A DNA stretch of 64,000 nucleotides from Herbidospora daliensis (GTDB lineage: Bacteria > Actinomycetota > Actinomycetes > Streptosporangiales > Streptosporangiaceae), in the NCBI RefSeq assembly GCF_001570585.1, contig NZ_BBXF01000001.1, forward strand, positions 985,691 to 1,049,690. The letters run 5' to 3'. Numbering within the stretch: the stretch's first letter is position 1; each line of letters starts with the position of its first letter. Positions 1-64,000 of the stretch are shown here, one piece after another. The notes below the pieces were generated by a model that was not told the origin of the DNA, made no database searches, and worked only from the letters and a program-made list of their open reading frames with translations. The position numbers were made by a program, and so were the translations under genes.

Positions 1-540
1 GTCGTTCAGCGCGAAGCAGGCGACCGTGTTGGCGCGCACGTCGGGGTAGTCGCGGGCCATCTGGCCGTGCTCGGCCAGCATCGCCCGGCGCTCGGCGTCG
101 TCGAGCAGATACCACTCCAGCGACCGCACGAACGGGTAGACGCACACGAAGCCGCGCGGCTCCTCCTCGGCCAGGAACGCCGGGATGTGGGACTTGTTGA
201 ACTCGGCCGGGCGGTGCAGCGCCATCGCCGACCAGACCGGCTCGCTGGCCCGCCCGAGGGCGGTGCGCCGGAACCGGGCGTAGACCTCCTGGAGGTCTTC
301 GGGGGTCGGGGCGTGCCACCAGAACATGAAGTCGGCGTCGGCGCGGAACCCGGCCACGTCGTAGGCGCCGCGGGTCACCACGTCTTTCTGCCCGAGCTGC
401 TCGAAGAGCTCGGCCACCTCCTCGGCCACGGCGTCGCGTTCGGCCGGGAGGCCCTCGCGCAGCCGGAAGACCGACCACATGGTGTAGCGGATCACGTTGT
501 TGAGGTCACGCGCCTTGAGCCGCGGGGTGCCGTCCGTCAT
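1..540 (-). CDS. hemQ: Coproheme decarboxylase HemQ (3' end cut by window)
   Basis: HemQ converts iron-coproporphyrin III to heme b in the coproporphyrin-dependent pathway of Gram-positive bacteria. About 180 residues are visible, beginning [20 protein letters not shown] and containing the chlorite-dismutase-family stretches MWSVFRL and [15 protein letters not shown]. The C-terminal part lies beyond position 1. The ATG at 538-540 sits inside the end of hemG, so the two genes overlap by 35 bases on the same strand and are probably translationally coupled. The neighbours hemG and hemE support the assignment. Confidence 0.93.
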
Positions 541-1936
541 GCCGCCATTCTGCCCGGGGATCCAGGTGGTCGAGAATCCGGGCGGCCGCCATGCGGGCGG
601 TCGCGGCCGTGGCCGGGATGCCGACGCCGTCGTAGGCCGCCCCGCACACGGCCAGGCCGGGGACCGCCGCCACCGCCGCGCGCACGCGGGCGACCCGGTC
701 GTTGTGGCCGACGTCGTACTGCGGCAGCGCGCCGCCCCAGCGGGTGACCCGGGTGTCGGCCGGGAGGCCGCGTACCCCCATGATCTCGGTCATCTCGTTC
801 ATGGCCAGCGCGACCAGCTCGGCGTCGTCGCGCTGGAGCAGCCGCTCCTCGCCCAGGCGGCCGAGGGAGCAGCGGACGAAGACGTAGCCGTGGCCGCCCA
901 GGTGGGGCCACTTCACGCTGGAGAAGGTGACCGCCTTCACCGCGCGGCCCTCGACGGGCGGGGTGAGGTAGCCGCTGCCGCTCGGGACCTGCGGGAACGC
1001 CTCGATCGGGTAGGCGAGGGTGACGATCGCCATGCTGGCGTACTCGATCCTGGCCAGTTCGGCGGCGGCCTTGGGCACCTCGCGGTCGAGCAGGCGGGCG
1101 GCCGGGGTCGCCGGCACGGCCACCACGACCGCGTCGGCGTCGAGGGTGTGCTCGTCGCGGGTGGGGCCGGTGGTGAGCCGCCAGCCGGAGGGCGTACGGG
1201 ACAACTCCCGGACCATCACCCCGGTGCGGACCTGCGCGCCCGACGCGGCGGCCAGCGCGGGCGGCAGGCTGCCCATCCCGTTCTTCAGCGAGGTGAACAC
1301 GTGGCCGGGGTTCTGCGGGGCGGCGCCGGTGATCTCGCGCACGGCCCGCAGCAGCGACGCCTCCGACCGGGCCGCCGCGGCCACCGCCGGCATGGTCGCC
1401 TCAAGGGAGAGCCGGTCGGCGAACCCGGCGTAGACGCCGCCGAGCAGCGGCTCGACCAGCCGGTCGACCACCTCGTCGCCCATGCGGGCCCGGATGTAGG
1501 AGCCGACCGAGACGTCGGTCGTCACGAGGGTCGCGGGCAGCACCTGGTCGAGCGGCACCCGGGCCAGCCCCGCCGGTGACAGCACCCCCGAGCGGGCCAG
1601 CGCCACCAGGTCGGACGGCACGCCCATGACCTGGCCCTTCGGCATCGGCCGCAACTCGCCCCGCGACAGGATGGACGCGCTGGTGGTGCCGGGGTCGACC
1701 AGGTCGCCGCCGAGCCCCGCCAGGCGGGCCAGCTCGACGCCCTCGGGGCGGCGGGCCAGCAGGGCCTCGGCGCCCGCGTCGACCGGCACCCCGGCCACGT
1801 CGGTGGCGACCAGCTTGCCGCCGATCCGGGCCGCGCCGTCGAGCACGGTCACCCTGATCCGGTCGTTCCTCAGGTGCCATGCGGCGGCCAGGCCGGCGAT
1901 GCCGCCGCCCACGACGACCACGTGAAAGCGCTCCAT
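506..1936 (-). CDS. hemG: Coproporphyrinogen III / protoporphyrinogen oxidase (HemY type)
   Basis: An FAD-dependent oxidase that aromatises coproporphyrinogen III, or protoporphyrinogen IX in the classical naming, one step before the products used by HemQ. The N terminus [20 protein letters not shown] is a Rossmann FAD-binding fold with GxGxxG, and a second FAD contact [11 protein letters not shown] lies near the C terminus. About 476 residues, normal for HemY/CgoX. I chose the ATG at 1936 because an AGGG lies 8 bases upstream. An in-frame ATG at 1942 is possible but leaves almost no spacing. The 3' end runs into hemQ. Confidence 0.92.
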
Positions 1937-2013
1937 GACCATCACCCTAAGGCCGTGACTGAGTCGTGACGCGCCGCGCAAAACCGTTCACGCACGGCGG
2001 ACGTCAATGGGGC

Positions 2014-2991
2014 ATGAACACTTTGCGCTCACGCGCGGTACTGCCGCTGGTGCTGGCGGCGTTCCTCCTGACGGCGTGTGGGGCCGACGGCGGTGAGTCG
2101 GCGAGCGGCGTCGCCGACATGCCCGCCTCGGCGCCTTCGGCCGCGGCCGAGCAGGCGGCGCCCGCACCCGCGGCCCGCGAGGCGGACCAGAGCGGCGGTG
2201 GGAGCGACGCCAAGTCGGCCCCCGCCGACGCCAACGTCACGGTCGCCCCCGCCGACCGGGCGATCATCTACACGGCCGAGATGACGGTCCGGGCCAAGGA
2301 CGTGGCCGCCGCCGCCGAATCGGCCAAGCGCATGGTCACCGAGGCCGGCGGTTACGTCGCGGAGGAGCGCTCCAACTCCTTCTCGTCCCGCCAGGAGTCG
2401 ACCATCACGTTCAAGATCCCGCCGGGCCAGTACCCCGGGACGCTGAGCCGCCTGGGCAAGGAGCTCGGCGAGACCGAGCAGCTGCACCAGGGCACCCAGG
2501 ACGTCACCGGCGAGGTCGCCGACGTCGCGGCCCGGGTGAAGTCGGCCGAGGCCGCCGTGGCGCAGTTCCGGACCCTGCTCACCAAGGCCGAGAAGATCGG
2601 CGAGATCATGGACATCGAGCGGGAGATCCAGTCCCGCACCGCCGATCTGGAGGCCCTCCAGGCCCGGCAGAAGTCGCTGGCCGAGCAGACCGGCATGGCG
2701 ACGGTGACGATCACCCTGGTCGGCCCGTCGGCGCCGCCGGTCAAGCCGGTGGAGGAGGAGACGGGCTTCCTGGCCGGCCTGAAGGCGGGCTGGACCGGCC
2801 TGAAGAACTTCGCCGAGAGCCTGTCGACGATCGTGGGCGCGCTGCTGCCGTGGCTGGTCGTGCTGGCGCTGCTGGGCCTGCTCGCGCTGCCGTGGTGGCG
2901 GCGGACGCGCCGCGAGCAGCAGAAGGCCCCGGCCCCGGCTCCCGTCGCGCCCGTGGAGGCGCGGGACGAGGAGCTAGTCGAAAAGGAATGA
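2014..2991 (+). CDS. DUF4349 lipoprotein
   Basis: A predicted lipoprotein of about 325 residues. The first 22 residues form a lipoprotein signal ending in the lipobox LLTAC. They are followed by an Ala/Ser/Pro-rich spacer. The DUF4349 body (about residues 75-245) contains YTAEMTVRAKDV and the coiled-coil-prone EIMDIEREIQSRTADLEAL. A single transmembrane helix (ALLPWLVVLALLGLLALPW) precedes a basic tail. The function of DUF4349 is not known; envelope association is inferred. It is transcribed against the flanking heme genes. Its 3' end overlaps the convergent membrane-protein gene by 18 bases. Confidence 0.8.
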   Translation: MNTLRSRAVLPLVLAAFLLTACGADGGESASGVADMPASAPSAAAEQAAPAPAAREADQSGGGSDAKSAPADANVTVAPADRAIIYTAEMTVRAKDVAAAAESAKRMVTEAGGYVAEERSNSFSSRQESTITFKIPPGQYPGTLSRLGKELGETEQLHQGTQDVTGEVADVAARVKSAEAAVAQFRTLLTKAEKIGEIMDIEREIQSRTADLEALQARQKSLAEQTGMATVTITLVGPSAPPVKPVEEETGFLAGLKAGWTGLKNFAESLSTIVGALLPWLVVLALLGLLALPWWRRTRREQQKAPAPAPVAPVEARDEELVEKE

Positions 2992-3735
2992 CCTCCAGTG
3001 CGGTGGCCCGGCGTCGCGGGACTCGTACCAGCCCTGCTGGTTGCGGATCCGGGCGTCGGGCCACAGCAGCACCCAGGAGGCGTGGCTCGGCATCAGGTGC
3101 CGGTCGGCGGGGTTGTAGACGACGAACTCCCTGGTCCCGAACGCGTCGAAGAAGAACCTGGGCAGCTCGAAGGAGAGGTCGTAGGACTCCCCGCCCTTCG
3201 CGTAGTGGTAGCGCTCGACCCCCCGCACCCCCGGCCGGTAGTCGGGCCAGACGGCGGTGAGCGCGTCGGGGTAGCCGCCGTGGTCGGCGTGCCGCTTCTC
3301 GACGGCGGCGATCATCTCGGCGGCGTTGGCGACGGCGGTGGCGCGGGCGTAGGCCGTCAGCGGCCGGTTGAGCACGGCCTGCCCCGCCAGCGCGACGAGC
3401 GGCAGCACCACGAAGTAGACCGGCGAGGGCCGCCGCGCCAGCACCGCCACCCACAGCGCGAGCGCCGCCAGCCCGAGGAGCGGGCCCGATTCGGCCGCCG
3501 CCGCAGCGGAGACCGCCAGCGCGGTGACCGTCAGCGCGACGGTCTGGGCGACCCGCCAGAACCGGTTGCGCGGCCAGGCCAGCAGCGGCGCCGAGGTGAG
3601 CACGGCGAGCAGGCCCACTCCCCCGAAGATCTGCACCAGCGTCGACAGGGGCAGCGCCAGGGGGTCGTACCCGCCGGGCAGGAAGGGCGAGGCGATGAGC
3701 AGGAGCAGTAACGCCGAGAGGAGAGCGGCCCGCAT
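2974..3735 (-). CDS. Membrane protein with soluble C-terminal domain, unknown
   Basis: A 253-residue protein I do not recognise by name. The first 140 residues hold four or five hydrophobic helices. The C-terminal 110 residues are soluble and begin with ARATAVANAAEMIAAVEKRH followed by GGYPDALTAVWPDY. That pattern recalls the periplasmic part of pilin-like or type II secretion G-like proteins, where an N-terminal helix is followed by GxYP, but the resemblance is weak. It lies 12 bases upstream of the acetyltransferase stop on the same strand, downstream of hemE and the GNAT gene. Confidence 0.6.
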   Translation of the reverse strand: MRAALLSALLLLLIASPFLPGGYDPLALPLSTLVQIFGGVGLLAVLTSAPLLAWPRNRFWRVAQTVALTVTALAVSAAAAAESGPLLGLAALALWVAVLARRPSPVYFVVLPLVALAGQAVLNRPLTAYARATAVANAAEMIAAVEKRHADHGGYPDALTAVWPDYRPGVRGVERYHYAKGGESYDLSFELPRFFFDAFGTREFVVYNPADRHLMPSHASWVLLWPDARIRNQQGWYESRDAGPPHWRSFLFD

Positions 3736-3747
3736 GGGGTCACCCTG

Positions 3748-4206
3748 TCAGACCAGCTCCCGGGTCATGAAGACGCTCAGCGGATCGGGCCGGTAATCGG
3801 CGAACGGTTCGCAGTAGGCGAAGCCGAACTTCTCGTACAGGGACCGCGCGGGGGCGAAGAAGGCGGCCGAGCCCGTCTCCAGGCTCAGCCGGGTGAAGCC
3901 CATGCGGGCCGCCTCGGCGATGAGGTGGCCGAGGAGCAGCGAGGCGACCCCGCTCCGCTTGCGCGCCGCGGCGGTGCGCATCGACTTGACCTCGGCGTGG
4001 ACGTCGTCGAGCGCCTTGATCGCGCCGCAGCCGACGATCACGCCCCCGTCGCGGACCGACCAGAAGGTCACCCCGGGGCGGCGCAGCCCGTCGAGGTCGA
4101 GGGCGTGCTTGCTCTCGGGCGGGGTGGTCGCGCGCATCTCCCGGACGTGCTCCTCCAGGAAGGCCGCGATCTCCGGCCCCGAGAGGTCGTCGACCGCGAT
4201 CTCCAT
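3748..4206 (-). CDS. GNAT-family N-acetyltransferase
   Basis: A 152-residue acetyl-CoA-dependent acetyltransferase. The GNAT core shows VIVGCGAIKALDDVHAEVKS (beta strands) and the acetyl-CoA-binding motif A RKRSGVASLLLGHLIAEAAR, then a final beta strand with FAPARSLYEKFGFAYCEPF. It is close to the PaiA/YjgM-like amine or amino-acid acetyltransferases, but the substrate cannot be read from sequence. The start overlaps the hemE stop as TGATG at 4204-4208, which indicates translational coupling with hemE. Confidence 0.82.
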   Translation of the reverse strand: MEIAVDDLSGPEIAAFLEEHVREMRATTPPESKHALDLDGLRRPGVTFWSVRDGGVIVGCGAIKALDDVHAEVKSMRTAAARKRSGVASLLLGHLIAEAARMGFTRLSLETGSAAFFAPARSLYEKFGFAYCEPFADYRPDPLSVFMTRELV

Positions 4207-5243
4207 CAGCGGGCGCTGAACTCGTGCACGAACTCGGTCAGCCGGGCGACCTGGTTGGGGTCGGTCGACGGGAGCACGCCGTGGCCGAGGTTGAACACGT
4301 GGCCCTCGGCCACCCGCCCGGCCTCGATCACCTCGCGGGCCCGCTTCTCGACGACCTCCCACGGCGCGAGCAGGATCGCCGGGTCGAGGTTGCCCTGCAG
4401 CGCCTTGCCGGACCCGACGCGCGTGGCCGCCTCGTCGAGCGGCACCCGCCAGTCGACCCCGACGACGTCGGCCCCGGCCTCGCCCATGATCGGCAGCAGC
4501 TCGCCGGTGCCGACCCCGAAGTGGATGCGCGGGACGCCGAGCTCTTCGAGCCCGGCGAAGATCTTCGAGGTGTACGGCAGCACGAACTCCCGGTAGTCGC
4601 GCGGCGCGACCGCCCCGACCCACGAGTCGAACAGCTGCAGCGCCGAGGCGCCCGCGCCGGCCTGCACCTTGAGCCACGCCAGCGTGATGGTGGTCAGCCG
4701 GTCCATGAGCGCGTGCCAGAGCTCCGGGGCGCCGTACATCATGGCCTTGGTGTGGTCGTGGTTCTTCGAGGGCCCGCCCTCGATCAGGTAGGACGCGAGG
4801 GTGAACGGCCCGCCCGCGAACCCGATCAGCGGGGTCGCGCCGAGCTCGGCGACCAGTTCGGTCACGGCCTCGGTGATGTAGGGGACGTCGCCGGGCTCCA
4901 GCGGGCGCAGCCGCCCGACGCCGGCGGCGTCGCGGATCGGGTCGGCGACGACCGGGCCCACGCCGGGCTTGATGTCGATGTCGATCCCGATGGCCTTGAG
5001 CGGCACCACGATGTCGCTGAAGAAGATGGCCGCGTCGACGCCGTAGCGGCGGACCGGCTGCATCGTGATCTCCACGACCAGGTCGGGGGTGGCGCACGCG
5101 GCGAGCATCTCGGTGCCCTCGCGGACCTTGCGGTATTCGGGCAGCGAACGCCCCGCCTGACGCATGAACCAGACGGGCGTGTGGGGCACGGGCCGGCGGC
5201 GGCAGGCCAGCAGGAAAGGCGACTCGGCCAGCTGGGGATTCAC
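4206..5243 (-). CDS. hemE: Uroporphyrinogen III decarboxylase
   Basis: HemE removes four carboxyl groups from uroporphyrinogen III to give coproporphyrinogen III. The hallmark [20 protein letters not shown] is present near residue 25, with [23 protein letters not shown] in the middle and [11 protein letters not shown] near the C terminus. I chose the GTG at 5243, which gives 345 residues as usual for the family. A longer in-frame start at 5306 adds a Pro/Gly-rich stretch without family similarity. It heads a minus-strand run leading to the acetyltransferase. Confidence 0.95.
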
Positions 5244-5495
5244 CCCACCAGAGTCCCACGCCGCAGGGCCGGTCGGTGCCGGGACCCCGGGTACAGGACC
5301 ACCCAATGATCGGTATCGTTGGGCCCTCGCGACACCCCGGTCAAACGCCTCGCGAGCGCCGCTCTAGGCAAAGTGTTCGCCAAATGGGGCTCCGGCATCG
5401 ATTCCAATACCACTTTCGAGACACGCCGAGCGCGATGCGGGGTTTTGTCGGCGCGACGTGCCACCGTCGGACGGACCGGTTCCGATGAAAGGGCG

Positions 5496-5663
5496 ATGAC
5501 TTCGATGTGGAGTTCCCCCGAACACCGCACTGAGCGCTGTGCCTCCTGCGACACCGAGCGCGAGTTCACACAGCCGCCCTGCGAGGAGGGTCACGAGGTG
5601 TGCCCCGAGTGGTCGTGCGTGATCTGCGGGAGCGCCCTGTTCCTTGCGTTGGCGGCGGCTTGA
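5496..5663 (+). CDS. Small zinc-ribbon-like protein (55 aa)
   Basis: A 55-residue protein starting at an ATG preceded by AAAGGG. It contains the cysteine pairs CASC and CVIC with two further cysteines between them in CEEGHEVC, an arrangement expected to bind zinc as a ribbon or knuckle. It ends 9 bases before the DUF3000 gene, so it is probably the first gene of the zinc-ribbon/DUF3000/ribonuclease D operon. Its function is unknown. Confidence 0.6.
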   Translation: MTSMWSSPEHRTERCASCDTEREFTQPPCEEGHEVCPEWSCVICGSALFLALAAA

Positions 5664-5672
5664 TCACCACCG

Positions 5673-6335
5673 ATGACCGCGACGACCACCCCCCTGCTCC
5701 GTCTCGTCCCGCGACCCGCCTCCGCGCCCGTCATGTCGATCGGTGACCGCCCGGGGCCGCCGGAGGCGTTCGCCCGTGCCATGGCCACGCTGCGCCCGGC
5801 GACCGTACGCCCCGAGATCGAGCTCGAAGACATCCCGGCGCCGCAGCGGCTGGCCCCCTATTCGGGCGCCGTGGGCGCGTCGGTCTACCGCGACGACGAC
5901 GAACTGGCCGTGGGCCGGCTCATCGTGCTGTTCGATCCCGACGGCCAGCGCGGCTGGGAGGGCCCGTTCCGGCTGGTGGCCTACGTGCGCGCCGACATGG
6001 AGCCGGAGATCACCTCCGACCCCCTGCTCGGCCCGGTGGCGTGGAGCTGGCTGACCGACGCGCTGGAGACCCACGGCGCCGGGTTCGCCGCCGCGGGGGG
6101 TACGGTTACCAGAGCGGTGTCGGAGGGTTTCGGGAACAAGGACAACGATCCCGTCACGACCGAGCTGGAACTGCGCGCGTCATGGTCCCCTCTCGACGAG
6201 GATCTTTCCGCGCACGTCGCCGCCTGGTGCGACCTGATGTGCATCGCCGCCGGGATACCTCCCCTGCCGCCCGATGTCACGGCCCTGCGGCCGAGACGCA
6301 CCGATGAAGAGACAGACCGGAAGACCAGTACGTGA
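5673..6335 (+). CDS. DUF3000 family protein
   Basis: A 220-residue actinobacterial protein of the DUF3000 family, which typically lies directly upstream of ribonuclease D. Recognisable segments are PPEAFARAMATLRPATVRPE, GPFRLVAYVRADMEPEI and LLGPVAWSWLTDAL. No catalytic motif is evident. The start is uncertain: ATG at 5673 has no clear ribosome site, and ATG at 5733 is an alternative just before the conserved region. The stop overlaps the next gene's GTG as GTGA at 6332-6335, so the pair is coupled. Confidence 0.8.
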   Translation: MTATTTPLLRLVPRPASAPVMSIGDRPGPPEAFARAMATLRPATVRPEIELEDIPAPQRLAPYSGAVGASVYRDDDELAVGRLIVLFDPDGQRGWEGPFRLVAYVRADMEPEITSDPLLGPVAWSWLTDALETHGAGFAAAGGTVTRAVSEGFGNKDNDPVTTELELRASWSPLDEDLSAHVAAWCDLMCIAAGIPPLPPDVTALRPRRTDEETDRKTST

Positions 6336-7558
6336 CCGATGAGACAGCCGTTCAGCCTCTGCTGGAACCTCGCGAAGGGATCCCGCCCGTCATAGCGGAG
6401 GCCGCCGACCTCGCGGCGGCGGTGACCGCTTTCGCGGGCGGGACCGGCCCGGTGGCCGTCGACGCCGAGAGGGCGTCCGGCTACCGCTACAGCGGCCGGG
6501 CCTACCTCGTGCAACTCCGGCGGTCGGGCAGTGGGAGCGCGCTCATCGACCCGATCGCCTGCCCCGACCTGTCGGCGCTCGACGCCGCCCTGTCGGGCGC
6601 CGAGGTCGTGCTCCACGCCGCCACGCAGGACCTGCCGTGCCTGGCCGAGATCGGATTCCGGCCCAGGCGGCTGTTCGACACCGAGCTGGCCGGCCGGCTG
6701 CTCGGCTACGAGCGCGTCGGCCTCGGCACCATGGTCGAGGTCGTGCTGGGCTTCGGCCTGGTGAAGGGCCACTCGGCCGCCGACTGGTCGACCCGCCCGC
6801 TGCCCGAAGACTGGCTGCGCTACGCCGCCCTCGACGTCGAGGTGCTGATCGAGCTGCGCGACGCCCTCCACGCCGAGCTGACCGAGACGGGCAAGCTCGA
6901 ATGGGCGATGGAGGAGTTCGCCGCCATCCTGACCGCGCCGACGGCTCCCCCGCGCACCGACCCGTGGCGCCGCACCAGCGGCATCCACCGCGTCAGGGCC
7001 CTGCGCGGCCTCGCGGTGGTCCGCGAGTTGTGGACGATCCGCGACGCGCTGGCCCGCGAGACCGACCTGGCCCCGGGCCGGGTGCTGCCCGACTCGGCGA
7101 TCGTCCAGGCCGCCCTCGACCTGCCCCGCACGACCAAGTCGCTGACCGAGATCGCCCCCTTCACCGGCCGCAGCGCCCGCCGCCACCTGCGCGAATGGCT
7201 GACCGCCATCACCCGCGGCCGCACCATGCCCGAGTCGGAGCTGCCCCAGCCCCTCGGTCCGGGCGACGGCCCGCCCCCGGCGAACCGCTGGGCCGACCGC
7301 GACCCGGCGGCCGCCAAACGCCTCGCCGCCGCCCGCGCGGTGGTCGCGGCCCTGGCCGACGAACACCGCATGCCGACCGAGAACCTGCTCCAGCCCGACG
7401 CCGTCCGGCGGCTGACCTGGGAGCCCCCGGCCGACCTCGACGAAGACGCGATCTCCGAGCGGCTGCGGGCGCTGGGGGCCCGCGAGTGGCAGATCGGACT
7501 GGCGGCCCATCCGATGTCACGGGCGCTCCAGCGCCTGGAGATCAAGGGCGAGATCTGA
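6332..7558 (+). CDS. rnd: Ribonuclease D (DEDD exonuclease with HRDC domain)
   Basis: A 3'-5' exoribonuclease for tRNA and stable-RNA 3' ends. The exonuclease domain (residues about 20-190) has the DEDD acidic residues in VAVDAERASG, ATQDLPCL and the C-terminal YAALDVEVL motif. An HRDC helical domain follows (about 215-300, LAVVRELWTIRDALARETD). The 408-residue length is normal for actinobacterial Rnd. It starts with GTG, coupled to DUF3000. Its 3' end overlaps the convergent HxlR remnant by 17 bases. Confidence 0.9.
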   Translation: MTDETAVQPLLEPREGIPPVIAEAADLAAAVTAFAGGTGPVAVDAERASGYRYSGRAYLVQLRRSGSGSALIDPIACPDLSALDAALSGAEVVLHAATQDLPCLAEIGFRPRRLFDTELAGRLLGYERVGLGTMVEVVLGFGLVKGHSAADWSTRPLPEDWLRYAALDVEVLIELRDALHAELTETGKLEWAMEEFAAILTAPTAPPRTDPWRRTSGIHRVRALRGLAVVRELWTIRDALARETDLAPGRVLPDSAIVQAALDLPRTTKSLTEIAPFTGRSARRHLREWLTAITRGRTMPESELPQPLGPGDGPPPANRWADRDPAAAKRLAAARAVVAALADEHRMPTENLLQPDAVRRLTWEPPADLDEDAISERLRALGAREWQIGLAAHPMSRALQRLEIKGEI

Positions 7559-7919
7559 CCGGCGCGGCCGAGGACTCCTCGACGAGGGGGTGCTCCTGGC
7601 CCCACACCAGCATGGCGTGCAGGATGCCGCTGAGGCTCCGGCCCTGTTCGGTGAGCTCGTAGACCACCCGGGGCGGCACTTCCGCGTGCACCGTTCGGGT
7701 GAGGATCTGCTGGTTCTCCAGCATGCGGAGCCGCTCGGTGAGCGTCTTGGGGCTGGGGTCGCCCAAAGCCGAGCGCAGTTCGCCGAATCGTCTGGGGCCG
7801 GTCAGCAGTTCACGGATGACCAGGGTCGACCACTTGCCGTCGAGGACCCTGAGCGTGCGCTCGACACCGCACTCACTGGTGGGGGCCGTGGTCAGGCGGG
7901 CGACGACGGTCCTTGACGC
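7542..7919 (-). pseudogene. HxlR-family regulator lacking a start codon
   Basis: The minus-strand frame encodes a nearly complete HxlR winged-helix regulator: CGVERTLRVLDGKWSTLVIR, then LLTGPRRFGELRSAL, then LTERLRMLENQQILTRTVHA and YELTEQGRSL. The usual family start would lie 10-15 residues before the CGVERTL cysteine. In that interval, back to the in-frame stop at 7944-7946, I find no ATG, GTG or TTG. The first usable start is a TTG at 7764-7766, inside the HTH and too late for a working protein. Together with the truncated neighbour at 7913, this looks like a deletion that removed the common promoter region. The remnant is probably non-functional unless a CTG at 7893-7895 is used. Confidence 0.65.
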
Positions 7920-8608
7920 ACGCCTACGCCGGGGCCGATGCGGTCATCGTGCAACTGCCGCTCGTCTTCGCCGCCGATGCGGCCGTGCCGCAGGCCGAGG
8001 CGGTGCTGGCCGCGCTCAAGGGCGGCGCGGTGCCCCGAGTGGTGTTCAACACCGGCGGCCCGACGCCCGGCGGGCCCGTCGGTGTGCCCTTCGTGGACGC
8101 CCGGGTGCTGCTGGCCGCCGAACTGCCGGGCGTCGTGGACGCCGCGACCGTCGTGGCGCCGGCGTTCACGTACATGGAGAATCTCGCGGCCCCCTGGTCA
8201 CTCCCCCGGGTGGGCGAGGGGGAAGCCGCCTACCCGCTGCCGGCCGGCCTCCCGGTTCCCTGGCTGGCGCTCGACGATCTCGCCGGCGTCGTCGCCGACC
8301 TCGTCACCGACCCCGCTCCGCCGCCGGTGCGGATCGTGGCCGGCCCTCAGGCCCTGACCGGTCACCAGGTCGCCGCGGAGCTGACCGCCGCACTGGGCCG
8401 CGAGGTGCGGTGGCGGACGGTCGAGCCGGAGGAGTACGAGCGGATGCTGGCCCCGTTCACCGGCGCCGCGATCGCCGCGGGCATCGCCGCCGCCTACGCC
8501 CCTCCCCCGCCCGGATCACCGCCGCCCGCGGCGCCGGACCCGGCCGTGATCACGACCGGGACGACGACACTCCGCGAATGGGCCACCGGCCGGAGCCGGC
8601 GTCCCTGA
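7913..8608 (+). pseudogene. NmrA-like NAD(P)-binding oxidoreductase, N terminus missing
   Basis: The frame begins abruptly with AYAGADAVIVQLPLVFAADA, which in NmrA/atypical SDR proteins is at about residue 60. It continues with VVFNTGGP, LLAAELPGVVDAATVVAPAF and PVPWLALDDLAGVVADLV up to a normal C terminus. The N-terminal Rossmann strand with GATGxxG, which binds NAD(P), is absent. The only possible start is a TTG without a ribosome site. Upstream in this frame is antisense HxlR sequence, so about 55-60 codons and the intergenic region seem to have been lost. HxlR-NmrA divergent pairs are common in actinobacteria, which supports the deletion reading. Confidence 0.65.
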
Positions 8609-8612
8609 TGAC

Positions 8613-10160
8613 CTACGACCGCAACCACACCGCCGTGTCCTGCGGCAGGCCGCCCTCCAGCGGGCCGCTCGCCAGGATGACCTCCCCGTCGAGGGGAAGG
8701 GTCCGCGCCGACAGGTTGACCACGCAGGTGAAGCCGTCGCCCCGGGTGAAGGCGATCACCTCGTCGCCCTGGTCGAGCCACGTGAAGGCGCCGCCGCGCG
8801 GGCGGGCCGCGATGGCCCGCTTGTAGAGGTTCAGCGTCGAGCCGGGGTCGGCCTGCTGGGCCTCGACGGTCAGGGCGGCCCAGGTCGCGGGCTGCGGCAA
8901 CCAGGTCGACTCGCCTTCGGTGAAGCCGTAGGGCTTGGCCGTGCCGGACCACGGGATGGGCACCCGGCAGCCGTCGCGGCCCAGGCGGGCGCCCGCCGTG
9001 CGGTGGAAGACGGGGTCGTCGCGGAAGGCGTCGGGGATGTCGATGACCTCGGGGAGGCCGAGTTCCTCGCCCTGGTAGACGTACGACGAGCCGGGCAGCG
9101 CGAGCAGCAGCAGGGCGGCGGCGCGGGCGCGGCGGGTGCCGAGCTCGACGTCGACGTCGAGGTCGTGGCTGGCCAGGGGGCCGCCGCCGTAGCGGGTCAC
9201 CGGGCGGACCACGTCGTGGTTGCTGATCACCCAGGGGGCGACGACGTCGGATTCGGCGGCCAGGCCGATCGAGGTGGTGATGGTGTGCCTGAGGGCGGCG
9301 GCGTCCCAGGCGGTCTGGAACAGGAAGAAGTTGAACGCCTGGGGCATGCCGCCGGGGCGGAAGTAGGGCTCCAGGTGGGTGATCTCGGTGCCCCAGAACT
9401 CGCCGACGGCCGTGCGCTCGCCGGGGAAGACGTCGGGCGGGTAGGAGTCGAGGATCGCCCGCCACGAGGCGTAGTGGCCGATGAGCTCGGGCCGGTGGAA
9501 CCACGGCGACGGGCGGTCGGAGGGGGCCGGGTCGGGCACGCTCGGCAGGTCGGGGTCCTTGAACAGGCCGTGGGCGACGTCGACGCGCAGACCTGCCACG
9601 CCCCGGTCGAGCCAGAAGCGGATGACCTTCTCGAACATCGCCGGGACGGCCGGGTTGCGCCAGTTCCAGTCGGGCTGGGAGGAGTCGAACAGGTGCAGGT
9701 ACCACTGGCCGTCGTCGACCTGGGTCCACGCCGGGCCGCCGAAGATCGACTGCCAGTTGTTGGGCTCGTCGCGGAACATGAACAGGTCGCGTTCGGGGCT
9801 GCCGGGACCGGCTTCCAGGGCCGCCTGGAACGCCGGGTGGGCCGACGAGCAGTGGTTCGGCACGATGTCGACGATCACCCTGATGCCGTGTCCGGCGGCC
9901 GCCGCGACGAAGGCGTCGAAGTCGGCCAGGGTGCCGAAGCGGGGGTCGACGTCGCAGTAGTCGGCGACGTCGTAGCCGCCGTCGGCGAGCGGCGAGGGGT
10001 AGAAGGGCGAGAACCAGACGGCCTCGACGCCCAGATCGGCCAGATAGGGCAGCCGGGCCAGCGCTCCGGCGAAGTCGCCGGTGCCGTCGCCGCTGCCGTC
10101 GGCGAAGCTCCGGGGGTAGACCTGGTAGACGACGGCGTCACGCCACCACTGACTCAACAC
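8613..10160 (-). CDS. GH13 alpha-glucosidase
   Basis: A 515-residue intracellular glycoside hydrolase of family 13 (oligo-1,6-/alpha-1,4-glucosidase group). It begins WWRDAVVYQVYPRSFAD, typical of this group. The four conserved regions are present: DIVPNHCSS (region I), GLRVDVAHG with the nucleophile Asp (II), AVGEFWG with the acid/base Glu (III) and VISNHDVVR (IV). There is no signal peptide. The GTG start has GGGAG just upstream. It is divergent from the dehydrogenase operon at 10266, and the LacI-type palindrome at 10236-10249 lies between them, so shared control is likely. The linkage it prefers cannot be told. Confidence 0.9.
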   Translation of the reverse strand: MLSQWWRDAVVYQVYPRSFADGSGDGTGDFAGALARLPYLADLGVEAVWFSPFYPSPLADGGYDVADYCDVDPRFGTLADFDAFVAAAAGHGIRVIVDIVPNHCSSAHPAFQAALEAGPGSPERDLFMFRDEPNNWQSIFGGPAWTQVDDGQWYLHLFDSSQPDWNWRNPAVPAMFEKVIRFWLDRGVAGLRVDVAHGLFKDPDLPSVPDPAPSDRPSPWFHRPELIGHYASWRAILDSYPPDVFPGERTAVGEFWGTEITHLEPYFRPGGMPQAFNFFLFQTAWDAAALRHTITTSIGLAAESDVVAPWVISNHDVVRPVTRYGGGPLASHDLDVDVELGTRRARAAALLLLALPGSSYVYQGEELGLPEVIDIPDAFRDDPVFHRTAGARLGRDGCRVPIPWSGTAKPYGFTEGESTWLPQPATWAALTVEAQQADPGSTLNLYKRAIAARPRGGAFTWLDQGDEVIAFTRGDGFTCVVNLSARTLPLDGEVILASGPLEGGLPQDTAVWLRS

Positions 10161-10235
10161 ACGCTCCCTTTTTGCTGGTCGTTTGCCTAGTTAACCAGAC
10201 CCCTTGCGCTTCGGGAGAGTGCCGACGTACCGTGC

Positions 10236-10249
10236 GGAAAGCGCTTTCC
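10236..10249. promoter_or_regulatory. LacI-type operator (perfect palindrome)
   Basis: GGAAAGCGCTTTCC is a perfect 14-base palindrome of the LacI/GalR operator type (central CG, A-rich half sites). It lies 17 bases before the ATG of the dehydrogenase and in the divergent gap with the glucosidase. Nearly the same sequence occurs upstream of the lacI gene at 14939-14952. Confidence 0.8.
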
Positions 10250-10265
10250 ACCTAAGGAGGACCAC

Positions 10266-11402
10266 ATGGCCGAGCTCGGCGTGGTGATGAACGGGGTCAC
10301 CGGGCGGATGGGATACCGGCAACACCTGGTGCGTTCGGTGCTGGCGATCAACGCCCAGGGCGGGGTCGTGCTGGCCGACGGGTCGAAGGTCAAGCTGCGG
10401 CCGGTGCTGGTCGGGCGGAGCGAGACCAAGCTCAAGGAGCTGGCCGCCCAGCACGACGTCGCCGACTGGACGACCGACCTCGACGCCGCCCTGGCCGACC
10501 CGGCCAACACGATCTACTTCGACGCCCAGATCACCCAGGCCCGCGTGGCCGCGACGAAGAAGGCCATCGCGGCCGGCAAGCACGTCTACTGCGAGAAGCC
10601 GACCGCCGAGACCTCGGCCGAGGCGCTGGAGCTGGCCGCCGCGGCCGAGGCCGCCGGGGTGAAGAACGGCGTCGTCCAGGACAAGCTGTTCCTGCCGGGC
10701 CTGCTGAAGCTGAAGCGGCTGATCGACGGCGGGTTCTTCGGGCGGATCCTGTCGATCAGGGGCGAGTTCGGCTACTGGGTGTTCGAGGGCGACTGGCAGG
10801 CCGCGCAGCGCCCGTCGTGGAACTACCGCGCCGAAGACGGCGGCGGCATCGTGCTCGACATGTTCCCCCACTGGGCCTACGTGCTGGAGAACCTGTTCGG
10901 CCCGGTGACCTCGGTCTACGCCCACGTCACGACCCACATTCCCGAGCGGTGGGACGAGCGCGGGCAGGCCTACCCGGCGACCGCCGACGACGCCGCCTAC
11001 GCGGTGTTCGAGCTCGGCGGCGGCGCGGTCGCGCAGATCAACTCGTCGTGGGCGGTCCGGGTGAACCGCGACGAACTGGTGGAGTTCCAGGTCGACGGCA
11101 CCCACGGCAGCGCGGTCGCCGGGTTGCGCAACTGCCGCGTCCAGCACCGGAGCGCCACGCCCAAGCCGGTCTGGAACCCCGACCTGCCCGCGACGGCCCG
11201 GTTCCGCGACGACTGGCAGGAGGTGCCCGACAACGCCGAGTTCGACAACGGCTTCAAGGTCCAGTGGGAGCGGTTCGTGCGCCACGTCGTCGACGACGCG
11301 CCGTTCCCCTACACGCTGCGCTCGGGCGCGCGCGGCGTGCTGCTCGCCGAACTCGGCCTGCGGTCGGCGGCCGAGGGCCGCCGCCTGGCGGTGACCTCGT
11401 GA
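10266..11402 (+). CDS. Gfo/Idh/MocA-family oxidoreductase
   Basis: A 378-residue NAD(P)-dependent sugar or polyol dehydrogenase. The N-terminal Rossmann domain carries [20 protein letters not shown], slightly unusual for the family, and the signature [16 protein letters not shown] with the catalytic-region Glu-Lys-Pro. The C-terminal alpha/beta domain has [21 protein letters not shown] strong AAGGAGG ribosome site lies 5 bases before the ATG. It is the first gene of a coupled operon (GTGA overlap with the DUF993 gene) under the palindrome at 10236. The likely role is oxidation of a sugar derivative; the substrate is unknown. Confidence 0.88.
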
Positions 11403-12448
11403 CCACGTTCAAGAGCCGGGTCGTGTACGCCGCCGCGCACGTCGTGGCCGACCCCCTCGCCGACAACACGCCGGGCAGACCCGCGGTCATCGACTGGGAG
11501 GCCACGCTGCGCTTCCGGCGGCACCTGTGGTCCCACGGCTTCCGCGTCGCCGACGCCATGGACACCGCCCAGCGCAACGCCGGCCTCGACTGGGCCGCCA
11601 CAAAGGAGCTGATCCGGCTGAGCGCGGCCGAGGCCCCCGACCTGGTGGCCTGCGGCGCGGGCACCGACCAGCTCACCGGCCCGGCCGACCTGACCGAGAT
11701 CCTCGACGCCTACCTGGAGCAGATCGACACCGTCCAGTCGGCCGGCGCCGGGGTGATCATCATGGCGTCGCGGCAGCTGGCGGCGGTCGCCGGGCACCCG
11801 GAGGACTACCACTGGATCTACGGCCGCCTGCTGGCCGAGGTCGAGCGCCCGGCGATCCTCCACTGGCTCGGCGAGATGTTCGACCCGAACCTCGCGGGTT
11901 ACTGGGGTTCCCGGGACGTCGAGAAGGCGACCGCCGAGTTCCTGACCCTGGTCCATGAGAACGCCGCCAAGATCGAGGGCGTGAAGGTCTCGCTGCTCGA
12001 CGAGGCCCACGAGGTCGCGCTGCGCGCCGCGCTGCCCGAAGGGGTGCGCCTCTACACGGGCGACGACTTCAACTACCCGTCCCTGATCAAGTCGGGCTCG
12101 CACGCCCTGCTCGGCATCTTCGACGCCATCGCCCCCGTGGCGGCGGCCGCGCTGACCGCCCTGGACGAGGGCGACCTCGACGCCTACGACCGCATCCTGG
12201 CCCCCACGGTCGACCTGTCCCGCAAGATCTTCGAAGCGCCGACGTTCCACTACAAGACCGGCATCGTCTTCCTGGCCTGGCTCAACGGCCACCAGGACGC
12301 CTTCGTCATGGTCAACGGCGCCCAGTCGGCCCGCTCCCTGCCGCATTTGCGCGAGGTGTACCGCCTGGCCGAACGGGCCGGCCTGATCGCCGACCCCGAC
12401 CTGGCCGCCGCCCGCATGCGCTCCCTGGAGGCGGTGTACGGCCGATGA
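11399..12448 (+). CDS. DUF993 protein (dihydrodipicolinate-synthase-like TIM barrel)
   Basis: A 349-residue protein of the DUF993 family, annotated in places as dihydrodipicolinate synthase-like. Recognisable stretches are [17 protein letters not shown] at the start, [54 protein letters not shown] (a Lys where class I aldolases carry the Schiff-base lysine) and [10 protein letters not shown]. An aldolase-like reaction on a dehydrogenated sugar acid is plausible but not shown. Its GTG start overlaps the dehydrogenase stop. Its stop overlaps the next ATG (ATGA at 12445-12448), so the three genes are tightly coupled. Confidence 0.8.
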
Positions 12449-13275
12449 GCCTGTCGCTGAACCAGTGGACGACGAAACGGTGGACCGTCCGGGAAGCGGT
12501 GGAGGGCTGCGCCCGGCACGGCGTCGAGGCGATCGGCCTGTGGCGGCAGAACGTCGCCGAACAGGGCCTGGACGAGTCGGTGAAGCTGGTCCGCGACGCG
12601 GGCCTGCGGGTCTCCTCGTTGTGCCGGGGCGGCTTCCTGACCGGCGGCGACGCCCTCGACGACAACCGCCGCGCCATCGACGAGGCGGCCGCGCTGAACG
12701 CGTCGTGCCTGGTCATGGTCGTCGGCGGCCTCCCGGGTGTGGTGCCGGGCGAGCCCCTGGGCGCGTTCTCGCGTGACCTGCCCGCCGCGCGGGCGAGGGT
12801 CGCCGAGTCGCTGGAGGTGCTCGCCCCCTACGCGGAGCAGGCGGGGGTTCGCCTGGCGCTCGAACCCCTCCATCCCGTCTACTGCGCCGACCGGGCCGTG
12901 GTGTCGACCCTGAAGCAGGCCAACGACCTGGCCGGGCCGTTCCCGAACGTCGGGGTGGTGGTCGACACCTTCCACGTGTGGTGGGACCCCGAGGTGTACG
13001 CCGAGATCGCCCGCGCGAAGATCTTCAGCTACCAGGTGTGCGACTTCCTGGTCCCGCTGCCCGCCGACGTCCTGCTGGGCCGGGGCATGATGGGCGACGG
13101 CGTGATCGACTTCAGCCCGATCACCGAGGCGGTGCGCGCGGCCGGGTACGACGGCGACGTCGAGGTCGAGATCTTCAACGCCGACGTCTGGGCCCGCGAC
13201 CCCGACGAGGTGATGACCGAGATGATCAGCCGCTACGAACGACTGATCGCACCCACTCCCGCGCCCCGGGGATGA
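12445..13275 (+). CDS. Sugar-phosphate isomerase/epimerase-like TIM barrel
   Basis: A 276-residue protein of the xylose-isomerase-like TIM-barrel (AP endonuclease 2) family. It shows GCARHGVEAIGLWRQNVAE, VSSLCRGGFLTGGD, RLALEPLHPVYCADR with a metal-binding Glu, VGVVVDTFHVWWDP and a final DGDVEVEIFNAD. Third gene of the LacI-controlled operon. Family members isomerise or epimerise ketoses or inosose intermediates, so a step in catabolism of an unidentified sugar or polyol is inferred. Its last 50 bases overlap the 3' end of the convergent isomerase gene at 13226. Confidence 0.82.
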   Translation: MSLSLNQWTTKRWTVREAVEGCARHGVEAIGLWRQNVAEQGLDESVKLVRDAGLRVSSLCRGGFLTGGDALDDNRRAIDEAAALNASCLVMVVGGLPGVVPGEPLGAFSRDLPAARARVAESLEVLAPYAEQAGVRLALEPLHPVYCADRAVVSTLKQANDLAGPFPNVGVVVDTFHVWWDPEVYAEIARAKIFSYQVCDFLVPLPADVLLGRGMMGDGVIDFSPITEAVRAAGYDGDVEVEIFNADVWARDPDEVMTEMISRYERLIAPTPAPRG

Positions 13276-13945
13276 CCTCGTCGAGGTCCTCGACCTCGGG
13301 ATGCCAGGCCTTCTCCCACTCCAGGGAGAACCAGCCGGGATAACCCCGGAGCAGGCCGCCGACGACGTCCAGCGGCACCTCGCCCAGCCCCATCGGCCGG
13401 GGCGTGGTGCCGACGGCGTCCTTGACCTGGACGTAGGCCAGATGCGGCGCAAGGGCGGCGAACGTGGCGGCGGGCTCCTCGCCGTTCCGCCACGGATGGA
13501 GGATGTCCCAGATCGCCCCGGCGGCCTCGTGCCGCCCGAACCGGTCGAGCAGCGCCCCCACGGCGGCCCCGGTCGCCAGGTGGTCGTGCGTCTCGACCAG
13601 CACCCGCGCCCGGGTCTCCCCCGCGACCGCCTCCAGCCGCCGCAGCGCCGCCTCGACGTCGGTCCCGCCCGGGAAGACCCGCACCCCGAGCGCCCCGAAC
13701 CGATCGGCCAGCACGAGCTGCTCCCGCAGCGCGGCGATCACCGGCTCGTCGGGTCCGGACTCGGCGATCCGGACATATCCACACAGGGACACGACCTCAA
13801 GGCCGGCCGCACGAGGGTCGGCGTCGAGCGGCATGTCCTCGTGGAGCCGCAACTCCAGCCCGCCGACCCCGTGCCGCAGGGCCAGGTCGACCGCCTCGGA
13901 CAGGGACGCCCCCGGCAGCCCGAGGGTGCTGATCGCGAATCTCAC
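13226..13945 (-). CDS. Second sugar-phosphate isomerase/epimerase TIM barrel
   Basis: A 239-residue TIM-barrel protein: FAISTLGLPGASLSEAVDLA, GVGGLELRLHED, VVSLCGYVRIAES, RVLVETHDHLATG with a metal Glu, IWDILHPWRNGEEP with the metal-binding Asp/His, YVQVKDAVG and WFSLEWEKAWHPE. It belongs to the same superfamily as 12445-13275 but is clearly divergent, so it probably acts on a different intermediate. Its GTG overlaps the lacI stop (GTGA at 13942-13945), so it is cotranslated with the regulator. It runs convergently into the other isomerase gene. Confidence 0.82.
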   Translation of the reverse strand: MRFAISTLGLPGASLSEAVDLALRHGVGGLELRLHEDMPLDADPRAAGLEVVSLCGYVRIAESGPDEPVIAALREQLVLADRFGALGVRVFPGGTDVEAALRRLEAVAGETRARVLVETHDHLATGAAVGALLDRFGRHEAAGAIWDILHPWRNGEEPAATFAALAPHLAYVQVKDAVGTTPRPMGLGEVPLDVVGGLLRGYPGWFSLEWEKAWHPEVEDLDEVIPGAREWVRSVVRSG

Positions 13946-14922
13946 CGGGCGCGCACACTCTCCCTGATCACGACCTCGCCCTCCACGTGGACGACCGACG
14001 GCCCCGCGTCCTCCGACAGGGCCAGTTCGACGGCCCGCGCGCCCATGGCGGCCAGCGGCAGCCGTACGGTCGTCAGCGCCGGGACCAGGTCGCGCAGGGT
14101 CGCGATGTCGTCGAACCCGGCCAGCGACACGTCGTCGGGCACCCGGATCCCCCGGTCGCGGAACGCGGCGAGGGCTCCTACCGCCATCACGTCGTTGACC
14201 GCGAACACGCACGTCACCCCGGGGTCGATCGACAACGCCGCGCCGTAACCGCCGTCGCGGTCGAAGGGCCCGTGGACGATCTGCGGGGAGAGCCCCGGCA
14301 GCGCCCCGATGAAACCCTCGCACCGCTCGGCGGCGGTGATCAGCCGCGGCGGCCCGGCCAGCACGGCGAACTCCCGGTGCCCCATCGCGTGCAGCGCCTC
14401 GGCCAGTGCGGCCGCCCCCGCCCGGTTCGCCACCGCCACGGTGTCGGCCCCGAGAAGGTCCTGCCCGATGACGGCCACCCGCCCGCCCCCGGCCCGGTAG
14501 CGGTCGAGCTCGGTGCGCAGCGCGGCGGCCGAGGGGTCGTCCATGCGCGACCCCGCCAGGATCACCGCCCGCGCCCGCTGCGCCCCGAGCGAGGAGACGT
14601 AGGCGATCTCCCTGACGGGGTCGCGGTGGGTGGTGCCGACCATGACGACCATCCCGTGGTCGTCGGCCGCCTTCACCGCCCCGTCGGCGATGGCCGCGAA
14701 ATAGGGGTCGACCAGGTCGTGGACGACCAGCCCGATGACGTTCCCGGCCCCCCGGGCGAGCGTCTGGGCCGCGACGTTGGTGCGGTAGCCGAGCTCGGCC
14801 GCCGCCTGCTCGACTTTGGCCCGCAACCCGGCCCCGACCTGACGGGCGCTCCCGTTCAGGACGCGCGAGGCGGTCGCGAGGGACACCCCGGCGTGTCGTG
14901 CGACGTCTTCCAGCGTGACCAC
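13942..14922 (-). CDS. LacI-family transcriptional regulator
   Basis: A 326-residue repressor. The N-terminal HTH is VTLEDVARHAGVSLATASRV followed by a hinge helix. The rest is a periplasmic-binding-protein-like sensor domain with VIGLVVHDLVDPYFAAIADG and FAVNDVMAVGALAAFRDRG. I chose the GTG at 14922 because GGGAGGA lies 9 bases upstream. Immediately upstream, overlapping that ribosome site, is a near-palindromic copy of the operator found at 10236. It is therefore likely autoregulated and likely represses the glucosidase and dehydrogenase operon until an unknown sugar effector binds. Confidence 0.9.
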   Translation of the reverse strand: MVTLEDVARHAGVSLATASRVLNGSARQVGAGLRAKVEQAAAELGYRTNVAAQTLARGAGNVIGLVVHDLVDPYFAAIADGAVKAADDHGMVVMVGTTHRDPVREIAYVSSLGAQRARAVILAGSRMDDPSAAALRTELDRYRAGGGRVAVIGQDLLGADTVAVANRAGAAALAEALHAMGHREFAVLAGPPRLITAAERCEGFIGALPGLSPQIVHGPFDRDGGYGAALSIDPGVTCVFAVNDVMAVGALAAFRDRGIRVPDDVSLAGFDDIATLRDLVPALTTVRLPLAAMGARAVELALSEDAGPSVVHVEGEVVIRESVRAR

Positions 14923-14938
14923 GAGTGAGAATCCTCCC

Positions 14939-14952
14939 GGAAAGCGATTTCC
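14939..14952. promoter_or_regulatory. LacI-type operator (autoregulatory copy)
   Basis: GGAAAGCGATTTCC differs by one base from the perfect palindrome at 10236-10249. It lies 17 bases before the lacI GTG, partly over the ribosome site, a position fitting autorepression. Confidence 0.65.
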
Positions 14953-14976
14953 AAGTATGCCGCACAACCGGCTAGT

Positions 14977-14988
14977 TACTCGCGAGTA
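14977..14988. promoter_or_regulatory. Palindrome TACTCGCGAGTA upstream of fadAB
   Basis: A perfect 12-base palindrome located 38 bases before the thiolase start, with GTTACTCGCGAGTAGC as the wider imperfect repeat. TetR-family regulators of actinobacterial fatty-acid degradation use sites of this shape. No TetR gene is present in the window, so the regulator would act in trans. Confidence 0.5.
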
Positions 14989-15025
14989 GCATTAGGGTGT
15001 CAGCCCACGCAGATAGGGAGATACC

Positions 15026-16210
15026 GTGCCCGCGTCACGTGAAGTCGTCTTCGTCGACGGCGTTCGCACGCCGTTCGGCAAGTCGGGGCCGAAGGGCCTC
15101 TACGCCGAGACCAGGGCGGACGATCTGGTCGTCCGCGTCATCCGCGAACTGCTGCGCCGCAACCCGTCGTTGCCGCCCGAGCGGGTCGACGAGGTCGCCG
15201 TCGCGGCCACCACCCAGATCGGCGACCAGGGCCTCACGATCGGGCGTTCGGCCGCGATCCTGGCCGGTCTGCCCAAGACCGTTCCCGGCTACGCCATCGA
15301 CCGCATGTGCGCGGGGGCGATGACCGCCGTGACGACCGTGGCGGGCGGGATCTCCTTCGGGGCCTACGACGTCGCCATCGCCGGGGGCGTCGAGCACATG
15401 GGGCGCCACCCGATGGGCGAGGGGGTCGACCCCAACCCGCGCTTCCTGTCGGAGCAGCTCGTCGACGGGTCCGCGCTGGTCATGGGCATGACGGCGGAGA
15501 ACCTGCACGACCGCTACCCGGCGATCACCAAGCAGCGGGCCGACGCCTACGCCGTGCTCTCCCAGGAGCGGGCCGCCAAGGCGTACGCCGACGGGGTGAT
15601 CCAGCCCGACCTGGTGCCGATGGCGACCCGGAAGGCCGCCGAGGGCTGGGGGCTGGCCACCGCCGACGAGGCGATGCGGCCGGGCACCTCCATGGAGGGG
15701 CTGGCCAATCTCAAGACGCCCTTCCGGCCCCACGGCAACGTGACGGCGGGCAACGCCTCCGGCATCAACGACGGCGCGACCGGCTGCATCGTGGCCGCCG
15801 AGGACGTCGCGGCCGAGCTCGGGCTGACCGGGCGCATGCGCCTGGTGTCCTACGCGTTCGCGGGCGTCGACCCCGAGCTGATGGGGGTCGGGCCGATCCC
15901 CTCGACCGAGCGGGCGCTGCGGCTGGCGGGGCTGTCGATCGGCGACATCGGGCTGTTCGAGATCAACGAGGCGTTCGCCGTCCAGGTGCTGGCCTTCCTC
16001 GACCACTTCGGCATCGCCGACGACGACCCCCGGGTGAACCCCTACGGTGGCGCCATCGCCTACGGCCACCCGCTGGCCTCCAGCGGCGTGCGGCTGATGA
16101 CGCAGTTGTCGCGCAGCATGGCCGAGCACCCCGAGGTCCGCTACGGCATCACCACCATGTGCGTCGGCCTCGGCATGGGCGGCACCGTCATCTGGGAGAA
16201 CCTGGCATGA
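15026..16210 (+). CDS. fadA: Acetyl-CoA C-acyltransferase (thiolase)
   Basis: A 394-residue thiolase for the last step of fatty-acid beta-oxidation. The nucleophilic Cys is in AIDRMCAGAMTAVTTVAGG (about residue 95). The conserved ISGGVEHM-like segment appears as IAGGVEHMGRHP. The catalytic His and second Cys are in YGGAIAYGHPLASSG and TTMCVGLGMGGTVIWE. The GTG start has TAGGGAG upstream. The stop overlaps the fadB ATG (ATGA at 16207-16210), so FadA and FadB form one translation unit, as expected for a trifunctional complex. Confidence 0.93.
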   Translation: MPASREVVFVDGVRTPFGKSGPKGLYAETRADDLVVRVIRELLRRNPSLPPERVDEVAVAATTQIGDQGLTIGRSAAILAGLPKTVPGYAIDRMCAGAMTAVTTVAGGISFGAYDVAIAGGVEHMGRHPMGEGVDPNPRFLSEQLVDGSALVMGMTAENLHDRYPAITKQRADAYAVLSQERAAKAYADGVIQPDLVPMATRKAAEGWGLATADEAMRPGTSMEGLANLKTPFRPHGNVTAGNASGINDGATGCIVAAEDVAAELGLTGRMRLVSYAFAGVDPELMGVGPIPSTERALRLAGLSIGDIGLFEINEAFAVQVLAFLDHFGIADDDPRVNPYGGAIAYGHPLASSGVRLMTQLSRSMAEHPEVRYGITTMCVGLGMGGTVIWENLA

Positions 16211-18198
16211 GCGAACTCGTCACCCACGCCCTGGTCCGCGACGTCGAGCTCCCCTACGGCGCCGGCACGATGGCGCTGATCACCCTCGACAACGGCGAGG
16301 ACCACACCAAGCCGAACACGTTCGGCGAGGGCGGCCTCAACGAGCTGAAGAACGCCCTCGACGCGATCGAGAAGCGCACCGACCTGGCCGCCGTCGGGGT
16401 CACCGGCAAGCCGTTCATCTTCGCCGTGGGGGCCGACCTGAAGGAGGCCGCCACGATCACCGACCGGGAGCAGGCCCACCTCGTCGGCCGGTTGGGGCAC
16501 GCCGTGTTCCGGCGGCTCGGCGAGTTGCCGATCCCGTCGTTCGCGTTCGTGAACGGCGCCGCGATGGGCGGCGGCCTGGAGCTGGCGCTCCACTGCACGT
16601 ACCGGACGATCTCCGCCGGGGTGCCGGCGGTCGCCTTCCCCGAGTGTTTCCTCGGGCTGGTGCCGGGCTGGGGCGGGACCTACCTGACGCCCCGGCTGAT
16701 CGGGCCCGAGAAGGCGATCAAGCTGATCGTCGAGAACCCGCTGTCGCAGAACCGCATGGTCAAGGGGCCGGAGGCCTACGGGCTGGGGCTCGCCGACGCG
16801 CTGTTCGAGCCGGCCGACTTCCTGGAGGAGTCGCTGCGCTGGGCCGCCAGGGTGGTCAACGGCGACGTCGTCGTCGACCGGCCGGGGCACGACGCCGTCG
16901 ACTGGGCGCCCGTCGTCGAGCAGGCCCGCCAGCTGGTCGATCTGAAGATCCACGGGGCGGCGCCGGCTGCGTACCGGGCCCTGGAGCTCATCGAGAAGGC
17001 CCGCACGAGCGGCCGCGACACCGGTTTCGCGGCCGAGGACGACGCGCTGGCCGACCTGATCATGAGCGACGAGCTGCGCGCCGGGCTCTACGCCTTCGAC
17101 CTGACGCAGCGGCGGGCCAAGAAGCCGGCCGGGGTGCCCGAGGTGCCGGGCCGCGCGATCACCAAGATCGGCGTGGTCGGCGCGGGGCTGATGGCCTCGC
17201 AGTTCGCGCTGCTGTTCGCGCGGCGGCTGCAGGTGCCGGTCGTGCTGACCGACCTCGACCAGGAACGCGTCGACAAGGGCGTCGGGTACGTCCACCAGGA
17301 GGCCGACACGCTCCGGGCCAAGGGCCGGATCACCGCCGACCAGGCCACCCGGCTGAAGAAGCTGGTCACCGGGTCGCTGACCAAGGAGGCGTTCGCCGAC
17401 GCCGACTTCGTCATCGAGGCGGTGTTCGAGGACCTCCAGGTCAAGCAGAAGGTGTTCGCCGAGGTCGAGGAGGTCGTCTCCGACACCTGCGTGCTGGCGA
17501 CCAACACCTCGTCCCTGTCGGTCACCGAGATGGCCTCGCAGCTGCGGCGTCCCGAGCGGCTCGTCGGCTTCCACTTCTTCAACCCGGTCGCAGTCATGCC
17601 GCTGCTGGAGATCGTGCGCGGCGAGCGCACCGACGACGCGACGGTGGCGACCGCGTTCACCGCGGCCAAGCAACTGCGCAAGTCGGCGGTGCTGGTCAAG
17701 GACGCGCCCGCGTTCGTGGTCAACCGGCTGCTCACCCGGTTCATGGGCGAGGTGCTGGCCTCGGTCGACAGCGGCACCTCCGCCGACGTCGCCGACCACG
17801 CGCTCGACGGGCTCGGCCTGCCGATGACGCCGTTCACGCTGCTCAAGCTGGTCGGCCCGGCGGTCGCGCTGCACGTCGCCGAGACCATGAACGCCGCCTA
17901 CCCCGACCGGTTCCTGGTGTCGGCCGCGCTGGCGCGGATGGTCGCCACCGGCGGCGACACGCTCGACCCGGGCCGCGGGTTCGTCTCGAACGAGCAGGAG
18001 GTGCGGGAGCGGGCGCTGCGCGGGCTGGCGGAGGAGATCCGCATCATGCTCGACGAGGGGGTCGTCTCCGCGCCGCAGGACATCGACCTGTGCCTGATCC
18101 TGGGCGCGGGCTGGCCGTTCCACCTGGGGGGCATCACGCCCTACCTCGACCGGACCGGCGTCTCCGAGGCGGTCAACGGAGCCCGGTTCCTCCCTTAG
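16207..18198 (+). CDS. fadB: Multifunctional enoyl-CoA hydratase / 3-hydroxyacyl-CoA dehydrogenase
   Basis: A 663-residue beta-oxidation fusion enzyme. Residues 1-190 form the crotonase domain, with KPFIFAVGADLKEA and the oxyanion-hole/catalytic region NGAAMGGGLELALHC, GLVPGWGGTYL. From about residue 320 the NAD-binding dehydrogenase domain begins (ITKIGVVGAGLMASQFALLF). It contains the catalytic motif VGFHFFNPVAVMPLLEIVRG, followed by two 3HCDH C-terminal domains. It partners the upstream thiolase. Confidence 0.93.
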   Translation: MSELVTHALVRDVELPYGAGTMALITLDNGEDHTKPNTFGEGGLNELKNALDAIEKRTDLAAVGVTGKPFIFAVGADLKEAATITDREQAHLVGRLGHAVFRRLGELPIPSFAFVNGAAMGGGLELALHCTYRTISAGVPAVAFPECFLGLVPGWGGTYLTPRLIGPEKAIKLIVENPLSQNRMVKGPEAYGLGLADALFEPADFLEESLRWAARVVNGDVVVDRPGHDAVDWAPVVEQARQLVDLKIHGAAPAAYRALELIEKARTSGRDTGFAAEDDALADLIMSDELRAGLYAFDLTQRRAKKPAGVPEVPGRAITKIGVVGAGLMASQFALLFARRLQVPVVLTDLDQERVDKGVGYVHQEADTLRAKGRITADQATRLKKLVTGSLTKEAFADADFVIEAVFEDLQVKQKVFAEVEEVVSDTCVLATNTSSLSVTEMASQLRRPERLVGFHFFNPVAVMPLLEIVRGERTDDATVATAFTAAKQLRKSAVLVKDAPAFVVNRLLTRFMGEVLASVDSGTSADVADHALDGLGLPMTPFTLLKLVGPAVALHVAETMNAAYPDRFLVSAALARMVATGGDTLDPGRGFVSNEQEVRERALRGLAEEIRIMLDEGVVSAPQDIDLCLILGAGWPFHLGGITPYLDRTGVSEAVNGARFLP

Positions 18199-18221
18199 GC
18201 TCCCGTGATGTGCGGGAACTG

Positions 18222-18812
18222 ATGCTCGGAATCGGCCTCGGCCTCGGCGCCGGGGTCGCGCCGGGCGCGCTGCTCGGCCTGGTCGTCACCGCGAGCCTTC
18301 GCGGGGGCTTCCCGGCCGGGCTGCGCATGGCGTGCGTGCCGCTGCTCTCCGACCTGCCCGTCGTGGTGCTCTCGATCGTGCTCGCGGGCGCGCTCCCCTC
18401 GGGTCTGCTGCGGGGTCTGTCGATCGCCGGGGGCCTGTACGTCGTCTACCTCGGCGCCGAGGCCGTCGTCGCGGCCCGTACGGCCGTCCTCCCGGCCCCC
18501 GACGAGCGGGTGCGCGCGCCGGTCGGCAAGGGCGTGCTGGTCAACCTGATGAACCCGCACCCGTGGTTGTTCTGGATCACCGTGGGCGGGCCGCTCGTCG
18601 TGGCCGCCTGGGAGAAGGGCGTCGGCCCGGCCGCCGCGTTCATGGTCGGTTTCTACCTGCTGCTCGTCGGCGCGAAGGTGGTCCTGGCCGGGCTGGTGGC
18701 GGCCGGACGGCACCGGCTCGGCCCGCGCGGCTACCGCGCGACGCTGGCCGCGAGCGGGCTGCTGCTGGCCGCGGCCGGGGTGTGGCTGGTGGTCCAAGGC
18801 GTGGCCGGGTAG
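18222..18812 (+). CDS. LysE/RhtB-family exporter
   Basis: A protein of about 196 residues with five or six hydrophobic helices and the LysE-family start MLGIGLGLGAGVAPGALLGL, where the family has GxxxSPGP-like. It also has the internal VLVNLMNPHPWLFWITVGGP, matching the family NPK/NPH-W motif. LysE proteins export amino acids or related small molecules; the substrate is unknown. I chose ATG at 18222, with GGGAA before it. GTG at 18210 is an alternative. It follows fadB by 23 bases and may be read from the same transcript. Confidence 0.78.
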   Translation: MLGIGLGLGAGVAPGALLGLVVTASLRGGFPAGLRMACVPLLSDLPVVVLSIVLAGALPSGLLRGLSIAGGLYVVYLGAEAVVAARTAVLPAPDERVRAPVGKGVLVNLMNPHPWLFWITVGGPLVVAAWEKGVGPAAAFMVGFYLLLVGAKVVLAGLVAAGRHRLGPRGYRATLAASGLLLAAAGVWLVVQGVAG

Positions 18813-18832
18813 CCGCTGGGCAGAGGGAGACG

Positions 18833-19438
18833 ATGCTCGATGCCGTGGACCAGCTGCTCACCTGGCTGACCGACCAGAGTCCGATCCTCGTCGCCACCGT
18901 CACCCTCCTCTACGTCGCGCTCGAAGGCATGCTGCTCATCGGCGTGATCGTGCCCGGCGACCTGTCGCTGATCATCGCCGGGACCACCGTCGACAGCATC
19001 CCCGAAGGGCCGCTGGTGGTCGCGGGCGGCCTGGGCGGCGTCGCGGTGAGCGCGTTCTCGGGCCACTGGATCGGCCGTCACTTCGGCCCGAGGGTGCGGG
19101 CGAGCAGGCTGGGCCGGTGGGTCGGCGACGAGAAGTGGAAACAGGCCGAAGAGGTGCTGCACGGCAGCGGCTGGCTGATCGCGCTGACCTACTTCGTGCC
19201 GGGCCTGAACGCGCTGACCCCGGTCTTGGCCGGGATCCTGAACATGCCGCGCCGCCGGTTCGGCTTGTGGGCCATGACCGGCGGCGCGATCTGGGTGGTC
19301 GGTTACGTCACCCTCGGCGCGCTCGCCGGTGAGGCGGCCCGCCAGAACGAGGGGCTGATCATGCCGATCGCGGCCGGGGTCGCGGTGGTCGCGGCCACGA
19401 TCGGCTTCGTGGTCAGACGGGTCGTCGCGAAGCGCTAG
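18833..19438 (+). CDS. DedA-family membrane protein
   Basis: A 201-residue protein of the DedA/VTT family (polyprenyl-phosphate or phospholipid flippase-like). It has the characteristic [20 protein letters not shown] near residue 30, the re-entrant segment [12 protein letters not shown] and [20 protein letters not shown] with the conserved Pro-Gly, then two C-terminal helices. The ATG has GAGGGAG upstream. Its 3' end overlaps the dxs stop by 4 bases in convergent orientation. Confidence 0.85.
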
Positions 19439-21312
19439 AACTCCAGGGTGGCGCGGCGGCGCAGCGCGTCGGCAAGCTCGCCCGCCAGGTCGATCGCGGT
19501 GAGCCCGGCGTCGGCCAGGATCTTCGGCCGCTTGGCGTGGTTGAGGAACTCCTGGGCCAGCCCGAAGTTGCGCACCGGCACGTCGATGTCGTGGTCGCGC
19601 AGCAGCCGCGAGACGGCGTCGCCGACCGCGCCGACGCGGCCGTTGTCCTCGACCACCGCGACCAGCTTGTGGGCGGCGGCCAGCAGGGTCAGCGACTCGT
19701 CGAGCGGCTTGACCCAGCGGGGGTCGACGACCGTGACGGAGATGCCCTGCGCGGCCAGCAGCCCGGCGGCGTCGAGGCTGACCTCGGCCATCGGGCCCAC
19801 CGCGACGATGAGCACGTCGGGCTCGCCCTCGCCCTCGCGCAGCAGCTCCATCGAGCCGATCTCGCCGATCGCCTCGACCTCCTTGACCAGCGCGCCCTTG
19901 GGGAACCGCACCACGGTCGGGCCGTCGGTGACGGCCAGCGCCTCGCCGAGCAGCTCGCGCAGCCGCACGGCGTCGCGCGGCACCGCGACCTGGAGGCCGG
20001 GCACGACCTGGAGGATCGACAGGTCCCACATGCCGTTGTGGCTGGCGCCGTCGTCGCCGGTCACGCCGGCCCGGTCGAGCACCACGGTGACGGGGAGCCG
20101 GTGGAGGGCGACGTCCATGAGCAACTGGTCGAAGGCGCGGTTGAGGAAGGTCGCGTAGACCGCGACGACCGGCTTCATGCCGCCGACGCACAGGCCCGCC
20201 GCGCTGGTCAGGGCATGCTGCTCGGCGATGCCGACGTCGAAGATGCGGTCGGGGTAGAGGGCGGCGAAGTCGGCCAGGCCGGTCGGGTGGAGCATCGCGG
20301 CGGTGATGGCGACCACGTCGGGCCGCTCGGCGCCGACGCGGACCATCTCGGCGCTGAACACGTCGGTCCAGCCGAGCTGCTTGGGCCGCTCCTCGCCGGT
20401 GACGATGTCGAAGGGCTGCGGGGCGTGGAAGCAGTCTTCGTCGTGGTTCTCGGCCGGTTCGTAGCCCTGGCCCTTCTTGGTCACGACGTGGACGATGACC
20501 GGGCCGCCGTAGGACTTGGCCTTGCGGAGGGCGGACTCCATCGCGGGCTCGTCGTGGCCGTCGATCGGGCCGACGTACTTGATGCCGAGGTCTTCGAACA
20601 TGACCTGCGGGGCCAGGACGTCCTTCAGGCCCTTCTTGATGCCGTGGAGGGTGTCGTAGAGGACCGGCACGTTGCCGAACTTGTCCTTGACGAACTCCAG
20701 GACCTGCTCGTAGCTCTGGGTGACGCGCAGCTTGGCCAGGTGGGTGGCCAGGCCGCCGATCGTCGGGGAGTAGGAGCGGCCGTTGTCGTTGACCACGATG
20801 ACCAGCGGCAGGTCCTTGGTCAGCGCGATGTTGTTGAGCGCCTCCCAGGCCATGCCGCCGGTGAGGGCGCCGTCGCCGATGACGGCGACGACGTGGCGGC
20901 CGTCGCCCGCCAGGCGGAAGCCCTTGGCGATGCCGTCGCCCCACGAGAGGGCGGTGGAGGCGTGGGAGTTCTCGACGATGTCGTGGGGCGACTCGGCCTG
21001 GCTCGGGTAGCCCGACAGGCCGCCCTCCTGGCGCAGGCCGTCGAACTGGTCGGCCCGGCCGGTCAGCATCTTGTGGACGTAGGACTGGTGGCCGGTGTCC
21101 CAGACGACGCGGTCGCGGGGAGAGTCGAAGACACGGTGGATCGCGATCGTCAGCTCGACCACCCCCAGGTTGGGACCCAGGTGACCACCCGCCTTCGAGT
21201 TCGCGACGGAGCGGACCAGAAGGTCACGGATCTCCTCGGCGAGCCGGGGCAGCTCGCTCGCGTCGAGTGCTTTGAGGTCGGTCGGTCCGCTCAGGGACTC
21301 CAGAAGGCCCAC
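19435..21312 (-). CDS. dxs: 1-deoxy-D-xylulose-5-phosphate synthase
   Basis: A thiamine-diphosphate enzyme condensing pyruvate and glyceraldehyde 3-phosphate at the entry of the MEP isoprenoid pathway. It has 625 residues. N-terminal [20 protein letters not shown] and [16 protein letters not shown] are followed by the TPP/Mg motif [20 protein letters not shown]. The transketolase-like domain carries [16 protein letters not shown], and a C-terminal domain follows. It starts with GTG. Confidence 0.97.
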
Positions 21313-21436
21313 TGCGATTCCTTTCCCGTTCGCCGTCGAACAGTAGGAGTGTAGTTCGACAGTGCCCGGCTTCCGGCTCCGAGGCCTGGGGAATCCCTTT
21401 ACGCGTGGTTGGCTTGTCCCCTACCCTCCTGATTTC

Positions 21437-22207
21437 GTGCGAAAAATCATTCCCTTACTCCTCGCGGGCTTGGTGGCGCCGCTTCTTGCGCCCGGAACGG
21501 TCCACGCACGGCCTGTTCCCACCGGTCTGTCCGCTCTCACGAAGAACCCGATCTACGCCTCCGGCAAGCTGCCGGTGCGGTCGTGTCCCGAATACTCCAC
21601 GACGATCGAGGACTTCCTCACCGCGCAGAACTACCTGCGCGAGGCGGCCGAGTGCCTCGACGCCTCCTGGACCACCTTCTTCAAGAAGGCCAAGCTGCCC
21701 TTCCGCAAGCCGGGCATGGAGTTCATCAGCAAGCCGACCAAGACCCGTGCGTGCGGGAACATGGACGGCTTCTGGGGCGGCGCCTACTGCCACGACACCC
21801 AGGGACTGGTCGTCCTGGTCGACGGCTGGATGCTGGAGTACGAGGGCTCGCCCTTCCTCTTCTATGTGCTGGCGCACGAGTACGGCCACCACGTGCAGCA
21901 GCGGGCGGGCATCATCAAGGCCCACGACAAGCTGGCGCCCAAGAGCACCAAGGCCGCCTACAAGTGGCACGCCCGCCTGGAGCTGCAGGCCGACTGCCTC
22001 TCCGGGGCGTTCCTGCGCAGCATCTGGGCCTCCACGGGGCGCGACTCCCACGACTGGCAGCAGATGCTGACGTACATCAAGGAGGACATGGGCGACCCGA
22101 CCCACGGCGGCGGCAAGAGCCGGGCGGTCTGGACCGACCGCGGCTTCAAGGCCGGTTCGCCGAGCGCGTGCAACACCTTCAAGGCCCCGGCCTCACAGGT
22201 GGCCTGA
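21437..22207 (+). CDS. Secreted neutral zinc metallopeptidase (HEYGHH)
   Basis: A 256-residue secreted protein. The GTG start gives a Sec signal (RKIIPLLLAGLVAPLLAPG, cleavage near VHA-RP). The zinc motif AHEYGHHVQQRAG lies around residue 150, and the third-ligand region appears as ARLELQADCLSGAF, the YpfJ-like neutral zinc metallopeptidase layout. Several cysteines (RSCPEY, RACGN, AYCHD, ADCLSG, SACNTF) suggest disulfide bonds outside the cell. It is paralogous to the next gene, from which it is separated by a strong hairpin. The substrate is unknown. Confidence 0.82.
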   Translation: MRKIIPLLLAGLVAPLLAPGTVHARPVPTGLSALTKNPIYASGKLPVRSCPEYSTTIEDFLTAQNYLREAAECLDASWTTFFKKAKLPFRKPGMEFISKPTKTRACGNMDGFWGGAYCHDTQGLVVLVDGWMLEYEGSPFLFYVLAHEYGHHVQQRAGIIKAHDKLAPKSTKAAYKWHARLELQADCLSGAFLRSIWASTGRDSHDWQQMLTYIKEDMGDPTHGGGKSRAVWTDRGFKAGSPSACNTFKAPASQVA

Positions 22208-22217
22208 CCTGCGGTGC

Positions 22218-22243
22218 GGCGGTCATCCACCGGGATGACCGCC
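22218..22243 (+). terminator. Hairpin terminator after first metallopeptidase
   Basis: GGCGGTCATCC (22218-22228) pairs perfectly with GGATGACCGCC (22233-22243) around a 4-base loop, 11 bases after the stop codon. There is no U-run, as is common for actinobacterial terminators. Confidence 0.75.
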
Positions 22244-22244
22244 G

Positions 22245-22260
22245 TAAATATGCATATTTA
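22245..22260. promoter_or_regulatory. 16-base AT-rich perfect palindrome
   Basis: TAAATATGCATATTTA is a perfect palindrome made almost wholly of A and T in otherwise very GC-rich DNA. It starts two bases after the terminator stem and lies 46 bases before the second metallopeptidase start. It fits an operator or promoter element for that gene. Confidence 0.55.
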
Positions 22261-22305
22261 CCCGACTTTACTCGTCAATAAGACCTGCAATATGGTCTGC
22301 AAACC

Positions 22306-23160
22306 ATGCGAAAACCCCTGATCGCACTGGCCTCCGGCGCACTTTCCGTCCTCGTCGTGACGGGCTCCGCCGCTCAGGCCACCTCCTCTCCCCCGCCCCT
22401 GGCCGCCGCGCCGTCGACGGCGGCCGCCCCGGCCCCGATGGCCGCCGCACCCGCCGCCGCGAAGCGCGGGTTCCCCACGGTGCTGACGAAGAACCGGCTC
22501 TACCGGTCGGGCGCCGTGGACTCCTTCGCCTGCTCCCCAGGGGAGCCGCGCGCCGGCAGCGCCAACTCGCTCAAGACCTACCTGCTCAAGGTCGCCCGCT
22601 GCGTCAACCAGATGTACGCCCGCCAGTTCCGCGCGGCCGGCCTGGGCGCCTACCGGGTGCCGAAGATCATCATCAGGGCCGCCGGCACCAAGACGCCGTG
22701 CGGCAAGCTCAGCAACACCTACACCGCGCACTACTGCCCGTCGTCGCAGACCATCTACCAGTTCCTCCCGAAGGCCACGATCCGCAACCCGTGGGGCCTG
22801 ACGCTGGCCAAGACCATGGCCCACGAGATCGGCCACCACGCCCAGCAGCGCGCCGGCATCGTGCCGGCGTTCAACCGGCTCTACGCGCAGGCGCGCACCA
22901 AGACGGCCCGCAACTACCTGAGCCACCGGGTCGAGCAGCAGGCCGAGTGCATGGCCGGGGTCTTCCTCGGGGCCACGCAGGAGAGCCTGCCGGTCATCTT
23001 CGAGGAGTGGGGCCAGGTCGTCGACTGGGCCGCCAAGCACGCCTCCGACACCGTCCACGGCAAGGGCCGCAACCAGGCCTTCTGGCTGGAGCGCGGGTTC
23101 GACTCGCAGTCGTTCCTGTCGTGCAACACCTGGACCGCGCCCAACGCGCGCGTCGCCTAG
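22306..23160 (+). CDS. Secreted neutral zinc metallopeptidase (HEIGHH), paralog
   Basis: A 284-residue secreted protease-like protein. Signal peptide MRKPLIALASGALSVLVVTG ends near AQA-TS and is followed by an Ala/Pro-rich linker (about residues 27-55). The zinc motif AHEIGHHAQQRAG is at about residue 175, with the third-ligand region VEQQAECMAGVFLGA. It aligns over its whole mature length with the preceding gene (LTKNxxYxSG, QQRAGI, CNTxxAP), so the pair arose by tandem duplication. The longer linker and the separate promoter region suggest different deployment. Confidence 0.82.
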   Translation: MRKPLIALASGALSVLVVTGSAAQATSSPPPLAAAPSTAAAPAPMAAAPAAAKRGFPTVLTKNRLYRSGAVDSFACSPGEPRAGSANSLKTYLLKVARCVNQMYARQFRAAGLGAYRVPKIIIRAAGTKTPCGKLSNTYTAHYCPSSQTIYQFLPKATIRNPWGLTLAKTMAHEIGHHAQQRAGIVPAFNRLYAQARTKTARNYLSHRVEQQAECMAGVFLGATQESLPVIFEEWGQVVDWAAKHASDTVHGKGRNQAFWLERGFDSQSFLSCNTWTAPNARVA

Positions 23161-23224
23161 CCGTCCCGTCACGTCCTCCCGTCACGGACGATCCGGTACG
23201 GGAGCGGTTGACTATCCTGACGGG

Positions 23225-23704
23225 ATGGCGCCCTCCCGTACCGAACCGGATCTGTCGTTCCTGCTCGACCACACCAGCCACGTGCTGCGGACCCGGATGG
23301 CGGCGGCGCTGGCCGAGATCGGGCTGACCGCCCGCATGCACTGCGTGCTCGTGCACGCCCTCGAAGAGGAGCGCACCCAGATCCAGCTCGCCGAGATCGG
23401 CGACATGGACAAGACCACGATGGTGGTCACCGTCGACGCCTTGGAGCAGGCGGGCCTGGCCGAGCGGCGGCCGTCGAGCACCGACCGGCGGGCCCGGATC
23501 ATCGCCGTCACCGAGAAGGGCGCCGAGGTCGCCGCGGAGAGTCAGCGCATCGCCGACCGCGTCCACCGCGAGGCGCTCGACGCCCTGTCTGACGAGGAGG
23601 GGCGCACCCTCGTCGGGCTGCTGACCCGGCTGACGCGGGGACATCTGGCGACCCCGGTCGAGGCCCCCCAGAACGCGCGCCGCGCCCGGCAACGCGTCCG
23701 TTAA
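23225..23704 (+). CDS. MarR-family transcriptional regulator
   Basis: A 159-residue winged-helix repressor: LSFLLDHTSHVLRTRMAAAL, the HTH IQLAEIGDMDKTTMVVTVDA, then the wing AERRPSSTDRRARIIAVTEK. A possible -10 element TATCCT at 23213-23218 lies only 7 bases before the ATG, so the transcript may be leaderless. The drug-efflux MFS gene follows 60 bases later on the same strand, the usual MarR-transporter arrangement. Autoregulation and control of the efflux gene by a toxic ligand are inferred. Confidence 0.87.
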   Translation: MAPSRTEPDLSFLLDHTSHVLRTRMAAALAEIGLTARMHCVLVHALEEERTQIQLAEIGDMDKTTMVVTVDALEQAGLAERRPSSTDRRARIIAVTEKGAEVAAESQRIADRVHREALDALSDEEGRTLVGLLTRLTRGHLATPVEAPQNARRARQRVR

Positions 23705-23764
23705 TCGTCTACAACAAAACTATCTGCTACGGTCGCTTCTGTTCCCCCCGAACAGGAGACGACC

Positions 23765-25186
23765 ATGTCCCGTTGGCTCGCGTTGGCGGTCCTGTCGACC
23801 GCCATGCTGATGACCATCCTCGACGGCAGCATCGTGACCGTGGCGCTGCCCGCCATCCAGCACGACCTCGGCTTCACCTCCGCCGCCCTGAGCTGGACGG
23901 TCAACGCCTACCTGATCCCCTTCGGCGGCCTGCTCCTGCTCTCCGGACGGCTCGGCGACCTGATCGGCCGCAAACGGGTGTTCCTGGCCGGCAACGCCGT
24001 CTTCGTCGCGGCCTCCCTGCTGGCCGGGCTGGCCGCCACCCCCGAACTGCTGATCGCCGCCCGGTTCCTGCAGGGCGCGGGCAGCGCGCTGGCCTCCTCG
24101 GTCGTGCTCGGCATCCTGGTGACCCTGTTCACCGACCCCGCGGAACGGGCGAGGGCGATCGGGGTGTTCAGCTTCACCGGCGCGGCCGGGGCGTCCATCG
24201 GGCAGGTGCTCGGCGGGGTGCTCACCGACACGCTCGACTGGCACTGGATCTTCTTCGTCAACGTGCCGATCGGGCTGGCCACGATCGTGCTGGCCGTCAG
24301 GGTGCTGCCCGCCGAGCGCGGCACCGGCCTGTCGGCCGGGGCCGACGTCGCCGGCGCGCTGCTGGTCACCGCCGGGCTGATGCTGGGCGTCTACACCGTG
24401 GTCGGCGTCGAGGCGCACGACACCGGGCGCACCCTCGCCTACGGCTGCCTGTCGGTGGTGCTGCTGGCCGCCTTCCTCGTGCGGCAGGCCACCGCGCGCA
24501 CCCCGCTGATGCCGCTGCGGGTGTTCCGGTCGAGGAACGTGTCGGGCGCGAACGCGGTGCAGGTCCTCGCGCTGTCGGCGATGTTCTCGTTCCAGATCCT
24601 GGTCGCCCTCTACATGCAGCGGGTGCTCGGCTACGGCGCCCTGGCCACCGGCCTGGCCATGCTGCCGGCCGCCGTCGCGATCGGCGGGGTGTCGCTGTTC
24701 GTCTCGGCCCGGCTCAACGACCGGTACGGCGCCCGGACCGTGCTGCTCGCCGGGCTGGTGCTGCTGGTGGCCGCGATGGGCTGGCTGACCCGGGTGCCGG
24801 TGGACGCCGACTACGTCGCCGACCTGCTGCCGGTGATGCTGCTCATCGCCGGGGGCGGGCTGGTGCTGCCCGCGCTGACCAACCTCGGCATGTCGGACGC
24901 CCGCGCCGACGACGCCGGGCTGGCCTCGGGCCTGTTCAACACCACCCAGCAGATCGCCATGGCCCTCGGGGTGGCGGTGCTGTCGACGCTGGCGGCGGGC
25001 CGCACCCAGGGCCTGCTCGACGGGGGCGCGCCGGCGGCGGTCGCGCTGACCGGGGGCTACCGGCTGGCGTTCACGGTGTCGGCGGGGCTGCTCGCGGCCG
25101 CCTTCGTCGTCGCCCTGGTGGTGCTGCGGCCGGTCAGACGCTCATCCGCGCGAGCACCTCGAGCGGGTCGGCGAGTACCTTCGTGA
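23765..25186 (+). CDS. DHA2-family MFS drug transporter (EmrB/QacA type)
   Basis: A 473-residue membrane exporter with about 14 helices. It has the DHA2 motifs ILDGSIVTVALPAIQHDLGF in helix 1, LSGRLGDLIGRKRVFLAGNA (motif A) and the antiporter motif C region GAAGASIGQVLGGVLTD. Proton-driven export of toxic compounds is the family role. An AACAGGAGACGACC ribosome site precedes the ATG. Under probable control of the adjacent MarR protein. The last 53 bases overlap the 3' end of the convergent ROK regulator gene. Confidence 0.87.
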   Translation: MSRWLALAVLSTAMLMTILDGSIVTVALPAIQHDLGFTSAALSWTVNAYLIPFGGLLLLSGRLGDLIGRKRVFLAGNAVFVAASLLAGLAATPELLIAARFLQGAGSALASSVVLGILVTLFTDPAERARAIGVFSFTGAAGASIGQVLGGVLTDTLDWHWIFFVNVPIGLATIVLAVRVLPAERGTGLSAGADVAGALLVTAGLMLGVYTVVGVEAHDTGRTLAYGCLSVVLLAAFLVRQATARTPLMPLRVFRSRNVSGANAVQVLALSAMFSFQILVALYMQRVLGYGALATGLAMLPAAVAIGGVSLFVSARLNDRYGARTVLLAGLVLLVAAMGWLTRVPVDADYVADLLPVMLLIAGGGLVLPALTNLGMSDARADDAGLASGLFNTTQQIAMALGVAVLSTLAAGRTQGLLDGGAPAAVALTGGYRLAFTVSAGLLAAAFVVALVVLRPVRRSSARAPRAGRRVPS

Positions 25187-26396
25187 AGGCGAGTTCGGCG
25201 GCCCCGACCAGCGTCGCGTCGTCACCGAGCTCCGAGGTGCGCAGCCGCAGCGTCTCCCGCAGCGCGGGGTGGGTGGCCAGGTTGAGGCGGCTGCGGACCT
25301 GCGCGGCCGAGCCGAGATAGATCTCGCGCAGGGTGCCGCCGAAGATGACGACCTCGGGGTTGAAGACGTTGACCAGGTTGGCGACGCCGATGCCGAGCCA
25401 GTCGCCCACCCGGTGGAGCGCGTCCTGAGCGATTATGTCGCCGCGGTCGGCCGCCTCGACCACCGCGTGGATGCCGTCGCGGCCCCGGCCCGCCGCCAGG
25501 CGCTGGATGCCGGAGCTGCCGGCGTGCTCCAGCAGCGCCCGCTCCCCCACCTCGGCCTCCAGGCAGCCGTGAGAGCCGCAGCCGCAGGGCCGGCCGCCGG
25601 GGTTGACCACCATGTGGCCGACCTCGCCGCCGTAACCGGCCGCGCCGCCGAGCAGCTGGCCGTTGACCACGATGCCGCCGCCGATGCCGACGTCGCCGTG
25701 CAGGTAGACGAGGTCGCGGCAGCCGGTGCCGGTGCCCCGGGTGTGCTCGGCGAGCGCGCCCAGGTTGGCGTCGTTGCCGACGGTCACCGGCAGGCCCATG
25801 GCCAGGCGCTTGGACAGCTCCTCGCCGAACGGGCCGTCTTCCATTTCGAGGTTGGGGCTGAAGCGCACGAGGCCGTCGGTCTTGCGCACCGCGCCGCAGA
25901 ACGCCGCGGCCGCGCCGACGCAGACGGTGTCGGCCCGGGTCTTGCGGTGCATCTGGCGGGCGAACCCGGCCAGCGTGGCGACCGACTCGTTGAGGTCGAA
26001 CGCGCCGCGCGGGCGCACCGCCCACCGGCGGTCGAGGATGACCCCGCCCAGCCCCACCCGGGCGGCGACCAGCCGGTCGACGCCCACGTCGAAGGCGAGC
26101 ACGTAGACCCGCGAGGACTCGGGCCGGACCACCAGTGACGGGCGGCCGGCCCGGCCGGTCTCCTTCGGCAGTTCCTCGCGCACCAGACCGGCCGCGGTGA
26201 GGTCGGCCGTCAGCGCCATGATGGTGCTGCGGTTCAGCCCCATGCGGCTGGTCAGTTCGGCACGCGAGGTCGGACCGCCGAGGTGGACGTGGCGCAGCAG
26301 GGTGCCGAGGTTGTGCCTGCGGATCTCCTCCTGAGAGGGACCTGCGCGCAGCATGCGTCCTGCCTCTGGTGCCGGGGGGTCGTCGGTCGCGCTCAC
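25134..26396 (-). CDS. ROK-family transcriptional regulator (Rok7B7-like)
   Basis: A 420-residue ROK regulator. The N-terminal HTH contains IRRHNLGTLLRHVHLGG and SRAELTSRMGLNRSTIMALT. The ROK sugar-kinase-like domain follows, with DVGIGGGIVVNGQLLGGAAG and the zinc-site-like PGGRPCGCGSHGCLEAEVGE. It lies two bases after xylH on the same strand. In Streptomyces the ROK protein Rok7B7 is encoded beside xylFGH near dxs and acnA, and the same neighbourhood is seen here, so a xylose/carbon regulator role is likely. I chose GTG at 26396; ATG at 26354 is possible. Confidence 0.85.
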   Translation of the reverse strand: MSATDDPPAPEAGRMLRAGPSQEEIRRHNLGTLLRHVHLGGPTSRAELTSRMGLNRSTIMALTADLTAAGLVREELPKETGRAGRPSLVVRPESSRVYVLAFDVGVDRLVAARVGLGGVILDRRWAVRPRGAFDLNESVATLAGFARQMHRKTRADTVCVGAAAAFCGAVRKTDGLVRFSPNLEMEDGPFGEELSKRLAMGLPVTVGNDANLGALAEHTRGTGTGCRDLVYLHGDVGIGGGIVVNGQLLGGAAGYGGEVGHMVVNPGGRPCGCGSHGCLEAEVGERALLEHAGSSGIQRLAAGRGRDGIHAVVEAADRGDIIAQDALHRVGDWLGIGVANLVNVFNPEVVIFGGTLREIYLGSAAQVRSRLNLATHPALRETLRLRTSELGDDATLVGAAELAFTKVLADPLEVLARMSV

Positions 26397-26397
26397 C

Positions 26398-27651
26398 CTA
26401 TCGGCGGCCGGATGCCGACGCCCGCTTACGGGAGAGGGCGTCCACACCCGCCGCGAGCAGCAGCACCGCGCCGGTGACCACGTACTTCACGCTGGAGCTG
26501 TAACCCATCAGGCCCATGCCGTTGATGACGACCGCGACGACCGCGCCGCCGAGGATGGCGTCGAGGGCCCGGCCCTTGCCGCCGAACAGCGACGTGCCGC
26601 CGATGACCGCCGCGCCGACCGCGAACAGCAGCACGTTGCTGCCGCCCGTGTTCGGGTCGACGGAGTTGGCGCGGGAGGCCGCGATGATGCCGCCGACGGA
26701 GGCCATGAAGGAACAGATGACGAACGCGGAGATCTTGATCCGGTCGACGTTGATGCCGGCCCGGCGGGCCGCCTCGGCGTTGCCGCCGACGGCGTAGATG
26801 TGCCGCCCGAACCGGGTGCGGCGCAGCACGAACGTCCAGACCAGCAGCAGCACCAGGATGATCGGCACCACGACCGGCACGCCCGTCAGGGAGATGACGC
26901 CCGGGTTGCGGCTGCGCTCCAGGTTCAGCACCCACACGGCGAAGCCCGACGCGACGGCGAGCGCGCCGACGCGGACGGCGATCAGCGACAGCGGGTCGGT
27001 GACCAGGCCGCGGCCCGCCCTGCGGCGGTTGTTGAGCAGCTGGAGACCGGCGTAGGCGACCACGCCGACGACCACGAGCGCCCAGCCGAGCCACGGGTAC
27101 ATGTTCTCGTTGGCGATGGCCAGGATGACCGAGTCGCGGATCGAGATGTTGGTGCCCTCGTCGAGCAGGATCAGCACGACGCCCTGGAAGGCCAGGAAGG
27201 CGGCCAGCGTCACGACGAACGACGGGATGCCGAGCTTGGCCACCAGCCAGCCGATGATCAGGCCGATGACGACGCCGACGAGCATCGCGGCGGCGACGGC
27301 GGCGTACCAGGGCCAGCCCTCGTTGGTGAGCAGCACGCCGAGGAAGGCCGCGCAGACGCCCGACGCGAAGCCGGCCGACAGGTCGATCTCGCCCAGCAGC
27401 AGGACGAAGACCAGGCCCATCGCGATGACGGTGACGCCCGCGCCCTGGGTGAACAGGTTGGCGAAGTTGACCGGCGACAGGAAGACCGGCGAGAGGATCG
27501 CGAAGACCGTGCACAGCACGATGAGCCCGATGACCGCCGGGAGGGCGCCGAGTTCACCTCCGCGCACCCGCTCCACGTAGTCGCGGACCTGCTTGTTCAG
27601 CCCGGCGGACGGCGCGACGGCCTTCTCCTCCGGGGCGGTTGTGGTGGTCAT
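26398..27651 (-). CDS. xylH: Xylose-type ABC transporter permease
   Basis: A 417-residue inner-membrane subunit of a carbohydrate (CUT2) ABC importer, with about ten helices. The family motif VFVLLLGEIDLSAGFASGVC is present, as are KLGIPSFVVTLAAFLAFQG and the cytoplasmic EAA-like loop AEAARRAGINVDRIKI. It is coupled to the ATPase gene by an ATGA overlap at 27648-27651. Confidence 0.9.
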   Translation of the reverse strand: MTTTTAPEEKAVAPSAGLNKQVRDYVERVRGGELGALPAVIGLIVLCTVFAILSPVFLSPVNFANLFTQGAGVTVIAMGLVFVLLLGEIDLSAGFASGVCAAFLGVLLTNEGWPWYAAVAAAMLVGVVIGLIIGWLVAKLGIPSFVVTLAAFLAFQGVVLILLDEGTNISIRDSVILAIANENMYPWLGWALVVVGVVAYAGLQLLNNRRRAGRGLVTDPLSLIAVRVGALAVASGFAVWVLNLERSRNPGVISLTGVPVVVPIILVLLLVWTFVLRRTRFGRHIYAVGGNAEAARRAGINVDRIKISAFVICSFMASVGGIIAASRANSVDPNTGGSNVLLFAVGAAVIGGTSLFGGKGRALDAILGGAVVAVVINGMGLMGYSSSVKYVVTGAVLLLAAGVDALSRKRASASGRR

Positions 27652-28424
27652 GCGGTCGCTTCCTTGCCGTTCTGCAGGCCGAGCTCCCCGCTGCGCCCGG
27701 CCGTGATGAGCTCCACGATCTGGGAGTGGGTGACGTCGGAGGTCTTCACCTGGGCGGCCATGCGGCCGAGGTACAACGCGGCGATCCGGTCGGAGACCGC
27801 GAAGACGTCGTTCATGTTGTGCGAGATGAGCACGACGGCCAGGCCCTTGTCGGCCAGACGGCGGACCAGCTCCAGGACCTGCGCGGTCTGCGCGACGCCG
27901 AGGGCGGCGGTCGGCTCGTCGAGGATGACGACCTTGCTGTTCCACAAAACGGCCTTGGCGATGGCGACCGTCTGCCGCTGGCCGCCGGACAGGCTGGAGA
28001 CGTGCTGGCGGAGGGACTTGACCGTCCGGACCGAGAGGCCCACGAGGGTCTTGGCCGCCATCTCCTCCATCGTGTCCTCGTCGAGGACCAGGCCGCGCTT
28101 GCGCTCCCGGCCGAGGAACATGTTCTGGACGATGTCGAGGTTGTCGCAGAGCGCGAGGTCCTGGTAGACGATCTCGACGCCGAGGGCGGCGGCGTCGCGG
28201 GGGCCGCCGACGCTCACCTGCTTGCCCTCGAAGTAGTACTCGCCCGAGTCGAAGGGGTGGATGCCCCCGATGCACTTGACGAGGGTGGACTTACCGGCGC
28301 CGTTGTCGCCGACAAGAGCGGTCACCTCTCCGGGATACACCGAAAAGGCGACATCGTGAAGAACCTGCACGGGGCCGAAGCTCTTGTCGATTCCGCGCAG
28401 TTCCAGAACGGGTGCCGTGGACAC
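27648..28424 (-). CDS. xylG: Xylose-type ABC transporter ATP-binding protein
   Basis: A 258-residue single-domain ATPase of the FrcA/XylG-like CUT2 type; E. coli XylG is a double-length version. Walker A VGDNGAGKSTLVKCIGG, signature SSLSGGQRQTVAIAKAVL, Walker B VVILDEPTAALGV and the switch His VVLISHNM are all present. GTG start. It is separated from the upstream binding-protein gene by a very strong hairpin at 28452-28492. Confidence 0.9.
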   Translation of the reverse strand: MSTAPVLELRGIDKSFGPVQVLHDVAFSVYPGEVTALVGDNGAGKSTLVKCIGGIHPFDSGEYYFEGKQVSVGGPRDAAALGVEIVYQDLALCDNLDIVQNMFLGRERKRGLVLDEDTMEEMAAKTLVGLSVRTVKSLRQHVSSLSGGQRQTVAIAKAVLWNSKVVILDEPTAALGVAQTAQVLELVRRLADKGLAVVLISHNMNDVFAVSDRIAALYLGRMAAQVKTSDVTHSQIVELITAGRSGELGLQNGKEATA

Positions 28425-28451
28425 GATGGGCTACTCCTGGTTCCAGAGAGA

Positions 28452-28492
28452 GGGGTACGGCCCACGCGTCGAGCGTGCGTGGGCCGTACCCC
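28452..28492 (-). terminator. Intra-operon hairpin between xylF and xylG
   Basis: GGGGTACGGCCCACGC (28452-28467) pairs perfectly with GCGTGGGCCGTACCCC (28477-28492): a 16-base stem with a 9-base loop, 9 bases downstream of the xylF stop. It probably acts as an attenuator or 3'-protective structure giving more binding protein than ATPase and permease. Confidence 0.75.
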
Positions 28493-28501
28493 CGGAATGA
28501 C

Positions 28502-29632
28502 TTAGCTGATTCCGGCTTCGGTGCACATGGCGGCGAAGTCGCCGGTGCACAGCTCTTCCTTCGTGACGTAGCCGTCGGCGACGACGTCCTTCACGTTCTC
28601 CTTGTAGATGGCGACCGGGGTCAGCAGGACGGCCGGCACGTCGGCGCCGGTCTCGGTGTCCTTGACGGTGCCGGTGGCGGCGGGCTTCTCACCCTTGGCC
28701 AGGGCGATGGCCAGCTGCGCGGTGGCGTCGGCCTCCTGCTTGACGGCCTTGTAGACGGTCATGCACTGGTCGCCGGCGAGGATGTTCTGCAGGCCCTGCG
28801 CGGTGGCGTCCTGGCCGGTGACCGGGACCTTGCCGTTGAGGTTGTTCTTCTTCAGCACCGCGATGGCGGCGTTGCCGAGGCCGTCGTTCGCGGCGAGCAC
28901 GCCGGCGATCTTCGGCTCCTTGGTGAGCTGCTGCTCGAAGAGGGTGCCGGCCTGGGCGTTGTCCCAGTCGGGAACCGAGTCCTCCGGGCCCTTGACGTAG
29001 TCGCCCGAGTCGAACTTCGGCTTGAGGACGCCGTCGTAACCCTCCTTGAAGAGGGTGGCGTTGTTGTCGGTCGGCGAGCCGTTCAGGTACGAGATGATCG
29101 GCTTCTCGGCCTTGGCGTCGTCGAGGCACTTCGACAGGCCCTCGCCCTGGAGCTTGCCCACGGCGGTGTTGTCGAAGGAGACGTAGTAGTCGGCCTTGCC
29201 GCCGAGGGTGAGGCGGTCGTAGTCGATGGTGGCGATGCCCTGGGCCTTCGCCTTGTCCAGGACGGCCTTGCCGGTGCCCGAGTCGAGGTTGACGATCGCG
29301 AGCACGGTCACGCCGCCGGTGATCATCTGGTCGGCGATGGTCTGGAACTGGTTCTTGTCACCCTGGGCGTTCTGGATGTCGTAGGCGACACCCGCGGCCT
29401 TGAACGCCTCTTCGAGGTACTTGCGGTCGGCGGTCTCCCACCGGGCGGAGGACTTGCTGTCGGGGAGGATGACGCCGATCTTGCCCTGGGCGGGCGCGGC
29501 GGCGGACGTCGCGGGGGCGGCGCCGGTCGTCTCGGGAGCTGCTCCGGTGCCCTCGTCACCCCCGCCGCACGCGGTGAGACCGAGGGAAAGGGCCGCGAAG
29601 GCGGCGCCAATGCTGAGGATCCCCTTGCGCAT
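28502..29632 (-). CDS. xylF: Xylose-type ABC transporter substrate-binding lipoprotein
   Basis: A 376-residue periplasmic-binding-type lipoprotein. The signal ends in the lipobox LGLTACGGG, then comes an Ala/Thr-rich spacer. The type I sugar-binding fold has KIGVILPDSKSSARWETADR, QFQTIADQMITGGVTVLAIV, GIATIDYDRLTLGGKADYYV and VLAANDGLGNAAIAVLK, matching XylF of CUT2 importers. It is the first gene of xylF-xylG-xylH-ROK. The upstream region carries several inverted repeats that may bind the ROK regulator. Confidence 0.9.
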   Translation of the reverse strand: MRKGILSIGAAFAALSLGLTACGGGDEGTGAAPETTGAAPATSAAAPAQGKIGVILPDSKSSARWETADRKYLEEAFKAAGVAYDIQNAQGDKNQFQTIADQMITGGVTVLAIVNLDSGTGKAVLDKAKAQGIATIDYDRLTLGGKADYYVSFDNTAVGKLQGEGLSKCLDDAKAEKPIISYLNGSPTDNNATLFKEGYDGVLKPKFDSGDYVKGPEDSVPDWDNAQAGTLFEQQLTKEPKIAGVLAANDGLGNAAIAVLKKNNLNGKVPVTGQDATAQGLQNILAGDQCMTVYKAVKQEADATAQLAIALAKGEKPAATGTVKDTETGADVPAVLLTPVAIYKENVKDVVADGYVTKEELCTGDFAAMCTEAGIS

Positions 29633-29677
29633 GATGCGTGGGTCCTTTCTGGCCGGGGGTCTATCGGGGGGTGTGAC

Positions 29678-29692
29678 TCACCTAATGGGTGA
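29678..29692. promoter_or_regulatory. Inverted repeat in xylF leader
   Basis: TCACC-TAATG-GGTGA, 46 bases before the xylF start on the minus strand. A candidate operator close to the ribosome site. Confidence 0.4.
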
Positions 29693-29714
29693 ATGTTGTT
29701 TGAGACAACGTAAG

Positions 29715-29730
29715 CCCAAGGGAACTTGGG
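29715..29730. promoter_or_regulatory. Inverted repeat in xylF upstream region
   Basis: CCCAAG-GGAA-CTTGGG, a perfect 6-base repeat with a 4-base spacer. It could be an operator or a leader hairpin of the xyl transcript. Confidence 0.4.
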
Positions 29731-29753
29731 GGAAAGACACGGGACGGTAACGT

Positions 29754-29772
29754 TTGTTGCCCGGGGTAACAA
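29754..29772. promoter_or_regulatory. 19-base near-palindrome upstream of xylF
   Basis: TTGTTGCCC-G-GGGTAACAA has one mismatched pair and is flanked by an outer ACGTTT/AAACGT repeat (29750-29755 and 29778-29783). This is the best candidate for the binding site of the ROK regulator. Confidence 0.45.
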
Positions 29773-29829
29773 TGAAGAAACGTACCCGCAAAGAAGGCGG
29801 GCACCCCACCAAGCGCAGGTAAAAAGCGG

Positions 29830-29864
29830 AAAGCCGCCCAGGTCACAGACCTGAGCGGCGCTTT
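29830..29864 (-). terminator. Terminator after the SdpI-like gene
   Basis: AAAGCCGCCCAGGTC (29830-29844) pairs with GACCTGAGCGGCGCTTT (29848-29864) with small bulges around a 3-base loop. In the minus direction it is followed by a T-rich stretch (TTTCCGCTTTTT), so it terminates transcripts from the SdpR/SdpI pair. Confidence 0.7.
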
Positions 29865-29873
29865 GTGAGCAGG

Positions 29874-30536
29874 TCAGCGCAGGCGGGCCGCCGCGCGCAG
29901 CAGCATCACCCCGAAGACGACGGCGATCAGCGCCGCCGCTCCCACCGCGGCCAGCATGGGCGGCACCCAGAACGCCGCCACCGCGCAGACCGCCCCCAGC
30001 ACGACCATCGCGGCCCCGCCCCAGCGCTGCGACCGCTGCCACGCCAGGGTCCAGCGCCCGAGCGCGTCGTCGCCCCCGACGGCGGACGGCGCGATCTTCG
30101 GCAGCACGTTGCCGAGCCCCATGAGCAGCACCCCGAACCCGACCGCCGCCGCCCGCTCCAGCGGGAAGCCATGCCCGGCCGCGGTGAGCAGGAACCCCGT
30201 GTGCACCACGATGAGGAACAGCGGCAGCAGCGTGAACAGCACGTTCATGGTCCGGACCTGCGCGTCGGGGCTGGCCACCAGGCGGGGGTCGACGTGCGGC
30301 TTGAGCCGGTTGCCGAGCTTCGTGGACGCGACCATGACCGCCGCGATGACCAGCAGCACCCCCGGCGTCGCGGCGACCGCGACGAACTTGGGCACCGCCG
30401 AACCGGCCCGCTGCGGGGTGGGGTCGCGGGTCACGACGAGGTCGGGGAGGGAGTCCCACAACGCCACGCCCACGCCGGCCATCACGACCACGCTCAGGGC
30501 GGAGACCGCGATCCCCGTCCACGGCCGCTGGTTCAT
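29874..30536 (-). CDS. SdpI/DUF1648-type membrane protein
   Basis: A 220-residue membrane protein with about six helices. The N-terminal helix is followed by WDSLPDLVVTRDP, resembling the DUF1648 LPDxIPTH motif. A C-terminal SdpI-like part has GFGVLLMGLGNVLPKIAPS (the conserved GNxLPKxxPN motif) and WQRSQRWGGAAMVVLG. In Bacillus subtilis SdpI confers immunity to the toxin SdpC and sequesters the repressor SdpR. No SdpC-like toxin gene is visible here. It is coupled to the ArsR-type gene by an ATGA overlap. Confidence 0.8.
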   Translation of the reverse strand: MNQRPWTGIAVSALSVVVMAGVGVALWDSLPDLVVTRDPTPQRAGSAVPKFVAVAATPGVLLVIAAVMVASTKLGNRLKPHVDPRLVASPDAQVRTMNVLFTLLPLFLIVVHTGFLLTAAGHGFPLERAAAVGFGVLLMGLGNVLPKIAPSAVGGDDALGRWTLAWQRSQRWGGAAMVVLGAVCAVAAFWVPPMLAAVGAAALIAVVFGVMLLRAAARLR

Positions 30537-30853
30537 ACCGCCTCCTTCATGGGCCGTAACGCGCCCAGCCGGGCGACGGTGGCGTGCTCCTGGCTCATCA
30601 GGCCGAAGACCAGGCAGAGCACGTCCTCCATGACGGAGGTGTTGAGCCGGTACCAGATCGTGGTGCCGTCGCGTTCGCCGACGATCAGGTCGGCGTCCTT
30701 CAGCACGTTCAGGTGTCCCGACAGGGTGGGCCGGGCGATGGTCAACTGGTCGGCGATCTCGCCGGCCGAGAGCTGGTCGTGTTCGTGCAGGATCCGGAGG
30801 ACCTCGCGGCGACGGGTGTGCGCGAGTGCCTCGAACGTGCGGCCGGTAACCAT
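30533..30853 (-). CDS. ArsR-type repressor (SdpR-like)
   Basis: A 106-residue winged-helix protein: FEALAHTRRREVLRILHEHD, LSAGEIADQLTIARPTLSGH, LNVLKDADLIVGERDGTTIW. It has no metal-binding cysteines, so it is not a metal sensor. It resembles SdpR autorepressors, which lie directly upstream of sdpI. The adjacent, translationally coupled SdpI-like gene supports this. Confidence 0.83.
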   Translation of the reverse strand: MVTGRTFEALAHTRRREVLRILHEHDQLSAGEIADQLTIARPTLSGHLNVLKDADLIVGERDGTTIWYRLNTSVMEDVLCLVFGLMSQEHATVARLGALRPMKEAV

Positions 30854-30950
30854 GTCTGATCCCCGATCTGCCGGAAGCTGATCACGACTCTAGGGAGGGG
30901 TCACGCGGGGCACATCCGGCCCGCGACATGTGCGGGTCACGTCGTCGACC

Positions 30951-30964
30951 ATGACGATCGTCAT
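30951..30964. promoter_or_regulatory. Perfect palindrome upstream of the sensor kinase
   Basis: ATGACGATCGTCAT is a perfect 14-base palindrome 72 bases before the kinase start and about 100 bases before the SdpR-like gene on the other strand. It could be an operator for either promoter. Confidence 0.45.
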
Positions 30965-31036
30965 TGCCGCAAACAGGCACAGATGGGCACTTCTCTTCCC
31001 CTGTGCCCCCTCCCCGGGCGCCGTTATGCTCCGCCT

Positions 31037-32266
31037 ATGCCGGACGTCATGCCATTGGCCCAAGTCGGGCCGTGGGTGAATTTCCCGCAGGGTCGCCCCC
31101 CGATCGTGTTCAAGATCTTCTTCTGGGGGTCGGCCCTCGTCAGCGCGCTGGTCGTGGGCATCAACCTGCTCGCGCTCGACCGCGTGGCCGAAGACGGGCC
31201 GATGCGCGCGTTCTTCGTGCTGAGCGCGGTGGCGCTGCCGCTGACCTGCTTACTCTGGCCGCTGCTGCCCTGGCAGGCGTCGGTGTCGCCGCTGCGCAAG
31301 ACGGCCACCGTCGTGTTCCTCGCGTCGAGCCTGCTGCTCATCTCGGGCGGCGGGGTGGCCGCGCTGCTGGTGGTCAGCGTGGCCGTCGGCAACGCGCTGG
31401 TGGTGTACGGCCTGCGCGGCGGCATCGCCTTCGCCGCCATCACCGGCCTGTTCTACCTCGTGCTCGGGCTGCTCAACCCCGGCCAGAGCCTGGTCGCCTC
31501 GATCGTGTCGGGCGCGGTCGTGCTGCTGCTCTGCCTGATCATCCTGGTCGTCGTGGTGGCGATGATCGAGGCCAACCGCCGCTCGGAGGAGACCGCCGCC
31601 CTGCTGGCCGAGCTGGAGGAGGCCCACGCCGAACTGCGCGGCTACGCCGACCGGGCCCGCGAGCTGGCCATCGCCGAGGAGCGCGCCCGCCTCGCCCGCG
31701 ACATGCACGACTCGGTCGGCCACTACCTGACCGTCATCAACCTGGGGCTGAGCAACGCCCGCCGCTACCGCGACCGCGACCCGCAGGAGGCCTGGAACGA
31801 GGTCCACCAGGCGCAGGACCTCACCCGCGAGGCGCTGGCCGACTCGCGCCGCTGGGTCAGGGCGCTGCGCCCCCTGCGCATGGACGGCAAACGCGGCGTC
31901 GAGGCGCTGGCCACCCTGGTCGAGTCGTTCGGCGGCGCCGACACCACGCTGACCTTCACCGCGCGCGGCGACTGGCCCGGCCTCGACGACGACCGGGAAC
32001 TGCTGTGCTTCCGGGCCGTACAGGAAGGACTGACCAACGTGCTGCGGCACGCCAAGGCGGCGAACGTCGAGGTCACCCTCGACTGCGCGCCCGAGCAGGT
32101 GACCATCGTCATCTCCGACGACGGCCGGGGCGCCGACCGCGCGGCCCGCTCCGACGGCGCCGGCCTGAGCGGCCTGCGCGAACGGGCCGAGGCGGTCGAC
32201 GGCACCGTCGAGACGTGCACCGACCCCGGCGAGGGCTTCACCCTCCGCGTGACGGTGCCCGCATGA
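31037..32266 (+). CDS. Sensor histidine kinase (NarL/DesK type)
   Basis: A 409-residue kinase. The first 180 residues hold five or six membrane helices without a recognisable extracellular sensor domain. The HisKA_3 dimerisation helix has the phospho-acceptor His in ARLARDMHDSVGHYLTVINL. A HATPase domain follows, with RAVQEGLTNVLRHAKAAN and VIVISDDGRG-like VTIVISDDGRGAD. It is coupled to its response regulator by an ATGA overlap at 32263-32266. The signal is unknown. Confidence 0.9.
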   Translation: MPDVMPLAQVGPWVNFPQGRPPIVFKIFFWGSALVSALVVGINLLALDRVAEDGPMRAFFVLSAVALPLTCLLWPLLPWQASVSPLRKTATVVFLASSLLLISGGGVAALLVVSVAVGNALVVYGLRGGIAFAAITGLFYLVLGLLNPGQSLVASIVSGAVVLLLCLIILVVVVAMIEANRRSEETAALLAELEEAHAELRGYADRARELAIAEERARLARDMHDSVGHYLTVINLGLSNARRYRDRDPQEAWNEVHQAQDLTREALADSRRWVRALRPLRMDGKRGVEALATLVESFGGADTTLTFTARGDWPGLDDDRELLCFRAVQEGLTNVLRHAKAANVEVTLDCAPEQVTIVISDDGRGADRAARSDGAGLSGLRERAEAVDGTVETCTDPGEGFTLRVTVPA

Positions 32267-32919
32267 TCCGGGTGCTCCTCGTGGACGACCAGCTCCTCAT
32301 GCGCGAGGGCCTGCGCAAACTGCTGGAGATCGAGCCCGGCATCGAGGTCGCCGGGGCCGCCGACGACGGCGTGGAGGCGCTCGACCTGCTCGACCGGCTG
32401 CCGCCGGAGCACTACCCGCACGTCGCGCTGGTCGACGTGCGGATGCCGAGGATGAACGGGGTGGAGCTCGTCGCGCGGCTGCGCGAGGAGCACCCCGAGG
32501 TCGCCGCGGTGATGCTGACGACCTTCGACGACGACGACTTCATCTTCGGCGGGCTGCGCGCCGGCGCGCAGGGCTACCTGCTCAAGGACATCGCCCCCGA
32601 CCAGCTCGTCGACGCGATCGGCCGGGCCGCCAGGGGCGAGACCGTGCTCGGCGGCCCGGCCGCCGAACGGGTGGTGGCCGCGCTGCGCGGCCTGCCCGGC
32701 GAGCCGCCCCGCGACGACGAACCGGCGCCCCTGTCGGAGCGCGAGTTCGAGGTCGCCCAGCTGGTCGGCGAGGGCGCCTCGACGCGGGACATCGCCAGGA
32801 AGCTGCACATCACCACCGGCACCGCCAAGAACCACATCTCCAGCTGCCTGCGCAAACTCGGCCTGCGCGACCGCACCCAGCTGGCGGTGTGGGCCGTTCA
32901 GCACACCGGCGAGGTCTGA
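32263..32919 (+). CDS. LuxR/NarL-type response regulator
   Basis: A 218-residue regulator. The receiver domain has the acidic pocket VDDQ, the phospho-acceptor Asp58 in VALVDVRMPRMNG, the Thr of VMLTTFDDDD and the Lys of GYLLKDIAPDQL. The C-terminal LuxR HTH is LSEREFEVAQLVGEGASTRD and AKNHISSCLRKLGL. It pairs with the upstream kinase. Its last 22 bases overlap the end of the convergent lanthipeptide exporter gene. Whether it regulates the lanthipeptide locus is an open question. Confidence 0.92.
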   Translation: MIRVLLVDDQLLMREGLRKLLEIEPGIEVAGAADDGVEALDLLDRLPPEHYPHVALVDVRMPRMNGVELVARLREEHPEVAAVMLTTFDDDDFIFGGLRAGAQGYLLKDIAPDQLVDAIGRAARGETVLGGPAAERVVAALRGLPGEPPRDDEPAPLSEREFEVAQLVGEGASTRDIARKLHITTGTAKNHISSCLRKLGLRDRTQLAVWAVQHTGEV

Positions 32920-34586
32920 GCCCCGACGAGTTCGGCGTAGAGCGGCGACTCGGCGACCAGCGTCTCGTGCCGCCCCGACCACGCCCGCGCGCCGTCGAGC
33001 AGCAGGATCTCGTCGGCCCGCAGCGCCGAGGCGGCCCGATGCGCGATCACGACGAGCGTGCCGGGCCGCTCGCGGAAGGCCCGTTCGGCGCGGGCCTCGG
33101 CGGCGGGGTCGAGATGGCAGGTGGCCTCGTCGAGCACGACCAGCCGGGCCGGGCTGACGTACGCGCGGGCGAGGGCGACCAGCTGCCGCTGCCCGAGCGA
33201 GAGCGCGCCCGGGTCGAGCGGGGCGTCGAGGCCGCCCTCCACCAGCGGGCCGGCGCCGACCGCGCGGGCCGCGTCGAGCAGGTCGGCGTCGGTGGCCTCC
33301 GGGTGCAGGTAGCGGAGGTTGTCGCGGTAGGTGCCGGTGAAAACGTAGGACTCCTGCGGCAGCAGCGCGACGTGGTCGCGGGCCGGGGGCCGCCCGCCGA
33401 CGGTGACGAGCCCGCCGTCGGGGGCCCCCAGCCCGGCCAGCAGCAGGGCGAGGGTGGACTTGCCGATGCCGCTGGGACCGATGACGGCCAGGTGGCCGCC
33501 GTCGGGGACGTGGAAGCTCAGGTCGCGCAGGACGGGCTCGGCGCCGGGGTCGTAGGCGAAGGTGAGCCGTTCGGCGCGCACGTCCGCCGTCGCGGGGGCC
33601 GGGGTCGTCGCGGGCGGGGCGGCGGGGACCGCCCTGATCGTCTCGGTCAGCCGGCCGAGCGTCACCGAGAGCTGCAGGCCCGAGCCGCCGACCAGGTCGG
33701 TGAGGGTCTTCATGGCCGGGTCGAGGTGCATGGTCAGGTAGGTCGCCGCGCCGATGACCAGGCCGACGGTCAGCCCCCGGCCGAGCAGCCACGGCGTGGC
33801 GACGATGAGCGACAACAGCGGCAGGTAGCCGCCGATCGCGGTGACCACGCTGCGGGCGGCCAGCGCCCGCGCCATGCGCTGCTGGGCGTGCCGTTCGACC
33901 GTCATGGCCGCGCCGACCTCGGCGGTGACCTCGCCGGCGCGGCCGAACGCGGCGATGTCGCGGTGCCCGGCGAACGCGGCGGCGGCGTCGGCGGAGACCC
34001 GCTCCCCCGCCGTCAGCGCGGCCCGCTGCCGCCGGGCCAGGCTCGGCAGCAGCAGCCCGAACAGCGCCGCCGACAGCAGCACCGGCGGGATCGTCACCCA
34101 GACGATCTCCCCGGCCAGCGCGCTCAGCCCGAACACCGCCGCCGCCGTGGTGAAGACGAATCGGCGCAGCCCGTTCAGCAGGGCGGTCACGGTCCGGCGC
34201 ACCGACTCGACCTGCTGGGTGACGCGCGCGGTCGAGGCCCCGTCGGGCAGCGCGTGTTCGGGCCCGTGGACGAGGCCCGCCACCACCGCCCGCAGCAGGT
34301 CGTCACGCAGGGGCTCGATGACCGCGCCCAGCAGCGGATAGGTGAACCGCGACGCGACCGCCCCCACGGAGTAGGCCGCCAGCACCCCCGCCAGCCACCA
34401 CAAGCCGGTCGCCAGGTCACCGGCGAGGAACCCCCGGTCGACGGCCCTGGCCATGAACAGGCCCGACGCCATCGCGGGCAGCGCCTCGACCGCGGACCAG
34501 ACCGCCAGCAGGACGAGCTCCCGCCTCCTGGCCCGCAACGACCGGCCGAGCAGCCGGAACCCGGTGTCGCGCCCGGTGTCAGACAT
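32898..34586 (-). CDS. Lanthipeptide-locus ABC exporter 2 (permease-ATPase)
   Basis: A 562-residue ABC exporter half-transporter. Six N-terminal membrane helices (residues about 20-300) are followed by an ATPase domain with Walker A VIGPSGIGKSTLALLLAG, Q-loop LLPQESYVFTGTY, signature ALSLGQRQLVALARAY and Walker B LVVLDEATCHLDP. It lacks a C39 peptidase domain, so it does not itself process leader peptides. It overlaps the end of the first exporter gene by 8 bases. In the labyrinthopeptin locus two such half-transporters (labT1, labT2) likewise end the operon, so the pair probably forms a heterodimer exporting the modified peptides. Confidence 0.87.
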   Translation of the reverse strand: MSDTGRDTGFRLLGRSLRARRRELVLLAVWSAVEALPAMASGLFMARAVDRGFLAGDLATGLWWLAGVLAAYSVGAVASRFTYPLLGAVIEPLRDDLLRAVVAGLVHGPEHALPDGASTARVTQQVESVRRTVTALLNGLRRFVFTTAAAVFGLSALAGEIVWVTIPPVLLSAALFGLLLPSLARRQRAALTAGERVSADAAAAFAGHRDIAAFGRAGEVTAEVGAAMTVERHAQQRMARALAARSVVTAIGGYLPLLSLIVATPWLLGRGLTVGLVIGAATYLTMHLDPAMKTLTDLVGGSGLQLSVTLGRLTETIRAVPAAPPATTPAPATADVRAERLTFAYDPGAEPVLRDLSFHVPDGGHLAVIGPSGIGKSTLALLLAGLGAPDGGLVTVGGRPPARDHVALLPQESYVFTGTYRDNLRYLHPEATDADLLDAARAVGAGPLVEGGLDAPLDPGALSLGQRQLVALARAYVSPARLVVLDEATCHLDPAAEARAERAFRERPGTLVVIAHRAASALRADEILLLDGARAWSGRHETLVAESPLYAELVGAQTSPVC

Positions 34587-36243
34587 GGATCGGCTCCCGT
34601 TCCGCGCCGAACAGGCCGCGATAGTCGGCCTGTTCGAGCAGGTCGGCGTGGGGGGCGACGGCGCGCACGCCCGTGCCGTCGAGCCAGACGACCAGGTCGG
34701 CGCGGGCGGCCAGCGAGGCGCGGTGGGTGGCCACCAGCCGGGTCGCCGGATGCGCCGCGAGGGCGTGGCTGATGTGCAGTTCGGTCACGCTGTCGACGCT
34801 GGAGACGGCGTCGTCGAGGATCAGCAGCCGGGCCGGGCGGGCCAGCGCCCGCGCCAGGCCGAGCCGCTGCCGTTCGCCGCCCGACAGGGGCGCGTCGGCG
34901 CACGGGGTGTCGTATCCGGCGGGCAGGCGGCGCACGAACGTGTCGGCCCGCGCCAGCCGCGCCGCCTCCCGCACCCCGCCGGGGGAGCCGAAGCCGATCG
35001 CGTCGGCGACGGTGCCCGGCAGGTAGGCGGGGCGTTCGAAGGCCCAGCTCACCGCATCGGCCAGGGCGGGCGGCGACAGGTCGCGCAGCGGCACGCCGTC
35101 GAGCAGCACCTCGCCCTCGTCGGGGTCGAGCAGGCGCCCGGCGAGCTGGAGCAGGGTCGACTTGCCGGCGCCCGACTCCCCCACCACGGCAGCCATCGCG
35201 CCGCCGGGGACGGTCAGGTCGGCGTACCCGCCGGGAACCGAGACCCCCCGGAAGGTCAGCTCTCCGGGACCGGCGGGCAGCTCCCGGGCGCCCCGCGCGG
35301 TCGCGCCGACGGTCAGCACCTCGGCGAGGCGGCGGGCGCCGGCCCGCGCCTGGGCCAGCGCCATGAAGGCGTTGGCCTGGTTGAACAGGCCGAACGCCAT
35401 GCCGGCGTAGGCGGTCGCGGCGGCGAACTGGCCGGGCGTCAGCTCACCGGCCAGCAGCGTGTATCCGGCGGTGGCGACCACCGCGACCTGGATGAGCGGC
35501 AGCACCAGCGACGCGTGCAGGTTCAGCCGGCCCTGCAACGCCCACGACGCCCGCCCGGCGCGGTGCAGTTCGGGCAGGCCGGTGAGCACCCGGTCGATCT
35601 CGCGGCGCTCGGCCCCGGCCGCGCGCACGCTGCGCAGGCCGGTCAGCACCTCGGTCAGCCGCCCCGCGATCGAGCCCTGGACGGTCATGTAGTCGGTCAT
35701 CAGCGGCGAGGCGCGCCCGACGAAGAAGCGGATGATGAGGGTCACGACCGGCGCGCCGACCGCGAAGGCGACGCACAACCGCCAGTCGATCAGGGCCAGC
35801 GCGACCAGCGCGCCGCCCGACATCAGCAGCGACCCGATCCAACCGGCGGCGAGCGGCACCACCGAGGCGACCTCGCCCGTGTTGGTCAGGAGCCGGGTCG
35901 TCAGGTCGCCGGTCGAGAACGCCGCGCGGTCGCGCACCCCGAGGCGGAGCACGTGTCCGAGCAGGTCACGGCGCAGGCCCAGGACGAGCGTGTTGACATG
36001 CCATGGCGACACGAGGAGGCTGGCGATGTCAAGGAGGATCAGGACGGCGACCAGTCCGGCCAGCAGGCCGACGGTGCCGAGGTCACCCCCGGTGGTCTGG
36101 GCGTCGACGGCCGCGGCGAGCAGCGCCGGCAGGGCGAGTGCGGCGGCCGAGCGGCTCAGGTCGAGCAGCAGCAGCACGACGCTCCAGGCCGGGTTGGCCG
36201 TCACCGTCTCGATCAGCAGCCGGTCGGCAGGGGTGCGCGGCAT
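34579..36243 (-). CDS. Lanthipeptide-locus ABC exporter 1 (permease-ATPase)
   Basis: A 554-residue ABC exporter half-transporter with six helices and the coupling region ADYRGLF at the end. ATPase motifs: VVGESGAGKSTLLQLAGRLL, signature APLSGGERQRLGLARALARP, Walker B LLILDDAVSSVDS (Asp instead of the usual Glu after the Walker B Asp, as in one half of asymmetric exporters). I chose ATG at 36243, which has GGAGGA 9 bases upstream; a longer frame starts at 36312 without a ribosome site. It follows the last precursor gene by 75 bases. Confidence 0.87.
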   Translation of the reverse strand: MPRTPADRLLIETVTANPAWSVVLLLLDLSRSAAALALPALLAAAVDAQTTGGDLGTVGLLAGLVAVLILLDIASLLVSPWHVNTLVLGLRRDLLGHVLRLGVRDRAAFSTGDLTTRLLTNTGEVASVVPLAAGWIGSLLMSGGALVALALIDWRLCVAFAVGAPVVTLIIRFFVGRASPLMTDYMTVQGSIAGRLTEVLTGLRSVRAAGAERREIDRVLTGLPELHRAGRASWALQGRLNLHASLVLPLIQVAVVATAGYTLLAGELTPGQFAAATAYAGMAFGLFNQANAFMALAQARAGARRLAEVLTVGATARGARELPAGPGELTFRGVSVPGGYADLTVPGGAMAAVVGESGAGKSTLLQLAGRLLDPDEGEVLLDGVPLRDLSPPALADAVSWAFERPAYLPGTVADAIGFGSPGGVREAARLARADTFVRRLPAGYDTPCADAPLSGGERQRLGLARALARPARLLILDDAVSSVDSVTELHISHALAAHPATRLVATHRASLAARADLVVWLDGTGVRAVAPHADLLEQADYRGLFGAEREPIHV

Positions 36244-36318
36244 GATGAGATGTCCTCCGGTAGCGGCGCGAGCCGGGGCGTTACGGTCGCCCCGGCTCAC
36301 GCTGTCGGTCACGTCACG

Positions 36319-36483
36319 TCACATGCAGACGACGAGGCTCGCGGTGCTCGTGGTCAGGCAGGCCGAGAAGCTCGCGGTGCTGCCGAGGCAGATCCCGCCG
36401 GCGCTGACGGTGCTGTAGATGCTGTTCGGTCCGGCGCCGGCGTCGCCGGAACCCTGGCCCTGGAGGTTGAGGACGTATCCCAT
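36319..36483 (-). CDS. Class III lanthipeptide precursor, fifth copy (54 aa, triple block)
   Basis: A 54-residue peptide with the shared leader start MGYVLNLQ, a Gly-rich region GQGSGDAGAGPN, then the core. The core holds SIYSTVSAGGIC and, after LG, STASFSACLTTSTASLVVC with a final Met. The two last blocks are exact Ser-x2-Ser-x3-Cys labionin motifs. The first is a longer Ser-rich version with four or more residues before Cys. It is the longest of the five precursors and the last before the exporters. AGAGAAG lies upstream of the ATG. Found by reading the short frame directly. Confidence 0.85.
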   Translation of the reverse strand: MGYVLNLQGQGSGDAGAGPNSIYSTVSAGGICLGSTASFSACLTTSTASLVVCM

Positions 36484-36513
36484 GGTCTTCTCTTTTCTGG
36501 TGAGGGAGATGGA

Positions 36514-36642
36514 TTAGCAGAGGGCGAGGCTGGTGGTCGAGAAGCAGGTGACGGGGCTCAGGAAGCTGAGCCACGAGTCGGCGCCGTCGCCGGGGGCTTC
36601 GGCGGCGACCTTGGTGGCCTGCAGGTTCAGGACGTAGCTCAT
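36514..36642 (-). CDS. Class III lanthipeptide precursor, fourth copy (42 aa)
   Basis: A 42-residue peptide. Leader MSYVLNLQATKVAAEAPGDG carries the LNLQ variant of the class III LLDLQ recognition motif. The core ends SFLSPVTCFSTTSLALC: two Ser-x2-Ser-x3-Cys blocks with one residue (Phe) between, finishing exactly at the last Cys. GAAGGGA precedes the ATG. The stop is TAA, rare in this window. Confidence 0.87.
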   Translation of the reverse strand: MSYVLNLQATKVAAEAPGDGADSWLSFLSPVTCFSTTSLALC

Positions 36643-36666
36643 GAGTGGGGTTCCCTTCTCGGGGTC

Positions 36667-36801
36667 TCAGGTCCAGGGGCAGAGGAAGAGGCTGGCGCCG
36701 CTCTGGCAGTTGATCCAGCTGTTGGTCGAGAACGACAACGCCGCGTTGCGGTCGGCGTGGGCCGAACGGGTGGTGGTCTGCAGGTTCAGGACGTAACCCA
36801 T
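36667..36801 (-). CDS. Class III lanthipeptide precursor, third copy (44 aa)
   Basis: A 44-residue peptide with leader MGYVLNLQTTTRSAHADR and core STNSWINCQSGASLFLC followed by a three-residue tail PWT. Two Ser-x2-Ser-x3-Cys blocks are separated by one residue (Gln). Extra Ser residues in ALSFS precede the first block. It is the only precursor with residues after the final Cys apart from the Met-ended fifth copy. Confidence 0.87.
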   Translation of the reverse strand: MGYVLNLQTTTRSAHADRNAALSFSTNSWINCQSGASLFLCPWT

Positions 36802-36820
36802 GGGTGGTGCCTCGCTTTCG

Positions 36821-36940
36821 CTAGCAGATGGAGATGCTCCAGTTGGAGAAGCAGAGCGACAGGCTGGGCGTGCTCGGCATGAGCGCGCTCTGCTCGGCGG
36901 CCTCGGCGGTGATGCCCTGCAGGTTCAGGACGTAGGACAT
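36821..36940 (-). CDS. Class III lanthipeptide precursor, second copy (39 aa)
   Basis: A 39-residue peptide with leader MSYVLNLQGITAEAAEQSAL and core STPSLSLCFSNWSISIC. Two Ser-x2-Ser-x3-Cys blocks are separated by Phe, ending at the last Cys. AGAAGGGAA precedes the ATG. The core is entirely Ser, hydrophobic residues and Cys, as expected for a labionin-containing peptide. Confidence 0.88.
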   Translation of the reverse strand: MSYVLNLQGITAEAAEQSALMPSTPSLSLCFSNWSISIC

Positions 36941-36956
36941 GGCGGTTCCCTTCTGG

Positions 36957-37076
36957 TCAGCAGAGGAAGAGGGTCAGCCCGCTGATGCAGAACGAGGGGC
37001 TGAGGCTGGAGGGGCCCATGAGCTGGGCGGGTTCCTTGGAGACCTCGCGGGCCTGGAGGTCGAGGACGAAGGCCAT
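36957..37076 (-). CDS. Class III lanthipeptide precursor, first copy (39 aa)
   Basis: A 39-residue peptide directly downstream of the synthetase gene. Leader MAFVLDLQAREVSKEPAQLM has the canonical LDLQ motif of class III leaders. The core is SSLSPSFCISGLTLFLC: Ser-x2-Ser-x3-Cys, one residue, then Ser-x2-Thr-x3-Cys, the only block here with Thr at the second position. AGAAAGGA precedes the ATG. It is 37 bases from the LanKC stop, in the same transcript. Confidence 0.9.
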   Translation of the reverse strand: MAFVLDLQAREVSKEPAQLMGPSSLSPSFCISGLTLFLC

Positions 37077-37113
37077 CGGGGTGATCCTTTCTGTGACGGG
37101 TGGAGCGGTGGGG

Positions 37114-39699
37114 TCACCTCGCCGTGAACGGCCGCAGGAAGGGCAGCAGCTCAAGGGAGGGGTCACGGAGCGCGGCGAGCGCGTGGAGGATGCCGGCGGC
37201 GCCGGTGCCGAAGTCCATCGACAGCCGCATCAGCTGGTCGCCGGGGAAGGCCACCTCGCCCCGCAGCCCGACCATGTGCAGCTTCAGCCGCTCGCGCTTG
37301 ACCGCGATCAGGTCGTCGAGGGTCGGGTCGCCGGGGTAGTGGTCGCGCAGGTGGTTCAGGAAGCCCATCTGGCCGGCCGTGCCGTAGAAGACCATCGGGC
37401 AGATGTGGAACTCGGCGTGCCCGGCGCGGCGCAGCCCGTCGAGTGAGGCGAGCAGGTCGTCGCGCCGCCGGTGGCGCAGCAGCTCGGCCAGCGCCAGCCC
37501 GACCCCGGCCGACCCGAGCCCGATGTAGGGCATCAGCCGCCAGCCCTCGTCGACCAGCAGCGAGTCGCCCTCGGTGGTGGTGCAGCAGTCGAGGTCGAGC
37601 CTGATGGCGTGCTCGGCGGCGTCGAGGTGGGCGGGGTCGCCGGTCTCCTCGTAGAGGCGGGTGAACAGCAGCGACGAGCCCGAGGTGCCATGAAGCAGGC
37701 CGGCCTTGCGGTGGCGGCCGGTCTCGTCGACCGGTTTGGGGGGATCGTGGCGCAGCCGGTCGGCCAGGTCGGCGGCCATCTTCACGGCCAGGTCGCGGCG
37801 GCCCGGGTCGTCGAGCCGCCGGGCGAAGTAGAGCTGGGTGAGCGCCACTCCGCTGACGCCGGTCATGATCTCGTCGGCCATCTGCGGGGTGCCGCTGCGC
37901 TCGATGACGCCGAGCACCTCCAGGGCGGCGTCGCGGTTGCCGATCTCCTCGAAGGCGTAGGCGATGCCGTGGAGGCCGTCGTAGAGGCCGAGCCGGTGCA
38001 GGCCCTGGTGCTCGCGCACCCGCCTGAGCAGCCACTCCTCGTGTTCCTCTCGGCGGCCGTAGCCCGACTTCGCCATCGCGTAGAGCACGCCGGCCGCGCC
38101 GTAGCCGAAGCCGAGGCCGCCGAGGTTGAACTGCTCGACGTCGCCGGGGAACAGCCGGTCGTCGCGGTCGGGCGTGGCGCTGGCCCAGACCGTCTTCGCC
38201 AGGGAGTCCTCGATGGCCGGCCAGTCGCCGCTCTCGATCAGCCGGGCCGAACGGGCCATCTGCTCGGGCGTGCCGGCGAAGTCGGACGGCCCCAGGTCGA
38301 GCAGGTCGAGCACCTGCGCGCCCCAGCCGGCCGGCACCGGGAACCGCTCCTCGACGAACCGCACGAGCGCCTCGGCGCGGGTGCTGTCGAGGGTGAACAG
38401 CACGGTCAGCGGCACGAACGGGGCGACCTTCAGGCAGCCCAGCGCGTAGCGGTCGGCCGCCAGGGCGTCGCGCTGGTCGGGCGGCACGAAGCCGGGCGCG
38501 CCCATGCCGATCCGCTGCTCGGCGGCGGCGTAGGTGGACAGCTCGAAGTCGATGAGCTTGACCCTGCCGTCCTCGGTGATCATCACGTTGTTCGGGTGGA
38601 GGTCGCCGAACGCGATGCCGCGCTCGTGCAGCCGGCCGACCACCTCGACGATCTGGTCGGTGGTGTCGATCGCCCACGCGGTGAACTCGGCGATCTCCTC
38701 CTCGCTCGGGTCGGCCTTGATCAGGGGCGCCTTCAGGATCATGCGCTTGTTGAACGTGACGCCGTCGACCAGCTCCTGGACGAGGAAGTGGTGCTCCCAC
38801 AGCTGGAAGTAGTCGTAGACGTCGACCACCGCGTCGAGGTCGGCCAGCTTCCCGAGGAACTCGTGCTCGCGCTTCAACCGGCTGACCGCGTCGCGGCCCT
38901 TCTGGTCGAGCCCCGCGCCGGGCCGGGCCTCCTTCAGCACGACCTTCCGGCCGGTGGCCTTCTCGACGGCGACGTAGAGCCCGCCGCCGTTGGAGAAGTG
39001 CATGGCCGACTCGATCTCGTACGGGAAGTCGGCCGGCGCCTCGTTCGACTGCCGCTCCTCCAGGTGAGGCACCAGCCAGGCCGGCGGGCACACCCAGTCG
39101 GGCACGTAGAAGACCGGGTCGCGCTTGTCGACGACGAGCTCGCCGTCGGGGTCCTCGATCGCCATCGCCGGCTCGCCCAGCTCGTTGCGGGTCATACGCT
39201 CGACGAAGCCGCCGTAGCGCAGGTAGAGCGGCCCCTCCTGCCAGCGCAGGTCGGACAGGATGTAGGGCCCGCCCATGCCCTCGAGCTGGGGGCCGAGCTC
39301 GTCGAGGATCTTCCGCAGCTGGTCGTCGTCGGCCGGGTAGATCGTCATGAACTTGCCGCTGCCGCCTCGGTCGGCGTACTTGAGGTTGCGCCCGATGAAG
39401 GCCGCCTCGCTCACGAGGAACTTGAAGCTGACCCGCTCGTCGAGGCAGTAGCGGCTCACGATGTCGAGCACCGCCTGGGCGTTCTCCCGCCGTGCCGAGA
39501 CGTGGATCTTCCACCCCTGGGGCGGCAACACGACCGAGGCGCACATGACGTTGAACCAGGGCCCCTTGCGCCCGGTCACCCAGCCTTCCGGGGCCGCCTC
39601 CCCGGCCTGCCGATAACCCGCCTGCGTCGCGGCCCACGTGTGGGACTCGTCGTAGAAGAGGCGATCGGCGAAACAGTACTCGATGTATTGGAGTTTCAT
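37114..39699 (-). CDS. lanKC: Class III lanthipeptide synthetase LanKC
   Basis: An 861-residue three-domain enzyme that phosphorylates, eliminates and cyclises Ser/Thr/Cys in the precursors. The N-terminal lyase domain is about residues 1-200 (YCFADRLFYD at the start). The Ser/Thr-kinase-like domain is about 205-500, with the ATP-binding Lys in GRKVVLKEARPG, catalytic loop HERGIAFGDLHPNNVMITED and KLIDFELS in place of DFG. The C-terminal LanC-like domain is about 530-861, with HGTSGSSLLFTRLYEETG and CPMVFYGTAGQMGFL but without the Cys-Cys-His zinc ligands, which marks class III rather than class IV. ATG at 39699 with AGGA upstream. It heads the precursor-exporter operon. Confidence 0.93.
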   Translation of the reverse strand: MKLQYIEYCFADRLFYDESHTWAATQAGYRQAGEAAPEGWVTGRKGPWFNVMCASVVLPPQGWKIHVSARRENAQAVLDIVSRYCLDERVSFKFLVSEAAFIGRNLKYADRGGSGKFMTIYPADDDQLRKILDELGPQLEGMGGPYILSDLRWQEGPLYLRYGGFVERMTRNELGEPAMAIEDPDGELVVDKRDPVFYVPDWVCPPAWLVPHLEERQSNEAPADFPYEIESAMHFSNGGGLYVAVEKATGRKVVLKEARPGAGLDQKGRDAVSRLKREHEFLGKLADLDAVVDVYDYFQLWEHHFLVQELVDGVTFNKRMILKAPLIKADPSEEEIAEFTAWAIDTTDQIVEVVGRLHERGIAFGDLHPNNVMITEDGRVKLIDFELSTYAAAEQRIGMGAPGFVPPDQRDALAADRYALGCLKVAPFVPLTVLFTLDSTRAEALVRFVEERFPVPAGWGAQVLDLLDLGPSDFAGTPEQMARSARLIESGDWPAIEDSLAKTVWASATPDRDDRLFPGDVEQFNLGGLGFGYGAAGVLYAMAKSGYGRREEHEEWLLRRVREHQGLHRLGLYDGLHGIAYAFEEIGNRDAALEVLGVIERSGTPQMADEIMTGVSGVALTQLYFARRLDDPGRRDLAVKMAADLADRLRHDPPKPVDETGRHRKAGLLHGTSGSSLLFTRLYEETGDPAHLDAAEHAIRLDLDCCTTTEGDSLLVDEGWRLMPYIGLGSAGVGLALAELLRHRRRDDLLASLDGLRRAGHAEFHICPMVFYGTAGQMGFLNHLRDHYPGDPTLDDLIAVKRERLKLHMVGLRGEVAFPGDQLMRLSMDFGTGAAGILHALAALRDPSLELLPFLRPFTAR

Positions 39700-39738
39700 G
39701 CGCACCGTCCTGGGACCGTTTACCGGGGCTTCGGAGGA

Positions 39739-39777
39739 ACTGATCAGTACGGTACTCGGCGGCGTTTGAATGTCCAA
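39739..39777 (-). promoter_or_regulatory. Probable promoter and operator of the lanthipeptide operon
   Basis: On the minus strand TTGGAC (39777-39772) is separated by 17 bases from TACCGT (39754-39749), resembling a housekeeping actinobacterial promoter. The -10 lies inside the palindrome AGTAC-G-GTACT (39746-39756). A second palindrome ACTGATCAGT (39739-39748) overlaps the presumed start. A repressor could act here. Confidence 0.5.
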
Positions 39778-39779
39778 TT

Positions 39780-40215
39780 ACGGTACGTGTCATTCATAAT
39801 CCCGGCGACCCCGTTATGGCGGGGATTCGAATGCAGGCGGGAATCGGGTGTGCGCGTTGGGTTATTTCGGCCGCAGGCTACCGCAGGTTACGGAACTCTG
39901 TTGCGGATGGCCTACGCCGCAGGTAGAGTACTCAACTTTCGGCCGGTGAGGTTGCGGAGAGTTACACGGGGCGGAGAAAAAATCATGCGTTTTGCTCCAC
40001 ACCGAAAGACCGAAACACAATGCCTCAAATTCGGCGCCAGACGAAACAACCCCGACCACATTGCTCCGGCATGCCACAAGAGAGAGCAATTTCGTCATTC
40101 GTTCGACAGCCGGGCCCACACTATTTCGGCGCCGAGCAAAAAAGAACTTTGTCATTTCGGCGACCAACGAAACAGCCATTCTTATAAGGTCACGCGACGC
40201 CCGACACCGGATGCA
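39780..40215. other. Low-GC non-coding region upstream of lanKC
   Basis: No convincing gene. Base composition is clearly less GC-rich than its surroundings. Two related 22-base stretches occur at about 40026-40048 and 40154-40176 (TTCGGCGCCAGACGAAACAA versus TTCGGCGACCAACGAAACAG). It may be the decayed edge of the acquired lanthipeptide locus. Confidence 0.5.
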
Positions 40216-40216
40216 C

Positions 40217-40715
40217 CTGACGTGCCCCGTGCCTAGCGCCGCAGCGCGGCCGGGGGCGGTAGGCGAGCTCCTCTGACATCGCGGCGCGGGACTCCGGCCA
40301 ACACCCGGTGCCCCGGCGACAGACATGCCCGCGCCCTGCATCACCCCGAGGCGGACGCGAGAGTGACGGACGAGCTTGCCTGGCATGACATCGCGGGACG
40401 CCGGCCAGTGCCGGGTGCGGCGGCGACTGACGCGCCCATGCCTTGCATCCCGCCGCGAGACGGGCGCAGGAACACCGGGCGGGCCTCTCGGCGCGGGGCA
40501 GTGGCCAGCACCGAGCGCGGCGGCTGACGTGCCCGTGCCTTGCATCGCACCGCGAGGTGGGTGCGAAAGCGGGCCGGCTTCTCTAGCGTCGCGGCGCGGG
40601 GCGGTGGCCAGCGCCGGGTGCGGCGGCGGGTGACGTGCCCGTGCTTTGCATCACGCCGCGAGATGGGTGCGTTGGCTGCGGGCTGGCTGCGCTGGCATCT
40701 CGGCGCCGGGTGCGG
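40217..40715. repeat. Degenerate ~100-base tandem repeats
   Basis: At least four imperfect copies are anchored by TGCATC at about 40338, 40445, 40542 and 40648 (spacings 107, 97, 106). Each copy has a neighbourhood like GCGGCGGCTGACGTGCCCGT then CTTGCATC and CCGCGAGATGGGTGCG. A weaker copy lies near 40220. No gene of normal character is found in them. Confidence 0.7.
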
Positions 40716-40850
40716 CGGGTGTCATGGCCGGATATTTCCGGCGTTGCGGCGCGAGCTTGGAGCGGAGGTTGGCGCCGGGGCGGTGCGGACCCTCGGCGGT
40801 GGGTGGGGCCGGGGTGGGCGAAGCCGTAACGGGAGAAGGTTTTTGAAAAG

Positions 40851-40879
40851 GGAAAGCCGCCCGGATCGGCCGGGCGGCT
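40851..40879 (-). terminator. acnA terminator
   Basis: AAAGCCGCCCGG (40851-40862) pairs with CCGGGCGGCTTT (40868-40879), a perfect 12-base stem with a 5-base loop. It lies 10 bases after the acnA stop and is followed by TTTCCCTTTTC in the minus direction. Confidence 0.85.
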
Positions 40880-40889
40880 TTCTCGGTGG

Positions 40890-43628
<2,739 letters not shown>

Positions 43629-43770
43629 GAAGTCTCGCCTCCCCAAAGTTTTCTGTTGACGACTCGCCCGGCCATCCTCCCGTACGCACGGGAGGGGTTG
43701 ATCGGTCAGGCTCGCCTAACCTTGGGCGAATATCTCTTGATGTCAAGATATCGCATTCTCGCGCGGGATC

Positions 43771-44490
43771 TCACATCGGCATGAGGCGGAGGAACAGCAG
43801 CGCGAACACGGCGACCGACAACGTCGGGGCGAGGATCTTGGTCTCGAACTTGCGGCCGGTCTTCAGCCCCCAGTCCCACGGCAGCAGCCACTTGTGCTTG
43901 AGCGGCCAGAGCACCGGGCAGCCCCGCTCGGTCAGGCAGTCGCCCAGGACGTGGACGAAGCAGCCGACCCCGATCGCGAACCCCAGCCAGGCGTAGGTCA
44001 CCCCCAGCCCCCAGAACGCGGCGAATATCCCCCCGGTCAGCACGACGTTGACCACCGCCGAGGCGATCTTGTTGCCCGGTACGCCGATCCCGACCGCGCG
44101 TAACGCCAGCCCGATCGACAACACGACGAGGATGTCCTGCCCGACGGTGAACCGCTCGGCCAGCAGGTGGGCCCCCACCCCCATGAGGATCGCGAACAGC
44201 AGCGAGTGGGTGGCCTTGCGGTGCCCCCCGCTGACGAAGTTGACGCCCTTGCTCAGCAGCCAGGTGACCGGACCGAACGTCTGCGCGATGGTGGCGCTGG
44301 GGTGATCGAGGTCGGGCAGCATGGCCGCCCCCGCACAGATGATCGCCCCGGCGATCAGCTCGGCCGGGGACATCGCGGTGGCGAACGCCAGCGACGGCTG
44401 GAAGTCGAACACCGAGGGAAGCGCCTGCAACCCGGGCGCGATGCCCAGCCAGACGATCGCCCCGGTCAGCGCGTGGGAGTGGCCCATCAT
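43771..44490 (-). CDS. YdjM-like membrane-bound metal-dependent hydrolase family
   Basis: A 239-residue membrane protein of the YdjM/DUF457 family. It begins MMGHSHALTGAIVWLGIAPG and has the further His/Asp motifs AAMLPDLDHPSATIAQTFGP, GGHRKATHSLLFAI and VGCFVHVLGDCLTERGCPVL, typical putative metal ligands in this family. The activity is not established. It starts at ATG 44490 or 44487. No ribosome site is visible. Instead a perfect 16-base palindrome covers the start, so the transcript may be leaderless and regulated at this site. Confidence 0.8.
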   Translation of the reverse strand: MMGHSHALTGAIVWLGIAPGLQALPSVFDFQPSLAFATAMSPAELIAGAIICAGAAMLPDLDHPSATIAQTFGPVTWLLSKGVNFVSGGHRKATHSLLFAILMGVGAHLLAERFTVGQDILVVLSIGLALRAVGIGVPGNKIASAVVNVVLTGGIFAAFWGLGVTYAWLGFAIGVGCFVHVLGDCLTERGCPVLWPLKHKWLLPWDWGLKTGRKFETKILAPTLSVAVFALLFLRLMPM

Positions 44491-44505
44491 GTCGTGATCA
44501 CGACA
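44490..44505. promoter_or_regulatory. Perfect 16-base palindrome at the YdjM-like start codon
   Basis: TGTCGTGATCACGACA is a perfect palindrome whose end touches the start codon of the YdjM-like gene, replacing the ribosome site. Confidence 0.5.
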
Positions 44506-44628
44506 CGGCAGCGTACGGCAAAGGACCGACAAAAATCATCGCGGCATGCCAGACCCGTCTGCCCGCGACTCCCAGGCCCCGCTTCAGCCGTCACCCAGCG
44601 GCCCGACCCGGGCCGGCGAGGCTTTTAC

Positions 44629-44725
44629 ACGAGGCACGGCCGCCGAAGGCGGACGGGCCTCGGGCGCGGGCTTTTGATCTTGCAGACGAGGCACGGCCGC
44701 CCGAAGGGTGGACGGGCCTCGGGCG
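44629..44725. repeat. Two direct ~40-base repeats, each a hairpin
   Basis: Copies at 44629-44666 and 44686-44725 both start ACGAGGCACGGCCG and end GACGGGCCTCGGGCG. Each folds on itself (GAGGC...GCCTC outer arms and CCGCC/GGCGG or CCGCCC/GGGTGG inner arms). They look like interspersed hairpin elements rather than genes. The 44506-44950 stretch holds no gene that I can support. Confidence 0.6.
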
Positions 44726-44788
44726 TTCGAGACGCCGACGGCCGGAGGACGGCGGTGGCTCGGACGTTGAACCTGCCCAAATCAAACA

Positions 44789-44850
44789 AGACGGGACTGC
44801 TCCGCTCCAAGAGCACCCCCCAGCCCTCTCAGCGCGGAACAATCCCGTCT
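44789..44850 (-). ncRNA. Possible structured RNA or long-loop terminator
   Basis: In the minus direction AGACGGGATTGTTCCGC pairs with GCGGAGCAGTCCCGTCT: 17 pairs including two G-U pairs, around a loop of about 28 bases, followed by the T-rich TTGTTTGATTT. G-U pairs exist only in the minus-strand RNA, so that strand is favoured. It could be a small RNA end or an attenuator upstream of the YdjM-like gene. Confidence 0.35.
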
Positions 44851-44952
44851 CTGCCCAATGTAACGGCACGGTCTCGGTACCTGTTCCCCGACATCCCATC
44901 TTTTTTCGTGACTTGAGTCACTTGTGGCTTTTGCTTGTCGACGACATGTTCT

Positions 44953-44962
44953 CGATATATCG
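44953..44962. promoter_or_regulatory. Palindrome CGATATATCG upstream of padR
   Basis: A perfect 10-base AT-rich palindrome inside CTCGATATATCGTTGAG, 32 bases before the PadR start. This is the type of site bound by PadR regulators, so autoregulation is likely. A second repeat, GTGACT-TG-AGTCAC, lies at 44908-44921. Confidence 0.55.
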
Positions 44963-44993
44963 TTGAGGCATCGCGTAACACTCTGGAGGAATC

Positions 44994-45716
44994 ATGACCA
45001 ACGCACACGCCGCCGGTGGCCCCTGGGCCCACCCCCACGAGTTCCACCGGGAGATCCGCAACCTCAAGGCCGCGCTCAAGGAGAACCTGCGCGGCATCGC
45101 CGCCACCTGGGAGGCCTCCGGCGGCGGCCCCCACGATCACCGGCATCGAGGCCACCGCGGCCGGGGCGGCCCGTGGGGCGGCGGGCCGGGGTTCGGCCCC
45201 GGCGGGCCCTTCGGGCCGGGCTTCCCGTTCGGGCCGCGCGGCTTCGGCCGGGGGCGCAAGGCCAAGCGGGGCGACGTCCGGGCCGCCATCCTGGCGCTGC
45301 TGTCGGAGGAGCCGCGCAACGGCTACCAGATCATCCAGGAGATCGCCGAGCGGTCGCAGGGCGGCTGGAAGCCCAGCCCCGGCGCGGTCTACCCGGCGCT
45401 CCAGCAGCTCACCGACGAGGGGCTGGTGCGGTCGGAGGAGGCCGACGGCCGCAAGACCTTCACGCTCACCGACGCCGGCCGCGCCTACGTGGCCGAGCAC
45501 CAGGACGAGGTCCGCGCCCCGTGGGAGGAGATGACTCCCGACATCGGAGACAACGTCCACGAATTGTTTGATTTGTCGCGTCAGGCCGCGTCCGCTTTGT
45601 TCCAGATCGCGCAGACTGGAAGTGAGAGCCAGGTGCGTCAGGCCAAGAAGATCCTGGCCGAGACCCGGCGCAAGCTCTACCAGGTCCTGGCCGACGGCGA
45701 CACCGACGAGGAGTAG
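44994..45716 (+). CDS. PadR-family transcriptional regulator
   Basis: A 240-residue regulator. The N-terminal 90 residues are an extension rich in Gly, Pro and His (GGPHDHRHRGHRGRGG, then GPGGPFGPGFPFGPRGFGRG). The PadR winged helix follows at about 92-170 (GDVRAAILALLSEEPRNGYQ, GGWKPSPGAVYPALQQLTDE), then a C-terminal dimerisation helix bundle. TGGAGGA precedes the ATG. Its stop overlaps the GTG of the DUF1707 gene. PadR proteins repress their own operon until a ligand binds. Confidence 0.9.
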   Translation: MTNAHAAGGPWAHPHEFHREIRNLKAALKENLRGIAATWEASGGGPHDHRHRGHRGRGGPWGGGPGFGPGGPFGPGFPFGPRGFGRGRKAKRGDVRAAILALLSEEPRNGYQIIQEIAERSQGGWKPSPGAVYPALQQLTDEGLVRSEEADGRKTFTLTDAGRAYVAEHQDEVRAPWEEMTPDIGDNVHELFDLSRQAASALFQIAQTGSESQVRQAKKILAETRRKLYQVLADGDTDEE

Positions 45717-46201
45717 TGACCCGTCTCATGACCGCTGACCGTGTTCCGCCCGCCGCGATGCGCATCGGCGACAAGGAGCGCGACGAGGTGACCGCCTTCC
45801 TGCACGACGCGTTCGCACAGGGGCGGCTCACCCGCGAGGAGCTCGACGAGCGCCTCGACGTCACGCTCGCCGCCAAGACCGCCGGCGACCTGGGCGTCGT
45901 CCTGGCCGACCTGCCCGGCGGGCAGGGTGTCGGCGCGGCTCCGGTCCCCCGGGCGCAGACGCCGCCGGGGGTCGACATGGGCAACTGGGGATACCACCTG
46001 GCCCGTCCGCCGCACGTCCGGATGCGGCGCGGGCCCGGACCGGGGGCGTTCGTCCCCTTGATCGTCGTGGCGTTGATCGCGATGATCGTGACGGGTGCGG
46101 TGTTCACGGTGTTCAAGATCCTGTTCTTCCTGTGGATCATCTCGCTGGTCGTGGGGGCGGCCACGCGGCACGGACGCCGTACACCCACGCGGTTCAGATA
46201 A
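45716..46201 (+). CDS. DUF1707 (SHOCT-like) membrane protein
   Basis: A protein of 157-161 residues. The N-terminal DUF1707 domain is AAMRIGDKERDEVTAFLHDA, GRLTREELDERLDVTLAAK, TAGDLGVVLADLPGG. A linker and a C-terminal hydrophobic region with two helices follow (FVPLIVVALIAMIVTGAVF, ILFFLWIISLVVGAA). The start is either GTG 45716 or ATG 45728. DUF1707 genes often accompany PadR or envelope-stress regulators. The function is unknown. The next gene starts 24 bases later. Confidence 0.82.
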   Translation: MTRLMTADRVPPAAMRIGDKERDEVTAFLHDAFAQGRLTREELDERLDVTLAAKTAGDLGVVLADLPGGQGVGAAPVPRAQTPPGVDMGNWGYHLARPPHVRMRRGPGPGAFVPLIVVALIAMIVTGAVFTVFKILFFLWIISLVVGAATRHGRRTPTRFR

Positions 46202-46225
46202 GGCGTCGCACGGGGGAGATCGAGA

Positions 46226-47305
46226 TTGCGGTTCCCGCGGGTCAAAGCGGAGCACCGCCCGTTCCGCACCACGGAGGGGACCGTCCGGATCGGCGGCGAG
46301 ATCTACGGACTCGCCGCCGAGATCGACGACCCCGGGGGCTGGGTCTGGGCGGCGCTGACGCTGCTCGACGGGCGGCGCGGGCCCGAGGCGGTGGCCGCCC
46401 GGCTGATCGTGATGTTCCCCGAGCTCAGCCCCGAGGAGGCGCGCGGCGTCGTCGACGACCTGGTCGGCTCCGGCTACCTGGAGGAGGCCACATCTCCCCC
46501 GCCGCGCGGGCTCACCCCGCGTGAGGTCGACCGCTACAGCCGCAACCAGGCCTTCTTCCGGGGCGTCGACCTGGTGCCCGGCCACAGCGCGTGGGAGACC
46601 CAGCTCGCCCTGAAGCGGGCGCGGGTGGTCGTGGTGGGGCTCGGCGGCACCGGCAGCCACGCCGCCTGGGCGCTGGCCGCGATCGGCGTCGGCCGGCTCC
46701 ACTGCGTCGACCCCGACCTGGTGGAGTTGTCGAACCTGAACCGGCAGCTGCTCTACACCGAGGCCGACGTCGGCCTCCCGAAGGCCGACCTGGCGCGCGA
46801 CCGGCTGGGCGCGGCCAACAGCGACATCGTGGTCACCTCGGCCCGCCACCGCGTCACCGGCGAGGCCGACCTGCGATCACTGGTCGACGGCTACGACGCC
46901 CTCGCCCTCTGCGCCGACGAGCCCAGGGGCGAGGGCATCCGCGTCTGGGCCAGCCGGGCCTGCGCGGCGGCCCGGGTGCCGTGGGCGGGCGGCGGCTACA
47001 ACGGGCCGCTCGTCACCGTCGGCGTGTTCGACCCGCCGGACGGCGCCTGCTACGAGTGCGTCGCGGCGGCCGAGCAGGCCCACCGGCCCGAAGGCGGCAC
47101 GCCCGATCTCGGCGGCCCCGGCGTGACCGGGACCTCGGCCGGCATCTCCGGCCATCTCGTCGCGCAGGCGATCGTCTCGCTGGTCACGGGGGTGCCCGAG
47201 GTGGCGCCGGGTTACGTCCACGGCATCAATCTGCTCTCGCCCGACCACCACGTCTACGCCCGTCACCGGGGTCGTGCGGGGTGCCCGACGTGCTTTGGGT
47301 CTTGA
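46226..47305 (+). CDS. ThiF/E1-like adenylating enzyme, MccB-like
   Basis: A 359-residue protein. Residues 1-95 look like a small winged-helix or peptide-binding domain (AALTLLDGRRGPEAVAARLI, EARGVVDDLVGSGYLEEAT). Residues about 105-359 form an E1 adenylation domain: RYSRNQAFFRGVDL, nucleotide loop ARVVVVGLGGTGSHAAWALA, VDPDLVELSNLNRQLLYTEA, GGGYNGPLVTVGVF, and the zinc cysteines CYEC and CPTC. Size, domain order and motifs agree with MccB, which converts the C-terminal Asn of the MccA peptide to an N-P-linked nucleotide. The TTG start has GGGGGAG upstream. A 37-residue peptide ending in Asn follows directly. Confidence 0.8.
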   Translation: MRFPRVKAEHRPFRTTEGTVRIGGEIYGLAAEIDDPGGWVWAALTLLDGRRGPEAVAARLIVMFPELSPEEARGVVDDLVGSGYLEEATSPPPRGLTPREVDRYSRNQAFFRGVDLVPGHSAWETQLALKRARVVVVGLGGTGSHAAWALAAIGVGRLHCVDPDLVELSNLNRQLLYTEADVGLPKADLARDRLGAANSDIVVTSARHRVTGEADLRSLVDGYDALALCADEPRGEGIRVWASRACAAARVPWAGGGYNGPLVTVGVFDPPDGACYECVAAAEQAHRPEGGTPDLGGPGVTGTSAGISGHLVAQAIVSLVTGVPEVAPGYVHGINLLSPDHHVYARHRGRAGCPTCFGS

Positions 47306-47366
47306 CGGTTGCGGGGGCCGCTTTACGATCACCTCGTGTCGGGGAACCGGGACGGAAGGTAACGGG

Positions 47367-47480
47367 ATGAAACAGTCGCAAAACGACGCCACGCCCAGTA
47401 CGCCCGTCAGACGGCAGATCACCATCCGCCGCCTGGGACGTAACGAGACAGCCATCTGCAGCAACTCGTACGGGAACTGA
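47367..47480 (+). CDS. Candidate RiPP precursor peptide ending in Asn (MccA-like)
   Basis: A 37-residue peptide with a good ribosome site (GGAAGG, 8 bases before ATG). It has a polar start (MKQSQNDATPSTP), a basic middle (RRQITIRRLGR) and ends NETAICSNSYGN. It lies 61 bases after the E1 gene and 54 before the DUF6879 gene, with no room for another role on this strand. The C-terminal Asn is what MccB-type enzymes modify. It is much longer than the classical seven-residue MccA, so a leader/core division is likely. A conserved but different use, such as a signalling peptide, cannot be excluded. Confidence 0.6.
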   Translation: MKQSQNDATPSTPVRRQITIRRLGRNETAICSNSYGN

Positions 47481-47534
47481 CCACCACTTCGGGCCGGCGA
47501 GAGGCGCGGATCGCCGGACCCGCCAGGAGGATGT

Positions 47535-48143
47535 GTGCGGGAGATCGTGCAAGGCGCACCCGGGGTCATGCTCGACCGGCAGGCGTACACGACCGAGTTC
47601 TACGGCCTCTACCGGGAGATGGAGGGGGTGCTCTGGAAGCTCGAACGGGCCCAGCACTTCCACGAGCCCTACAGTCCGAGCTGGGTCGCCTGGGCCGGGG
47701 GCGACTGGGACCGGGCGATGGAGCTGATCGAGGAGTCGGCCGCGGAGTTCGCCGCCGACGTGCCCGATTCGGTGGAGCTGCGGCGGTTGCGGATCGCCGA
47801 ACGGCCGCTGACGGCGTACCTGCGATGGGAACTTCAGGTTCTGAAGGCGCGGGCCAGGGCGGGCGAACGCGCCCGCGTGCTCGACGCCGAGGCGGTGCGG
47901 CACCTGGAGCGGGACGGCCCGCTCCCGGAGATCCTGGTCCTGTCGCGCGATCTCATGTACGAGGTCCGCTACGACGACATCGGCGCCCACCTCGGCGGTC
48001 GGCGCATCACCGAGCGAGACGTGATCGCGGCCTGCCTGGCGGAGCTGGAGGTCCTCTACGACCAGGCCGACGCCCTCGACCCGTGGGTGGCGGAGGCTAC
48101 CCCATCTCCTCCAGTTTTCGACCCTTCGTCTCCGACACGATGA
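47535..48143 (+). CDS. DUF6879 family protein
   Basis: A 202-residue cytoplasmic protein of the DUF6879 type found widely in actinobacteria. Typical pieces are EGVLWKLERAQHFHEPYSPS, RRLRIAERPLTAYLRWELQV, GPLPEILVLSRDLMYEVRYD and CLAELEVLYDQADALD. The function is unknown. The GTG start has GGAGG just upstream. It is the last gene after the E1 enzyme and the Asn-ended peptide, so immunity, regulation or a processing role could be tested. Its 3' end overlaps the convergent sugar-porter gene by 47 bases. Confidence 0.75.
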   Translation: MREIVQGAPGVMLDRQAYTTEFYGLYREMEGVLWKLERAQHFHEPYSPSWVAWAGGDWDRAMELIEESAAEFAADVPDSVELRRLRIAERPLTAYLRWELQVLKARARAGERARVLDAEAVRHLERDGPLPEILVLSRDLMYEVRYDDIGAHLGGRRITERDVIAACLAELEVLYDQADALDPWVAEATPSPPVFDPSSPTR

Positions 48144-49506
48144 ACACCACGAACAGGTAGGACAACGCGGCGAAGACGGCGTAGATCAGGTAGGTGAGCG
48201 CCAGGTTCCACGCGGCCAGCGGCGGGAACGTCACGGTGATCGCCCAGTTGGCCAGCCACTGCGCCGCCGCCGCGACCGACAGCGCCGCCGCCCTGATCCG
48301 CCCGGGGAACATCTCGCCCAGCAGCACCCACACGATGACCCCCCACGACAACGCGAAGAACAACACGAACGCGTTGGCCGCGATCAGGGCGGCGGCGCCC
48401 TGCGCGGCGGGCAGCTGCACGAAGCCGTCGACGCTGCGGCTGAAGCTGAACGACCACGACGCCACCGCCAGCGCGATGGCCATGCCGGCCGAGCCGACCA
48501 GCAGCAGCGGGCGGCGGCCGACCTTGTCGACCAGGGCCATGGCGATGAACGTGCCGACGATGTTGATGATCGAGGCGGAGAAGCTGATCAGCAGGGAGTC
48601 CGACTGGGTGATGCCGACCGACTGCCAGAGCACGGTCGAGTAGTAGAAGATCACGTTGATGCCGACGAACTGCTGGAACACCGACAGGATGATGCCGACC
48701 CAGACGATCGGCAGCAGCCCGAAGCGGGGCCCCCGCAGGTCGCCGAGCCGGGGACGCCGCCGGGTGCGCAGCACGCTCCTGATCTCGGTCACCCGTTCGT
48801 CGAGGTCGACGTGGTCGCCTTCGAGCTCGCGCAGCACCTCGCGGGCCTGCCGGTCGCGGCCGGCCGCGACCAGGAAACGGGGCGATTCGGGGATGACGCT
48901 GGCGAAGACCAGGAAGATCAGGGCGGGCACCAGGCAGGCGCCGAGCATCCACTGCCACGCCTGCAGGCCGCCGAGGTCGTTGTTGACCTCTCCCCCGGCC
49001 CACAGGTTGATGGCCAGGTTCACCAGCTGCGAGACGGCGATGCCGAGCACGATCGCGAGCTGCTGGAACGACCCGAGCCGCCCCCGGTAGGCGGGCGGCG
49101 CGACCTCGGCGATGTAGGCGGGCCCGAGGACCGAGGCCATGCCGATCGCGGCCCCGGCGAGCACCCGCCAGAAGACCAGATCCCAGATGGCGAACGGCAG
49201 CGCCTGGCCGATGGAGCTCACCGCGAAGATGATCGCGGCCAGCCGCATGGTCTTGGTGCGGCCCCAGCGGTCGGCCAGGCTGCCGGCGAACCAGGCCCCC
49301 ACCGCCGAGCCCAGCAGCGCGATGGCCACCACCGCGCCGATGGTGAACGGGCCCACGTTGAAGTAGCGCTGGATGCCCACGACCGCGCCGTTGATCACCG
49401 CGCTGTCGTAGCCGAACAGGAATCCGCCGATGGCACCGGCCGCCGCGATGAACGTGACGTAGCCGAGACGTTCCTGCCGTCGTACGGCTACCGGTGGACC
49501 CCCCAT
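48097..49506 (-). CDS. MFS sugar porter (D-xylose/glucose-proton symporter type)
   Basis: A 469-residue 12-helix transporter of the sugar-porter family. Motifs: GFLFGYDSAVINGAVVGIQR in helix 1, AGSLADRWGRTKTMRLAAI, the PESPRFLVAAGRDRQA motif before the central loop, QQFVGINVIFYYS in helix 7 (sugar-binding Gln-Gln and Asn), DKVGRRPLLLVGSAGM, and PESPR-like plus the C-terminal VSETKGRKLEEM. It imports a hexose or pentose with protons. The neighbouring xylFGH system suggests overlapping sugar use, but the substrate is not shown. Confidence 0.9.
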   Translation of the reverse strand: MGGPPVAVRRQERLGYVTFIAAAGAIGGFLFGYDSAVINGAVVGIQRYFNVGPFTIGAVVAIALLGSAVGAWFAGSLADRWGRTKTMRLAAIIFAVSSIGQALPFAIWDLVFWRVLAGAAIGMASVLGPAYIAEVAPPAYRGRLGSFQQLAIVLGIAVSQLVNLAINLWAGGEVNNDLGGLQAWQWMLGACLVPALIFLVFASVIPESPRFLVAAGRDRQAREVLRELEGDHVDLDERVTEIRSVLRTRRRPRLGDLRGPRFGLLPIVWVGIILSVFQQFVGINVIFYYSTVLWQSVGITQSDSLLISFSASIINIVGTFIAMALVDKVGRRPLLLVGSAGMAIALAVASWSFSFSRSVDGFVQLPAAQGAAALIAANAFVLFFALSWGVIVWVLLGEMFPGRIRAAALSVAAAAQWLANWAITVTFPPLAAWNLALTYLIYAVFAALSYLFVVFIVSETKGRKLEEMG

Positions 49507-49789
49507 GCAGCCTACTTGCCCGCCAATTACGACAAGTAGCGCAATGGCTACCCTAAGGGGCCATTACCGGATGCGTACTCTGCTTTTCAGGCACACAGTG
49601 CAGTGCTGCACCACGACATTGCCGATGCGCTCGGTGTCCTGCCAGTCATGACGCAGGTGAAACCATGGCCTTCTCGGTTCACGTTTATTCATGAGTGATC
49701 GCAAGTTCACGCTCTGTCGTCTGCCCCGATGTTAGGCCCTCTGAAAGGACCCTGGGGGTGACGAACGTGTCGCTCCTGTGAAGCCCCGC

Positions 49790-52246
49790 TCACAGCCGGG
49801 GGTCGACAGGCTCACACTCCAGGGCGAGAACGGCGAAAACCGCCTCGTGAACGCGGTGGAGCGGCTCACCGGCCGCCAGTCGCGACAGCGCCTCGACTCC
49901 CAGGCTATGCTCGCGCAGCGCCAGCGACCGCTTCCGGCCGAGGAAACGTTTGCGCAGCTCGTCGAGCGATTCCAGGTAGTCGGGGCCGTAGATGATGCGC
50001 AGGTACTCGGGCCCGCGCACCTTGACGCCCGGCTGCACCCGGCCGCCGGGGTGGGCGACCGGCTTGACCACCATGCCCTCGCCGCCGGCGTCGGTCAGTT
50101 CCGTCCACCACTCCACCGCCGCCGTGCGCTGGTCTTCCCGCTCCAGGTCCACGTACGTGTGCCGGGTGCCGAGCACCAGCGGATGGACGACCGTGGCCAG
50201 CCGGTCGAGGTGCCAGTCGTGCGGCCGGGTAACGGCGGTGGCGCCCTCGGCGCAGGCGAGGATCTGGAACGGGGCGAAACGCAGACCGGAAACCCCGGAA
50301 ACGGGCTCGCAGTAACGGGCATACGCCTCGCGGAACCGGGCAGCGTTGATCTCGCGGCGCCGGGCGCGGTCCAGTATCGATCCCACATCCAGACCGCGTC
50401 CGGCCGCCGCCTCCAGGACGCCCACCGCGACGGGCAGCGCGGCCCCGGCGGCGGCGCCGACCGAGGCGTACTGGTCGCGGATCAGCTCACCGGCCTTGGC
50501 CGACCAGGGCAGCAGCTCGCCGTCGAGCACCAGCCACGGCGAGTCCTCCAGCAGCGGGGCGAACGCCTCGCGCAGCCCGGCGACGAACCGGTCCTGCAGG
50601 TCGCCGGCGAAGAAGGGGCGGCCGGTCCGGGTGAAGACCGTGCCGGTGCCCTCGATCCCGAACCGCTCCTGGGCGTCGGCGGGGGTGCGGGCCAGCACGA
50701 CGACCGCCCGGGAGCCCATGTGCTTCTCCTCGCACACCACCCGGGTCACCCCGGCGGCGGCGAACTCGGCGAAGGCCTCGTCGGGGTGTTCGAGGTAGCC
50801 GTCCTTCTTCGAGGTCTCCGGCGGGGCCATGGTCGGCGGCAGGTAGACCAGCCAGCGCGGGTCGACCGCGAACCGGCTCATGATCTCCAGGGCGGCGGCG
50901 GCGTTCTCCTCCCTGACCTTGATCGTGCCGCCGGAGGTCTCGACGTAGCGGTCGCCGGTGACGTCGCCGATGTCCAGGACGTCGGGCTCCCGGCCCCGCG
51001 AGGCGAGCGGCCGGGCGGGCTCGTACCAGACCTTCTCGGCCGGGACCGAGACGAGTTCCCGCTCGGGGTAGCGCAGCGCGGTGAGCCGGCCGCCGAAGAC
51101 GACGCCGGTGTCGAGGCAGATGGTGTTGTTGACCCACTCGGCGACGGTGGTCGGGGTGTGGCCGTAGACGACCGCCGCCCGGCCCCGGTACTCCTCGGCC
51201 CACGGGTAGCGGACCGGCAGGCCGTATTCGTCGGTCTCGCCGGTGGTGTCGCCGTAGAGGGCGAACGACCGCACCCGCCCCGAGGCGCGGCCGTGGTAGG
51301 CCTCCTTGAGGCCGGCGTGCGCGACCACCAGCTTGCCGCCGTCGAGGACGTAGTGGCTGATGAGGCCCGTCATGAACGCCTTGGCCCGGCCGGTGAACTC
51401 CTCGTCTTCGAGGGCGAACTGCTCCAGCGACGTCTCCAGGCCGTGGGCGACCCGGACCTTGCGGCCGTTGAGGGCGCGTACCAGCTTCTGCTCGTGGTTG
51501 CCCGAGACGCACAACGCGGTGCCGCGCTCGACCATGTCCATGACCCGGCGCAGCACCCCCGGGCTGTCGGGGCCCCGGTCGACGAGGTCGCCGACGAACA
51601 CGGCCGTCCGGCCGTCGGGGTGGACGCCGTCGGCGTAGCCGAGGGCGGCCAGCAGGGCGTCCAGCTCCGAGGCGCAGCCGTGCACGTCGCCGACGATGTC
51701 GAACGGCCCGGTCAGCTCGGTCTTGTCGGTCCACGCCTTCTCGTAGGAGATCACGGCGTCGTCGATCTGGTCGCCGCGCAGCACGTGGACGCGGCGGAAC
51801 CCGTCGCGGGAGATCTTCGACAGCGACTGCCGCAGGTCATTACGCTGCCGCCGGATCACGTGGGAGCCGAAGTCGCGGTCGGGCCTGACCGCGTTGCGGG
51901 CGACCGCGACCTCCTCGGGCACGTCGAGCACGATGGCGTCGCACAGCACGTCATGGCTCTTGGCCAGCGCCACCAGCGCCTGCCGGGCCTTCCACTGGAC
52001 GTTGGTCGCGTCGACCACGGTCAGCAGGCCGCGCCGCAGCCGCACGCCGACGATGTGGTGCAGCAGGTCGAACGCCGCCGGGGTGGCGGCCTGGTCGTTC
52101 TCGTCGTCGGCGACCAGCCCCCGGCAGTAGTCGGAGGAGATGACCTGGGTCGGCTTGAAGTGCTTGCGCGCGAAGGTGGACTTGCCGCTGCCGGACACCC
52201 CGACCAGCACGACGAGCGACATCGCGGGGACGCTGATCTCGGTCAT
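49790..52246 (-). CDS. pnkp: Bacterial polynucleotide kinase-phosphatase-ligase (Pnkp)
   Basis: An 818-residue RNA-repair enzyme with three domains. The 5'-kinase is residues about 10-165, with P-loop LVGVSGSGKSTFARKHF. A calcineurin-like 2',3'-phosphatase is about 180-430, with FDIVGDVHGCASELDALLAA, VFVGDLVDRGPDS and CVSGNHEQKLVRAL. A C-terminal ligase-type adenylyltransferase has Lys about 507 in VVCEEKHMGSRAVV. Its stop region ends at 49790. It is coupled to hen1 by an ATGA overlap (52243-52246). Together they repair RNAs broken by ribotoxins, leaving a 2'-O-methyl mark at the junction. Confidence 0.93.
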   Translation of the reverse strand: MTEISVPAMSLVVLVGVSGSGKSTFARKHFKPTQVISSDYCRGLVADDENDQAATPAAFDLLHHIVGVRLRRGLLTVVDATNVQWKARQALVALAKSHDVLCDAIVLDVPEEVAVARNAVRPDRDFGSHVIRRQRNDLRQSLSKISRDGFRRVHVLRGDQIDDAVISYEKAWTDKTELTGPFDIVGDVHGCASELDALLAALGYADGVHPDGRTAVFVGDLVDRGPDSPGVLRRVMDMVERGTALCVSGNHEQKLVRALNGRKVRVAHGLETSLEQFALEDEEFTGRAKAFMTGLISHYVLDGGKLVVAHAGLKEAYHGRASGRVRSFALYGDTTGETDEYGLPVRYPWAEEYRGRAAVVYGHTPTTVAEWVNNTICLDTGVVFGGRLTALRYPERELVSVPAEKVWYEPARPLASRGREPDVLDIGDVTGDRYVETSGGTIKVREENAAAALEIMSRFAVDPRWLVYLPPTMAPPETSKKDGYLEHPDEAFAEFAAAGVTRVVCEEKHMGSRAVVVLARTPADAQERFGIEGTGTVFTRTGRPFFAGDLQDRFVAGLREAFAPLLEDSPWLVLDGELLPWSAKAGELIRDQYASVGAAAGAALPVAVGVLEAAAGRGLDVGSILDRARRREINAARFREAYARYCEPVSGVSGLRFAPFQILACAEGATAVTRPHDWHLDRLATVVHPLVLGTRHTYVDLEREDQRTAAVEWWTELTDAGGEGMVVKPVAHPGGRVQPGVKVRGPEYLRIIYGPDYLESLDELRKRFLGRKRSLALREHSLGVEALSRLAAGEPLHRVHEAVFAVLALECEPVDPRL

Positions 52247-53628
52247 GCCGAGTCCTCCTTGCCGAAGACGGCCATCTGGGTGGGCGAGCCGACCTCGGGG
52301 TCGTCGTCGCCGACGGCGCGGAACTCCACCCGGTAGCCGTAGCGCCCGGCGACGCGGAGGGCCCAGTCGCGGAACTCGGCCCGGGTCCACTCGAAACGGT
52401 GGTCGGGGTGGCGCAGGCCGGTCAGGTTCTCGTAGCGCGGGTTGTACTCGGCGTTGGGCGTGGTGACCAGCACGTAGGTGGGCTTGGCGGCGCCGAAGAC
52501 GACCCGCTCCATGGCCGGGAGCCGGGGCGGGTCGAGGTGCTCGACGACCTCCATCAGGACGGCGGCGTCGTATCCGGCGAACCGGGCGTCGGTGTAGGTG
52601 ACCGACCCCTGGAAGAGGTCCACCCGCTCGCGGGTCCGGCTCCCCATGCGGTCGAGCTTCAGCTTGCGGGCCGCGACCATGAGCGTGTGGGCCGACACGT
52701 CCACCCCCGTGATCTTCGGTACGCCCTGGTCGAGCAGGGCCGTGATCAGCTGCCCCGACCCGCAGCCGAGGTCGATGACGCTGCGTGCCTGGAGCTCGGC
52801 GAGGGTCGCCACGACGGCGTCGCGGCGCAGGGTGTTGAGGGGGATGCGCACCTCCTCCTCGGCCGGCGGCGCCAGCGTCTCCTCGTCGTCGTCGCCCACC
52901 TCGGCCAGCCGGGCGAAGGCGGCCCTGGTCAGGGCGGTCCGGCGGTTGAGGAACCGGCGGGCGATGAGGGTGAGGTCGGGGTGGACGGCCAGCCAGCCCT
53001 CGCCCGCGCGGATCAGCTTGTCGACCTCGTCCTCGGCGATCCAGTAGTGCTTGGCGTCGTCGAGGACCGGCAGCAGGACGTAGAGGTGGTTGAGGGCGTC
53101 GGCCAGCCGGAGCTCGCCCGTGAGCGTGAGGGTGACGTAGCGGGAGTCGCCCCACTCGGGGAAGGCGGGGTCGAGCGGGATCGGGTCGGCGGTGACGTCC
53201 CAGCCCATCGGCTCGAACAGGCGCCGGGCCAGCGCGGGCCCGCCCCGGCACGGCAGCGCCGGCAGCGTGATCTCCAGCGGGATGGCGGTCTCGGCCAGCT
53301 CCGGCCGGGCGGCGCACCGGCCCGAGCGGGCGGTCCGGAAGACCTCGGCCATGGCGGTCGACAACAACGACGAGGCGGCGTAGGGGCGGTCGTTGACGTA
53401 CTGGCCCAGGCTGAAGTCGGGGGTCGTCTTGCCGCGGGTGCGCGCGAGGCGTACCGGATCGACGTCGAGCAGCAGCGCGGCGGTGCACCTCTGCTCGGTG
53501 GCCTCGGGATAGAAGACGTGCGCGACGCCGAACGCACGGGGGAACTCCTGCACTCGATCTGGATGCTTGTGCAGCAGGAAGCCGAGATCGGTCGCCGGTT
53601 CACGGGTGGTCGAGATGGTCAGCAGCAC
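52243..53628 (-). CDS. hen1: Hen1 3'-terminal RNA ribose 2'-O-methyltransferase
   Basis: A 461-residue protein. The N-terminal half is the Hen1-specific domain that supports Pnkp ligase activity (LLTISTTREPATDLGFLLHK, DFSLGQYVNDRPYAASSLLS). The C-terminal methyltransferase has the SAM motif VIDLGCGSGQLITALLDQG and the metal-binding catalytic motif LMEVVEHLDPPRLPAMERVV, and ends in HRFEWTRAEFRDWA. GTG start. Hen1 methylates the 2'-OH of the broken 3' end before ligation, protecting the repaired site from recleavage. Confidence 0.93.
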   Translation of the reverse strand: MLLTISTTREPATDLGFLLHKHPDRVQEFPRAFGVAHVFYPEATEQRCTAALLLDVDPVRLARTRGKTTPDFSLGQYVNDRPYAASSLLSTAMAEVFRTARSGRCAARPELAETAIPLEITLPALPCRGGPALARRLFEPMGWDVTADPIPLDPAFPEWGDSRYVTLTLTGELRLADALNHLYVLLPVLDDAKHYWIAEDEVDKLIRAGEGWLAVHPDLTLIARRFLNRRTALTRAAFARLAEVGDDDEETLAPPAEEEVRIPLNTLRRDAVVATLAELQARSVIDLGCGSGQLITALLDQGVPKITGVDVSAHTLMVAARKLKLDRMGSRTRERVDLFQGSVTYTDARFAGYDAAVLMEVVEHLDPPRLPAMERVVFGAAKPTYVLVTTPNAEYNPRYENLTGLRHPDHRFEWTRAEFRDWALRVAGRYGYRVEFRAVGDDDPEVGSPTQMAVFGKEDSA

Positions 53629-53657
53629 AGGGAGAAGTGTGCCCTGCCGAAATGCCG

Positions 53658-53686
53658 GGAGCGACCGGGTTTCCCACGGTCGCTCC
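53658..53686 (-). terminator. Terminator after the LLM oxidoreductase gene
   Basis: GGAGCGACCG (53658-53667) pairs perfectly with CGGTCGCTCC (53677-53686) with a 9-base loop, 14 bases after the LLM gene stop. It separates that gene from hen1-pnkp on the same strand. Confidence 0.75.
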
Positions 53687-53700
53687 GGTGTTCTCCCGTC

Positions 53701-54612
53701 TCAGACGTGCGGCAGGACCTCGCGCGCGATCAGGTCGAGGTGGTCGAGGTCGGACAGGTCCATGACCTGGAGGTAGACGCGCTCGGCGCCCAGCTCGCCG
53801 AAGCGGCCGATCTTGTCGACGACCTCCTCCGGCGTGCCCGCGAGCCCGCCCGAGCGCAGCTGCGCGGGCGACTGGCCGATGGCCTCGGCGCGGCGGGCCA
53901 CCTCGGCCTCGTCGGCGCCGACGCAGACGGTCTGGGCCACGGAGTAGACCAGCGACCGGCCGGTCTCGGCGCTGGCGGCGCGGACCCGGGCGAAGCCGGT
54001 GGCGACGTCGTCGAGGGAGCGGAAGGGGATGTTGTACTCGGCCGCGTAGGTCGCCGCCAGTTTGGGGGTGCGGGTGGCGCCGAAGCCGCCGACGATGATC
54101 GGGAGGGGGCGCTGGACCGGCTTGGGCAGGGCCGGGGAGTCGGTCAGCTGGTAGTGCGTGCCGGCGTACGAGAACGGCTTCTCGGCCGCCCACAGGCCGG
54201 TCACGATCGCGAGCTGCTCCTCAAGACGGTCGAAACGCTCCTTCACCGGGGGGAAGGGGATGCCGTAGGAGCGGTGCTCCACGTCGAACCAGCCGGTGCC
54301 CAGGCCCAGCTCGACGCGGCCGCCGCTCATCTGGTCGACCTGGGCGACGCTGATGGCCAGCGGGCCGGGGAGGCGGAAGGTCGCGGGGGTGACAAGGGTG
54401 CCGAGCCGGATCGTCGCGGTCTCGCGGGCCAGCCCGGCGAGGGTGATCCAGGCGTCGGTCGATCCCGGCCCGGGATCGTCGGCGTCGAACGCCTGATAGT
54501 GGTCGGATCGGAAGAACGCGTCGAACCCCAGCCGCTCGGCCGCCCGCGCGACCGCGAGCAGATCGTCGTAGGTCGCGCCCTCCTGGGGCTCCGTGAAGAT
54601 CCTCAACTTCAT
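53701..54612 (-). CDS. LLM-class F420-dependent oxidoreductase
   Basis: A 303-residue luciferase-like monooxygenase family protein: LRIFTEPQEGATYDDLLAVA, AERLGFDAFFRSDHY, IRLGTLVTPATFRLPGPLAI, DQMSGGRVELGLGTGWFDVE and PLPIIVGGFGATRTPKLAA. Actinobacterial members usually use coenzyme F420. The substrate is unknown. It starts at ATG 54612 and stands alone between a terminator and the divergent GH18-like gene. Confidence 0.87.
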   Translation of the reverse strand: MKLRIFTEPQEGATYDDLLAVARAAERLGFDAFFRSDHYQAFDADDPGPGSTDAWITLAGLARETATIRLGTLVTPATFRLPGPLAISVAQVDQMSGGRVELGLGTGWFDVEHRSYGIPFPPVKERFDRLEEQLAIVTGLWAAEKPFSYAGTHYQLTDSPALPKPVQRPLPIIVGGFGATRTPKLAATYAAEYNIPFRSLDDVATGFARVRAASAETGRSLVYSVAQTVCVGADEAEVARRAEAIGQSPAQLRSGGLAGTPEEVVDKIGRFGELGAERVYLQVMDLSDLDHLDLIAREVLPHV

Positions 54613-54682
54613 TCGGCCATTATCGCCGTCCGGCCCTTGCTAGGGTCCCTTGCGGATAGTAGTCGTCGCGCGACGCTCGGTG

Positions 54683-55663
54683 GTGAATCAGGTGGATTCC
54701 GCTTCTCGGCCCCGCCCCGTGGGCACCCCTCCGCGCGCCCTCGTCGCGGCGGCCGCGACGGCTCTCGTGGGGGCCACGGCCGCCGCCCTCGTGCTGCTGC
54801 CCGCCGAGCCGCTGCCCGAATGGGCCGCGCCGGTGACGCCTCCCGTGGCAGCCGCCCCCGCCGTCGCGGTGGCCCCCCCGCCCGAACGCACCGTGCCCTA
54901 CGTGACGTTCGTCGACGCGATCCGCGCCGAGGGCGGCGTCTCCCGGGCGCCGTCCTACCTGGTCGGCCATGTCAACGCCACGGGGTGCCTCCCGACGTGG
55001 AGCGGCCTGCCGGCCTCGGCGCAGCGCCCCCTGGTGTCGACCCTCCACAAGACCGGCCGCCCCGTGGGCCTGTCGTTCGGCGGCCCCCGCGGCGCCGAAC
55101 TGGCCGCGACCTGCGTGGGCCCCGCCCGGCTGCTGCGCGCCTACCGGTCGGTCCTGAAGACCTACCGCCCCGGGCTGATCGACTTCGAGGTCACCGACTC
55201 GGCCGACCTCGTCACGACCGGCCGCCGCGCCGCCGCGATCCAGCGCCTCCAGGAGGAGGCCCGCCGGGTCGGCTCCGAGCTGATGGTGACGATGACCCTC
55301 CCCGCGACCCGGACCGGCCTGTCGATCGCCGACCGCGCCATGCTCAAGGCCACCCGCGCGGCGGGCGCCGAGATCGGCCGGGTCAACGTGCTGGTCCCCT
55401 TCAGCCCCGGCGCCCGCGACAACCTGCGCGCCCTCGCCGACGCCGCCCACGCCGCCAACCGCCAGCTCACCCGCCTGCTCGACCGGCCGGGCTGGCCCCA
55501 CCTGGGCCTCACCCCGGTCCTGGCCAGCCCCGACGACCTGACGGTCGCCGACGCGAAGACGCTGGTGGCCTTCCAGACCAGGAACAGCCTGGGCGAACTG
55601 TCGATCAGAGGCGCGACCCCGGCGGCGGCGGTCGCCCAGATCCTGACCGCTCCGCGTCAGTAG
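54683..55663 (+). CDS. GH18 chitinase-like secreted protein, catalytic motif degenerate
   Basis: A protein of about 326 residues with an N-terminal membrane or signal segment (ALVAAAATALVGATAAALVL), a Pro/Ala-rich linker and a TIM-barrel domain of GH18 type. VGLSFGGPRGAELAATC matches the SxGG motif. GLIDFEVTDSADLV sits where GH18 enzymes have DxxDxDxE. Here the strand reads D-F-E-V-T, so the catalytic Glu context is lost and the protein is probably not an active chitinase. The start is one of two adjacent GTGs (54680/54683), without a strong ribosome site. Confidence 0.65.
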   Translation: MNQVDSASRPRPVGTPPRALVAAAATALVGATAAALVLLPAEPLPEWAAPVTPPVAAAPAVAVAPPPERTVPYVTFVDAIRAEGGVSRAPSYLVGHVNATGCLPTWSGLPASAQRPLVSTLHKTGRPVGLSFGGPRGAELAATCVGPARLLRAYRSVLKTYRPGLIDFEVTDSADLVTTGRRAAAIQRLQEEARRVGSELMVTMTLPATRTGLSIADRAMLKATRAAGAEIGRVNVLVPFSPGARDNLRALADAAHAANRQLTRLLDRPGWPHLGLTPVLASPDDLTVADAKTLVAFQTRNSLGELSIRGATPAAAVAQILTAPRQ

Positions 55664-56022
55664 CCGACCTCGATCGGGGTGCCCGCCCTGCGGCAGGCCC
55701 CCTCGACCGCCGCCAGCGCCGCCCCCAGCGCCGTGACGTCGGCCGCCTCGGCGGCGAACACGGCGTCGTCCATCAGCGGCGCGACGTCGCCATTGGCGGC
55801 CTGCACGGCACGGTCCATGTGGCGCAGAGCCGGCGTCAGCGCGGCGCGCAACTCGGCGGTCGTGGCCCGGGCGGCGGCACGGAGGTCGTCGGCGGCCAGC
55901 GCGAACTCCAGGCAGGCCGCCGCGTTGACCGGGTCACGCGTCCGGGCGCCGGGGGCGCCGCCGGTCGCGGTGCCGCAGGCGGTCAGGGCCAGGGCGAGGC
56001 CCAGTAGGGCGGTCACTCTCAT
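55657..56022 (-). CDS. Small lipoprotein, unknown
   Basis: A 121-residue lipoprotein: signal VTALLGLALALTACG with lipobox ALTAC, then a helical, Ala-rich domain with two cysteines (AACLEFA and GACRRAG) that could form a disulfide. The ATG at 56022 has GAGGAG upstream. The reading frame stays open a further 230 codons upstream through the repeat array, but I treat that as non-coding. No recognised family. Confidence 0.65.
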   Translation of the reverse strand: MRVTALLGLALALTACGTATGGAPGARTRDPVNAAACLEFALAADDLRAAARATTAELRAALTPALRHMDRAVQAANGDVAPLMDDAVFAAEAADVTALGAALAAVEGACRRAGTPIEVGY

Positions 56023-56174
56023 GAGGCTCCTCGGGGTTCTCCCTCCCAGGGTTGCCCTATGTGTCCAGCGAACGGCCGTTACTGACCGGATTGGTTGGTG
56101 TACCAGGCGCACACGCGGAGAGGCCGAGACGAACAGCACGAGACGCCGGTTCGTGAGCCTCCACGCGACGGGAG

Positions 56175-56690
56175 CGGCGGTCATCCGCATGATCGGCCCG
56201 GCTTCGGCTCGCCGAAGTGGCCCGCTGAGACGCGGGTTCGGGAGTCCCGGCCTGGCGGTGCCCGTGCGCCCAGCCTTCCGCTGGCAGGAGCGACCCGCCG
56301 TGACTCCAGTTCGGGAGCCCGAGCCCGGCAGCGCTCGTGTGGCCGAGCCCATCCGCTCGCCGGAGCGACCCGCCCTGATGCCAAGTTCGAGAGCCCGAGC
56401 CCGGCAACGCTCACATGGCCCAGCCATCCGCTCGCCAGAGCGACCCGCCCTGACGCGGAGTACGGGAGCCCGAGCCGATCCGCTTGCCGGAGTAGCCCGC
56501 TGAGACGCGGGTTCGGGAGTTCGGCTCGGCAGTTCCCCTGCGACCCGGCCTCCTACCCGTCGGAGTGGCCCGCCATGACACCGAGTTCGAGAGCCCGGGT
56601 CCGGCAGCGCTCGCGCCGCCCAGCCTTCCGCTCGCCGGAGCGGCCTGCAGTGACGCCGAGGTCGGGAGTCCGGCGGTTTCCGTGCGCAGG
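56175..56690. repeat. Degenerate ~75-base tandem repeat array
   Basis: About seven imperfect copies, anchored at 56210, 56283, 56358, 56433, 56485, 56559 and 56633 (spacings 73, 75, 75, 52, 74, 74). The core is CGCCGGAGCGACCCGCCNTG followed by ACNCCGAGTTCGGGAGCCCG and AGCCCGGCAGCGCTC. The array fills the space between the two lipoprotein genes; no gene is supported here. The unit is close to a multiple of three, which keeps long frames open by chance. Confidence 0.75.
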
Positions 56691-57332
56691 TCAGGCCGGA
56701 GCCCAGGTCCCACATCCCTGGCTCTTAAAGCTCTCTCCCGTCCGGACCGTCACCTGGAGCTCCTTCGGAGCGTCGCGTATGACGTCGCTGTCCAGGATGT
56801 CGCCATCCACCGACGATTGCTCCCAGTGGCAGTCCGCCGTTCTGCCGCCCGTCGTCGTGTAGGTGCCGGCCATGATGTCCTCGCCGACCCGGTGGACGCC
56901 GTCCCCGAAGCTGAGGTCCGCCGGGCGGCGGGTCTCTCGTTCGGCTTGCTCCTTCACGCGGGCTTCCCTTAAGCCGTCGAGGAACAGGGGGCAAAGGTGC
57001 TCGATCGCAGCGGCGAGCCTCTTGTCTTCCGCCTTACTGTTGTGGACGATCCATTCGGCCGTCGGCGGCTTCCCGCAGAGCGCGCGTCCCTCTTCGAGGA
57101 CGGCCGCGCTGTACTCGGTGGCGCCGTCACGGCTCGTGACGCCATAAGCCGCCTGGAGGTAGGCCCTCTCGACGGCGGTCAGCTTGGTCGGGTCCAGCAG
57201 ACGCGCTGTCGGCGTGGGCGTGGCGGTCTGCGAACCCGCCAGGCCCCCGACGACGGGTCGCGGAGGCTCGACCTCCGATCCACCGCAGCCGACAACCAGC
57301 ACGAGGACCAACAGCGCGGGCGCGTTCCGCAT
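56691..57332 (-). CDS. Lipoprotein with C-terminal beta-rich domain, unknown
   Basis: A 213-residue lipoprotein: signal APALLVLVLVVGCGG (lipobox VVGC), a Thr/Pro linker, then a helical region TAVERAYLQAAYGVTSRDG. A C-terminal domain has HRVGEDIMAGTYTTTGGRTA and DCHWEQSSVDGDILD. The pattern of a Gly-Thr-Tyr strand followed by Cys-x-Trp and a final Cys (SQGCGTW) occurs in many actinobacterial secreted proteins of unknown role. The upstream region holds a perfect 8-base tandem array. Confidence 0.72.
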   Translation of the reverse strand: MRNAPALLVLVLVVGCGGSEVEPPRPVVGGLAGSQTATPTPTARLLDPTKLTAVERAYLQAAYGVTSRDGATEYSAAVLEEGRALCGKPPTAEWIVHNSKAEDKRLAAAIEHLCPLFLDGLREARVKEQAERETRRPADLSFGDGVHRVGEDIMAGTYTTTGGRTADCHWEQSSVDGDILDSDVIRDAPKELQVTVRTGESFKSQGCGTWAPA

Positions 57333-57396
57333 GTCAGTCTCCCCAGATAGGCGTGAACGGCTGGGCTATCTCTGCAGCCGGGTTTGGGAAGCGTCC

Positions 57397-57476
57397 GTGC
57401 TTCCGGGCTTCCGGGCTTCCGGGCTTCCGGGCTTCCGGGCTTCCGTGCTTCCGGGCTTCCGGGCTTCCGGGCTTCG
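57397..57476. repeat. Octanucleotide tandem array, 10 units of GGGCTTCC
   Basis: Ten consecutive 8-base units. Seven are exactly GGGCTTCC, two read GTGCTTCC (first and seventh) and the last ends in G. The array begins 64 bases upstream of the lipoprotein start at 57332. It is prone to slippage and could alter promoter spacing. Confidence 0.9.
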
Positions 57477-57571
57477 ACGGCGTGGAAGTTGTGGGCGACC
57501 CAGGGCTGACGACTGGCGATCATGACGACCGTGCGCACTCCGTACGCAAAGATCTTGGCGCTTGATAGAGC

Positions 57572-57617
57572 GACCTGGAGTTTCGCGCAACGATCGCGAG
57601 GCGCGAAACCCCAGGTC
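57572..57617 (-). terminator. Terminator after the RNA methyltransferase gene
   Basis: GACCTGGAGTTTCGCGC (57572-57588) pairs with GCGCGAAACCCCAGGTC (57601-57617) with one mismatch and a 12-base loop, 11 bases beyond the stop codon. Confidence 0.75.
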
Positions 57618-57628
57618 AGCCGCTCAAC

Positions 57629-58861
57629 CTAGCCTCTGACCAGCAGCGCCACGCACTCCACGTGATGCGTCATCGGGTACTGGTCGAATGCCCGGATGTC
57701 GGCCAGTTCGTACCCGTGCTCCCCGAACCACTTGATGTCCCGGGCCAGCGTCGCCGGGTCGCAGGACACGTACACGATCCGGGAAGCGCGCAGCCCCGCC
57801 ACGCGGTCGACGACCTCGCGCCCGAGTCCCGCCCGGGGCGGGTCGGTGACGACCAGGTCGGCGCGTTCGATCTCCAGCCGGTCGAGGGCCTCCTCGACCC
57901 TGCCCCGCTCGAAGGAGACCTGGGCGACGCCGCGCAGGTTCCAGCGGGCGTCCTGGACCGCCTGGGCTTCGCTCTCGATGCCGAGCACAGCGCCCGACGG
58001 GCCGACCGCTTCGGCCAGGCCGGCGGCGAACAGGCCGGCGCCGCAGTAGAGGTCGAGGGCCCACTCCCCCGGCTTCGGCTGGGCGAAGTCGAGCACGGCG
58101 TCGAGCAGGGTGGCGGCGGCGCCGGGGTGGACCTGCCAGAAGCCGCTGGCCGAGACGCGGAAGTCGCGGTCGCCGACGCGTTCGGTCAGGGTGCCGTGGC
58201 CCTGGAGGACGCGGGTGCCGCGGCGGCCCTCGTCGAGCATCACGCTGGCGTCGATCTCCGGGACGCGGACGTCGCGGTGGGGCTTGGGGGTGACGACGAC
58301 CGCGTGGTCGCCGCCGGTCGAGGCGATGAACTCCACCGAGGACGCGCCGCGCCAGCCCTCGGTGGCGACGCGCAGCTCCTCGATCGCGGGGTCGGCGATC
58401 AGGCAGTCGGTCACCGGCTCGACGTCGTGGGAGCGGTGGCGGCGCAGGCCGAGCAGGCCGTCGCGGCCGGTGGCGTACTGGACGCGGGTGCGCCAGCCGA
58501 GGCCGTCGGGCGCGCCGGGCACCTCCTCGACCGTGATCTCGCGGTCGATGCCCGCCAGGCGGGACAGTTGTTCGGCCACCACGTCGGCCTTCAGGCGCCG
58601 CTGCGCCTCCAGGGAGGCGTGCTGCCAGTCGCAGCCGCCGCACCGGCCCGGCCCGCTGAAGGGGCAGGGCGGGGTCACCCGGTCGGGCGAGGGTTCCAGG
58701 ATCTCCACCGCGTCGGCGCGGAGGAACCGGGCCGTCTCCTCGGTGACCTCGGCCCGCACGCGCTCTCCGGGAAGCGCGTGCCTGACGAACACCACCCGCC
58801 CGTCGTGCCGGGCGACGCACCATCCGCCATTGGCCACCTGGCCCACCGTCAGTTCAAGCAT
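57629..58861 (-). CDS. TrmA-family (RlmCD-like) RNA uracil-5 methyltransferase
   Basis: A 410-residue SAM-dependent RNA methyltransferase. An N-terminal TRAM domain (LTVGQVANGGWCVARHDGRV) is followed by a 4Fe-4S cysteine set (TPPCPFSGPGRCGGCDWQHA). The methyltransferase domain has ALDLYCGAGLFAAGLAEAVG, VVTDPPRAGLG and the nucleophilic Cys in IVYVSCDPATLARDIKW. It methylates a uridine in rRNA or tRNA; the exact position cannot be read. It lies 7 bases downstream of the APC permease gene on the same strand, an arrangement conserved in actinomycetes. Confidence 0.9.
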   Translation of the reverse strand: MLELTVGQVANGGWCVARHDGRVVFVRHALPGERVRAEVTEETARFLRADAVEILEPSPDRVTPPCPFSGPGRCGGCDWQHASLEAQRRLKADVVAEQLSRLAGIDREITVEEVPGAPDGLGWRTRVQYATGRDGLLGLRRHRSHDVEPVTDCLIADPAIEELRVATEGWRGASSVEFIASTGGDHAVVVTPKPHRDVRVPEIDASVMLDEGRRGTRVLQGHGTLTERVGDRDFRVSASGFWQVHPGAAATLLDAVLDFAQPKPGEWALDLYCGAGLFAAGLAEAVGPSGAVLGIESEAQAVQDARWNLRGVAQVSFERGRVEEALDRLEIERADLVVTDPPRAGLGREVVDRVAGLRASRIVYVSCDPATLARDIKWFGEHGYELADIRAFDQYPMTHHVECVALLVRG

Positions 58862-58868
58862 CCCTCCA

Positions 58869-60917
58869 TCATGCCTTGGACTGGCCGTCGGACCGACCGG
58901 ACGAAGATCCGTAGGGCCGCCGCACCGACCCCGGGGCGGCCGGTTCGACCCGGCCGATGACCCGGTCGGCCGAGTGGAGCTGCCAGGGCACGCTGGTGAC
59001 CATGACGCCGGGCTTGAACAGCAGCTTCGCCTTCAGCCGCAGGGCGCTCTGGTTGTGCAGCAGGTGCTCCCACCATCGGCCCACGACGTACTCGGGGATG
59101 TAGACGGTCACCACGTCGCGCGGCGAGCGGCGGCGCAGCGACTTGACGTACTCGAGGATGGGCCGGGTGATCTCGCGGTAGGGCGAGTCGAGGATCTTCA
59201 GCGTCACGGGGATGCCGCGCCGGTCCCACTCCTCCTGGAGCCGCTGCGACTCGGCCGGGTCGACGCCGACCGAGACGGCCTCCAGGGTCGAGGGGCGGGT
59301 GGCGCGGGCGTACGCCAGCGCGCGCAGCGTCGGCTTGTGGATCTTGGAGACCAGCACGATCGCGTGGTTGCGGGCCGGGAGCATCGAGGCGTCGACGTCG
59401 TCCTCGGGCGCCGACAACTCGGTCGCGACCGCGTCGTAGTGGTGCCGGATGCCCTTCATCATCAGGAACAGCACCGGCATGGCGATGCAGACGATGTAGG
59501 CCCCGTGGGTGAACTTCGTGATCAGCACGACCACGAGCACGATGCCCGTCATCACGCCGCCGAAGCCGTTGATCACCCGGGCGCGCATCATCTGGAACCG
59601 GACCTTGGCGTCGGTCTCGGTGCGCAACATCCGGGTCCAGTGGCGCACCATGCCCGTCTGGCTGAGCGTGAACGACACGAACACGCCCACGATGTAGAGG
59701 TTCAGCAGCTTGCTGACGTCGGCGTCGAAGGCCCAGATCAGCAGGCCCGCCCCGGCTGCCAGGATGATGATGCCGTTGCTGAACGCCAGCCGGTCGCCGC
59801 GGGTGTGCAGCTGGCGGGGCAGGTAGCGGTCTTGCGCCAGGATCGAGCCCAGCACCGGGAAGCCGTTGAACGCCGTGTTGGCCGCCAGGAACAGGATCAG
59901 CGCCGTCACGGCCGAGACCAGGATGAACAGCAGCGTGCCCGGCCCGAAGACGGCCGAGGCGACCTGCGAGATGATCGGTTCCTGGTAGTAGTTCGAGCCG
60001 ACCGCGGTGCCGTCGGGCCGCAGCAGGCCGCTCGCGACGTGGGCCGGCTCGGCGACCGTCACGCCCGCCTTGAGACCCAGGAAGATGATGCCGCTGAACA
60101 TGCTGACGGCGACCGTGCCCATCAGCAGCAGGGTGGTCGCGGCGTTGCGGCTCTTGGGCTTGCGGAAGGCCGGCACGCCGTTGCTGATCGCCTCGACCCC
60201 GGTCAGCGCGGCGCAGCCGGACGCGAACGCCCGCAGCACCAGGAACGCCATGGCGAACCCGGCCAGGTCCATCTCCTCGGGCACCACGTCGAACCCGGCC
60301 GTCGGGGCGCGCAGTTCGTCGCCCAGGACGACCAGCCGGAACAGCCCCCACAGGATCATGCCGACCACGGACGCCATGAAGAGATAGGTCGGCACCGCGA
60401 ACGCGATGCCCGACTCGCGGATGCCCCGCAGGTTCATCAGCGTCAGGACCACCACGATGACGATCGCCACGAGCGGCTTGTGGGTGGCCACGAACGGGAT
60501 GGTCGCGCCGACGTAGTCGACGCCGTTGGCGACCGACACGGCCACCGTGAGCACGTAGTCGACCAGCAGCGCGCTGGCCACGGTGAGCCCGGCGTTGGGC
60601 CCGAGGTTGACCGTGGCGACCTCGTAGTCGCCGCCGCCCGAGGGGTAGGCGTGCACGTTCTGCCGGTACGACGCCACCACCGTCAGCATGATCACGACGA
60701 CGCCCACGGCGACCCACGGGCTGAAGTTGTAGGCCGCGACGCCGGCGATCGAGAGGATGACGAGGATCTCCTGCGGCGCGTAGGCCACGGAGGAGAGCGC
60801 GTCGCTGGCGAAGACCGGCAGGGCGACGCGCTTGGGCAGGAGCTGCCCGTGCAGTTCGGTGCTGCGCAAGGCGCGCCCGACCACAAGGCGCTTGACGAGA
60901 TCCGTCACCTTTGGCAC
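58869..60917 (-). CDS. APC-superfamily permease (KUP/KimA-like)
   Basis: A 682-residue transporter. About 12 helices span residues 40-440 (RVALPVFASDALSSVAYAPQ, GGGDYEVATVNLG, ANGVDYVGATIPFVATH). A large cytoplasmic C-terminal domain of about 200 residues follows (NHAIVLVSKIHKPTLRALAY, DVVTVYIPEYVVGRWWEHL). The layout matches KimA-type potassium importers. The divergent pair of TrkA-type nucleotide-binding proteins supports potassium transport. GTG start at 60917. Confidence 0.82.
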   Translation of the reverse strand: MPKVTDLVKRLVVGRALRSTELHGQLLPKRVALPVFASDALSSVAYAPQEILVILSIAGVAAYNFSPWVAVGVVVIMLTVVASYRQNVHAYPSGGGDYEVATVNLGPNAGLTVASALLVDYVLTVAVSVANGVDYVGATIPFVATHKPLVAIVIVVVLTLMNLRGIRESGIAFAVPTYLFMASVVGMILWGLFRLVVLGDELRAPTAGFDVVPEEMDLAGFAMAFLVLRAFASGCAALTGVEAISNGVPAFRKPKSRNAATTLLLMGTVAVSMFSGIIFLGLKAGVTVAEPAHVASGLLRPDGTAVGSNYYQEPIISQVASAVFGPGTLLFILVSAVTALILFLAANTAFNGFPVLGSILAQDRYLPRQLHTRGDRLAFSNGIIILAAGAGLLIWAFDADVSKLLNLYIVGVFVSFTLSQTGMVRHWTRMLRTETDAKVRFQMMRARVINGFGGVMTGIVLVVVLITKFTHGAYIVCIAMPVLFLMMKGIRHHYDAVATELSAPEDDVDASMLPARNHAIVLVSKIHKPTLRALAYARATRPSTLEAVSVGVDPAESQRLQEEWDRRGIPVTLKILDSPYREITRPILEYVKSLRRRSPRDVVTVYIPEYVVGRWWEHLLHNQSALRLKAKLLFKPGVMVTSVPWQLHSADRVIGRVEPAAPGSVRRPYGSSSGRSDGQSKA

Positions 60918-61015
60918 GACTGAGAAGCGTAGCCGCCCTGACCAGGGACACGGCACGCGGCGGTGCCCGTAGACGGGATACTGTCCCCATCGACGTCTCG
61001 ACACCGGCGGGGAGC

Positions 61016-61687
61016 ATGCACATCGTGATCATGGGGTGCGGGCGCGTGGGATCCACGCTCGCCCACATCCTGGAGGACAACGGCCATTCGGTCGCGATCA
61101 TCGATCGTGATCCCCAGGCGTTCCGCCGCCTGCGCGCGGGATTCCGGGGGCGCCGGGTCACCGGGATCGGTTTCGACCGAGACGTCCTGGAAGAGGCGGG
61201 CATCGAGTCGGCGCAGGCCTACGTGGCCGTGTCCAGCGGCGACAACTCCAACATCATCAGCGCCCGCGTGGCCCGCGAGACCTTCGGCGTCGACAACGTC
61301 GTGGCCCGCATCTACGACCCCCGCCGCGCCGAGGTCTACCAGCGGCTGGGCATCCCGACCGTGGCCACCGTGCGCTGGACGGCCGACCAGATCCTGCGCC
61401 GGGTGCTGCCCGAGGGCGCCGAGCCGCTGTGGCGCGACCCGACGGGCACCGTCGTGCTGGCCGAGGTCACCTACAACCCGGCCTGGATCGGCACCCGCGC
61501 GGTCGACCTCGAAAGCGCCGTCGGCGGCCGGGTCGCCTTCTTCAACCGGATGGGCGAGGCGGTCGTGCCGACCGCCGACACCATGCTCCAGGAGGGCGAC
61601 GTGCTCCACGTCGTCGCCGCGGGGAGCCACATGGACCACATCAACAAGGTGCTGTCCGGCACTCCGGCCGAGACCGAGGAGAACTGA
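61016..61687 (+). CDS. TrkA-type potassium uptake regulator, first copy
   Basis: A 223-residue cytoplasmic protein with an N-terminal RCK/TrkA_N Rossmann domain (MHIVIMGCGRVGSTLAHILE, then VAIIDRDPQAFRRL) and a C-terminal TrkA_C domain ending in TMLQEGDVLHVVAAGSHMDH. It senses nucleotides (NAD(H)/ATP or c-di-AMP in relatives) and gates a K+ transporter. GGGGAG precedes the ATG. The stop overlaps the next start (TGATG at 61685-61689). Confidence 0.9.
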   Translation: MHIVIMGCGRVGSTLAHILEDNGHSVAIIDRDPQAFRRLRAGFRGRRVTGIGFDRDVLEEAGIESAQAYVAVSSGDNSNIISARVARETFGVDNVVARIYDPRRAEVYQRLGIPTVATVRWTADQILRRVLPEGAEPLWRDPTGTVVLAEVTYNPAWIGTRAVDLESAVGGRVAFFNRMGEAVVPTADTMLQEGDVLHVVAAGSHMDHINKVLSGTPAETEEN

Positions 61688-62346
61688 TGCGCGTCACGAT
61701 CGCGGGGGCGGGCGCCGTCGGCCGCTCGATCGCGGCCGAGCTCCTGGAGAACGGCCACGAGGTTCTCCTGATCGACATCGACCCCAAGGCCATCAAGATC
61801 GACAGTGTGCCGAGGGCCGAGTGGCTGCTCGCCGACGCCTGTGAGATCTCCGCGCTCGACGAGGCCGGGCTCAACTCCTGCCACGTCGTGATCGCCGCCT
61901 CGGGCGACGACAAGGTCAACCTGGTCGTCTCGCTGCTGGCCAAGACCGAATACGGCGTGCCGCGCGTGGTCGCCCGCATCAACCACCCGAAGAACGAGTG
62001 GTTGTTCAACGAGTCGTGGGGCGTCGACGTCGCGGTCTCCACGCCGCGCCTGATCAGCGCCCTGGTCGAAGAGGCGGTCAGCGTCGGCGACCTGGTGCGG
62101 CTGATGACCTTCCGCCAGGGCCAGGCCAACCTGGTCGAGCTGACCCTGCCCGAAGACGCGCCCGTGGTGGGCCAGCGGGCCGGTTCGGTGCCGTGGCCGA
62201 CCGATTCGGCGCTGGTGGCGATCCTGCGCGAGGGCCGGGTGCTGGTGCCCTCGGCCGACGACCCCCTTGAGGCCGGCGACGAACTGCTGTTCGTGGCCAG
62301 CCAGGAGGTCGAGGAGGAGCTGGCCCAGCTCCTCGCGCCACACTGA
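61687..62346 (+). CDS. TrkA-type potassium uptake regulator, second copy
   Basis: A 219-residue paralog of the preceding protein: MRVTIAGAGAVGRSIAAELL, VLLIDIDPKAIKID, then a TrkA_C domain with PLEAGDELLFVASQEVEEEL. Such tandem pairs probably form mixed rings on the cytoplasmic face of a transporter, most simply the divergent APC permease. Confidence 0.9.
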   Translation: MRVTIAGAGAVGRSIAAELLENGHEVLLIDIDPKAIKIDSVPRAEWLLADACEISALDEAGLNSCHVVIAASGDDKVNLVVSLLAKTEYGVPRVVARINHPKNEWLFNESWGVDVAVSTPRLISALVEEAVSVGDLVRLMTFRQGQANLVELTLPEDAPVVGQRAGSVPWPTDSALVAILREGRVLVPSADDPLEAGDELLFVASQEVEEELAQLLAPH

Positions 62347-62359
62347 TCTACGGGGTTTT

Positions 62360-63031
62360 CTACGGGGCGGTGGGCTGGGCGGTCCGGCCGCGGGCCAGCA
62401 TCCAGCCCACCGTGGCCAGCGCGGCCAGGTAGACCGGCCAGCCGAGGGCGACCTTGGCGATGCCGAGCCAGAACACGTTGCCCGCGAGATAGAGCGGGAT
62501 CTGCACGCCCAGCTTGATCAGGCCGGGCAGGGCCATGATCCACGAGAGCTTCACGCACAGGTCGACGATGCCCTTGTCGCGGTGCCAGGCGATCGGGTCG
62601 TCGGGGTTGGTGGCCCCGAGCAGGAAGCCCAGGAACGGCCAGCGCACCAGGATCGACAGGATCATCAGCGCCTCGACGACGGCGATCCAGAGCATGCCGG
62701 GCAGGAACGCGTCTTCGGCGTTGCCGCTGCGCAGCGCGAAGAACGCGCCGATGCCGATGCCGAAGAGGCTGTTGAGCACGAACTGCGGCGTCGAGCGCTG
62801 CACGATGCGGGCGACCAGCAGCACCACCGACAGGGCGACCGAGAGGATCACGGAGAACTTCAGGTCTTCGGTGAAGATCCAGGTCAGGGTGAAGGCGATC
62901 GTCGGCACGGCCGCCTCGACGGTGCCCCGCTTGCCGCCGAACGCCTTGGCGATCTGGGCCCTGACCACGGCCTCGACGGTCTCGTGGGCGCTCACCGGGG
63001 GTGGCGGCGCGGCCTCTTCGGCAGTGCTCAC
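62360..63031 (-). CDS. DUF3159 membrane protein
   Basis: A 223-residue actinobacterial membrane protein with five or six helices, conserved beside the TrkA pair and the OB-fold gene. Typical parts are KAFGGKRGTVEAAVPTIAFT, RSTPQFVLNSLFGIGIGAFF and FLPGMLWIAVVEALMILSIL. No function is established. GTG start at 63031. Confidence 0.85.
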   Translation of the reverse strand: MSTAEEAAPPPPVSAHETVEAVVRAQIAKAFGGKRGTVEAAVPTIAFTLTWIFTEDLKFSVILSVALSVVLLVARIVQRSTPQFVLNSLFGIGIGAFFALRSGNAEDAFLPGMLWIAVVEALMILSILVRWPFLGFLLGATNPDDPIAWHRDKGIVDLCVKLSWIMALPGLIKLGVQIPLYLAGNVFWLGIAKVALGWPVYLAALATVGWMLARGRTAQPTAP

Positions 63032-63051
63032 GTGTGGTTCACCGTTCCTCG

Positions 63052-63438
63052 TCACCCGGTAGGGCGAAGTTCGTACCGCGGGTTGAACATGACCTTGCGA
63101 CCGTCTTGCAGGCTCACGAGGCCCTCGGCCCGGACCACCCGGCCCGGCTCGATGCCGACGATCTTGCGTCGGCCCAGCCAGACCAGGTCGATGACGTCGG
63201 AGCCGTCGTACAGCTCGGCTTCGAGTGCCGGGGCGCCGCCTCGTGGCCGGAGGGTCACCGTACGAAGGGTACCGGCCACGCAGAAACGCTGGCGCTGGCC
63301 ACACGCCGCGATGGGGGTGGCCCCGTGACTTTCGAGGTCTTCCTGTAGCTCGGCCGCCTCCAGCTCGGCCTGGCTGGTGGCCAGCCGGCGGAAGAAGCCG
63401 CGTAGTCCGCCCTTTTTGACGGGCTCCTGTGTGCTCAT
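63052..63438 (-). CDS. OB-fold nucleic-acid-binding protein
   Basis: A 128-residue protein: a basic N terminus (KKGGLRGFFRRLATSQAELE), then an OB-fold with CVAGTLRTVTLRPRGGAPAL, LEAELYDGSDVIDLVWLGRR, IEPGRVVRAEGLVS and a final MFNPRYEL. The family lies between DUF3159 and DUF3710 genes in actinobacteria. Its binding partner is unknown. Confidence 0.85.
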   Translation of the reverse strand: MSTQEPVKKGGLRGFFRRLATSQAELEAAELQEDLESHGATPIAACGQRQRFCVAGTLRTVTLRPRGGAPALEAELYDGSDVIDLVWLGRRKIVGIEPGRVVRAEGLVSLQDGRKVMFNPRYELRPTG

Positions 63439-63508
63439 GATGCTTCAGCCTAGGCGATGGGCGTCCAGGTGCATAACGGTCCCATATCAACCGGGCCGAA
63501 GCGGGAAT

Positions 63509-64000
63509 TCACCGCGTTTCGGTGATCTCCGGGCCGCGCTCGTAGGGGTCGTAGCCCTTGTCGTCCGACTGCTCCTCCAGGGCCTGGCGGGCCTCGGGCG
63601 GAAGCTGGAGCGGGATGCCCTCGCGCGGCGCCATGGGGTCGTCGCCCCGGACGACCACGACCTCGCGCACCACGCCCTCCAGGACGGCGGCGGCGTTGGG
63701 GTCGACGGCGGCCCGGCCGGTGATCACGGCCCGCAGGAACCAGCGCGGCCCGTCGACGCCGATGTAGCGGATGGGCGCGGCGGGGCCGTCCTGCTGCGGC
63801 ACGACCGCGTGGAGCTCGGTGCCGAAGGGGCCCTGCGCCTCCTCGACGGTGCCCTTGGCCGACTCGACGTCGCGGGCGAGCTCGACCCGCAGGTCGTCCC
63901 ACAGGCCCGACCTCTTGGGCGCGGCGAAGGCGTGCAGCTGCAGGGCGCTCTCGTGGGCCAGCACGAGCGCGCCGACGATCTGGTCGCCGGCCACCTGGAG
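63509..64000 (-). CDS. DUF3710 protein (5' end cut by window)
   Basis: The C-terminal 163 residues of a DUF3710 family protein: VGALVLAHESALQLHAFAAP, GLWDDLRVELARDVESAKGT, RYIGVDGPRWFLRAVITG and PREGIPLQLPPEARQALEEQ. The frame remains open at position 64000, so the start lies outside. In actinobacteria it is usually preceded by dut. The function is unknown. Confidence 0.85.
   Translation of the reverse strand, partial: LQVAGDQIVGALVLAHESALQLHAFAAPKRSGLWDDLRVELARDVESAKGTVEEAQGPFGTELHAVVPQQDGPAAPIRYIGVDGPRWFLRAVITGRAAVDPNAAAVLEGVVREVVVVRGDDPMAPREGIPLQLPPEARQALEEQSDDKGYDPYERGPEITETR

What the first reader, a model, noticed from the sequence alone, without database searches (positions are those of the whole stretch)
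46226..48143. MccB-like E1 enzyme, Asn-terminated peptide and DUF6879: possible actinobacterial microcin C-like system
Seen: a 359-residue ThiF/E1 protein with an N-terminal clamp-like domain, GLGGTG loop and CYEC/CPTC zinc site. It is followed by a 37-residue peptide with a good ribosome site ending SNSYGN, then a DUF6879 gene, evenly spaced on one strand. Known: MccB adenylates the C-terminal Asn of MccA, giving a Trojan-horse aminoacyl-tRNA synthetase inhibitor. Inference: the peptide may receive a nucleotide at its last Asn. The long peptide, its Cys, and DUF6879 instead of the usual exporter would make it a distinct variant.
Basis: partly seen in the sequence, partly recalled or inferred. 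Interest (0 to 1): 0.88.

Follow-up and report, generated by a model that had tools for sequence, protein, structure and literature searches.

The report
Uncharacterised ThiF-enzyme RiPP peptide cluster
A bacterium, probably an actinomycete, carries a small gene cluster in which a relative of the microcin C enzyme sits beside a short peptide that it probably modifies; related peptides mostly do not end in asparagine, so this is probably not a microcin C but a related, still uncharacterised modified peptide.

Summary
ThiF/E1 (46226-47305), a 37-residue peptide (47367-47480) and DUF6879 (47535-48143) lie on one strand. The enzyme's closest solved relatives, by sequence and predicted fold, are MccB and PaaA. 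The peptide is not chance: a leader motif [ILV]x[IVL][RK]xL[DE]KxET[TA] plus a 5-11 residue tail accompanies the enzyme in 80 of 98 loci (73 of 90 distinct enzymes) and 0 of 54 MoeB/ThiF control loci.

The specific microcin C reading fails as a family rule: 20 of 56 distinct tails end in Asn, and within one core motif, SNSxGx, the last residue is N, A, S, T or C. Related loci often add an M50-like metalloprotease; the window's genome and five same-genus genomes show none. DUF6879 has a predicted phospholipase-D-like fold (weak).

Best reading: a ThiF-like-enzyme RiPP system in which the enzyme adenylates a precursor carboxylate, most likely the C-terminus. A bolder, unproven proposal is closure by a Ser/Cys about six residues upstream to a small lactone or thiolactone. 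New variant of a known kind.

The parts
46226..47305 (+). RRE-ThiF/E1-like adenylating enzyme, 359 aa (N-domain about 1-94, ThiF domain about 97-356, Cys4 275/278/353/356)
   Evidence: MccB E 3e-45 and PaaA E 1e-44 by profile; AF2 model pLDDT 90, best Foldseek match MccB 5e-25; N-domain matches PaaA N-domain E 1.1e-10
47302..47329 (+). promoter-like element TTGACG-N16-TACGAT before the peptide; the first box overlaps the ThiF stop codon
   Evidence: 1 found, 0.1 expected; in relatives 18 of 73 peptide upstream regions reach 9/12, 1.5 expected from mononucleotide shuffles, the 73 not being independent
47367..47480 (+). precursor peptide, 37 aa; leader block residues 18-29 (ITIRRLGRNETA), variable tail 30-37 (ICSNSYGN)
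   Evidence: related peptides beside related enzymes
47535..48143 (+). DUF6879 protein, 202 aa, predicted phospholipase-D-like fold; recurrent partner
   Evidence: Pfam PF21806 1.3e-31; 28 of 85 loci; AF2 pLDDT 90.4; Foldseek PLD-superfamily hits, best E 1.3e-4
45716..46201 (+). DUF1707 gene directly upstream, possibly same transcript; membership in the system not shown
   Evidence: PF08044 1.4e-18; directly upstream of ThiF in 12 of 85 loci
44994..45716 (+). PadR-family regulator upstream, possibly same transcript; membership not shown
   Evidence: PF03551 2e-21; upstream in 16 of 85 loci

Best explanation
The locus is a minimal RiPP cluster of the ThiF-like (MccB/PaaA/GrcB/EnfB/IndF) kind. 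The N-terminal RRE of the enzyme binds the leader block (ITIRRLxxNETA) of the 37-residue precursor. The E1 domain then uses ATP-Mg to adenylate a carboxylate of the peptide, most likely the C-terminal one, since the tail is short, rich in Gly/Ser/Asn and variable. The adenylate is then captured. My preferred, weaker sub-claim is capture by a Ser or Cys side chain at a near-fixed distance, usually position -6 (Ser32 here; Cys31 is next to it), giving a 6-7 residue macrolactone or thiolactone. In related loci an M50-like metalloprotease would remove the leader; here that step would need another protease. DUF6879 would bind precursor or product (immunity, sensing or carrier role). Shown here: homology, recurrence of the peptide, gene linkage, active-site residues. 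Inferred: leader binding, which carboxylate, the ring, all functions of DUF6879 and of the protease.
For: Enzyme: MccB and PaaA are the closest solved relatives by profile and MccB then PaaA by fold; N-domain matches the PaaA N-domain. Residues N170, R173, Q174, K186 and D231 and C275/C278 are invariant, C353/C356 nearly so, in both alignments (25 and 24 sequences), and align with the NLxRQ, GKNK and AD stretches of MccB. Precursor: 80 of 98 loci, 0 of 54 controls; the motif was first seen in an unfiltered listing of ORFs after ThiF. Tail positions counted from the C-terminus have 2.3-3.4 bits of entropy; leader positions 0.25-0.80 bits where conserved, but the search pattern fixes these, so this contrast is partly built in. 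Promoter-like element. Partner protease: HExxH in 36 of 36; its N-domain profile hits TbiB1 (E 0.034), a PqqD protein (0.25) and TfuB1 (0.55), RREs as I recall, weakly. Ring sub-claim: Ser/Cys at -6 in 62% of 31 enzyme clusters at 70% identity (shuffles 27%; 0 of 2000 as high at any of 7 positions) and 69% of 54 clusters at 90%, a post hoc observation; S/C exchange at -6 between QTYSGNSNS and TTYCGNSNS. Literature: the five studied enzymes adenylate a carboxylate, and PaaA, GrcB, EnfB and IndF cyclise (sections read; the EnfB structure is called provisional there).
Against: No biochemistry. The ring sub-claim weakens with coarser clustering: at 60% identity (14 clusters) 5.1 observed against 3.7 expected, 310 of 2000 shuffles as high. 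4 of 56 distinct tails, in two enzyme clusters, have no Ser/Cys/Thr (GLREGG, ALREGG, IERDEG, GWRVIGAGG). The window's genome has no match to a partner protease that is found in 3 of 3 positive-control genomes, so the pathway as drawn is incomplete there; no dedicated exporter or immunity gene was recognised. 18 of 98 loci showed no peptide by the criteria (looser candidates were seen in a few of the 13 loci re-inspected). Only 2 of 396 genomes of a phylum-wide draw passed E 1e-60, one being the window's own.
Confidence: 0.74

Rival explanations
1. True microcin C-like chemistry: the enzyme adenylates C-terminal Asn37, forms the succinimide and then an N-P bond to a nucleotide, giving a Trojan-horse synthetase inhibitor.
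For: Enzyme is MccB-like by sequence and fold. The window's peptide and those of five same-genus genomes end in Asn; 20 of 56 distinct tails do.
Against: 36 of 56 distinct tails do not end in Asn; within the motif SNSxGx the last residue is N, A, S, T or C. No MccE/MccF-like gene was noticed among the window genes scanned (no dedicated search).
Confidence: 0.12
2. GrcB/PaaA-like side-chain activation: the Glu of the ETT motif (Glu27 here) is adenylated and attacked by Cys31 or another nucleophile.
For: Glu is present in 54 of 57 distinct leader blocks, though the strict pattern asked for an acidic residue there. Glu27 and Cys31 have the same i,i+4 spacing as Glu35-Cys39 of GrcA (PMC12250964 section 4).
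Against: Two Paenibacillus peptides have Lys and one Nonomuraea peptide Gly at this place. 21 of 56 distinct tails contain Cys and its distance from the Glu varies. Conservation of Glu may equally reflect leader recognition or cleavage.
Confidence: 0.13
3. Other capture of a C-terminal adenylate: backbone amide (EnfB-like imide), an external amine, a sulphur donor, or a pearlin-like scaffold whose last residue is altered and released.
For: EnfB and IndF show that related enzymes capture the adenylate in different ways. M50 proteases release C-terminal residues in pearlins (PMC10885120, passages seen).
Against: Among the few recurrent neighbour clusters that were identified (M50-like, DUF6879, MFS, PadR, DUF1707, aconitase, YdjM, YhhN, CGNR and MmyB-type regulators; two unassigned) no sulphur-transfer or amidating gene was recognised; no dedicated search was made.
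Confidence: 0.2
4. Not a RiPP: a housekeeping-type E1 beside an unrelated short ORF.
For: ThiF/MoeB-type E1 enzymes are common and short ORFs arise by chance in GC-rich DNA.
Against: N-terminal RRE-like domain; peptide motif in 80 of 98 loci and 0 of 54 controls; promoter-like element.
Confidence: 0.03

Closest known systems
Microcin C (MccA/MccB)
   Same: Enzyme fold, E1 active-site motifs, Cys4 site, short precursor gene beside the enzyme
   Different: Longer precursor with leader block and variable tail; final Asn in 20 of 56 distinct tails; M50-like protease or DUF6879 as frequent partners; nucleotide addition unknown
Pantocin A (PaaP/PaaA)
   Same: PaaA is the only one of 25 listed solved sequences whose match starts in the N-domain (E 2.8e-56, profile 3-348)
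   Different: No Glu-Glu-Asn stretch in the 56 distinct tails
GRC thiolactone RiPPs (GrcA/GrcB)
   Same: RRE-ThiF enzyme with adjacent precursor; Glu-x3-Cys spacing occurs in the window's peptide
   Different: No radical SAM gene among the window genes scanned; Glu-Cys pair not conserved
Enterofaecin (EnfA/EnfB) and ind (IndA/IndF)
   Same: RRE-ThiF enzyme with short precursor; EnfA has a (V/I)RKA leader motif and ind has a peptidase and a transporter
   Different: WWIVI or NWYFI cores there; Gly/Ser/Asn-rich, often Cys-bearing tails here
Daptide / epipeptide intramembrane M50 metalloproteases
   Same: Partner proteases have HExxH (36 of 36); 2 of 5 scanned show weak similarity to NF041824 (E 3e-6 and 0.017)
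   Different: Below the NCBIfam cut-offs; of five scanned with Pfam M50 only one passes the cut-off; no match in the window's genome

Membership tests
ThiF-like-enzyme RiPPs (general kind) | E1/ThiF domain fused to an N-terminal RRE | tested here: met
   PF00899; N-domain matches PaaA N-domain E 1.1e-10; fold matches MccB along the protein
ThiF-like-enzyme RiPPs (general kind) | adjacent precursor gene with conserved leader and variable core | tested here: met
   80 of 98 loci, 0 of 54 control loci
ThiF-like-enzyme RiPPs (general kind) | ATP-dependent adenylation of a peptide carboxylate | not testable with these tools
   Active-site residues invariant, activity unknown
Microcin C | MccB-type enzyme with Cys4 site | tested here: met
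Microcin C | precursor ends in Asn throughout the family | tested here: not met
   20 of 56 distinct tails end in Asn
Microcin C | nucleotide joined to Asn by an N-P bond | not testable with these tools
   Needs biochemistry
Microcin C | dedicated MFS exporter (MccC) | tested here: inconclusive
   13 of 85 loci have an MFS gene of one cluster nearby on the same strand (PF07690 in one member); in the window only a convergent sugar-transporter MFS (PF00083)
Microcin C | self-immunity genes MccE/MccF | not tested
   No dedicated search made
Pantocin A | Glu-Glu-Asn core | tested here: not met
   Absent from the 56 distinct tails
GRC RiPPs | conserved Glu-Cys pair | tested here: not met
   21 of 56 distinct tails hold Cys
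GRC RiPPs | radical SAM partners | tested here: inconclusive
   None among the window genes scanned; relatives' neighbours were only partly identified
Phospholipase D superfamily (DUF6879) | catalytic HKD motif | tested here: not met
   By eye, no HxKxxxxD among the invariant columns of 9 sequences; fold similarity itself is weak, best E 1.3e-4, TM about 0.44

The most novel reading that the evidence does not exclude
A widespread, undescribed RiPP class of Actinobacteria with relatives in Bacillota: an RRE-E1 enzyme closes the last six or so residues of a short precursor into a Ser-lactone or Cys-thiolactone through the C-terminal adenylate, an RRE-bearing M50-like metalloprotease releases the ring, and a phospholipase-D-fold protein (DUF6879, elsewhere fused to NB-ARC/TPR domains) is the product's intracellular receptor or immunity protein. 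That would be an autoinducer-like peptide signalling system built around a ubiquitin-E1-type enzyme.
Probability: 0.22. Interest if true: 0.82.

Novelty: new variant of a known kind. Interest (0 to 1): 0.62.

Why it matters
ThiF-like RiPP enzymes turn one activation step into several different bonds, and few have been studied. This family offers a simple substrate-enzyme pair, many natural tail variants, and a clear prediction about which residue attacks. It also gives DUF6879, a family of unknown function found in 131 of 150 genomes drawn from the window's family, a concrete context to test.

Tried and rejected
Final-Asn rule: rejected by the tail comparison. Chance ORF: rejected by the control loci. 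Glu27 as universal electrophile: disfavoured, not excluded. Known precursor family: the window peptide and three relatives had no NCBIfam match at E <= 1; a fifth, Cys-rich Bacillus peptide had a sub-threshold match to a streptolysin S-type TOMM family. Anti-phage E1-E2 system: the PADLOC matches shown (25 of 28 families) lie within residues 121-231 only; no E2/JAB partner was recognised, without a dedicated search. Literature: searches (open-access PMC library only) listed no paper that I could see to describe this peptide motif or DUF6879 with ThiF. [quoted passage not shown] supplements could not be read here. PMC12250964: outline and sections 2.4, 4 and 5 read. PMC10885120 and PMC7470986: passages only. 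The profile comparison of the two RRE-like domains (protease versus E1) was weak (probability 42%). Ser/Cys counted from ETT instead of from the C-terminus peaked lower among positions with at least 26 clusters (0.49 against 0.62 at 70% identity; position 9, with 14 clusters, reached 0.55).

Full report
What is there. ThiF runs from a TTG at 46226 to 47305, the peptide from ATG 47367 to 47480, DUF6879 from GTG 47535 to 48143. The enzyme carries PF00899 (E 2.9e-45) and the third gene PF21806 (E 1.3e-31); the peptide matched no Pfam model at E <= 0.1 or NCBIfam model at E <= 1. Upstream on the same strand are a DUF1707 gene and a PadR regulator, an order seen in part of the relatives.

The enzyme. 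Profiles of the family find MccB (E 3e-45) and PaaA (E 1e-44) first among solved proteins; with a broader alignment PaaA comes first and aligns over both domains (E 2.8e-56). An AlphaFold2 model (mean pLDDT 90) matches MccB best (E 5e-25, TM 0.73-0.80), then PaaA, then ThiF and MoeB. The N-terminal 94 residues alone match the PaaA N-domain (E 1.1e-10). Residues R173, Q174, K186 and D231 are invariant in the 25 and 24 aligned sequences. So the MccB-like identification is right for the enzyme.

The relatives. Of 150 genomes drawn from the window's family, 90 have a ThiF-type match at 1e-20, many of them weak and probably MoeB-like; 42 hold the 53 places at E <= 1e-50 (counted). In a phylum-wide draw 2 of 396 genomes pass 1e-60, one being the window's own. 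Of 569 confirmed named candidates the best 80 were kept; those with a full-length match include Microbispora, Sphaerisporangium, Planotetraspora, Nonomuraea, Microtetraspora, Streptomyces, Actinacidiphila and Glycomyces; more remote matches include Bacillota. Relatives also lie on Streptomyces, Actinacidiphila, Nocardia and Sporosarcina plasmids.

The peptide. An unfiltered listing of ORFs after ThiF showed a recurrent block, [ILV]x[IVL][RK]xL[DE]KxET[TA], followed by a tail of 5-11 residues. A strict pattern fits within 1.5 kb on the same strand in 70 of 98 loci, on the opposite strand in 4 more, and by hand in 6 more, together 80 of 98; with identical enzymes counted once, 73 of 90. In 54 control loci around MoeB/ThiF enzymes, from mixed phyla, the pattern does not occur in 698,471 bases. 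Five further hits lay 2.6-2.7 kb downstream of an enzyme; these are second peptides followed by a second DUF6879 gene (two of the five are one locus). Two Paenibacillus peptides flanking one enzyme extend the family (KKITIKPVKTVKTTGLTLN and its partner). 18 of 98 loci had none by these criteria; looser candidates were seen in L078, L221, L194 and L081.

The final residue. Among 56 distinct tails 20 end in Asn, 11 in Gly, 10 in Ser, 7 in Ala, 3 in Cys, 2 in Thr and one each in Met, Asp and Glu. Tails of the same shape differ at the end: SNSVGN, SNSTGA, SNSQGS, SNSNGT, SNSNGC. The microcin C rule is not met. In the six same-genus genomes examined SNSYGN is kept.

A fixed nucleophile? Counting from the C-terminus, position -6 is Ser or Cys in 62% of 31 enzyme clusters (70% identity), against 27% in shuffled tails, and none of 2000 shuffles reached this at any of seven positions; at 90% identity it is 69% of 54 clusters. 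Five distinct tails have Cys at -5 instead (L055, two in L184, L182, L056). With clusters at 60% identity the excess at -6 is not significant, 4 of 56 tails have no Ser/Cys/Thr at all, and the pattern was noticed on the same tails that were then tested. I therefore offer ring closure onto Ser/Cys as a hypothesis, not a result.

Expression. A TTGACG-N16-TACGAT element lies at 47302-47329, its first box overlapping the ThiF stop codon. Of 73 peptide upstream regions 18 reach 9 of 12, against 1.5 expected from mononucleotide shuffles. The 73 include close relatives, and the start codons were chosen by script. Many loci with the peptide after ThiF keep TTGAC at a similar place. This suggests that the precursor has its own transcript; no experiment supports it.

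Partners. Of 85 loci, 36 have an M50-like metalloprotease gene of one cluster, all 36 with HExxH; 28 have DUF6879 downstream; 10 have both; 13 an MFS gene. With identical enzymes counted once, and two loci outside the enzyme set left out, the figures for M50-like, DUF6879 and MFS are 33, 24 and 10 of 76. The gene caller was crude, so these may be low. Of five such proteases scanned against Pfam one passes the M50 cut-off and four are below it; two of five show a weak match to the daptide metalloprotease. The protease N-domain resembles RREs only weakly by profile and its comparison with the enzyme's N-domain is weak too. A partner-protease query found matches in 3 of 3 genomes known to hold one and none in the window's genome, five same-genus genomes and G022. 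The window's genome has one DUF6879.

DUF6879. The model is confident (pLDDT 90.4); Foldseek returns mainly phospholipase-D-superfamily folds (PLD3, FAM83, NucT, Zucchini) and MITD1, best E 1.3e-4, TM about 0.4, which I regard as suggestive. No HKD motif is conserved in nine sequences (by eye). The family is common (131 of 150 genomes), and on a Kitasatospora plasmid it is fused to NB-ARC and TPR domains. In one genome a peptide and DUF6879 stand without enzyme or protease in the 13 kb read (L201). A binding or sensing role is my inference.

Known context. A 2025 review and the IndF paper describe MccB, PaaA, GrcB, EnfB and IndF as enzymes that adenylate a carboxylate and differ in what attacks it. 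M50 proteases act in epipeptide and pearlin pathways (passages). None of the paper searches listed this precursor family or DUF6879 in such a cluster, within an open-access library.

Verdict. A real and conserved, apparently undescribed variant of ThiF-like RiPP systems.

Noticed in passing
L201 (G119:C126:59000-72000), peptide near 6426: A precursor of this family followed by DUF6879 with no ThiF or M50-like gene found in the 13 kb: the pair can stand alone.
   Followed up: partly
L199 3962-7006 (Kitasatospora cathayae plasmid): DUF6879 fused to NB-ARC and TPR domains, hinting at a sensor role.
   Followed up: no
L217-L220: A more distant ThiF protein lies on the opposite strand beside a DUF6879-like gene in 4 of 4 (profile; Pfam for L217 only); in the three inspected for short ORFs (L217, L218, L220) a 66-residue MKLRKLGT... 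ORF is there too. L218 and L219 have identical enzymes.
   Followed up: no
L081 upstream of ThiF at 8001 (Bacillus sp. SA1-12): A 26-residue ORF with a Cys-rich tail before an RRE-ThiF-like enzyme and an M50-like protease; sub-threshold NCBIfam match to the streptolysin S-type TOMM family. Only described, not pursued.
   Followed up: no
L223 and L224 (peptides near 6827 and 7529, - strand): A separate enzyme clade with very short precursors...EIKKVEEVETTGNSNSC and ...ETTSNSNGC, ending in Cys, with an M50-like gene.
   Followed up: no
window 49793-52300 (-), start codon not determined: Bacterial PNKP-type RNA repair protein (kinase, phosphoesterase, ligase domains); a similar-looking gene lies near this locus in 14 of 85 loci (likeness judged by eye).
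   Followed up: no
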